Shown here in pieces: positions 1 through 31,152 of a DNA stretch of 31,152 bases. The DNA comes from a virus. The stretch is from positions 1 to 31,152 of the IMG/VR virus record IMGVR_UViG_3300025151_000177, one strand, 5' to 3'. Positions within the stretch are counted from its first letter, which is position 1; each line of letters begins with the position of its first letter. The translations under genes were made by a program, and so were the position numbers. The notes under the pieces were generated by a model that was not told the origin of the DNA, made no database searches, and saw only the letters and a list, made by a program, of their open reading frames with translations.

Positions 1-95
1 ATACACCTAACGTAAAAGGATCGTCTTCAAGCAAAAAGAATGATTGCAGCACAGCTATTACTACAGGTAAAGCGTATATTGCATCAAACTCATAA
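1..95 (+). CDS. 3' end of an unidentified gene (partial)
   Basis: The third frame is open from the window edge to a TAA at 93-95; the other two forward frames stop within the first 15 bases. About 30 residues are visible, rich in Ser, Lys and Thr and ending GKAYIASNS. A Shine-Dalgarno-like AAGGGA and the next start follow 11 bases later, as expected of one late operon. The visible part is too short to name; by position it is probably a virion gene. Confidence 0.55.
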   Translation, partial: TPNVKGSSSSKKNDCSTAITTGKAYIASNS

Positions 96-105
96 GGGAT
101 AAAAA

Positions 106-330
106 ATGACTGAAGAGAAAGCAGTAGAAACATCTGAAACTACAGAACAACCTGTAGATCCTCAATTACAAAAAAGAATAGCTTATACAGAAACTTTGCA
201 ACAAGAGATTCAAAATCTTCAAGAGCAACTAGCAAACATACAATATCAATTAGATATAAGAGTTACAGCTTTAGTAGCTTATCAAAGCACTTTGGAAGTT
301 GTTGACGAATCTAAAGAGGTAAAACAATGA
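106..330 (+). CDS. Small coiled-coil protein, function unknown
   Basis: This encodes 74 residues. The N-terminus is acidic and Thr/Glu-rich. Residues about 22-55 are Gln/Leu-rich with heptad-like spacing (LQQEIQNLQEQLANIQYQL), which predicts a coiled coil. AAGGGA lies about 8 bases before the ATG. The last bases overlap the next gene by 4 (ATGA), so the two are probably translationally coupled. There is no signal peptide or membrane segment. I do not recognise a family; a small scaffold or accessory virion role would fit the position but is a guess. Confidence 0.7.
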   Translation: MTEEKAVETSETTEQPVDPQLQKRIAYTETLQQEIQNLQEQLANIQYQLDIRVTALVAYQSTLEVVDESKEVKQ

Positions 331-533
331 AGAAATGGCTACCCAAATCCTACTATGACACTATTAAAAAGTTTTGGCAGTCCGTTGTAGGCGTAGAAGA
401 AAAAACTGTTCGAGCAAGAACTAAAAAAGGTAAGTTTGTTGCAGATGATAAATCCACCCCAGAAGTAAACGAGGCCTACACTACCGTCAAAGTTAAAAAG
501 AAAAAAAGAGGCAGGCCTAAAAAGAAAAAATAA
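327..533 (+). CDS. Small basic protein with Lys/Arg-rich tail
   Basis: This encodes 68 residues. The first 25 look ordinary (WLPKSYYDTIKKFWQSVVG). The C-terminus is a dense basic tail, VKVKKKKRGRPKKKK, containing an AT-hook-like RGRP core. This suggests nucleic-acid contact, which is an inference. Its start overlaps the previous stop and its stop overlaps the next start (TAATG), so it belongs to a tightly coupled late operon. No family is recognised. Confidence 0.7.
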   Translation: MKKWLPKSYYDTIKKFWQSVVGVEEKTVRARTKKGKFVADDKSTPEVNEAYTTVKVKKKKRGRPKKKK

Positions 534-715
534 TGGCTACAGCTAAAGACGCAATACATCAAATTAGCACACACGAAAAAGAATGTGCTATTCGCTATGA
601 GAACATAGAAAAAAGACTAGACGAAGGATCTGCTAAGTTTAGAAGACTTGAGTATATTATGTGGGGCTTGTATGGCCTAACAGCAGCTTCTTTAGGTATA
701 GACAAATTAATATAA
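533..715 (+). CDS. Small coiled-coil protein with C-terminal membrane segment
   Basis: This encodes 60 residues. Residues about 10-38 are charged and helical (HEKECAIRYENIEKRLDEG). They are followed by one hydrophobic stretch, about 41-58 (YIMWGLYGLTAASLGIDKL). Soluble helix followed by a single C-terminal membrane helix is the layout of haemolysin XhlA-like proteins that accompany phage holins. The start shares an A with the preceding stop. It could be an accessory lysis protein or a small virion membrane protein; sequence alone does not decide. Confidence 0.65.
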   Translation: MATAKDAIHQISTHEKECAIRYENIEKRLDEGSAKFRRLEYIMWGLYGLTAASLGIDKLI

Positions 716-722
716 ATGAAAG

Positions 723-2612
723 ATGGCATTAGAAAAATTTATATTTCGACCAGGAATAAATCGCGAGGGAACAGACTATTCTAATGATGGCGGATGGTTT
801 GACGCTAATCTTGTTCGATTTCGTAAAGGACTTCCAGAAAAAATTGGAGGTTGGGCTAAAGCTACTTTAAATACTTATCAATCTACCGTCAGAGCTCTTC
901 ATGCTTGGGTAGATTTGTCTTTAACCAAATACTTAGGCTTAGGAGCCACTTGGAAATATTACGTAAAAGAAGGGGACAACTTTTATGATATTACCCCTCT
1001 AAGAGTTACTACCGCAGCAGGCGATGTAACTTTCGCAGCTACTAATGGCAGCTCTACTATAACTGTAACGGACACAAGCCACGGAGCAGTTACAAATGAT
1101 TTTGTAACCTTTAGTGGTGCGTCTACTTTGGGCGGCAATGTAACTGCTGCTGTATTAAATCAAGAGTATCAAATACTTTTAGTTACAGGAGCAAACACTT
1201 ATACAATTACAGCTAAGGACACTTCTGGGACTACAGTTACAGCAAATGCTAGTGATAGTGGTAACGGTGGTAGTTCTGTTGTAGGTGCATATCAAATTAA
1301 CGTAGGGCTAGATAGCTTTGTAGAATCTACAGGGTGGGGAGCAGGCACTTGGGGAGCAGGCACTTGGGGATCGGCTACAGCTATAACCGCTGCAAATCAA
1401 TTAAGATTATGGTCGCATGATAATTTCGGTGAAGATTTAGTCATGAATGTACGAGCTGGCGGAGTGTATTACTTTGATACTAGCGCAGCTACATTGGGGA
1501 CGACTAGAGCAATACCTTTAACAAGTTTAGCAGGAGCGAATCTACCTCCAACCGAAGCTTTACAAGTGTTAGTAAGTGACATAGATAGACATGTTGTTTG
1601 TTTAGGTGCCGATCCAATATCAGGTAGCTCACGTTCAGGATCATTAGATCCTATGCTGGTGGCCTGGAGCGACCAAGAAAACGCAGCTGTTTGGGAACCT
1701 TTATCTACAAATACAGCAGGATCTTTTAGATTATCTGCGGGATCTCAAATTGTAGGAGCGGTTAGAGCAAGACAAGAAACCTTAATCTGGACAGACACAG
1801 CTTTATATTCCATGACTTTCATTGGCCAGCCGTTTACGTTTGGCATAAATTTAGTTAACGAAGGTGTTGGATTGATATCTCCAAACGGAGCAATCAACAC
1901 ACCCAAAGGTATTTTTTGGATGGATAAGAAAGGTTTTTACACCTACAACGGAGCAGTTACAGATATTCCATGCACTGTTCAAAACTATGTGTTTAGTGAT
2001 TTTAACGAAGGACAAGCGTTTCAAGTATTTGGTTTTGTGAACAAAGAGTTTGATGAAGTGGGATGGTTCTACTGTTCTTCTAGTTCTAGTGTTATTGATA
2101 GGTATGTCGTATTTAATTATGAGGATAGAGTTTGGACAATAGGCCAGCTTACGAGAAGTTCATGGTTGGACGAAGGGATATTTGACACTCCGATGGCCAC
2201 ATACACCACAAGCAATACAGGCTACTTATACAACCATGAAACGGGAAATGACGATGATGGTTCTCCGATGGATAACGTATTTATAGAGTCCAGTGACTTT
2301 GCACTGGGGAACGGAGACCAGTTTCAAGCCATCAGTAGAATCATACCTGATGTAAAATTTACAGGAAGCGGAGGTTCGGGCCAGACAATTAACTTTGTAC
2401 TGAAACAAAGAAATTATCCAGGAGAAAGTCTAGCAACAGACTCAACAAACACTTGCACAGCAACGACTACAAAAATAGACACTAGACTTAGGGCTAGACA
2501 AGCGGCACTAAGGATAGAGTCCGATGATGATAATAGTCTAGGAGCAAGATTAGGTGTTGGTTTTAGAGTAGGAGCTACTCGTATGGACTTGAAAGTAAAC
2601 GGTAGAAGATAA
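723..2612 (+). CDS. P22 gp10-like tail / packaged-DNA stabilisation protein
   Basis: This encodes 629 residues. The N-terminus (FRPGINREGTDYSN, then FDANLVRFRKGLPEKIGGW) is the signature opening of the large structural protein in marine podoviruses that I associate with the P22 gp10 DNA-stabilisation/tail-hub family. The body alternates short beta-rich blocks with Trp and Gly, suggesting a beta-propeller-like fold. Residues about 205-216 repeat WGAGT twice because of a 15-bp DNA duplication. The C-terminal 100 residues (RIIPDVKFTGSGG, RQAALRIESDDD, LGVGFRVGATRMDL) fit a virion surface domain. It would act at the portal-tail junction. The start follows an AAAGATGG context with only a weak ribosome binding site. 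Family assignment rests on pattern recall; the structural role is well supported by context. Confidence 0.75.
   Translation: MALEKFIFRPGINREGTDYSNDGGWFDANLVRFRKGLPEKIGGWAKATLNTYQSTVRALHAWVDLSLTKYLGLGATWKYYVKEGDNFYDITPLRVTTAAGDVTFAATNGSSTITVTDTSHGAVTNDFVTFSGASTLGGNVTAAVLNQEYQILLVTGANTYTITAKDTSGTTVTANASDSGNGGSSVVGAYQINVGLDSFVESTGWGAGTWGAGTWGSATAITAANQLRLWSHDNFGEDLVMNVRAGGVYYFDTSAATLGTTRAIPLTSLAGANLPPTEALQVLVSDIDRHVVCLGADPISGSSRSGSLDPMLVAWSDQENAAVWEPLSTNTAGSFRLSAGSQIVGAVRARQETLIWTDTALYSMTFIGQPFTFGINLVNEGVGLISPNGAINTPKGIFWMDKKGFYTYNGAVTDIPCTVQNYVFSDFNEGQAFQVFGFVNKEFDEVGWFYCSSSSSVIDRYVVFNYEDRVWTIGQLTRSSWLDEGIFDTPMATYTTSNTGYLYNHETGNDDDGSPMDNVFIESSDFALGNGDQFQAISRIIPDVKFTGSGGSGQTINFVLKQRNYPGESLATDSTNTCTATTTKIDTRLRARQAALRIESDDDNSLGARLGVGFRVGATRMDLKVNGRR
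1335..1370 (+). repeat. Tandem 15-bp repeat, 2.4 copies
   Basis: TGGGGAGCAGGCACT occurs at 1335-1349 and again at 1350-1364, followed by a partial copy TGGGGA to 1370. It stays in frame and encodes WGAGT twice plus WG inside the tail stabilisation protein. The copies are identical, which points to a recent in-frame duplication. Confidence 0.9.
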
Positions 2613-2935
2613 TGGCTAAAATTTTAGAAACAAGACTTCCAATAGCCATAGGCGAAATATCTCCTGAAACATTTAATAGATTGGTTAGGGTGTTAGAGCT
2701 TAGTCTAGGTAAAGTAGATATAGACTCTACTCTTTCAGTTAATGAAACACAGCGTAATGAAAACCAATTTCAACAGGGAGATATTATATGGAACTTAACT
2801 GCAGAAGAGTTACAACTATGGAATGGTGAGCAATGGATAACACTTTACGAGGGAGAACAGTTCGGAGTAGAAGGCGTTGCTTCTTTAGGCAAAATTACAG
2901 TATCAACAGGTGGAGCAACAACAATAACAATATGA
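2612..2935 (+). CDS. Small virion-associated protein, function unknown
   Basis: This encodes 107 residues and starts on the last A of the preceding stop (TAATGG). The middle has NQFQQGDIIWNLTAEELQLW followed by NGEQWITLYEGEQFG, a short Trp/Tyr-rich motif of the kind found in phage tail-fibre or appendage proteins. The C-terminus is a simple beta stretch, KITVSTGGATTITI. It ends in an ATGA overlap with the lysozyme gene. A minor tail or neck component is plausible from position between a tail protein and the lysis gene, but I cannot name the family. Confidence 0.65.
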   Translation: MAKILETRLPIAIGEISPETFNRLVRVLELSLGKVDIDSTLSVNETQRNENQFQQGDIIWNLTAEELQLWNGEQWITLYEGEQFGVEGVASLGKITVSTGGATTITI

Positions 2936-3375
2936 TGGACAGAGTTAAGTTATTAGAAGAGCTTATGTTAGATGAGGGCATTATTCATGAGATTTATAAT
3001 GACCATCTTGGATTCGCTACTTTTGGTGTAGGTCATTTAATTACAGAAAGTGATGAAGAGTGGGGACAGCCTTTGGGAACCCCTGTATCAGAACAAAGAG
3101 TTAAAGATTGTTTAAATGCAGACGTGGACATAGTATGCAAAGAACTAGATAAGAATTTGCAATGGTGGCGTGGCTTAAACGATACAAGGCAACGTGTATT
3201 GGCTAACATGTGTTTTAACTTAGGCTATCCTAGACTGAGTAAGTTTAAAAAGTTTTTAGCCGCAGCAAAAGACGAAAACTGGGAAACAGCGGCCGCAGAA
3301 ATGATGGACAGTAAGTGGGCTACTCAAGTTGGAGACCGAGCAGTAAGGCTTAAAGAGAAGATGTTGAATGGCTAA
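2932..3375 (+). CDS. Endolysin, T4-type lysozyme (glycoside hydrolase 24)
   Basis: This encodes 147 residues of a T4 lysozyme-like muramidase that cleaves the MurNAc-GlcNAc bond of peptidoglycan. Residues 14-37 (DEGIIHEIYND, then FGVGHLI) align with the T4 catalytic region. Glu15, Asp24 and Thr30 occupy the places of T4 Glu11, Asp20 and Thr26. The C-terminal lobe has NMCFNLG and WATQVGDRAVRL, also typical. I chose the ATG at 2932, which overlaps the previous stop (ATGA), over an upstream in-frame ATG at 2833 that would run through the preceding gene. There is no signal peptide, so a holin should be needed; a candidate lies at 4580-5059. Confidence 0.93.
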   Translation: MMDRVKLLEELMLDEGIIHEIYNDHLGFATFGVGHLITESDEEWGQPLGTPVSEQRVKDCLNADVDIVCKELDKNLQWWRGLNDTRQRVLANMCFNLGYPRLSKFKKFLAAAKDENWETAAAEMMDSKWATQVGDRAVRLKEKMLNG

Positions 3376-3436
3376 AAGAACTAAAAAGAAAGTAAAAAAT
3401 GTGTCAAACTATAAGAAGAAGCTAAGGAGACCTTAA
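3368..3436 (+). CDS. Very small basic protein (22 residues)
   Basis: ATG at 3368 lies inside the end of the lysozyme gene and opens a frame of 22 residues, MAKRTKKKVKNVSNYKKKLRRP, ending at a TAA whose last base begins the next start. About half the residues are Lys or Arg. The composition and coupled arrangement match the other small basic genes downstream, which supports it as real despite its size. Function unknown; nucleic-acid binding is an inference. Confidence 0.5.
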   Translation: MAKRTKKKVKNVSNYKKKLRRP

Positions 3437-3657
3437 TGAGTCTGTACGCAAACATACATAAGAAAAGAAAGTCAGGACGCAAAATGAGAAAGAAAGGTGA
3501 CAAAGGTGCACCAAGCTCTCAAGATTTTGCAAACGCAGCAAAGACAGCTACAAAAATGAAAGCTGGAGGCGTATTCATGCCAGGCATGACAATGGTACAA
3601 AGTAAAGGTTGTGGCGCAGTAGCGAATAACCGTAGGAAAAAAACTAAATTATCATAG
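3436..3657 (+). CDS. Small basic protein, function unknown
   Basis: This encodes 73 residues, Lys/Arg-rich at both ends (KKRKSGRKMRKKG and NNRRKKTKL) with a Gly/Met-rich middle (AGGVFMPGMTMVQSKG). AAGGAG stands 7-12 bases before the ATG. The Gly-Gly plus Pro-Gly-Met motif recurs in later proteins of this operon (for example FPGMQVGG at 6886-8163), suggesting a shared short linear motif. Known function: none that I recognise. Confidence 0.65.
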   Translation: MSLYANIHKKRKSGRKMRKKGDKGAPSSQDFANAAKTATKMKAGGVFMPGMTMVQSKGCGAVANNRRKKTKLS

Positions 3658-3666
3658 GAGAAAACA

Positions 3667-3777
3667 ATGGCAAAGAAACTGTCACCAAGACAAAAAAAGA
3701 TAGCTAGAGTAGCTAAGCCTCGTAACAAGATTACAGGAGCAGACTTTAAAAAACTTAGAAGAAAGAAGAAAAAGTAA
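3667..3777 (+). CDS. Very small basic protein (36 residues)
   Basis: ATG at 3667 follows AGGAGA by about 6 bases and opens 36 residues, beginning MAKKLSPRQKKIARVAKPRN and ending KKLRRKKKK. The stop and the next start overlap as TAATG. The clear ribosome binding site and the coupled neighbour make it a likely real gene. It resembles small basic marine-phage proteins of unknown function; it may bind DNA or RNA. Confidence 0.6.
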   Translation: MAKKLSPRQKKIARVAKPRNKITGADFKKLRRKKKK

Positions 3778-3968
3778 TGGCTACAAGAACTGCGAAAAAG
3801 AAATCAGCTAGAAAGACTAAAAAGAAAAGTGGGGCTACGCCTACTAATAAGGCTCTGTATTCAAGAGTAAAGTCTGAAGCTAAAAAAAAGTTTAAGGTCT
3901 ATCCTTCTGCGTATGCTAATGGTTGGTTAGTAAGAGAGTACAAAAAGCGTGGAGGTAAATACGCATAA
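3777..3968 (+). CDS. Small basic protein of the DUF5872 type
   Basis: This encodes 63 residues. After a Lys-rich leader comes the block ALYSRVKSEAKKKFKVYPSA followed by YANGWLVREYKKRGGKY. I recall this block as a conserved domain (DUF5872-like) shared by marine phages and large DNA viruses; the domain number is from memory. No catalytic residues are evident. Start and stop both overlap neighbours (TAATG on each side), so it is co-translated with the next gene, with which it seems to form one conserved pair. Confidence 0.65.
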   Translation: MATRTAKKKSARKTKKKSGATPTNKALYSRVKSEAKKKFKVYPSAYANGWLVREYKKRGGKYA

Positions 3969-4303
3969 TGGCTAAGCCTAAAGGCGGACTAACCGCATGG
4001 TTTGGAAAGGGGCCTAAAGGCGATTGGGTGGACATAGGTGCGCCCAAGAAAAAAGGTAAGTTCCAAGCATGTGGTAGAAAGTCTGCTAAAAGCAGTAAAC
4101 GTAAGTACCCTAAATGTGTACCGAGATCTAAAGCTAAAAGTATGACAGCAGCGCAGAGAAAAAGCGCAGTAAAAAGAAAGAGAGCAGCAGGTAACCCAGG
4201 AGGTAAACCCACTAATGTTCGTACTATAGTAAAGAAGAAAAAACCTGCAGCCAGAAAAAGAACTACAACTAGGAGAAGAAGACGTGGCACGAAAAAAAGC
4301 TAA
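3968..4303 (+). CDS. Basic CGRK-motif protein, phage/giant-virus type
   Basis: This encodes 111 residues. The N-terminal half, GGLTAWFGKGPKGDWVDIG followed by CGRKSAKSSKRKYPKCVP, matches a cysteine-containing basic motif (WF...WVDIG...CGRK...YPKC) that I recall from marine phages and giant viruses, often fused behind the domain of the gene just upstream. The second half is low-complexity Lys/Arg (KKKKPAARKRTTTRRRRRGT), like a histone tail. The two Cys could bind metal or form a disulfide. The 3' end overlaps the next gene by 20 bases. A DNA-condensing or virion-packaged role is an inference. Confidence 0.65.
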   Translation: MAKPKGGLTAWFGKGPKGDWVDIGAPKKKGKFQACGRKSAKSSKRKYPKCVPRSKAKSMTAAQRKSAVKRKRAAGNPGGKPTNVRTIVKKKKPAARKRTTTRRRRRGTKKS

Positions 4304-4580
4304 GCCAATACGCAGAACCACTGGTAAAGGCGGTAACTACCGTCCTACTAAGAAAGGTGCTGGTATGACTAAAAAAGGCGTACGTGCTTACAGAAAAGCC
4401 AATCCTGGCTCTAAGCTTAAAACAGCTGTGACAGGTAAGGTTAAGAAAGGTAGCAAAGCAGCTAAAAGACGTAAATCTTATTGCGCAAGATCATTAGGTC
4501 AATTAAAGAGAAGCTCTGCTAAAACTAGAAACGATCCTAATTCAAGAATTAGGCAAGCGCGCAGAAGGTGGAAGTGTTAA
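4284..4580 (+). CDS. Basic DUF6321-like protein
   Basis: This encodes 98 residues. The core GMTKKGVRAYRKANPGSKLK, then TAVTGKVKKGSKAAKRRKSY, then CARSLGQLKR, and the end SRIRQARRRWKC form a pattern that I recall as DUF6321-like in aquatic phages and some algae; the number is from memory. It is very basic with two Cys. It overlaps the upstream gene by 20 bases and the holin gene by one. A nucleic-acid-binding protein is likely from composition; the function is unknown. Confidence 0.65.
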   Translation: MARKKAKPIRRTTGKGGNYRPTKKGAGMTKKGVRAYRKANPGSKLKTAVTGKVKKGSKAAKRRKSYCARSLGQLKRSSAKTRNDPNSRIRQARRRWKC

Positions 4581-5059
4581 TGAAACTAGGTATATTAAAA
4601 AATCTTGTAGGAACAGTAGCACCAACTATAGGAACAGCACTAGGCGGTCCTATGGGTGGTATGGCTGCAAACATGATTTCAGAAGTATTAGGATGTGATC
4701 CTGAGCCAAAGAAGATACAAAAGGCTATGGAAACAGCTAGTCCTGAACAACTGGCACAATTAAAGAAAGTAGAAGCTGACTTTGAAGTGCAGATGAAAAA
4801 ACTGGACATAGACTTGTTTGCATTAGAAACAGCAGACGTACAAGATGCTAGAGGAAAGTTCAGCAAAGATTGGACGGCTAGAGTAATAGGTATAGCTGTC
4901 GTAGGTGGGTTTATGGGCTATATATTTTTAGTGACTATTCAGCCTCCAGAACAAAACTCAGAAGCTTTGATAAACCTTGTATTAGGCTACCTTGGTGGCT
5001 TAGCAAGTGCTATCATATCCTTTTATTTTGGGGCATCGAACAAACAAGACAACGAATAG
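4580..5059 (+). CDS. Holin, GTA/3TM type
   Basis: This encodes 159 residues. The C-terminal half has DVQDARGKFSKDWTARVIG, a membrane segment at about 97-117 (VIGIAVVGGFMGYIFLV), and a second one at about 130-150 (LINLVLGYLGGLASAIISFY), ending YFGASNKQDNE. This is the pattern of the phage holin family first described for gene-transfer-agent release. The N-terminus is Gly/Ala-rich and may form a further amphipathic segment. I chose the ATG at 4580, which overlaps the preceding stop, over one four codons upstream. It would open the inner membrane for the lysozyme at 2932-3375. Confidence 0.8.
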   Translation: MKLGILKNLVGTVAPTIGTALGGPMGGMAANMISEVLGCDPEPKKIQKAMETASPEQLAQLKKVEADFEVQMKKLDIDLFALETADVQDARGKFSKDWTARVIGIAVVGGFMGYIFLVTIQPPEQNSEALINLVLGYLGGLASAIISFYFGASNKQDNE

Positions 5060-5084
5060 AAAAAACGATAATATAGAGGGCATT

Positions 5085-5918
5085 ATGGCGGAAGATTTTA
5101 GTTTTTTAGACAATATTTTTGTAGACGAAGATACGACGACTGATTACAGCTATCTGTTTGATGATATAACAGATTTAACACCAGAGTTTAAATCTACTGG
5201 TCTGGGTTCTTTTGACATTGGTGATTTTTTAGATATAGATTCTTATATTGACAACAACCCTGTTTTTGATGATGCAGGGAATTATATAAATCTTTTTCAA
5301 GAATACACAGGTCCAGGCACTGTTGAAGAACAAGTAGCTAATTTTACAGATAATTTTATAAGTAACATGGATCCTTCAGCCTATGATGAAACTTTACAAG
5401 ATCTTTATCCTGGTTTGTATCCAACAGTTGATCTAACCCCTACTGCGCAAAAACCTGGTTTGCTTGATACTATTCTAGGTTTTTTTGGTGCGGACAGAAA
5501 AGGAGGTAAAAGCAGAGCTCAAGGAATCATGCAAACAGTAGGCGGAGGCATTACAGACTTTGCTAACTCCCCTATAGGACAATTACTTTTATATAACTAC
5601 TTAAAAGAACAAAGAAAAGACGATATAAGAGTTCCGATTGGAGCAGAAGCTTATGGCGACCAAGGTCTTGGCAGTATGCCTGACTACAGAGTATTTAATA
5701 TACAACCTGCACTAATGCCAGGTGTTGCTTACGCTAACGCACCTCCACCAGAAATGAAACACGGTGGGATACACGGTGCTGGCAAAGACGACGGCCCTGG
5801 AGACATAACACTAGCGCGATTAGAACCAGGTGAGTTCGTTATGACAAGAAAAGCTACTGAGAATATTGGTGCTAAGAATTTATACAATTTAATGAAACAA
5901 GCAGAGAGGATGGGGTAA
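5085..5918 (+). CDS. Putative virion protein with LEPGEFVM C-terminal motif
   Basis: This encodes 277 residues and starts at ATG 5085 after AGAGGG; an earlier in-frame ATG at 5007 would lie inside the holin gene and has no such site. The N-terminal 130 residues are strongly acidic (FLDNIFVDEDTTTDYSYLFD). The C-terminal 60 residues hold MKHGGIHGAGKDDGPGD, then LARLEPGEFVMTRKATENIG, a motif I recognise from structural genes of marine podoviruses and siphoviruses. The gene lies between the holin and further virion genes and overlaps the next start by one base. An internal or tail-associated virion protein is likely; the exact role is unknown. Confidence 0.65.
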   Translation: MAEDFSFLDNIFVDEDTTTDYSYLFDDITDLTPEFKSTGLGSFDIGDFLDIDSYIDNNPVFDDAGNYINLFQEYTGPGTVEEQVANFTDNFISNMDPSAYDETLQDLYPGLYPTVDLTPTAQKPGLLDTILGFFGADRKGGKSRAQGIMQTVGGGITDFANSPIGQLLLYNYLKEQRKDDIRVPIGAEAYGDQGLGSMPDYRVFNIQPALMPGVAYANAPPPEMKHGGIHGAGKDDGPGDITLARLEPGEFVMTRKATENIGAKNLYNLMKQAERMG

Positions 5919-6886
5919 TGTCAGTTAATCCAAGTTATTTTAGTGGAACAGCAGTAGGAGGCGGACCTACAACTACTGGTAGATATGAAGAGCCGTATGC
6001 TCAAGCCATGCGTCGTGGATTTTTGGAATCTGCATTCGGTTTAGCACAAACACCAACACCAGTTCCTGTTAAACAAGTAGCAGGACTTGATCCGTACGAG
6101 ATGCAGGCCAGAACTTTAGCTGGTGGCCTTGGTGGGTTTACCCCATACATACAACAAGGCGGACAGATGATGCAACAAGCAGGTGGCTATCTTACGCCAG
6201 GTGGCATCAGACAATTTTACAATCCCTACGAACAAGATGTTGTGCAACAGACACTATCAGACTTACAAGAAGCCAGCGCGAAACAAGGCATTGCTGATAG
6301 AACACAAGCTGTAAGCAGAGGAGCGTTTGGTGGTTCTCGTGGCAGGCTAATGGAACAAGAAAGAGAAAGAGCATTTGGCAGAGGCGCAGCGGAAGCTTTA
6401 GGTGGCATACGTTCGACAGGATTTGGACAAGCTACAACGGCAGCGCAAAACGCAGCCAGAGGACTTGGCGCACTAGGAACAAGTTTTGCTGATCTTGGAA
6501 CTACTGCTCAAAATAATCTGTTAAACCAAATAAGAACTTTTGAAGGACTAGGTGGAACAGGCAGACGCATACAAGATCAAATGTACGGAGCTCAGTTCGA
6601 TGCCGCTAATAGACTAGCCTTAGAACCCAGACAACGTTTAGCTAGTTTGCAAGGTGCATTAGGATTATTACCACGAACTTATGCAACTACTACGTTTAAT
6701 CCTATACCCAATGTTTTTGATCCTCAACAAGGTATTCTGGATCTTCTTGGTGGGATACAAAATGCACCTAGCGGAATAAATCTACCAGGCGTGGATCAAA
6801 CACCTGTTTCTACACAACCTGTTAGACAACCTAATCAACTTGAACAGTTAGCGCAAATTCTTCAAATATTCGGAGGCTTAGGTTAA
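5918..6886 (+). CDS. Putative internal virion protein, Gly/Gln-rich
   Basis: This encodes 322 residues, rich in Gly, Gln and Ala. Recognisable blocks are YNPYEQDVVQQTLSDL (about 105-120) and RGAFGGSRGRLMEQERERA (about 134-152), followed by long Ala-rich helices (GFGQATTAAQNAARGLGALG). This block order recurs in marine phage structural modules. There is no signal peptide or clear membrane span. It starts on the last base of the previous stop and ends in TAATG with the next gene. An internal core or ejection accessory protein is my best reading, with moderate confidence. Confidence 0.6.
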   Translation: MSVNPSYFSGTAVGGGPTTTGRYEEPYAQAMRRGFLESAFGLAQTPTPVPVKQVAGLDPYEMQARTLAGGLGGFTPYIQQGGQMMQQAGGYLTPGGIRQFYNPYEQDVVQQTLSDLQEASAKQGIADRTQAVSRGAFGGSRGRLMEQERERAFGRGAAEALGGIRSTGFGQATTAAQNAARGLGALGTSFADLGTTAQNNLLNQIRTFEGLGGTGRRIQDQMYGAQFDAANRLALEPRQRLASLQGALGLLPRTYATTTFNPIPNVFDPQQGILDLLGGIQNAPSGINLPGVDQTPVSTQPVRQPNQLEQLAQILQIFGGLG

Positions 6887-8163
6887 TGCACGAGCAGTGG
6901 AAGAAAAGAAAAATGTTCTCTAACAGAGAGCAAGGTATTATGTCTGGCCTTGATCCTGTACCCATGGTGCAAGGTGGCTACGTACCCTTTCCTGGTATGC
7001 AAGTGGGCGGTGTCGTCCCTCAACCACAGTTATTCGAAGAAGGTGATGCCGAAGTTAACGATGCACTAAATAGTCTGGCCAGCATCACTAAACCAGATGT
7101 CCCTGATATGCCAATGCCGAAGATAGAAGAAAAGGTAGAGGTCAAAGAAGAAGTAACGGAGGACCAAGGACCTAGTAACTTTAAAGCTGCTGTAGCAAAA
7201 CTTAAAGATACGTTTGTTAAAGAAATAGAAAACTATATTGAACAAGCTGGTGTAGAGAACATTGGCAGATATTTAAAAAGCATGAGCGTGGCTTATAACA
7301 ATGAGCTTAACAACTTACGCAAACAATTTAAGGTGGACAAAGTAGATACCGAAGATCAATTGTTTACCGAACAGTTTTTATCTGAATTTATGGCAGATAT
7401 TCCTGGCATGCAAAGTGGCGGAGTTGTATTAACTCAAGAACAACTGGATGAACTTTTTGGAGAAGGTAAGTTTCCTTTAAGTGAATGGAACAACTACAGT
7501 CCAGACATTCAAAAAATGTTATTAAGAAAAGCACAAATTGCAAAATTAGAACAAGATCAAGCCACGACTGGTTCGCAAATAGATTTGTCTAGACTTGAGG
7601 AGTTACAAGCAGAAAGAAGAGCATTAGCTCCCCAAGTGGGAAAAGCCGCTCGAGCAAACGTAGCTACGGTTGGGTCTCCTTCTGGAAGATACCTTGCTGG
7701 ACTAGCTGCAGGAAGAGCAGCAGAAACAGCAGCGTTGGATAAAGCTATAGGAAGCGAAATGGATATAGCAAAAGCCATACTTAATGCACAAGCAAGAGCA
7801 GGAACTCCTGTTGGAGGACTAGATATTGATTTTACAGCTAAAGAAGCAGAAGCTTTTTCTTTAGAAGATATAACAAGACAAGCAGATGAAAGAGAACGTC
7901 TACAAAAACAATGGGATGCAGCAATAAAAGCTGAGGAAGGAGATTTTGCTAAAGCTTTAATATTATTTATAGGTCAAACAGGTGGTAAGCTCCCTGTAGA
8001 GTATCAAGGCCAAATAAGAAAAATTCCTGGACTTAATAAAGATGGAGATCTATTAGAATATTATCTATATTTGCTAGGCTTGGAAGAAAACGGTCAGCCT
8101 TTGTCAAAAACGCAAATAAGAAAATCTCTTGAAAAATGGGCCACTTTTGAAGTAGCTTCTTAA
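6886..8163 (+). CDS. Putative virion protein with repeated GMQxGG motif
   Basis: This encodes 425 residues. It carries a short motif twice: PGMQVGGVV near residue 37 and PGMQSGGVV near residue 175. Between them lies an acidic, helical section (KIEEKVEVKEEVTEDQ) with coiled-coil character. A central Ala-rich helix (ARANVATVGSPSGRYLAGLA) and a charged C-terminal domain follow. The first residues MHEQWKKRKMFSNREQG are basic. It sits directly before the largest gene of the operon, separated by only six bases. I do not recognise a family; an internal virion protein ejected or cleaved during assembly would fit. Confidence 0.6.
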   Translation: MHEQWKKRKMFSNREQGIMSGLDPVPMVQGGYVPFPGMQVGGVVPQPQLFEEGDAEVNDALNSLASITKPDVPDMPMPKIEEKVEVKEEVTEDQGPSNFKAAVAKLKDTFVKEIENYIEQAGVENIGRYLKSMSVAYNNELNNLRKQFKVDKVDTEDQLFTEQFLSEFMADIPGMQSGGVVLTQEQLDELFGEGKFPLSEWNNYSPDIQKMLLRKAQIAKLEQDQATTGSQIDLSRLEELQAERRALAPQVGKAARANVATVGSPSGRYLAGLAAGRAAETAALDKAIGSEMDIAKAILNAQARAGTPVGGLDIDFTAKEAEAFSLEDITRQADERERLQKQWDAAIKAEEGDFAKALILFIGQTGGKLPVEYQGQIRKIPGLNKDGDLLEYYLYLLGLEENGQPLSKTQIRKSLEKWATFEVAS

Positions 8164-8169
8164 TTACAC

Positions 8170-11100
8170 ATGCCTCCACTTACGAACGAAGACAGAGAAA
8201 AGCTGGGACTTCCTTTAAGTAACGAGGGGCAGACTGAGGAACAACCTAAAGAACAGCCTCAGCAAAGTCTTTTTGATGTTGTAGACGAAATACCTTTACC
8301 ATTAGCTGCTAAAACTGCTTTGTTTGCCGACAGGTTTTTTGATAGCTTGTACGGCAGTACACAAGCAAGCATAGGAGATTGGCAAAAAACTAGAGCTGTA
8401 GCACAAGAAGGTAGAGGCCACGATGACTACGCTAAAGAACTACGGCAAAGAGCAGACATAAACGAACAACAAGCTAGTGAGTTTGCATACGAAGCTAAGT
8501 ATGGCGAAGAAGGGCTAGAACAATTTAAAAATGTTACAGACCCAGAATGGTGGGCAGCAACTGTAGGTGAAGTAATACCTGGCTCAGCTCCTTTTTTAGC
8601 AAGTGCAGGAGCAGCGGGTGGAGCTACGTTTGCAGTAACAGGTAATCCGTATGCAGCATTAGCAGCTGCAGCTGTTGGAGGCGGTGCTACTGTTTTTGCA
8701 CAAACTTATGGTGACGCATACTACGAGTATCTAGAAAAGTTTCCTGACGATGAAGCAGGTGCAGACACGTATGCAAAAAGAAAATCTGGTATAAGTATGA
8801 TTATAAATGCAGCCAGTGTCCCTGCTGGATTGTTAGGTTTAAGTAAACCTATATTGCAGCACTATATAACACAGGCCATATTGCAAGGTGGCATAGGTGG
8901 AGTCGACACAGTTACACAAAACTTAATGGTCAAAAATAATATTGATCCTAATTTAGATGTAACTACAGGTTTAGCAAAAAGTGTAATGGGAGAAGCCATC
9001 GGAGAAGGCACTATATTTGCTACAGCTGGTAGATTAGCTACTCCTAAATACAATGAGTTTCAAAAACAAGTTACAGAAGAAGAGCGTAGTGCAAACGATG
9101 AGAAAGCAGAAGCTTTAACACAAGCGGAGCTACAAACCATAGCCCCAAATTTAGACGAGTTAGACGCAAATCAAATTAGAATAATTATAGAAGCGAACCC
9201 TGAACTAGAACTTGGTGTGCTAATACCAGGAGAAAGCAGAGAGTCTTTACGTAATAAACTTGTAGAAGCGGTAAAAGCTAAGAATCAAGACAGGGTAATT
9301 AGAGAGTACATGATTGACTCTGTGCTTTCTAACTTTAACCCTGAAAAAGTGTATGACGAACAAAAAGCTGCGTTGGATAACATGACGGATGAACAGCTAG
9401 ATGCGTATATTTTAGAAGAGTTCGGTACGCCAGAGGCCTACGAACGATGGGCTACTAGACAAGGTGAACTAGCTTTTATACCAGGCACTACAGAAACTAG
9501 AGAAGAAGACCGTGCAGCTTTAGCTAATGCTAGTGCAAAAATTTTATTAAGAGAAAGACAAGGCCCTGCATGGAAGTTGGGAGCTAATGAGTTTAGAGAC
9601 TACGTAAGTGATATTGAACAAACGTACACAATCGAAGAACTAAGAGCAGCAGTGGCTGAAGCTGTGCCGACACTGAGCTCAGAAATGACTCAACGTATGT
9701 CTAAATCTGAACTGGCTAATAGACTTGCGGAACAACAAGCTATCGTTGACCTGCAACGACAAGTAAGAGATCGAGCCAATAAAAGTAGAACTATAGACTT
9801 AACACAAGTATCTTTTGACGAAAATGGTAATCCTGTTCCTTTTGTTTTAACGCCACAATACATAGATGTTATACGACCTGAAGGCACTGCATTACGAGCA
9901 GAAATGGCAATAGAAATGCCTGACGGCAGTGTACAAACTATTGGATTTGAAAGACAAGGTATTGAAGAAGGCATGAGCCTAGCTGAGCAAACAGCTAAAC
10001 GAGGTGCAGAACTTTCTGTATTTAAAGTAGACGGGGTTGAAGTGTCTCCAGATAGCCCTTTCGTAAATAAAACAATTAGTGAAGTTTTTGATGGTAGTTC
10101 TATACAACAATTTTATCAAAACCCAAGGTTAGTAAGTCTTGAAATGCCACTAGGAACGGCTCCGCAATTTCAAGGAGGAGTAGTAAATAAATTTTTTAGT
10201 GAGTATATGAGACCTTTAATGCCTACAGGGTTATTAATAGGTAGTAGAGCTAGACAAAGAACAGGTAGAATTAGAGCACTAGAAACAAAAGCTCAAAATT
10301 TAGGACTAGAAGTAGAGCAAGCTGTAGCAGAAGCAATTAGAAACGGCGATGTAAAAACTAAAGAAGAAGCCGATAAATTAATTATGGCATTTCTACAACA
10401 GACAGGGGCACGTATAGAACTTACAGCTGAGGAACGTAGAGCAGCTGAGCAAACATTAAGCGAGCTTGAAACGCAAAAAATAGATAGACGAGACGAACTA
10501 TCAGAGTTCGAGTTAAATGAAATAAACGATCAAATAAACTTTATAGAAGGTCAACTGCAAGACATACAGTCAACTAAAGTTGCTGCAAGACAGTTGCCTG
10601 ATTCGTTACGAAAACCAGCACTTAAAATAAGAAGAGGCATAGATGAACTTAGTAATAGATTACTAAGAGAAATACCCCCAGAAAGTCTAGATCCAGATTT
10701 AAAAGCTGTTGTTGAGCATAACTTGAACACTTATGTAACAAGATCATATAAATTCTTTTCACCGAATTTAGGGTGGAATCCTAAAGGTCAAATGCTTATA
10801 GAATCTATACAAAACTTACCTTTTAAAGTAGCAGAAAAAGTGGGGGTTGAGACGACAACGCCTAATAGAACTATGACGGATTTGTATAACAGAGCGATAG
10901 TTTCTATGGAATATAAATATAGAAATAGAATGCCTGATTATAGATCCGATGCAAGACTTGAGTTAGGAGCAGTTGCAACTGACGAACAAATAGAAAATCG
11001 TGCTCTTGAGATTAGAAAAGAAAAAGCAGAACAAGCAGTCAATGAATGGATCGATAGATCTTTGTATGAAAGTGCTACTAATGTTTCTAAAATGGCTGCG

Positions 11101-13569
11101 TTGTTAAAAGGTAAAAAAGGTGAAGAAAAAGCTGATATAAAAATAAACCAACTTCTTACACAACGAGGAGAAATACCATACGCTGTTAGACAGCTATTAG
11201 GAGAAATAAAAGAACCTGAGCTTATAGCTGCAACATCTTTTGCTCGAATGGCTAGAACCATAGAAAACGCTACGTTTTTTCAAGAAGTTAAAAGACTTAG
11301 TGAATTACCAGGAGAACAATGGTTTTCTCCAACAGCTACCAAAGAGTATCCTATTAAAATAGAAACAGGAGACGAATTTAATCCTTTAGAAGGATTCTAT
11401 ACTACAAAGACTATGGCAGAAGCTTTGTCTCAAGGAAACACAATAGGCTTTGAAGATCAACTTTTAAATGAGTTTGCAAAATATATTGGAATTGCAAAAG
11501 GTATAACTCAATATGGAATTATTGTACTAAGTCCTGGTACGCAAATGAGAAACCTTTACGGTGCTGCAATTATGTATGGTTTTAACGGGCATTTTAGAGG
11601 CATGTTTGGCAAAGAAGGCGAAGTACAAAATGCAATGAAACTGGTTGGTAATGACTTATTTGGCAATGTGCAATATAACCCTGAGACAGGAGAAATTTCA
11701 GGGAACGTTGATGAATACAATTCAGCTTGGTCGTACTTACAAGAGCTAGGTATTGTTAATACAGAGGTCAGAGCTAACGATGCGTTAGGTGTTTTTACTC
11801 GTGTAGTTAATAATCCAAATTTAAAGGGAATAGATTCAGTAGTTAACTTGTTATATGCTTTAGGACAAACAGGACCAGGTAAAGCTTTTGATTCGTATGT
11901 ATTAAGCTTAAACAGAGGAGCTAGACGAGCTTATGCTGCGTCAGATGACTTTTTTAAAATACTTGCTTTCCTATCTGAAAGACGAAAGTTTAAAGATATG
12001 GTAGATAAGATAGAAGGCTCTGACGATTTAAAACTTAGAGTGTTAAGAGATTTTGCTAAAACACTAAAAACCAAAAGCGGCATTACAGAAAAAGTTTCTA
12101 ACTATGTGCAAGACCAAGGCACAGTATTAAGAAACGTTACAGACTTAGACAAATACATAGATCACGTAGCTGCTTACATGGTAAGAAATGCTATGCCTAA
12201 TTATGATTACGTAGGAAAATTTAGGGAGTATTTTCAAAATCTTCCCATAGGTAACTTTATTGCTTTTCCTACAGAAATTGCTAGAACAACAACTAATTCT
12301 GCTCAATTGGTTTACAGGATGGGAACATTTTCTCCAAGTCCAGATATACAAGCAAGAGCTGCTGCAGAAGGCGTAGAGTTACCTTCACATCCATTCTTAC
12401 AACGTGCTCAAGAAAGAGCTATCGGTGGATACCTTGCTACGCATGGTTTAGTCGCTGCACTGGCTAAAGGAAGTCAAATTATATTTAACATCGATGATGA
12501 TGAAACCTATGCAGCAAATGAACTTATTGCTCCTTATCAGGATAAAGACAGAATAATATGGTTAGGAAACAAAAAAACCGAAGTTACTTATAAAGATGGC
12601 AAACCTGTTCCTAAAGATACACCGTATTTAAACACAAACTATTTTTTCCCTTATGAGGCCATAGGTAAGTTTTACAATGTTATAGGTGGCACATTAAGAG
12701 AAACTCGTGGTAAAGGAGATCCAGCAGCCATAAGACAAGCCATGGGACAATTTATTGCTGAATACACAGAGTCTTATTTTCAAGCTAGTATATCTGGGGA
12801 CTTAGCATTAGATTTAGTGCAAAATCAAAATGACGACAACCCGTTAAATATAAAACCTATTTGGAATGAAGATGATGATTTGTACGATCAATTTTTAGAT
12901 GGAATAGCTTACTCGTTTAGGAAAGCTGGTCCTGGAGTTATTAGACAAGTAAATGATGTAATTTGGTCGTTACAAGAAGACGATGCTCAATATGATCGTT
13001 ACGGTAAAACAATGCCTTTTATTAGAGCTGCAGCAAAATTAATGGGTTTTTCAAACTCAGAAGTTAACCCTGATAGGTCTATGGGTTTTATTATAGGAAA
13101 CAGAATAAATGAGTTTGAACAACTGACTAAGCCTAATTTAAGCAGAGAATATCTTTCTGCTGAAAAACTAACAAAAGACGATGTGATAAAAGATTGGCAA
13201 GATTCGCAACGTTCTTGGTTTAGGCTGCAACAAGATTTATATTTTGAGCTACAAGCATTAAAAGCTTGGGACGTGGACGAAGATATTTATGAGGAGTCTT
13301 TAAAAAGATTTGTTCAAAGAACAGGAGCAGGAAAAGACTTTATTGATAATATTGAAGAAGGTATTTTTACTGCTTGGCCTGTCCCATCGAAGACACAAGA
13401 AAATTTTGAAAGTAAAGCGGAAGAGCTAGACCTTCAAAGAGAGTGGCCCGAAGATGAACTAGAAGAAATGTATGAGATAATAGAGGATATAGAAATATCT
13501 CTTACAGGCAATGCAGAGTTATCTAGGAATCTTGAGGAGAATCTTGGGGTTCGGGATCTGGGAGACTAA
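8170..13569 (+). CDS. Giant internal virion / DNA-ejection protein (1799 residues)
   Basis: At 1799 residues this is the largest product and ends the late operon. Residues about 120-190 are Gly/Ala-rich and hydrophobic (APFLASAGAAGGATFAV, AALAAAAVGGGATVFAQTYG), able to insert in a membrane. Residues about 300-360 resemble a SAP/HeH-like helical domain (ELQTIAPNLDELDANQIRI). A long helical middle (about 690-850, coiled-coil rich) follows, then a mixed C-terminal part with ERAIGGYLATHGLVAALAKG. Such size, place and composition are usual for internal virion proteins that podoviruses inject to build a DNA conduit. I see no lytic transglycosylase or polymerase motif. Its last 47 bases overlap the antisense nuclease gene. 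Confidence 0.7.
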   Translation: MPPLTNEDREKLGLPLSNEGQTEEQPKEQPQQSLFDVVDEIPLPLAAKTALFADRFFDSLYGSTQASIGDWQKTRAVAQEGRGHDDYAKELRQRADINEQQASEFAYEAKYGEEGLEQFKNVTDPEWWAATVGEVIPGSAPFLASAGAAGGATFAVTGNPYAALAAAAVGGGATVFAQTYGDAYYEYLEKFPDDEAGADTYAKRKSGISMIINAASVPAGLLGLSKPILQHYITQAILQGGIGGVDTVTQNLMVKNNIDPNLDVTTGLAKSVMGEAIGEGTIFATAGRLATPKYNEFQKQVTEEERSANDEKAEALTQAELQTIAPNLDELDANQIRIIIEANPELELGVLIPGESRESLRNKLVEAVKAKNQDRVIREYMIDSVLSNFNPEKVYDEQKAALDNMTDEQLDAYILEEFGTPEAYERWATRQGELAFIPGTTETREEDRAALANASAKILLRERQGPAWKLGANEFRDYVSDIEQTYTIEELRAAVAEAVPTLSSEMTQRMSKSELANRLAEQQAIVDLQRQVRDRANKSRTIDLTQVSFDENGNPVPFVLTPQYIDVIRPEGTALRAEMAIEMPDGSVQTIGFERQGIEEGMSLAEQTAKRGAELSVFKVDGVEVSPDSPFVNKTISEVFDGSSIQQFYQNPRLVSLEMPLGTAPQFQGGVVNKFFSEYMRPLMPTGLLIGSRARQRTGRIRALETKAQNLGLEVEQAVAEAIRNGDVKTKEEADKLIMAFLQQTGARIELTAEERRAAEQTLSELETQKIDRRDELSEFELNEINDQINFIEGQLQDIQSTKVAARQLPDSLRKPALKIRRGIDELSNRLLREIPPESLDPDLKAVVEHNLNTYVTRSYKFFSPNLGWNPKGQMLIESIQNLPFKVAEKVGVETTTPNRTMTDLYNRAIVSMEYKYRNRMPDYRSDARLELGAVATDEQIENRALEIRKEKAEQAVNEWIDRSLYESATNVSKMAALLKGKKGEEKADIKINQLLTQRGEIPYAVRQLLGEIKEPELIAATSFARMARTIENATFFQEVKRLSELPGEQWFSPTATKEYPIKIETGDEFNPLEGFYTTKTMAEALSQGNTIGFEDQLLNEFAKYIGIAKGITQYGIIVLSPGTQMRNLYGAAIMYGFNGHFRGMFGKEGEVQNAMKLVGNDLFGNVQYNPETGEISGNVDEYNSAWSYLQELGIVNTEVRANDALGVFTRVVNNPNLKGIDSVVNLLYALGQTGPGKAFDSYVLSLNRGARRAYAASDDFFKILAFLSERRKFKDMVDKIEGSDDLKLRVLRDFAKTLKTKSGITEKVSNYVQDQGTVLRNVTDLDKYIDHVAAYMVRNAMPNYDYVGKFREYFQNLPIGNFIAFPTEIARTTTNSAQLVYRMGTFSPSPDIQARAAAEGVELPSHPFLQRAQERAIGGYLATHGLVAALAKGSQIIFNIDDDETYAANELIAPYQDKDRIIWLGNKKTEVTYKDGKPVPKDTPYLNTNYFFPYEAIGKFYNVIGGTLRETRGKGDPAAIRQAMGQFIAEYTESYFQASISGDLALDLVQNQNDDNPLNIKPIWNEDDDLYDQFLDGIAYSFRKAGPGVIRQVNDVIWSLQEDDAQYDRYGKTMPFIRAAAKLMGFSNSEVNPDRSMGFIIGNRINEFEQLTKPNLSREYLSAEKLTKDDVIKDWQDSQRSWFRLQQDLYFELQALKAWDVDEDIYEESLKRFVQRTGAGKDFIDNIEEGIFTAWPVPSKTQENFESKAEELDLQREWPEDELEEMYEIIEDIEISLTGNAELSRNLEENLGVRDLGD

Positions 13570-14239
13570 ACTTTTCTACACGCTCCATCCAAGCTTCGGC
13601 AGCTCTTTTAAACTCGTCACCTTCAAGAACAAACTCTTGATATAAACAATCTACAGAACACATCATGACAACACCTTTCTGTATGTCAGTGCCGTACAGT
13701 TCGTTGTGCGCAAGTGCGTAGGCAGCTAACTGTTGAAAGTAGTCCCACACCCACTGTCTGCGTTTAGGTTTATTGGTTTGTTTGAAGTCCATGATAGACA
13801 GATCGTCATTGTGCACACCGATCACGTCAGCTTTACCTGCATACTTGTCAGGGTAGTACAAAGATATTTCACAACCGTACACCTGTGATACGTTAGGTAA
13901 GCCTTGATCCATAATCGTACAGGCCATTTTGTAGGCACGTTTCTCTTCTGCGTTTCTAGGTTTAAAGTCCCAGATGTCACCGTTGACCAGCTGCTTCTCT
14001 AGGATGTCGTGCATGTACGATCCCCTAGTTGCAGCTTCTGTTCTGATACGCTCCGCTTCTTCCTCACCTACTTTGTCTATCCACTTTTTCAAGAAGTCAC
14101 CTTCTTTAGTGCCTGACAATATGGTGGTAACAGACGGAAGTTTTACACCGTTGCAGTCGTAGAACCGACCGCTACGCCTGTCTTCGCTGGAGAACACACC
14201 GTACTCGTACGGAGACTCGTACAGTATTTTATGTTTCAT
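13523..14239 (-). CDS. PD-(D/E)XK nuclease, Cas4/RecB-like
   Basis: This encodes 238 residues. In order there are LPSVTTILSGTKEG (N-terminal helix cap of RecB-like nucleases), TRGSYMHDILEKQL (the G..MH..lE motif, about 69-83), KADVIGVHNDDLSIMDFKQT with the metal-binding Asp and the D-x-K signature (about 135-155), and WDYFQQLAAYALAHNELYG (QxxxY-type motif). It likely degrades or processes DNA ends during recombination or host DNA breakdown. It is the last gene of the minus-strand replication operon. Its ATG lies two bases after the stop of the small regulator gene, with a weak ribosome binding site, so translation is probably coupled. Its end overlaps the plus-strand late operon by 47 bases. 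Confidence 0.85.
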   Translation of the reverse strand: MKHKILYESPYEYGVFSSEDRRSGRFYDCNGVKLPSVTTILSGTKEGDFLKKWIDKVGEEEAERIRTEAATRGSYMHDILEKQLVNGDIWDFKPRNAEEKRAYKMACTIMDQGLPNVSQVYGCEISLYYPDKYAGKADVIGVHNDDLSIMDFKQTNKPKRRQWVWDYFQQLAAYALAHNELYGTDIQKGVVMMCSVDCLYQEFVLEGDEFKRAAEAWMERVEKFSLPDPEPQDSPQDS

Positions 14240-14241
14240 GA

Positions 14242-14412
14242 TTAACTTTTAGGTACGTCATTCAAGCGTCCGCTTTCAAGATCATCTTGTAATCTTTTGA
14301 CCGCATACGCAAACACATTGCTAGTAGGCCTTTCAGTCTTTTCACCGATGTCGGCTGCTACTTCAACGATTTCTTTACGTATAGCTACGCTTTTCCATTT
14401 AGTTGTATCCAT
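14242..14412 (-). CDS. Small ribbon-helix-helix-like protein
   Basis: This encodes 56 residues when started at 14412, where AGGAG stands 6 bases upstream; an ATG seven codons earlier (14433) lies over the putative promoter and lacks such a site. The fold reads as a short strand (TKWKSVAIRKEI), a helix (VEVAADIGEKT) and a second helix (TSNVFAYAVKRLQDDL), the order of Arc/CopG-type DNA-binding proteins, which act as dimers. It could repress its own promoter or that of the replication operon. The family call is moderate; the existence of the gene is well supported by its spacing between polymerase and nuclease. Confidence 0.65.
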   Translation of the reverse strand: MDTTKWKSVAIRKEIVEVAADIGEKTERPTSNVFAYAVKRLQDDLESGRLNDVPKS

Positions 14413-14431
14413 TTTTACTCCTGTAGATAAC

Positions 14432-14462
14432 ATTATACATTACAATCTAAGATATATCTCAA
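14432..14462 (-). promoter_or_regulatory. Possible internal promoter with palindrome
   Basis: On the minus strand TTGAGA (14462-14457) and TATAAT (14437-14432) are separated by 19 bases, 2 more than ideal. A perfect 10-bp palindrome, AGATATATCT, lies at 14450-14459 between them, overlapping the polymerase stop codon. It would drive the ribbon-helix-helix gene and the nuclease. The palindrome could be an autoregulatory operator for that protein, which is an inference. Confidence 0.4.
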
Positions 14463-16327
14463 TTATTCTTAGGTTCCATTGAGTCGCCCCAATTCTTTCC
14501 AATCTCAGCATCAACCTTGTTTGGAACATCCAAAGCTACAGCTTCTTCCATCAAACGGCAGATGTTTGCTACATCTTCATCTGACTTAATAGAAAACACT
14601 AGCTCGTCATGAACTTGCAAAAGTGGGAGGTATCCCGCCTCATAACAATGGACCATGGCCTGCTTAGTCATGTCTGCTGCTGAACCTTGAATTAGTTTAT
14701 TTAGAGCTTTGTAAACAAACGCTCTTTTGATTTCACCGTTGTATTCATGAACGGCTTCTTTGTGTTTCATAGGTCTACCTGTTCCATACTTCAAAGGCTC
14801 CCACATATCAAAGTGACAACGCCTCCCTAATATAGTTTTGATGTAACCTTTTGAGTTTGCACTACGCATAACAGAATCTGCCAACTGTCTGACAAACGGT
14901 GCATACGTATTGAACTTAGCTAAAATCTCTGACGCTTCGTCTACGGTAACACCCAGCTGATCTGCCAGCTTACCTTTGCCCATGCCGTACATAATCCCAA
15001 GTCCTATTGTCTTTGCAGTTTTTCTATCGATATCCACAAGGTTAGCAACCTCTTGGTGAAAGTCTGCATCACCAGCATGGTAAGCATCTGCAATTGCATC
15101 TGCACCATCATACTTAGAACGACTGGCATAGTGTGTCAGTATTCTAGGTTCTTGTTGTGAGAAGTCAGCAGAGCACCAAAGCTCTCCCTCTTCTGGTAAA
15201 AACAAAGATCTAATCAAAGGGCCAATCTCTTTGTTACGTGCAGGCACTTGTTGTAAGTTTGGATTGCTCATGGACAACCGACCTGTGACTGTGCCGCCTG
15301 ACTCACCTTTTAGCTGACGTATTTCTGCATGTATTCTACCGTTGTGCTCATGCTTCAATATAGAATCAATAAACGTGCTATGTGTTTTGTTTACTTCTCT
15401 AGCTTCACGTATCAGTTTAGCTATGGGGTGAGAGTGATTTTCTAGGAACGCTTTCGTAAAGCTGGGCATCCCTGTTGGTGTCCTCAGGTACGTAAGGTTC
15501 ATTGCATCAAATACTTTTGCCAAGGAGTTGGCTGCCCACAGTTGTATCTCAGGAACACCTGATTCTTTCTTTATCTGTTGGATTATGTCCTTTTCTCTTT
15601 TGATAAGTTGTTTCTTTAGTGTCTCAGCTCTCTCTAAATCTACACGAACACCCTTTTGTTTCATTGCAAGAATGACAGGAAGCACTCGCATTTCTAAATC
15701 AAACACGTTCCAGAGGTTTTGTTCTTCTAATAAAATCTTGAAGTGATTCCATAATTTAAGCGTGAGGGCTGCGTCCTGTGTTGCATAAGTACCCACATAA
15801 GCTGATGGTAACCGCCACATTTCAGCCTTAGGATCCAATCCCCACTCCTCCGCAGCAGCATTTAGTTCTGCCTCAGTCTTACCTTCATTTATGTATTCGC
15901 GACCCAAAGCATTCAACGAATACCAGTATTGATTCTCGTCAATCAAAGGAGCGACTACCATTGTATCGATTATCCTGCCGTTTATTGTGACACCTTCTTT
16001 AGTCAACCATCCGACATCGTAACTAGAGTTGTGAAATATCTTGTCACTGTCTGTAGCGCATATCTTTTTAGTAAACTCTATGACTTTCTTTTTAGAAAAG
16101 TTAAATCCTTGCTCATGTGCAAATGGAAAATAATCTTCGTAACCGTCAATTGCAAAAGAGATACCAACAACTTCACCATCACCTCTGATATATCCTGGCC
16201 CTAAATCTTTTAGATTTGGATCTCTGGTTTCGAGGTCAATAGCAACTTCTTTTGCCTGACATAATTTTTCTGTTGGAAAACTATCGGGTGGTATCCACTC
16301 CGTTGGGGGTTTGTAAACAAAACTCAT
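14459..16327 (-). CDS. polA: DNA polymerase, family A with 3'-5' exonuclease (Leu762 type)
   Basis: This encodes 622 residues, shorter than E. coli Pol I because the 5'-3' nuclease domain is absent, as usual in phages. The proofreading domain is complete: Asp31 and Glu33 (AIDLET), Asp104 (FHNSSYDVGWL), and Tyr181 with Asp185 (YATQD). Polymerase motif A is SADFSQQEPR with Asp388. The O helix reads RKTAKTIGLGIMYG with Arg435, Lys439 and Tyr447. Motif C is LQVHDELVF. The residue equal to E. coli Phe762 is Leu443 (CTT codon, complement of 14999-15001). It starts in an ATGA overlap with the helicase stop. It is the replicative polymerase of this phage. Confidence 0.95.
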   Translation of the reverse strand: MSFVYKPPTEWIPPDSFPTEKLCQAKEVAIDLETRDPNLKDLGPGYIRGDGEVVGISFAIDGYEDYFPFAHEQGFNFSKKKVIEFTKKICATDSDKIFHNSSYDVGWLTKEGVTINGRIIDTMVVAPLIDENQYWYSLNALGREYINEGKTEAELNAAAEEWGLDPKAEMWRLPSAYVGTYATQDAALTLKLWNHFKILLEEQNLWNVFDLEMRVLPVILAMKQKGVRVDLERAETLKKQLIKREKDIIQQIKKESGVPEIQLWAANSLAKVFDAMNLTYLRTPTGMPSFTKAFLENHSHPIAKLIREAREVNKTHSTFIDSILKHEHNGRIHAEIRQLKGESGGTVTGRLSMSNPNLQQVPARNKEIGPLIRSLFLPEEGELWCSADFSQQEPRILTHYASRSKYDGADAIADAYHAGDADFHQEVANLVDIDRKTAKTIGLGIMYGMGKGKLADQLGVTVDEASEILAKFNTYAPFVRQLADSVMRSANSKGYIKTILGRRCHFDMWEPLKYGTGRPMKHKEAVHEYNGEIKRAFVYKALNKLIQGSAADMTKQAMVHCYEAGYLPLLQVHDELVFSIKSDEDVANICRLMEEAVALDVPNKVDAEIGKNWGDSMEPKNN

Positions 16328-17871
16328 ATAACGTACCTGTAATAATCATCTTGGGCTTGTATCAGATATAGGTTTTCTATTGTGCGTGTAACCGCAACAT
16401 AGAACTGTCTGTGCAGCCCATCGGGTTGTAACATAGAGGTTCGCTTTTGTGACTTAGATAAATCTAGATACACAGCAACGTTCTCCGCTTCTCCACCTTT
16501 TGCCTGATGTATAGTTGAAATGACAATTCGTGGTTCTCCTAATAAATCTTCTTCGTTCTTTAATGCTTTCTCTATAAAACTTCTTCTTTCTACGTCTATC
16601 GTTTTATCAAACACAGTTTGCCATTCTTGACCAAGGCATTCTGTTTTGAGTCCATAGTTATCTATAATCTGTTGCAGTGATAACGACTGCCCTTGGTTTG
16701 GAGCCTGAGAAACCTGTGTAATAAAACCTCTCTTTACTCCTGTCTTGCCTAAATAACTGTAGAGATCATCTAGCTCTGCTAAAGTAATGTCTTCTTTATT
16801 ATTTAGTCTTTCCCAAATCTGTATGGCCGCAACCATCTTTCTAGGTATGTACCGAAAGTTGTTGTGAGCAAAAGCAAAGCCATTGTCTATCAAATACTTT
16901 CTAACGTTGTACCCTTTAGATGCGTCGGTAAGCATGTAGTCGCAAGACGCAAGCACTAGCCAGTTCCCCTCCCTCAAAGGCAATAAATCTACCGAACTAA
17001 CTTTACTGACTGTGCCTGGTTCTTCTCTAGGCCTATACGTTTTAGGTTCTCTAGAAACTATGCGCTTAGATATGCGCTCAGCTATTGGATGTACTTTTCC
17101 AGGTATACGGTAAGACTGGTCTAACACAATGCTTTCACCTGTGTAGTTTACAAAACGCTGTGGCTTTGCTCCGTTCCATTCGTATATAGCCTGATCGTCG
17201 TCCCCAGCTATGTATGTCTTTTTAGAGTTCAAAGCCAACTTTTCTACTAGCCTCCAGTTGAGCTCTGCCAAATCCTGCGCTTCATCGACAATCAGTAGGT
17301 CTAGTTCAGGAGCCTCACCATCGTCTAAAAATTTGTTTATCATGTCAGCGAACGAGTAAACCACAGGAACTCTAGAAAGCCTGAACGACTCCCAAGCTTC
17401 TGCTATAGGCTCTAACATGTGTGTGACAACACCCTTGCGTTGTTCTTTCTCCAAAGACAAACGTTCTTCTTTTAATGTACGACAGTTTGCTTTTGCACGT
17501 TCTATGATATCGAAATAGGGATCTTGGACCACGGACCTAAGGCCTCTTGCATTAGTGCCATACTTCTTTGTTAAGTTAAACTCATAATCTTCTAAGAAAT
17601 CAAACACGTCTCTGCCACCCATCACTTGGGATATACCCATGATGCGTTTGCAGAAAGCATGGCTTGTACAGAAGTAAGGCATTTCATCAAAGCCAAGACC
17701 GAATCTTAAATGAGCTCTGTTTTTTCCTTCATCAGCTGCTTTTACGGAGAAAGATATAAACGCTATCTTTTCAGGGGCAACACCTTCATCAAGGCTCTTC
17801 TCTATGATGTTCATAAGAGTTGTAGTCTTGCCTGTTCCAGGAGGCCCAAAGTATTTAGTTACTCTTCCCAT
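16324..17871 (-). CDS. SF1 DNA helicase, UvrD/Dda-like
   Basis: This encodes 515 residues with all main superfamily 1 motifs. Walker A is GPPGTGKTTT (Lys15), Walker B is LLIVDEAQDL (about residue 195), and motif III is AGDDDQAIYEWNGA. Motif IV-like VLDQSYRIP, STIHQAKGGEAENV (motif V) and FYVAVTRT (motif VI) follow. It unwinds DNA with ATP, probably at the phage fork beside the polymerase and primase. The size is nearer to the compact Dda or RecD-like helicases than to full UvrD, and no nuclease domain is fused. It overlaps the primase by 13 bases and the polymerase by 4. Confidence 0.93.
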   Translation of the reverse strand: MGRVTKYFGPPGTGKTTTLMNIIEKSLDEGVAPEKIAFISFSVKAADEGKNRAHLRFGLGFDEMPYFCTSHAFCKRIMGISQVMGGRDVFDFLEDYEFNLTKKYGTNARGLRSVVQDPYFDIIERAKANCRTLKEERLSLEKEQRKGVVTHMLEPIAEAWESFRLSRVPVVYSFADMINKFLDDGEAPELDLLIVDEAQDLAELNWRLVEKLALNSKKTYIAGDDDQAIYEWNGAKPQRFVNYTGESIVLDQSYRIPGKVHPIAERISKRIVSREPKTYRPREEPGTVSKVSSVDLLPLREGNWLVLASCDYMLTDASKGYNVRKYLIDNGFAFAHNNFRYIPRKMVAAIQIWERLNNKEDITLAELDDLYSYLGKTGVKRGFITQVSQAPNQGQSLSLQQIIDNYGLKTECLGQEWQTVFDKTIDVERRSFIEKALKNEEDLLGEPRIVISTIHQAKGGEAENVAVYLDLSKSQKRTSMLQPDGLHRQFYVAVTRTIENLYLIQAQDDYYRYVI

Positions 17872-19451
17872 GGTAAAGGTGTTTTCTGTGTTTTAAATTC
17901 GTTAGAGTCAACGTTGTCTTCGTCTATCTCGTATATGTCTAACATCCAAATCTTTTTGTTACCAACTGTTCTGTCGATGTACTTAGCCATGTTTGTGGCT
18001 CCCATGTTTTTAAGTTCTGTAAACACTTCGGCTTCTTTAATGTGACGCATCTTCTTAAACTCTTGGATAAAAATTACTGCGTCTCTACCTGTAAACCACC
18101 ACTGTTTAGTCTTTTCTTCCTCGTATCTAAACACACCGTTAGATGCGATAGACAATCTTGATGAAGACTCAGACAGTCTGCAGAATTCATAAATGGCTTC
18201 TTGTAGTAGTCCTTGTTTTGTCATGTCAGCAGGAACTTCAACTTCTTGCACGTCCTGTAACAGAGCGTTTAGCTTGGCCACCCAATCTGTTTTCTTTACA
18301 TCAGGAGGACATATATTAAGAACCTCCATACATCTTTGTTGATACATAGAGAAGTTGTGCAGTTGTTTTGTGTCTAGCACGATTGTTCTACCATCTACGT
18401 CTAAATGCCAAAGCGGTGGATCAGTTAGATACTTACGCAAACCACCAAAGTTAGGATCACGTTCAGACGCATCGATACCATATCTTCTAGTTACGCAGAT
18501 ACCACTTTGACAAAAATCAACCAAAGGTTGTTTACTGCATTGGTATCTGTATTCTGATTTCTCTAGACTTTGTATGATTGTATTGAGCTCACTATGAGAC
18601 AGAGCTTTTGTGCAAACTGTTTTGTTTATCTCCTGTAGTTTGTCTTTCCATTCTTCTCCCTCAGGATGCACTTTGCGTAAGAACACACCATAGTTAAGTA
18701 GTGCATTGTTGCGCATACCCTCAGGTATCCCATTTAGTTTCATGTGTATCAAACAAGGAGGAGCTTCGTCCCACATACTGCCTTGCTTAGTAATTTGTTT
18801 TTTCCTGCTTTTCTTTACAGCTATAAATTCGTCTAACTGTTTTTCTGTTACAGATATGTTGTCTACTAGATCAAAAAATTCTTCTATGTCCGCAGCTTCG
18901 CCATCAGGTTTTAGTGCGTATCTTGTTGTGTCTTCTCCTGCAAAGTAAGGCATGTTTAGCCAATTGCCTGTTTGATTTTCTTTTGGTAGTTGTTTAGACC
19001 ATTCGTATTGTTTGGGAAAGATTTCGTCTCCTGTTCTCCCCATGGCCGCTGCTATCTCCTCTAGCTTAGCTTGGAACTTAAACGCTGGTATCGGTTCCTT
19101 AGTGAATAAAAACAAATGTACGCCGCCTGATTTAGTCATGCACGGCAACAAAGGCAGACTCATTTCTTCTATCCTTTGTAGTATTTCATTTGTATCGATG
19201 GGGTATTCGTCAACGTCTATACAACCCCATTTGCAAGTTTCATCATCAGTCAATGGTATTACACCAATAGACAGGTCACCTTTTAAATGTTTCTCCCAAA
19301 GATCTAATGTAAGAGGCTCTTGTAGTGTCCGTCCTCTGCCATCTTTCTTAACACCTTTTGCAGTGTTCTTTTGTCCTGTGATTTCATATATACCGTGAGC
19401 TCTCTCTAGTCCTGAGAATACTTGCTTAAATTTGTTTGCAATTTCTTCCAT
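17859..19451 (-). CDS. AEP primase, TOTE/PrimPol-like
   Basis: This encodes 530 residues. The N-terminal 210 residues form an archaeo-eukaryotic primase domain. A catalytic D-x-D lies at Asp79/Asp81 (WGCIDVDEYPID), the SGG-x-H motif at 108-112 (TKSGGVHLFLF), and then EIFPKQ and TGNWLNMPYF. This matches the primase part of TOTE-type proteins. The C-terminal 300 residues hold Cys-containing stretches (CVTRRYG, about 318) and FRYEEEKTKQWWFTGRDAV, with no Walker motifs, so helicase activity must come from the neighbour. It would make primers for the phage polymerase. There is no good ribosome binding site; a strong hairpin ends 16 bases before the ATG. Confidence 0.85.
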   Translation of the reverse strand: MEEIANKFKQVFSGLERAHGIYEITGQKNTAKGVKKDGRGRTLQEPLTLDLWEKHLKGDLSIGVIPLTDDETCKWGCIDVDEYPIDTNEILQRIEEMSLPLLPCMTKSGGVHLFLFTKEPIPAFKFQAKLEEIAAAMGRTGDEIFPKQYEWSKQLPKENQTGNWLNMPYFAGEDTTRYALKPDGEAADIEEFFDLVDNISVTEKQLDEFIAVKKSRKKQITKQGSMWDEAPPCLIHMKLNGIPEGMRNNALLNYGVFLRKVHPEGEEWKDKLQEINKTVCTKALSHSELNTIIQSLEKSEYRYQCSKQPLVDFCQSGICVTRRYGIDASERDPNFGGLRKYLTDPPLWHLDVDGRTIVLDTKQLHNFSMYQQRCMEVLNICPPDVKKTDWVAKLNALLQDVQEVEVPADMTKQGLLQEAIYEFCRLSESSSRLSIASNGVFRYEEEKTKQWWFTGRDAVIFIQEFKKMRHIKEAEVFTELKNMGATNMAKYIDRTVGNKKIWMLDIYEIDEDNVDSNEFKTQKTPLPWEE

Positions 19452-19467
19452 ACGTACTTAGTAAGAA

Positions 19468-19500
19468 GGCTCCAGCATTGAGTGAGGGAATGCTGGAGCC
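19468..19500 (-). terminator. Perfect 12-bp stem-loop: attenuator or processing site
   Basis: GGCTCCAGCATT at 19468-19479 pairs perfectly with AATGCTGGAGCC at 19489-19500, leaving a 9-base loop. It sits 8 bases after the ssDNA-binding protein stop and 16 before the primase start. On the minus strand the stem is followed by TTCTTAC, a poor U-run. It therefore looks more like a leaky terminator or RNA-stabilising hairpin that lets the upstream protein be made in excess over the primase. Confidence 0.7.
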
Positions 19501-19508
19501 TAATGAAG

Positions 19509-20297
19509 TTAGTCTTCCCAATCCTTATTGGACTCAGACTTATCTTCGATTGCGGAGGTCTGCTGACCAGGTAGCTGATCCATTCCTCCATCGGAACAAA
19601 ACTTAGAGAATTCTTCGGCCTCTTTAAAAAGATCAATTTCTTTCTCCTCCAATACCCGTTCCTGCGTAATACTATAGCTATACCACGACCCACGATCATT
19701 GGATTCCACTTGCGTCTTTAGCTTGTACCAATGCGAGTATGCAGGTGGAGTGTAAGCTCCTTTTGCACCTTGCAGTTTGGTTCCCTGTATCAGGGTATTC
19801 CAACTACGCGAGTGTTTAAGTTGTGATCCAGTCATATTGATAACACACCTTTGGGGCGTATCATCAATGAGCGCGTAACCATAATGATTAGCAGTAGTCG
19901 TCAACTGAGTTTCCCCACTTGGCGTAACTAATCTACCTTGGCTATCACGTTGGCATCGATTCAACAGATCAGAGTCTGCAGGATGCACAGTAACAAGTCC
20001 TCCACCTTTCTCACGTAAACGCCACTCGACTAAAGTTTTGTTGTAGTAGACAGGTAGAAATGACAGACCTTCGTCTCCACTTATACAAGTGCTGTTGCCT
20101 GAATAGAAGATGTCTCCTTCCTCTGCGTCTGCAACATAATCTGCGCTGGCTTTTTGTCTTTGCGGAGACATTGCTTGCACTATGCTGATACGCGGAGTCT
20201 TGAGGTCTTCCGCACCTACATCGCCGAAACCTTTTTCTTCGATGTTTTCAAATAGGGACGTTAAGGATGTCCCCTCTCCATTTTTCTTCGTTGCCAT
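19509..20297 (-). CDS. Putative single-stranded DNA-binding protein
   Basis: This encodes 262 residues. No catalytic motif is seen. The central 150 residues alternate beta strands with aromatic residues (FLPVYYNKTLVEWR, YGYALIDDTPQRCVINM, SHWYKLKTQV, GSWYSYSITQ). The C-terminal 50 residues are acidic and end SNKDWED. A beta-rich core with an acidic tail is the design of phage ssDNA-binding proteins such as T7 gp2.5 and agrees with the place in a replication operon. A strong AGGAG precedes the ATG, and the hairpin behind the gene suggests high expression. Other DNA-binding recombination proteins would look similar. Confidence 0.6.
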   Translation of the reverse strand: MATKKNGEGTSLTSLFENIEEKGFGDVGAEDLKTPRISIVQAMSPQRQKASADYVADAEEGDIFYSGNSTCISGDEGLSFLPVYYNKTLVEWRLREKGGGLVTVHPADSDLLNRCQRDSQGRLVTPSGETQLTTTANHYGYALIDDTPQRCVINMTGSQLKHSRSWNTLIQGTKLQGAKGAYTPPAYSHWYKLKTQVESNDRGSWYSYSITQERVLEEKEIDLFKEAEEFSKFCSDGGMDQLPGQQTSAIEDKSESNKDWED

Positions 20298-20319
20298 TTT
20301 TTACTCCTTCTTTCTTCGT

Positions 20320-20892
20320 TCAACGATTAATTTTAGTGCGCTTGCCTTGATACACAGAAAACTTCTTCTGTATGTCTTGGTCAAACTCACCGTTACCTGA
20401 TTCTATTTGTTCTTTAACAAATGCTTTCAGGGTGCTTGGATGCACTGCTTCCTTTTCCTCAGGTATAAACCCTTGTTTGGAAAGCGATGCCACCAATTCT
20501 TTTGCGAGATTATCCTCACCCTGACCAAACGAAAGTGTCATGGTGTTCTTGATAATATCTCCGTGTCCGTTTTCTCTGAGCCAGTTGTGCGCATCTTCTA
20601 AATTAGCTGCGGATATTCTGGCACTGTAGAATGGTTCAGCTGATATACGTGAACCATCATTTAGTCTAAGGTCTGACACACCAAGTTGTGTAAGCCTGTC
20701 AGGTATAAGTTGTTCTGAAAGTTCTCTCTGCTGATCTTTCAGTCGTTTTAGTCTTTCTTCTGTGTTGCCTACCTCAGCTTCTACTCGTAAAAGTTTTTGA
20801 CATAAATCACTGAGGTCCTTAATAGAGTCTTCTGATATTTCCTCTACTGCTTTTGTTGTGCTCTCTTCAAAGAGATCTTTGATGTTTGACAT
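20320..20892 (-). CDS. Coiled-coil early protein, function unknown
   Basis: This encodes 190 residues and is the first gene of the replication operon. Residues about 25-65 form a coiled coil (LCQKLLRVEAEVGNTEERLK, then RLKDQQRELSEQL). A small conserved-looking domain follows (GVSDLRLNDGSRISAEPFYS, then ARISAANLEDAHNWL), and a basic C-terminus ends GKRTKINR. I have seen this layout next to ssDNA-binding proteins in several phages but know no function. AAGGAGTGAG gives a strong ribosome binding site. Its place suggests an early protein that works with the ssDNA-binding protein. Confidence 0.65.
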   Translation of the reverse strand: MSNIKDLFEESTTKAVEEISEDSIKDLSDLCQKLLRVEAEVGNTEERLKRLKDQQRELSEQLIPDRLTQLGVSDLRLNDGSRISAEPFYSARISAANLEDAHNWLRENGHGDIIKNTMTLSFGQGEDNLAKELVASLSKQGFIPEEKEAVHPSTLKAFVKEQIESGNGEFDQDIQKKFSVYQGKRTKINR

Positions 20893-20928
20893 TTCTCACT
20901 CCTTCTTTTTTTCGTTATCAACTTAAAG

Positions 20929-20957
20929 TTGCCAAGGCATAATACCATCTATATAAT
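20929..20957 (+). promoter_or_regulatory. Sigma70-type promoter for the SNF2-curli operon
   Basis: TTGCCA at 20929-20934 (5 of 6 to consensus) and a perfect TATAAT at 20952-20957 are separated by 17 bases. The gene it faces starts at 21016, leaving a leader of about 50 bases with AAAGGA ahead of the ATG. It is the best promoter in the window. Confidence 0.75.
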
Positions 20958-20966
20958 ATATTGCAA
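20939..20966 (-). promoter_or_regulatory. Sigma70-type promoter for the replication operon
   Basis: On the minus strand TTGCAA (20966-20961) and TATTAT (20944-20939) lie 16 bases apart and face the coiled-coil gene that starts at 20892. The -10 to -35 span is interleaved with the opposite promoter, so one polymerase or one bound repressor would exclude the other. Confidence 0.65.
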
Positions 20967-21015
20967 CACTTTAAGACGTGTTCAAATATATAACGAAGAA
21001 TAAAGGACGGAACTT

Positions 21016-22464
21016 ATGGAACTAAACAATTACGAATTCAAGAGCGAGCCCTACCAGCATCAATTAGAAACTCTCCAAGAAAGTTACCATCGTAACCTAT
21101 TTGCATTGTTTTTGGAAATGGGACTGGGTAAATCTAAAATTCTCCTGGACAACGCAGGTATTTTATTTGAAGAAGGTAAAATATCTGGACTGCTCATCGT
21201 GTCACCGAAAGGTAACTTACGAAACTGGGACATCAATGAAGTAAACAAACATCTGCCTGACCGTATAGAACGTAACGTATTAGTATGGCAACCAAACCAC
21301 ACACAGAAATGGTTGCATGACTTTAAGAAGATGGTCAACGAACCAAGCGACGGCACATTAAATATCTTTCTAGTTAATGTAGAAGCTTTTGCTACAGTCA
21401 AGGCATGTAAATTTGTAGAAGAGTTTATGGTTACACACGATGTAATGATGGCTGTAGATGAATCTACTACGATCAAGAATCCAAAAGCCAAACGCACACA
21501 ACATCTTATTAAGTTGGCACCACTAGCAGACTACAGAAGAATACTTACAGGCTTTCCAATAACTAAGGCCCCACTTGATCTGTACTCACAATGTTATTTC
21601 TTATCTCCTAATCTGCTGGGATTCAGCAGTTTCTACGCTTTTCAAGCTAGGTACGCAATCACACAACGCAGACAAATGGGCAAACATGCCTTTCAACAGA
21701 TAGTTGGATTTCAGAAACTAGAGGAGCTGCAACAATCGATCAAGGACTTTTCTATACGTAAGATAAAAGATGAGTGTTTAGACTTGCCTGAGAAAGTTTA
21801 TGTAAGACGACACGTAGAACTAACTGACGAACAAAACAAAGCATACGGCACAATGAAACGTGAAGCACTTATGGTATTAGAAGATGAATTGTTTTCTACT
21901 ATGAACGTACTGACTCAGCTGATGCGCTTACAACAAGTGGTGGCAGGTAGTTTACGTAACGAAGAAGGTGAAACAATTATATTGAAGAACAACAGAGTGC
22001 AGACGGTATTGGACTTATTAGAAGAAACATCTGGCAAAGTTGTGATCTTTGCAGTTTTTCAAACAGATATACAAGAACTAGAACGAGCCATCACTGAGAA
22101 GTTCGGTCAAGGTTCTGTTGCATCTTACTATGGCCATACACCGCAGGACGAACGACAAAACATTATTGAGAAGTTTCAGGATCCTGACAGTGAGTTAAGA
22201 TACTTTGTGTCAAACCCACAGACAGGTGGCAGAGGTATTACGCTTACAGAAGCCAGCACAATGATATTTTATTCTAACTCCTACGACCTAGAACTTAGAG
22301 TACAAGCCGAAGATCGCATACATAGGATCGGACAGGAACGCAGTTGTACTTATATAGACTTAGTGTCACAAGGTACAGTTGATGAACAAATACTTAAAAA
22401 TTTATTGAGCAAGGTTAAGATCAGTAACGAAGTTCTTGGGGAGGTTCGCAGTTGGTTCCAATAA
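21016..22464 (+). CDS. SNF2-family DNA helicase/translocase
   Basis: This encodes 482 residues, a minimal SNF2 core. The Q-motif region is PYQHQLETLQ. Walker A is EMGLGKSK (Lys39). Motif II is VDESTTIKNPKAKR, a DEST variant of DEAH. Motif III is LTGFPI in place of the usual TGTP. The second RecA domain has SYYGHTPQDERQNIIEKFQ, TGGRGITLTEAS and the QAEDRIHRIGQ motif. It likely remodels forks or branched DNA, a role like that of T4 UvsW, or displaces bound proteins. It is the first gene after the divergent promoter region, so it is probably early. Confidence 0.92.
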   Translation: MELNNYEFKSEPYQHQLETLQESYHRNLFALFLEMGLGKSKILLDNAGILFEEGKISGLLIVSPKGNLRNWDINEVNKHLPDRIERNVLVWQPNHTQKWLHDFKKMVNEPSDGTLNIFLVNVEAFATVKACKFVEEFMVTHDVMMAVDESTTIKNPKAKRTQHLIKLAPLADYRRILTGFPITKAPLDLYSQCYFLSPNLLGFSSFYAFQARYAITQRRQMGKHAFQQIVGFQKLEELQQSIKDFSIRKIKDECLDLPEKVYVRRHVELTDEQNKAYGTMKREALMVLEDELFSTMNVLTQLMRLQQVVAGSLRNEEGETIILKNNRVQTVLDLLEETSGKVVIFAVFQTDIQELERAITEKFGQGSVASYYGHTPQDERQNIIEKFQDPDSELRYFVSNPQTGGRGITLTEASTMIFYSNSYDLELRVQAEDRIHRIGQERSCTYIDLVSQGTVDEQILKNLLSKVKISNEVLGEVRSWFQ

Positions 22465-22483
22465 ACGCTATAATTTATAGCGT
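22465..22483 (+). repeat. AT-rich hairpin just before a start codon
   Basis: ACGCTATA (22465-22472) and TATAGCGT (22476-22483) form a perfect 8-bp stem with a 3-base loop. It begins right after the helicase stop and ends 2 bases before the ATG at 22486. No Shine-Dalgarno is exposed, so folding could hold down translation of the next gene. It also contains a TATAAT at 22469-22474, but without a good -35. Confidence 0.6.
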
Positions 22484-22485
22484 AT

Positions 22486-22836
22486 ATGGAGAATGTAACC
22501 TTATTTATTTCGGAAGTAGGCTTTCCAATAGCGGCTGCACTTGGTCTGGGTTTGTTTATATGGAAGCTTATCAACCGAATCATTGATGGCATGGAAACCA
22601 AACTGGATGTGCTAGACGATAAGGTAGCAGATCAGATATCACAAATGGAAGAACGCCTCGGCACAAAACTAGATTCTCAACACGGAATATTAGTAGCTCT
22701 TATAGACAGAGTACGTAGTCTGGACAACGAAATAATTAGACAAGATACTCTTATAAAAACAATACTTGGTGTGCCGCAGTTAATAGATAGCAACAAGATT
22801 GCGAAGGCAGATCGAGACGATCAAAGAAAAGACTAA
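22486..22836 (+). CDS. Membrane-anchored coiled-coil protein (YvrJ/holin-like)
   Basis: This encodes 116 residues. One N-terminal membrane helix at about 8-30 (ISEVGFPIAAALGLGLFIWK) resembles the VGFPIA motif of YvrJ-type phage proteins. A charged coiled coil follows at about 36-95 (METKLDVLDDKVADQISQME). Such anchor-plus-coil proteins often neighbour holins or act as spanin-like or accessory lysis factors. The stop overlaps the CsgF-like start (TAATG), so it is co-translated with the curli-like block and could connect the inner membrane to that outer-membrane system. That link is an inference. Confidence 0.65.
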   Translation: MENVTLFISEVGFPIAAALGLGLFIWKLINRIIDGMETKLDVLDDKVADQISQMEERLGTKLDSQHGILVALIDRVRSLDNEIIRQDTLIKTILGVPQLIDSNKIAKADRDDQRKD

Positions 22837-23303
22837 TGAATCCCAAACGACCTGACGAAATACTATTGATTGTTTTTATGATATTTGTGATGTTTGTTGT
22901 TTTGGCTGTGCAAGCAGATGAAATGACGCATAAATTTAAAAACCCTAGTTTCTCAGGTATCAATACATCTAGTCACTATCTAACTATAGAAAACCAAGAG
23001 TTCAGTCGTAAAGAAGCCATACGTGAAGAAATCAAAGCTTACGTAGAAGATTTAGAAAGAGAAGCTGAAAATACCACATTAGCTAGATTTATTCGGAATT
23101 TAGAATCACGCATCTATGCTCAGCTCTCACGGCAGTTGGTTGATAGTTTGTTTGGCGAGACAGCATCTGACTTTGGCGTTTTAGAATTAGAGGGTAACAC
23201 TATAGAATATAGGGTTGAGGACGATAAGGTAACACTAATAATTACAGATGAAGAAGGCAACACAACAGAGATTACTGTACCTCTCGGTTCTTTTACTTTC
23301 TAG
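22836..23303 (+). CDS. csgF: CsgF-like curli secretion channel accessory protein
   Basis: This encodes 155 residues. A signal peptide spans residues 1-27 (hydrophobic LIVFMIFVMFVVLAVQA). The predicted mature start EMTHKFKNPSFSG lines up with GTMTFQFRNPNFGG of E. coli CsgF, the segment known to plug into the CsgG pore. The middle is helical (YAQLSRQLVDSLFG). The end NTIEYRVEDDKVTLIITDEE, then GNTTEITVPLGSFTF, matches the CsgF C-terminal beta domain. In bacteria CsgF sits outside the outer membrane on CsgG and helps curlin nucleation. Here it lies directly before the CsgG-like gene, which begins within its last 56 bases. The family assignment is strong for a phage genome. Confidence 0.88.
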   Translation: MNPKRPDEILLIVFMIFVMFVVLAVQADEMTHKFKNPSFSGINTSSHYLTIENQEFSRKEAIREEIKAYVEDLEREAENTTLARFIRNLESRIYAQLSRQLVDSLFGETASDFGVLELEGNTIEYRVEDDKVTLIITDEEGNTTEITVPLGSFTF

Positions 23304-24060
23304 TTGCGCCTTAATAATACCGCCGTTAGACAATGGCATTCCCCCAATACGAGAGATTGAGCCTGCACAAATAAATTCTCTTTTTGTTCAAGAGCTCAAG
23401 GACATAGGACCACCTGTCAAAAAACCTGTTGTCGCTGTCTACGGACAAAGCTTTCAAGACAATACAGGCCAACGTAGATCCAATAGTCAGTACGCTAGTT
23501 TCAGTACAGCCATTACTTCTTCTCCTGATGCTTATCTTATAAGGGCACTCAAGCATTCTAATTTTTTTGACGTTGTAGAACGTAAGGGACTAGACAACCT
23601 GACCAAAGAAAGACAGCTCATACGTACCACCAGGGAAAATTTTGAAGAAAAACAACAACTTAAGCCTCTTCTTTTTGCTGGGCTACTTATGGAAGGTGGC
23701 GTAATAGGTTATGAAACCAACATAAAGTCAGGCGGTGCTGGAGCTAGATATCTAGGTATTGGTGGATCAAAAGAATATAGGCAAGACAGTATTACTGTGT
23801 CTTTACGCACTGTGTCGGTAAGCACAGGTAAAGTATTAATAGAAGTCTTGGTAACAAAAAGTGTGTTGAGTGCTTCTATATCACAAGACGTGTTTAGGTT
23901 CTACAACAATAATACCGAATTAGTTGAAATTGAGAGCGGTATAGTAGAAAATGAATCTGTAAATATAGCATTACAGACGGCTGTAGAAACAGCTGTCTTA
24001 CAAACAATACTCGAAGGCCTAGAACTAGGGTATTGGGAGCGAAGAAGTGAGAATGAATAG
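23248..24060 (+). CDS. csgG: CsgG-like outer-membrane secretion lipoprotein
   Basis: This encodes 270 residues. A lipoprotein signal ends at the lipobox LSSC with Cys20 (basic KK and R in front, then LYLSVLLL). The core shares with E. coli CsgG: VAVYGQSFQDNTGQ, YASFSTAITSSP at the pore loop (Phe56 kept, Asn55 replaced by Ser), LIRALKHSNFF, VVERKGLDNLTKERQLIR, GGVIGYETNIKSGGAGARY, and VSLRTVSVSTGKVL. E. coli CsgG forms a nine-fold beta-barrel that exports curlin. The C-terminal helix tail after GYW is shorter than in E. coli. The start overlaps csgF by 56 bases, so the signal peptide is read from inside csgF. The two proteins could form a CsgG-CsgF channel in the host outer membrane. Confidence 0.9.
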   Translation: MKKATQQRLLYLSVLLLSSCALIIPPLDNGIPPIREIEPAQINSLFVQELKDIGPPVKKPVVAVYGQSFQDNTGQRRSNSQYASFSTAITSSPDAYLIRALKHSNFFDVVERKGLDNLTKERQLIRTTRENFEEKQQLKPLLFAGLLMEGGVIGYETNIKSGGAGARYLGIGGSKEYRQDSITVSLRTVSVSTGKVLIEVLVTKSVLSASISQDVFRFYNNNTELVEIESGIVENESVNIALQTAVETAVLQTILEGLELGYWERRSENE

Positions 24061-24769
24061 AATAGTTATTTTGTTGCTTTTACTAGCAACGTCCCTTTAT
24101 GCAGCAGACAACGAGGTATACATAGATCAGTCGGGTGCAACATCTAATTTAGACATCGAACAAGTTGGTGGTAGCGGTAACATTATAGGTGGATCAGACG
24201 CTACAGCTGGTGCTTCTAATATGACTCCGTTAGATTTAGACGGCGCAACCATGACGCTAGATGTATTACAGAAAGGTTCAACAAATAAGTTTCTTGGTGA
24301 TATATGGGCAGATAACTATACAGGTTACTTCTCGTTCATAGGGGACAGCAATACGTTTAACATGTCTACAGACGAAACAAACGCAACTGGTGCTGATGGT
24401 TCTAACGTAAACGTTCAGGTTACAGGCAACACAAACACTATGACCCTCAATCACGCCATGACTGCATTAGCAGCAAACTTAGACTTAGACTGGATTGTAC
24501 AGGGTGGAGGCAATAGCATTACAGCATCTATAGATGTAGATGGTGCCACTAACTACATGGATATTGATGGTAATGATAATACTGTAACCTATGATGGCGA
24601 TGGATATGCTGGTGGTTATTTCTACCTAGATCATACAGGTGGATCAAGAACATTTAATATAGATCAGGAATCTACATCTGATAATGATTGGCTCAAGATT
24701 ACCTCTGTTGGCTCTAATGGCACAGTCTGTGTTACTCAGTCAGACGCAGGAAATTCATTCGTCTGTTGA
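24053..24769 (+). CDS. Secreted curlin-like repeat protein
   Basis: This encodes 238 residues from the ATG at 24053 (a GTG two codons earlier is also possible). A signal peptide covers about 1-17 (IVILLLLLATSLYA). The mature start NEVYIDQSGATSNLDIEQVG has the Ile-x-Gln-x-Gly and Asn spacing of CsgA/CsgB repeats. About eight looser beta repeats follow, rich in Asn, Asp, Thr and Gly (NVNVQVTGNTNTMTLNHAM; GNSITASIDVDGATNYMDI; GNDNTVTYDGDG). The last repeat ends TVCVTQSDAGNSFVC with two Cys that may form a disulfide. It is the natural substrate candidate for the CsgG/CsgF channel. It is more divergent and more acidic than curlin, so amyloid formation is unproven. Confidence 0.72.
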   Translation: MNRIVILLLLLATSLYAADNEVYIDQSGATSNLDIEQVGGSGNIIGGSDATAGASNMTPLDLDGATMTLDVLQKGSTNKFLGDIWADNYTGYFSFIGDSNTFNMSTDETNATGADGSNVNVQVTGNTNTMTLNHAMTALAANLDLDWIVQGGGNSITASIDVDGATNYMDIDGNDNTVTYDGDGYAGGYFYLDHTGGSRTFNIDQESTSDNDWLKITSVGSNGTVCVTQSDAGNSFVC

Positions 24770-25805
24770 TATAGGTTCTATATCTGAACTCAGAGGCAAT
24801 GCACAAGTCTTAAGAGACAAACCTTATGGTGCTGAACTAGACTTTGGCATACTCAGTTATGACAAAGTAGAAACTGCAAACGGCCGTATGGGTATTACGT
24901 TTATAGACGAAACGCAGATACGACTGACAGAGAACTCACAAGTGTTGATTGATGAGTTTATCTTTGATCCTGACCCAGATAAATCTAAGATGGCTTTAAC
25001 CTTTGCCAAAGGCACGGCACGGTTTGTTACAGGCAAGCTCAACAGAGTATCGAAAAAGAATATAAAGATACGAACGAACAGTGCAACTATAGGAATAAGA
25101 GGCACAGATTTCACCATAACTGTAGATGAACTAGGAAGGTCATTAGTTATTTTACTACCTAACCCTGACGGTACGTCTAGTGGTGAGATAACAGTTGAAA
25201 CGGCCATGGGTATGGTCATACTCAACCAGCCTTATGAATCTACGGTGGCCAGTGCATTCGAACAAGCTCCTACAAGTCCTGTTATATTAGACATTACCTT
25301 AGATTTGATCGATAACATGTTGATTGTAAATCCTCCAGAGTCTAAAGAAGACTTGCAAGAAGAGGCTCAACAACAAGCTGCAGCAGATTACTTAGACTTT
25401 AACGAGTTAGAAATTGACTACTTGTCAGAAAATTTTTTAGATAATGAAGCAGAGCTAGAATTTACAGAGTTGGATGTAAACTACCTTGACGTTAATTTTT
25501 TAGAAGACCTACTGAATGTGTTAGATGCACTAGCTATATCTAAGGAAGAAGACCAACTTAAACAAGGTGGAGTTGGTATTCGTATTGTTGGAACAGAAAT
25601 AGGACAAGATAAAGATACACAAATAACGACTATAATATCTGGGCAAAATATAAGTTTGACCAGGAAAGTAAGTCAAAGTGTTAAGTTAGATTTAGATGGA
25701 ACACAAAGTTATACAGTGATTTTGCTGCAAGACGGTGTAACCAACACTGTAAAAATAAACGGTGGTTCTTCAACAACTATTACAATAAAACAAGGGACAG
25801 GATAA
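24684..25805 (+). CDS. Secreted FecR-domain protein with curlin-like C-terminus
   Basis: This encodes 373 residues from ATG 24684, or 362 from ATG 24717. The first start gives a plausible signal peptide (SRLPLLALMAQSVLL), read inside the curlin-like gene. Residues about 30-150 form a FecR domain: GSISELRGNAQVLRD, VETANGRMGITFIDETQIRL, GTARFVTGKL and TNSATIGIRGTDFTITVD. An acidic section carries a tandem repeat (DFNELEIDYLSENFLDNE and EFTELDVNYLDVNFLEDL, about 235-270). The C-terminal 75 residues are Thr/Ile/Val beta repeats (VKLDLDGTQSYTVIL, TVKINGGSSTTITIKQG). Secreted FecR domains often occur in envelope proteins. An adaptor or anchor for the fibre is my inference. Confidence 0.75.
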   Translation: MIGSRLPLLALMAQSVLLSQTQEIHSSVDIGSISELRGNAQVLRDKPYGAELDFGILSYDKVETANGRMGITFIDETQIRLTENSQVLIDEFIFDPDPDKSKMALTFAKGTARFVTGKLNRVSKKNIKIRTNSATIGIRGTDFTITVDELGRSLVILLPNPDGTSSGEITVETAMGMVILNQPYESTVASAFEQAPTSPVILDITLDLIDNMLIVNPPESKEDLQEEAQQQAAADYLDFNELEIDYLSENFLDNEAELEFTELDVNYLDVNFLEDLLNVLDALAISKEEDQLKQGGVGIRIVGTEIGQDKDTQITTIISGQNISLTRKVSQSVKLDLDGTQSYTVILLQDGVTNTVKINGGSSTTITIKQGTG

Positions 25806-25845
25806 ACATATTCACCTTAATACGCTAATGCGATAAACTAAGTCA

Positions 25846-28800
25846 ATGGCATTCTTCGGTAAAGACATTACAGCAGCGGATTTAGCTGCGGGCAATCTAC
25901 AAGGTTCTGAAAAAGAAAAGTCAGAGTTTAGTAAAGCTTTGCGATTTGGCTTAGACCAGCCGACAGAGAATGTTGCAACAACGTTACGCGCACTAGGATT
26001 TGACACACAAGCAGATACTTTAAGTGGCTTAATAGATGCTCCTAAAGACTATGACTCAAAAGCAGCTCAGTTTGTAGGAGAGGAGGGAATGTACGACTTT
26101 AGTGCTTTGCCTTTAGCCGTGGTAGAACAAGCGGGGCAACTAGGCGGATCTTTATTATCTAGGGGTATTGGTGCAGGAGCAGGATTTGCGGTTGGTAATG
26201 TTCCTGGAGCAGTTATTGGTGGTTTACTTGGACCAGGATTATTTGAAGCGGTACAGATAGCAGGGCCAGTAGCATTGGAAAGGGCTAGGAATAACGGTAG
26301 GACAGAACCAGATACTTCTGATTGGGCAGCTGCTTTAGGCACAGCAACTTTTTCTGGGGTTTTAAATGCTATCGGTGCTAAAAACATTGGTAGGTTAAAC
26401 ACTACATTAGTTGGTTCAGGAGTGCGAGAAGGAAGCACAGAGTTCTTACAAGGACTCACCGAACAGTTTGGTAGCACAGCTGGTACAGACAAGGGATTAG
26501 AGTTAGATTTGAGACAAGCAGGTGGTGAAGGATTGATAGGTGGTGCTACAGGATTGGGAGCACAAGTTCCTTCTTCTACATTAGGCACAGCTCAGTCACT
26601 AGAAGACCTTAGACAGGACATAATAGGCGACAGCATAACAAATGCAATGTTTGACCAAACTACACCCGATCAAGCTGTAGAAGAAATGGGAGATCAATTA
26701 AGACTAACCCAAGCAGTTGAAAACATGGAGCGGTTTGAACAAGAAGCCGATCAGTATGACCCTGATAATCCAGGAACTTTTACCGATGAAAATGTCATCC
26801 AAGATTTTTTAGTTAACAACGATCAGTTTTTAGAAAATCAAATTCAAAGTCAATTTGGCGAACAGTTAACAAGCAATGAACAGTTTGATTTATTTGTAAA
26901 CGTGCAAGATTACATACGAGATCACTTTGAATTTTTTGATCCTAGAACAGACATCACGCCCCGTGACGCATTAAGGCAAATATCAGAAACTGTAAGACAA
27001 CAAGCAGGAGTTCTTTTAGATAGAGCTAATTTAGCAAAAGTAGAGTCGGGCACAGACCCACGTTATGTTGGGCCAGGGTCTATGAATATAAATCTTAACG
27101 CAAAAGAAGAGTTGTACGCTACACAACCACCTGTTCCTAATATTAATATGACTAACAGGCGAGGCATAACGTCTATAGAATCAGGTATCGATCCTAATTT
27201 TTTGACTCAATCTATTTTGATAGAAGACGGAATATTAGATCAACGTTTGCCGAAAGACCCTAACAAGGCTGTAAATCCTCAAGGGTTACTGCAAGAATTA
27301 GGCGTGAAAGAAACTAATAAAAATTGGTTTGAAACATCAAAAAGAGGAAACAAAAAAGTTGTTAGTGAAGTTGTAAACACAGAAATAGCTCCTTTCTTAA
27401 AAGCTAAAAAAGACGCAGGTGAAAAAGTTACTCGTGCAGAGATAGAAAACATACTTTACGATTCTTTAAACCGACATATATCTTTTTACGAAATGGGACA
27501 ATCAACTCAACATAACGGCGGCTTTACGTTTAAAAATGACGGATTAGCAGAGCTGTTTCCCGAAGTATCATTATCAGACCGATATTTTGAACTTTGGAAT
27601 CATTACGTTCCTTTGATACCAGAAGGCTCCGTTTTAGAAACTAGCCCTTATTTTAACCGTGACGGTAATGACAGTAATCATAGTCCTCATGGCGATGGTG
27701 CAAACATGTGGACACGTGGTTTTGAGGTTGAACATCCAGACGGATCAGGACCAGGAACATTGATTGCAGAAAATCAATCTAAACTTCATGGACACTCACA
27801 AGACCCAGGTAAACCTGATGAAATGTATTTTTCTTCAACGGGGATTGAAGAAGACACGTCTCAATTTGATGCTATAAAGAGAAGACAAGACGATTATGGT
27901 GAGGCTTACGAAGATTTTAGGATACAGGTTGATGATTCTAGTCTTTCAGGAAATATTGCCTCTCTTCTTTTAGAAGATCCTAGTCAGTATGGTCAGTACA
28001 GAGATGTTGCTCTTGTGCCTCTAGAACAAGAGTTAAGTTCAATATCTGATAAGTTTGCAAAAGAAACTAAACTGCTAAAAGAAAGACAAGTTAAAGAAAG
28101 TAACGATGCTTTTGTAGAAGCTATTGTTGAGTCTCAGCCTCTTGGAAACTTAGGTATATTGATAGATCAAAACCGTTTTCAAGAATTTATGGATCAACCC
28201 GCACAAGCCTTAGATGTGTTTGAGACGTTAGGGAAACAAAGAAGGAATAAATTTAATGAATACGTTCTTTTAAACCATGGTTTTAACCTTAGACTCGAGT
28301 CAGTGACTAATAGAAATTATGACCAAAGAACTTTTAGACCAATTAACAATAAAATAATTGATCTTGCCAACCAACCTGACAAAGAATTGGACCTTAAACA
28401 GACTACAGATAGAGTAGAATTAATATTAGATTACAGTCCTAAATTCGCTGAGAAATACGATACTTTCAATAGTTTGATTGCAGCGTCAGACAACTATCCT
28501 ACTGCTACAGAAATGAGAGAGTTAGAACAGTACGAAGCTAGAATGAGAAATACTAACAAAACAGTGTTTCCTGACTACCCCTTCAAAAACAATTACCCTG
28601 CGATGAACTTACGGAAAGTAATAACTAAAGCTTTAGACAAGGGCAATAACTACGTTTTCATAGGGACTATAGGCTCAGGAGGAGCTCCGCCATCTGTGTA
28701 CAGAGCCCAGAAAAAAGAAGCTGAAAATATTGCAGAAGTTATAGCCAGTTATAGGGGCGATTTAAAAGCAGACGATTTATTTAAAATGTTGCCAGATTCA

Positions 28801-28947
28801 GCAGATGTGCCAGGAGGCCCGTACTACGCATTAGACATAAGGCCGTTAAAACAGTTGATAGAAGCTAAAGTGTTTAAAGGATTCAAGGGTTACAAAGAAG
28901 GTGGTTTAATTATGAATTACGGTGATTATGGAAGGAGTTATATTTAA
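25846..28947 (+). CDS. Large ejection / polyvalent-type protein (1033 residues)
   Basis: This encodes 1033 residues. Residues about 75-160 are Gly/Ala-rich and hydrophobic (LGGSLLSRGIGAGAGFAV, VPGAVIGGLLGPGLFEAV). Then come SGVLNAIGAKNIGRL and REGSTEFLQGLTEQFGS, the layout also seen near the N-terminus of the 1799-residue virion protein. Near residue 640 GTLIAENQSKLHGHSQ recalls the EEIQSDxHQ motif, and at about 910-940 PFKNNYPAMNLRKVITKAL with GNNYVFIGTIG recalls its partner block, both from large polyvalent phage proteins. The end YKEGGLIMNYGDYGRSYI is a common marine-phage C-terminus. It may be injected with the DNA to act early in the host. The enzymatic role is not established. Confidence 0.6.
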   Translation: MAFFGKDITAADLAAGNLQGSEKEKSEFSKALRFGLDQPTENVATTLRALGFDTQADTLSGLIDAPKDYDSKAAQFVGEEGMYDFSALPLAVVEQAGQLGGSLLSRGIGAGAGFAVGNVPGAVIGGLLGPGLFEAVQIAGPVALERARNNGRTEPDTSDWAAALGTATFSGVLNAIGAKNIGRLNTTLVGSGVREGSTEFLQGLTEQFGSTAGTDKGLELDLRQAGGEGLIGGATGLGAQVPSSTLGTAQSLEDLRQDIIGDSITNAMFDQTTPDQAVEEMGDQLRLTQAVENMERFEQEADQYDPDNPGTFTDENVIQDFLVNNDQFLENQIQSQFGEQLTSNEQFDLFVNVQDYIRDHFEFFDPRTDITPRDALRQISETVRQQAGVLLDRANLAKVESGTDPRYVGPGSMNINLNAKEELYATQPPVPNINMTNRRGITSIESGIDPNFLTQSILIEDGILDQRLPKDPNKAVNPQGLLQELGVKETNKNWFETSKRGNKKVVSEVVNTEIAPFLKAKKDAGEKVTRAEIENILYDSLNRHISFYEMGQSTQHNGGFTFKNDGLAELFPEVSLSDRYFELWNHYVPLIPEGSVLETSPYFNRDGNDSNHSPHGDGANMWTRGFEVEHPDGSGPGTLIAENQSKLHGHSQDPGKPDEMYFSSTGIEEDTSQFDAIKRRQDDYGEAYEDFRIQVDDSSLSGNIASLLLEDPSQYGQYRDVALVPLEQELSSISDKFAKETKLLKERQVKESNDAFVEAIVESQPLGNLGILIDQNRFQEFMDQPAQALDVFETLGKQRRNKFNEYVLLNHGFNLRLESVTNRNYDQRTFRPINNKIIDLANQPDKELDLKQTTDRVELILDYSPKFAEKYDTFNSLIAASDNYPTATEMRELEQYEARMRNTNKTVFPDYPFKNNYPAMNLRKVITKALDKGNNYVFIGTIGSGGAPPSVYRAQKKEAENIAEVIASYRGDLKADDLFKMLPDSADVPGGPYYALDIRPLKQLIEAKVFKGFKGYKEGGLIMNYGDYGRSYI

Positions 28948-29366
28948 TGTATGAATACAATTGCACAGTTGAAAAGGTGGTCGACGGAGATACTATCGAC
29001 GTTGTTTTGGATCTTGGGTTTGACATTCTTTACAAGTCTCGTGTTCGCTTATTTGGCATTGATACTCCCGAGTCACGTACTCGTAACAAAGATGAGAAGG
29101 CTAGAGGAAAAATGGCTGGGGCTTTTCTAGAAGAAGCTATCGAGGACGGAGAGAAAATAGTTATACAAACAAAGCTCAAGGACTCCAGAGGTAAGTTTGG
29201 CAGAGTTTTGGGGGATGTTGTTGTAGATGGCATAAATATCAATCAGCTCATGGTTAAATGCCATTTGGCAGTGGCCTATCATGGCCAGTCGAAAGACGAC
29301 GTAGAAGCCGAACACATGCGCAACAGAGACATTCTCATTGAAAAAGGTTTGTTCGAACCAGTATAA
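28947..29366 (+). CDS. Thermonuclease (staphylococcal nuclease-like)
   Basis: This encodes 139 residues, a single SNase domain. VVDGDTIDV supplies Asp15. VRLFGIDTPESR supplies Arg34, Asp39 and Glu42, and KFGRVLGDV supplies Arg86. These match the staphylococcal nuclease positions Asp21, Arg35, Asp40, Glu43 and Arg87, so the active site is complete for Ca-dependent cleavage of DNA and RNA. There is no signal peptide, so it acts in the cytoplasm, probably in host DNA turnover. The start overlaps the preceding stop (TAATG). It is the last protein gene before the structured stretch and terminator at 29405-29634. Confidence 0.93.
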   Translation: MYEYNCTVEKVVDGDTIDVVLDLGFDILYKSRVRLFGIDTPESRTRNKDEKARGKMAGAFLEEAIEDGEKIVIQTKLKDSRGKFGRVLGDVVVDGININQLMVKCHLAVAYHGQSKDDVEAEHMRNRDILIEKGLFEPV

Positions 29367-29404
29367 ATACCTATACATATCCCATAGCCTGAAGTAGAAT
29401 ACAT

Positions 29405-29516
29405 CCACGCTGTAGATTTTTAGCCCAGCTGGATGGGGAGCAGCGTGAGGTTATCTAAAACCTTGAAATCCAGAGAGTGCCAGCAGACGGTGTGCTCCAT
29501 AAAGATAACATCTGCA
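29405..29516 (+). ncRNA. Candidate structured RNA in a 3' untranslated region
   Basis: The 284 bases between the thermonuclease stop and the next start hold no convincing gene but several nested stems. CACGCTG (29406-29412) pairs with CAGCGTG (29441-29447) and encloses CCCA/TGGG (29424-29427 with 29434-29437). GTTATCT (29450-29456) pairs with AGATAAC (29503-29509) and encloses GAGTGC/GTGCTC (29475-29480 with 29492-29497, two G-U pairs). The inner-loop bases GCAGA (29483-29487) can pair with TCTGC (29511-29515) as a pseudoknot. It matches no RNA family I can name. It lies upstream of a terminator, so it should be the 3' end of the long plus-strand transcript. Confidence 0.5.
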
Positions 29517-29600
29517 GGAAGAGCTGTTCGAGCCAAAACGTTTTAATTTCATCTTAAAACCTCCAGCCCAGTGATCTTCCGATTAAATAATATTGACAGA

Positions 29601-29634
29601 AGGTCTGGTCTCCTAAAGTCCCAGGCCTTTTGTT
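29601..29634 (+). terminator. Rho-independent terminator after the curli/thermonuclease operon
   Basis: AGGTCTGG (29601-29608) pairs with CCAGGCCT (29621-29628) through 8 base pairs, one of them G-U, with a 12-base loop. The stem runs into TTTTGTT. It closes the transcript that should begin at the promoter near 20957. Confidence 0.75.
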
Positions 29635-29650
29635 ACACTAGGAAACTAAT

Positions 29651-29794
29651 ATGCCTAACAAATACAATGACCTATATAAATTACGTGCTAACACCGACAA
29701 AAACGGAGGTTCTATTGCCGTACGAGTGCCTACAAATCTTTTAGATAAAAACTCTAGAATCTACAGAAGACTAAAGAAAAAAGGAAAGATTTAA
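29651..29794 (+). CDS. Small basic protein (47 residues)
   Basis: ATG at 29651 opens 47 residues, with a core IAVRVPTNLLDKNSRIYRRL and the end KKKGKI. The stop overlaps the next ATG (TAATG), which supports coupled translation, and GGAAAC stands a few bases upstream as a weak ribosome binding site. The strand-then-helix look of VRVPTNLLDKNSRIYRRL is faintly like a DNA-binding ribbon-helix protein, but it is too short to claim. Function unknown. Confidence 0.55.
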   Translation: MPNKYNDLYKLRANTDKNGGSIAVRVPTNLLDKNSRIYRRLKKKGKI

Positions 29795-30060
29795 TGAAAA
29801 TAAAGAAAGGAACAATAATCGCTGACGTTTACGAACAATGCAGTCCCGAAATGAAAGAATGGTTTGATAACGCGGGACCCGAAGAACACGCTATGTTGCT
29901 CGAAGGACTGGTAGAGCACAACCTCATACCTCAAGAAATGTACGACCTGATGAAGGAAGTTATATTGGAGTACGATGGACAAATGACTCCAGAGCACTAC
30001 GCTGACTTTCTTGCCATGTGGTACAGCCCCTCTTTCAAAAAGAACTTTCAATTGCACTAA
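29794..30060 (+). CDS. Small acidic helical protein, function unknown
   Basis: This encodes 88 residues, acidic and predicted helical (EQCSPEMKEWFDNAGPEEHA, MLLEGLVEHNLIPQEMYDLM). The end MTPEHYADFLAMWYSPSFKK is rich in aromatics. It has no signal, membrane or catalytic motif. AAGGAAAG precedes the start, which overlaps the preceding stop. I do not recognise the family; its place between a terminator and structural-type genes gives no firm hint. An antisense frame across the same bases is a shadow. Confidence 0.65.
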   Translation: MKIKKGTIIADVYEQCSPEMKEWFDNAGPEEHAMLLEGLVEHNLIPQEMYDLMKEVILEYDGQMTPEHYADFLAMWYSPSFKKNFQLH

Positions 30061-30086
30061 CCCCTACATTTCTTTATTATTAGCCT

Positions 30087-30755
30087 ATGAATGGCAACGG
30101 CGATTTAGGATCAATAGGCGGAGGATCTACAGGCATAGACAGAATAGACGTGCTTGGTTCAATACCAGGCGGTACTATGGGACTGCCTTCCTCTGCTATG
30201 ACATACATGGGCCCCTTTACTGGTGGCATAGGAGCTTATGCTTCACCGTTTGGAATAGGAGACTTCACACCTAGCATACCTACACCTGTCATGCCTCAGT
30301 TTCAAGAAGAAAAAACCTTCGGCCAAAAGGCTGGTGAAAGTATCAAAAATTTTTTAAAGCGTTTGGCGAGGATTCATCCAGCCACGCGTAATGCAATGTT
30401 TGTACGTGACTTTATAAAAGGTTTACAAAACTCAGACAGCCCACAGGAATTTGTTAAAGGCGTATTGGGCAATCTAGCTATGAGTAAGGTAGGAGGCAAA
30501 CTAGGCGTTTCTCCCATGGCTCGTGCGGGCATAGGAACATTACGAAATGTGAGTCAAGGCAGAATGACACCAGGGCAAGGTTTAGCCAGTCTTGGCACAT
30601 CAGCAGCTTTTAGACAAGGAGCACCGTCAATCTTTAAATCGGCGTACGACAAAGGCGGAATGAACGCGGTGTACGGTGTCGCTACGTTGTTAGGTATGGC
30701 ACAAAACGCTGCTCAGCGAAAAATTATGCAACCAGGACCAGGTGGCGATGGGTAA
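30087..30755 (+). CDS. Putative virion protein, Gly-rich N-terminus
   Basis: This encodes 222 residues. The first 75 are Gly/Pro/Ile-rich and low in charge (GDLGSIGGGSTGIDRIDVLG, GTMGLPSSAMTYMGPFTGGI). A basic helical section follows (SIKNFLKRLARIHPATRNAM, FVRDFIKGLQ), then an Ala/Gly-rich end (GIGTLRNVSQGRMTPGQGLA; YGVATLLGMAQNAAQRK). The composition is like that of internal virion proteins at 5918-6886. It ends 8 bases after the next gene begins. No family is recognised; a minor structural or ejection protein is a reasonable guess. Confidence 0.6.
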   Translation: MNGNGDLGSIGGGSTGIDRIDVLGSIPGGTMGLPSSAMTYMGPFTGGIGAYASPFGIGDFTPSIPTPVMPQFQEEKTFGQKAGESIKNFLKRLARIHPATRNAMFVRDFIKGLQNSDSPQEFVKGVLGNLAMSKVGGKLGVSPMARAGIGTLRNVSQGRMTPGQGLASLGTSAAFRQGAPSIFKSAYDKGGMNAVYGVATLLGMAQNAAQRKIMQPGPGGDG

Positions 30756-30876
30756 AGGATCCAAGCCAAGACCTCTATCAATATCTCCTGAAAAGTTCAG
30801 CGATAACTGGGATAAGATCTTCAATCGACGTAAAAAACCTTTAAGCGGTAGCCTGTCGGGTAAAGATACTGTATAA
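30748..30876 (+). CDS. Small conserved phage protein, MGKGSKPRP...NWDKIF type
   Basis: This encodes 42 residues: MGKGSKPRPLSISPEKFSDN is followed by WDKIFNRRKKPLSG. The opening GKGS-x-RP and the block F-x-DNWDKIF make up a short protein that I recognise from very many T7-like and marine podoviruses, where it has no assigned function. It begins 8 bases before the end of the previous gene, so it is probably coupled. It is the last plus-strand gene before a strong terminator. The gene call is firm because of the conserved pattern. Confidence 0.75.
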   Translation: MGKGSKPRPLSISPEKFSDNWDKIFNRRKKPLSGSLSGKDTV

Positions 30877-30885
30877 TACATCTTA

Positions 30886-30935
30886 TATAAATCACCTCTT
30901 GGTGTTTATACGTTACACACTGTTTGCCTAGTGTG
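30886..30935 (+). repeat. Two small hairpins in the intergenic stretch
   Basis: TATAAA-T-CACC (30886-30896) pairs with GGTGTTTATA (30901-30910), giving 10 pairs with one bulged T and a TCTT loop. CACACT (30916-30921) pairs with AGTGTG (30930-30935). They follow the last plus-strand stop and precede the strong terminator. They could protect the transcript 3' end; nothing else is visible between 30877 and 30968. Confidence 0.5.
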
Positions 30936-30968
30936 ACCATTGAAAGGCTTAGTTTCACAAAACTATTA

Positions 30969-31005
30969 AAGGGAAGACTTTGTTTAAGTGGTCTTCCCTT
31001 TTTTT
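30969..31005 (+). terminator. Strong Rho-independent terminator
   Basis: AAGGGAAGAC (30969-30978) pairs perfectly with GTCTTCCCTT (30991-31000) around a 12-base loop and runs into TTTTT. It separates the plus-strand gene at 30748-30876 from the converging minus-strand gene that ends at 31046. The minus strand has CCCTTTAATAG behind the same stem, so it may stop transcription both ways. Confidence 0.88.
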
Positions 31006-31017
31006 GTGGACGAGGGA

Positions 31018-31047
31018 CCAAGGACTCGGAACGACGGCCCAAGGACT
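31018..31047. repeat. Direct repeat CCAAGGACT, 21 bases apart
   Basis: CCAAGGACT occurs at 31018-31026 and 31039-31047. The start-to-start distance of 21 bases is two turns of the helix, which would place both copies on one face of the DNA. It lies just after the terminator and touches the stop of the converging gene. It may be a protein-binding site or chance. Confidence 0.4.
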
Positions 31048-31152
31048 ATTCTTCTATTAAGGTGAATAGTTTTTGATAACTCCTTATAGTTATCAATTCT
31101 CCTGCATGCCAGCGTTTCAAAGTTCTAAAATCACAAACTTTTCCCGATAACA
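31046..31152 (-). CDS. 3' end of a minus-strand gene, possible small DNA-binding protein (partial)
   Basis: On the minus strand an open frame runs from the window edge to a TAG at 31048-31046. The 34 residues visible begin LSGKVCDFRTLKRWHAGELI and end RSYQKLFTLIEE. The Arg/Lys/Trp pattern (RTLKRW) with a terminal helix recalls the C-termini of small helix-turn-helix-like proteins common in marine phages; this is a weak recall. It converges on the plus-strand gene at 30748-30876 across the terminator. The frame contains a perfect 9-bp inverted repeat, TTGATAACT/AGTTATCAA, at 31073-31096. Confidence 0.5.
   Translation of the reverse strand, partial: LSGKVCDFRTLKRWHAGELITIRSYQKLFTLIEE

Follow-up and report, generated by a model that had tools for sequence, protein, structure and literature searches.

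We describe here a structured RNA of about 175 to 190 nt, located at about positions 29407 to 29580 of a viral record of 31,152 bases with a GC content of 40% (the whole stretch of DNA analyzed, referred to as the window), which folds into seven helices and two pseudoknots, each formed between a loop and a downstream segment. The reading that we favor, with a probability of roughly one in two, is that a short operon containing an acidic ORF has this RNA as its 5' leader, which would act like a riboswitch or an attenuator. The RNA represents a new family, absent from Rfam and with a fold backed by covariation, in phages related to those of the HTVC023P type. HTVC023P-type marine phages are abundant, and to our knowledge few structured RNAs of lytic phages have been described; those that are known, put RNA and riboswitch leaders among them, have revealed the timing of phage gene expression. 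With a secondary structure, a covariance model, and a linked gene available, direct probing, ligand screens, and reporter tests of this RNA become feasible.

Phage affiliation and the gap behind the nuclease gene

The polymerases closest to that of the window, at about 50 to 54% identity, are those of HTVC023P-type pelagiphages and phage DSL-LC04. The window also encodes a CsgF protein and an adjoining FecR domain protein; this pair corresponds to the curli (type VIII secretion) cluster that has been described from phages of the HTVC023P type (PMC9599517). Inside the curli module of a related locus (L009, positions 188 to 1930), we noticed a 580-aa adenylate-cyclase/CHASE2-like protein; it matches the adenylate cyclase that HTVC023P-type phages are reported to encode. 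Directly 5' of the RNA lies a plus-strand ORF of 139 aa (28947-29366) for a thermonuclease-like endonuclease (PHROG 452; E value, 5.6e-39), which has 376 relatives in viral contigs and whose nearest named relatives were found in methylophage Melnitz. The 1033-aa ORF 5' of the nuclease gene (25846-28947) matches N4-type virion RNA polymerase (PHROG 2206; E value, 1e-7) only locally, over residues 172 to 306, and is probably not a polymerase.

The nuclease stop codon (29366) is separated from the next ORF (29651) by 284 nt (29367-29650), which, as the preliminary description had stated, form the longest unassigned gap in the window, the second longest being 276 nt (30877-31152). Conserved coding within the 284-nt gap was ruled out, as the copies described below share no common frame and differ by indels that are not in threes; a 37-codon ATG frame in the window is likewise not conserved among them. 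A search of the gap against Rfam 15, which the preliminary description had proposed, returned no family at the gathering score and none worth keeping at an E value of ≤10, the best subthreshold match being Thr_leader on the terminator hairpin (18.7 bits versus the 55 needed). No tRNAs were present in the window, and neither ARAGORN nor Rfam detected a tmRNA or tRNA-like RNA. These results rule out a known RNA family, a tRNA, or a tmRNA and are in keeping with an uncatalogued structured RNA.

A second noncoding element was observed at 30873-31010. It comprises an extended -10 sequence (TGTATAAT), a hairpin around ACACACTGTTTGCCTAGTGTG, and a strong terminator (GGGAAGAC..GTCTTCCCTTTTTTT), and it precedes the terminase small subunit gene (L009, positions 7302 to 7838). 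Many relatives have a conserved form of this element, among them phages without the pseudoknotted RNA, and in L014, L023, and L026 it is present in two tandem copies.

Fold, strand, and distribution of the RNA

With the nuclease as the query, 80 viral loci were compared, and 16 of them carry a similar element right after the nuclease stop codon. As L018 and L027 are identical in this region, these loci hold 15 distinct RNA sequences, which together with the window gave 16 distinct full-length copies. On their alignment (A5), we proposed helices P1 to P7 and the pseudoknots PK1 and PK2, all on the plus strand. P1 (29407-29413/29440-29446) encloses P2 (29424-29426/29435-29437), the pair spanning 29407 to 29446, with two-sided changes at A5 columns 10-40, 11-39, and 25-34. 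In PK1 (29429-29473), the P2 loop CTGGA (29429-29433) pairs with TCCAG (29469-29473); the segments can pair in 16/16 copies, two of which have one G-C pair changed to G-U, and this pseudoknot is backed by conservation, not covariation. P3 is a short AGG/CCT hairpin (29448-29463); in L030, its loop holds an additional 17 nt of self-complementary sequence, which lengthen the hairpin. P4 (GAGTGC/GTGCTC; 29475-29497) is 100% paired and includes three variable pairs in which G-U, G-C, and A-U interchange. In PK2 (29483-29515), the P4 loop GCAGA (29483-29487) is matched by TCTGC (29511-29515), and the pairing covaries, with A-U in 12 copies and G-C in 4, a change seen on both of the trees used below. 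P5 (29517-29522/29575-29580) has three pairs with two-sided changes, P6 (29523-29526/29564-29567) is invariant, with some doubt over its exact partner, and the variable hairpin P7 (29540-29545/29555-29560) has six pairs with two-sided changes. An invariant TTCGAGC motif (29527-29533) is located between the 5' strand of P6 and P7, and the unpaired bases of the RNA are mostly invariant across copies.

Several measures support this fold. In A5, 96.9% of 764 cells are standard pairs, compared with 33 to 49% when the 3' partners were slid, and two-sided changes occur in 13 pairs among the 16 copies, compared with 0 to 3 in the slid versions; covariation thus backs P1, P2, P4, P5, and P7. We also applied a phylogeny-aware test, in which changes in paired columns that fall on the same branch were counted and compared with 2,000 randomizations. 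Co-occurring changes numbered 24 on the tree of the adjacent nuclease (6.8 expected) and 12 on the RNA's own tree (3.0 expected), and on either tree 0/2,000 randomizations gave a count as high. The compensatory changes therefore exceed those expected from phylogeny and chance, as for structured RNAs with a conserved secondary structure. The preliminary description had named a folding energy no better than that of shuffled sequence as grounds for refutation, and here the outcome was divided: the consensus passed (alifold z score, -4.1; 0/200 column shuffles as good), whereas the minimum free energy of the single window sequence was not significant (z score, -1.41; 16/200 shuffles equally low), and the mean single-sequence z score over the 16 copies was -0.3. 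Single-sequence folding (z score, -1.4 for the window) was accordingly discarded as evidence of structure, and it is because of the covariation in the 16 copies, not the fold energy of one sequence, that we consider the RNA to be structured. The suggestion of a functional structured RNA in the preliminary description is thus strongly supported by covariation in related phages (16 copies), and its account of two multipart stems, a possible pseudoknot, and a terminator was correct but understated, given seven helices, two pseudoknots, and a terminator-like hairpin with a z score of -3.1.

Outside P7, the alignment holds 53 G-U cells and 2 A-C cells. The RNA is therefore encoded on the plus strand, and a minus-strand RNA was ruled out by the same counts. 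With a mean identity of 87.9%, compared with 75.8% at the third codon positions of the nuclease gene, the RNA is better conserved than these positions and hence is under selection.

A DNA pattern scan of viral contigs identified 17 contigs, one of which is a fragment outside the nuclease-fetched set, and two further DNA patterns retrieved no viral contigs beyond the known carriers. The RNA copies all belong to a single clade of phages. The other nuclease relatives among the 80 loci are without the RNA, and other genes start straight after their nuclease genes. The covariance model found no match in the HTVC023P, DSL-LC04, and 023Pt_psg01 segments, in the remaining nuclease loci, in 80 bacterial loci, or, under strict filters, in 274 genomes sampled from the class to which one marine gammaproteobacterium belongs; a loose DNA pattern run on bacterial genome contigs gave chance matches.

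Borders, linked genes, and possible functions

A promoter-like block (29371-29400, plus strand) lies directly 5' of P1. In alignment A1, CTATACATATCCCATA is invariant in 16/16 copies and is followed by a variable spacer and a -10-like TARAAT (29395-29400); the window reads TATACA-17-TAGAAT, and the family form is TATACA-17-TARAAT. The block is unique in the window, and its match to the promoter consensus (9/12) is by itself not above chance. From its sequence, we infer a promoter before P1, and a start 6 to 8 nt past the -10 element would fall at P1. The preliminary description had placed the RNA at the 3' end of the curli/thermonuclease transcript; given this block, it is better regarded as the start of the next one. 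The same evidence bears on the idea, also put forward there, that the RNA is a structured 3' untranslated region that shields the end of the nuclease mRNA from exonucleases. While the RNA does come right after the nuclease stop codon and is next to a terminator in 9/16 copies, the conserved promoter-like block separates that stop codon from P1, 7/16 copies are terminatorless, and the RNA is absent from most nuclease relatives and tied to the downstream gene instead. Moreover, the many invariant unpaired bases are more than end protection needs, for which a simple stem would suffice. We therefore consider such a role very improbable.

At the other border, an intrinsic-terminator-like hairpin (29598-29631, plus strand; -15.0 kcal/mol; z score, -3.1) is followed by the U-rich tail UUUUGUU (29628-29634, plus strand). 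Hairpins of this kind, with a short U tract and folding energies between about -15 and -20 kcal/mol, are found in 9/16 distinct copies. The other 7/16 are without a terminator, and in these the next start codon lies 11 to 19 nt past the last helix, P5. As this leaves no room for another promoter in between, the RNA in these seven copies is necessarily a leader of the downstream gene. Terminator presence changed state 4 to 5 times on the trees, so that the role of the RNA is independent of the terminator.

The gene that characterizes the downstream region is a plus-strand ORF of 88 aa in the window (29794-30060) encoding an acidic protein. This ORF, of 88 to 96 aa, is always 3' of the RNA, and none of the RNA-bearing loci long enough to include this position is without it. 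Conversely, a profile search of viral contigs with the acidic ORF returned 18 contigs, 17 of them with the RNA; the eighteenth starts about 30 nt before the ORF, where the presence of the RNA cannot be judged, so that 17/17 testable contigs show the linkage. Because a single phage clade accounts for all the copies, this linkage is partly a matter of descent. The protein is modeled as all-alpha (pLDDT, 84.6) and has no significant fold match and no match to the ToxN/CptN/TenpN, Pfam, or PADLOC families. A 47-aa basic ORF (MPNKYNDLYKLRANTDKNGG...; 29651-29794, plus strand) lies between the RNA and the acidic ORF in four RNA-bearing loci only (the window, L001, L021, and L026). A block of 659 bp, consisting of the RNA, the 47-aa ORF, and the acidic ORF, is present in L021 and absent from L017, and the two loci can be aligned to either side of it. 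L017, L019, and L020 share with L021 both the nuclease gene and the gene that follows downstream, and none of the three has this block. The RNA and ORF thus form a cassette of about 0.66 kb that is cleanly present or absent between related phages. Between the window and L024, the RNA is 93.5% identical and the first and second codon positions of the acidic ORF are only 68% identical, which suggests that the RNA is not tightly coevolving with the protein.

These findings have to be weighed against the main rival of the leader reading, namely, a stand-alone phage small RNA that acts in trans on host or phage RNA or protein, its neighbors being passengers of the cassette. The preliminary description had likewise raised a released small RNA acting on host transcripts, and the promoter-like block and terminator could indeed, in 9/16 copies, mark off a separate RNA of about 225 nt; the conservation of the RNA while the adjoining ORF diverges would also fit. 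In 7/16 copies, however, there is no terminator and the ORF is reached after 11 to 19 nt, the terminator state has changed repeatedly, the strict tie to the acidic ORF favors action in cis, and no target was identified; when phage start regions were scanned for duplexes, nothing emerged but a trivial overlap with the RNA's own terminator. We thus consider a trans-acting RNA unlikely, if still worth keeping in mind.

A leader that acts in cis accounts for the observations most economically, because the RNA is necessarily a leader in 7/16 copies, is always linked to the gene, and is gained and lost with it; its location is consistently 5' of the acidic-ORF operon. Transcription would start at the RNA's own promoter just past the nuclease gene, and a short operon, with the gene for the small acidic all-helical protein as its characteristic member, would have the RNA as its 5' leader. 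The compact fold may sense something during infection, such as a metabolite, an ion, a host or phage protein, or possibly the acidic protein itself, and thereby set the output of the downstream genes, in the manner of a riboswitch or of a leader that responds to a protein. In the nine copies with a terminator-like hairpin, control could be exerted by read-through, the terminator serving as an optional attenuator, and in the seven terminatorless copies by ribosome access to the start codon 11 to 19 nt past P5. Several observations speak against such a leader: no alternative pairing of the RNA with the terminator or start region was found (an antiterminator was judged by eye), formation of the terminator hairpin is compatible with the RNA fold, the start codon region is unsequestered in simple folds of most copies, and the protein diverges more than the RNA. 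A more tentative view is that the RNA, as a phage-specific sensor or effector class with a new two-pseudoknot fold, constitutes with the acidic protein a mobile regulatory or host takeover cassette that is swapped between the nuclease and late genes of marine phages.

Comparison with known systems

HK022 put and EAR resemble the present RNA in being structured and lying near a promoter, either in a phage or in the leader of an operon. A promoter-proximal RNA that modifies RNA polymerase for terminator read-through would be in line with the nearby terminator-like hairpin and with the strong one at 30970-31005 ahead of the terminase small subunit gene. However, the present RNA differs from both in size, fold, and gene context, being far larger than put (about 70 nt with two stem-loops; PMC9378689) and folded differently, the operon that follows extends for only about 2 kb, and neither EAR nor any other Rfam family was matched. 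Antitermination of this kind therefore seems improbable.

With ToxI, CptI, and TenpI, the RNAs of type III toxin-antitoxin systems, the present RNA shares the order of promoter, pseudoknotted RNA, terminator (here in 9/16 copies), and gene for a small, in that case RNA-bound, protein (PMC5086642), and the RNA and ORF always occur together and are gained or lost as one block. However, the RNA is single and nonrepetitive, without tandem or direct repeats, and the acidic all-alpha protein is unrelated to the ToxN/CptN/TenpN-type endoribonuclease toxins, so that two defining features of type III systems are missing; in addition, 7/16 copies are without a terminator. A type III-like module is thus a decidedly poor prospect.

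Closer to the 5' leader that we favor are the manA, wcaG, and PhotoRC-II RNAs of marine metagenomes and cyanophages, which are likewise phage-borne structured RNAs located 5' of genes and found by covariation. They have no sequence or covariance-model match to the present RNA and adjoin metabolic genes, whereas the present RNA adjoins one small acidic ORF. Methylophage Melnitz and pelagiphage Mosig carry the glutamine riboswitch (glnA RNA), which, like the present RNA, is of the leader type and belongs to curli-bearing phages whose hosts are streamlined marine bacteria. That riboswitch is a small, well-modeled Rfam family, which was not detected here, whereas the present RNA measures about 180 nt and has two pseudoknots. 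Taken together, the glutamine riboswitches and the manA, wcaG, and PhotoRC-II leaders carried by marine phages and cyanophages (PMC9004378, PMC2864571) provide a precedent for reading the present RNA as a leader.
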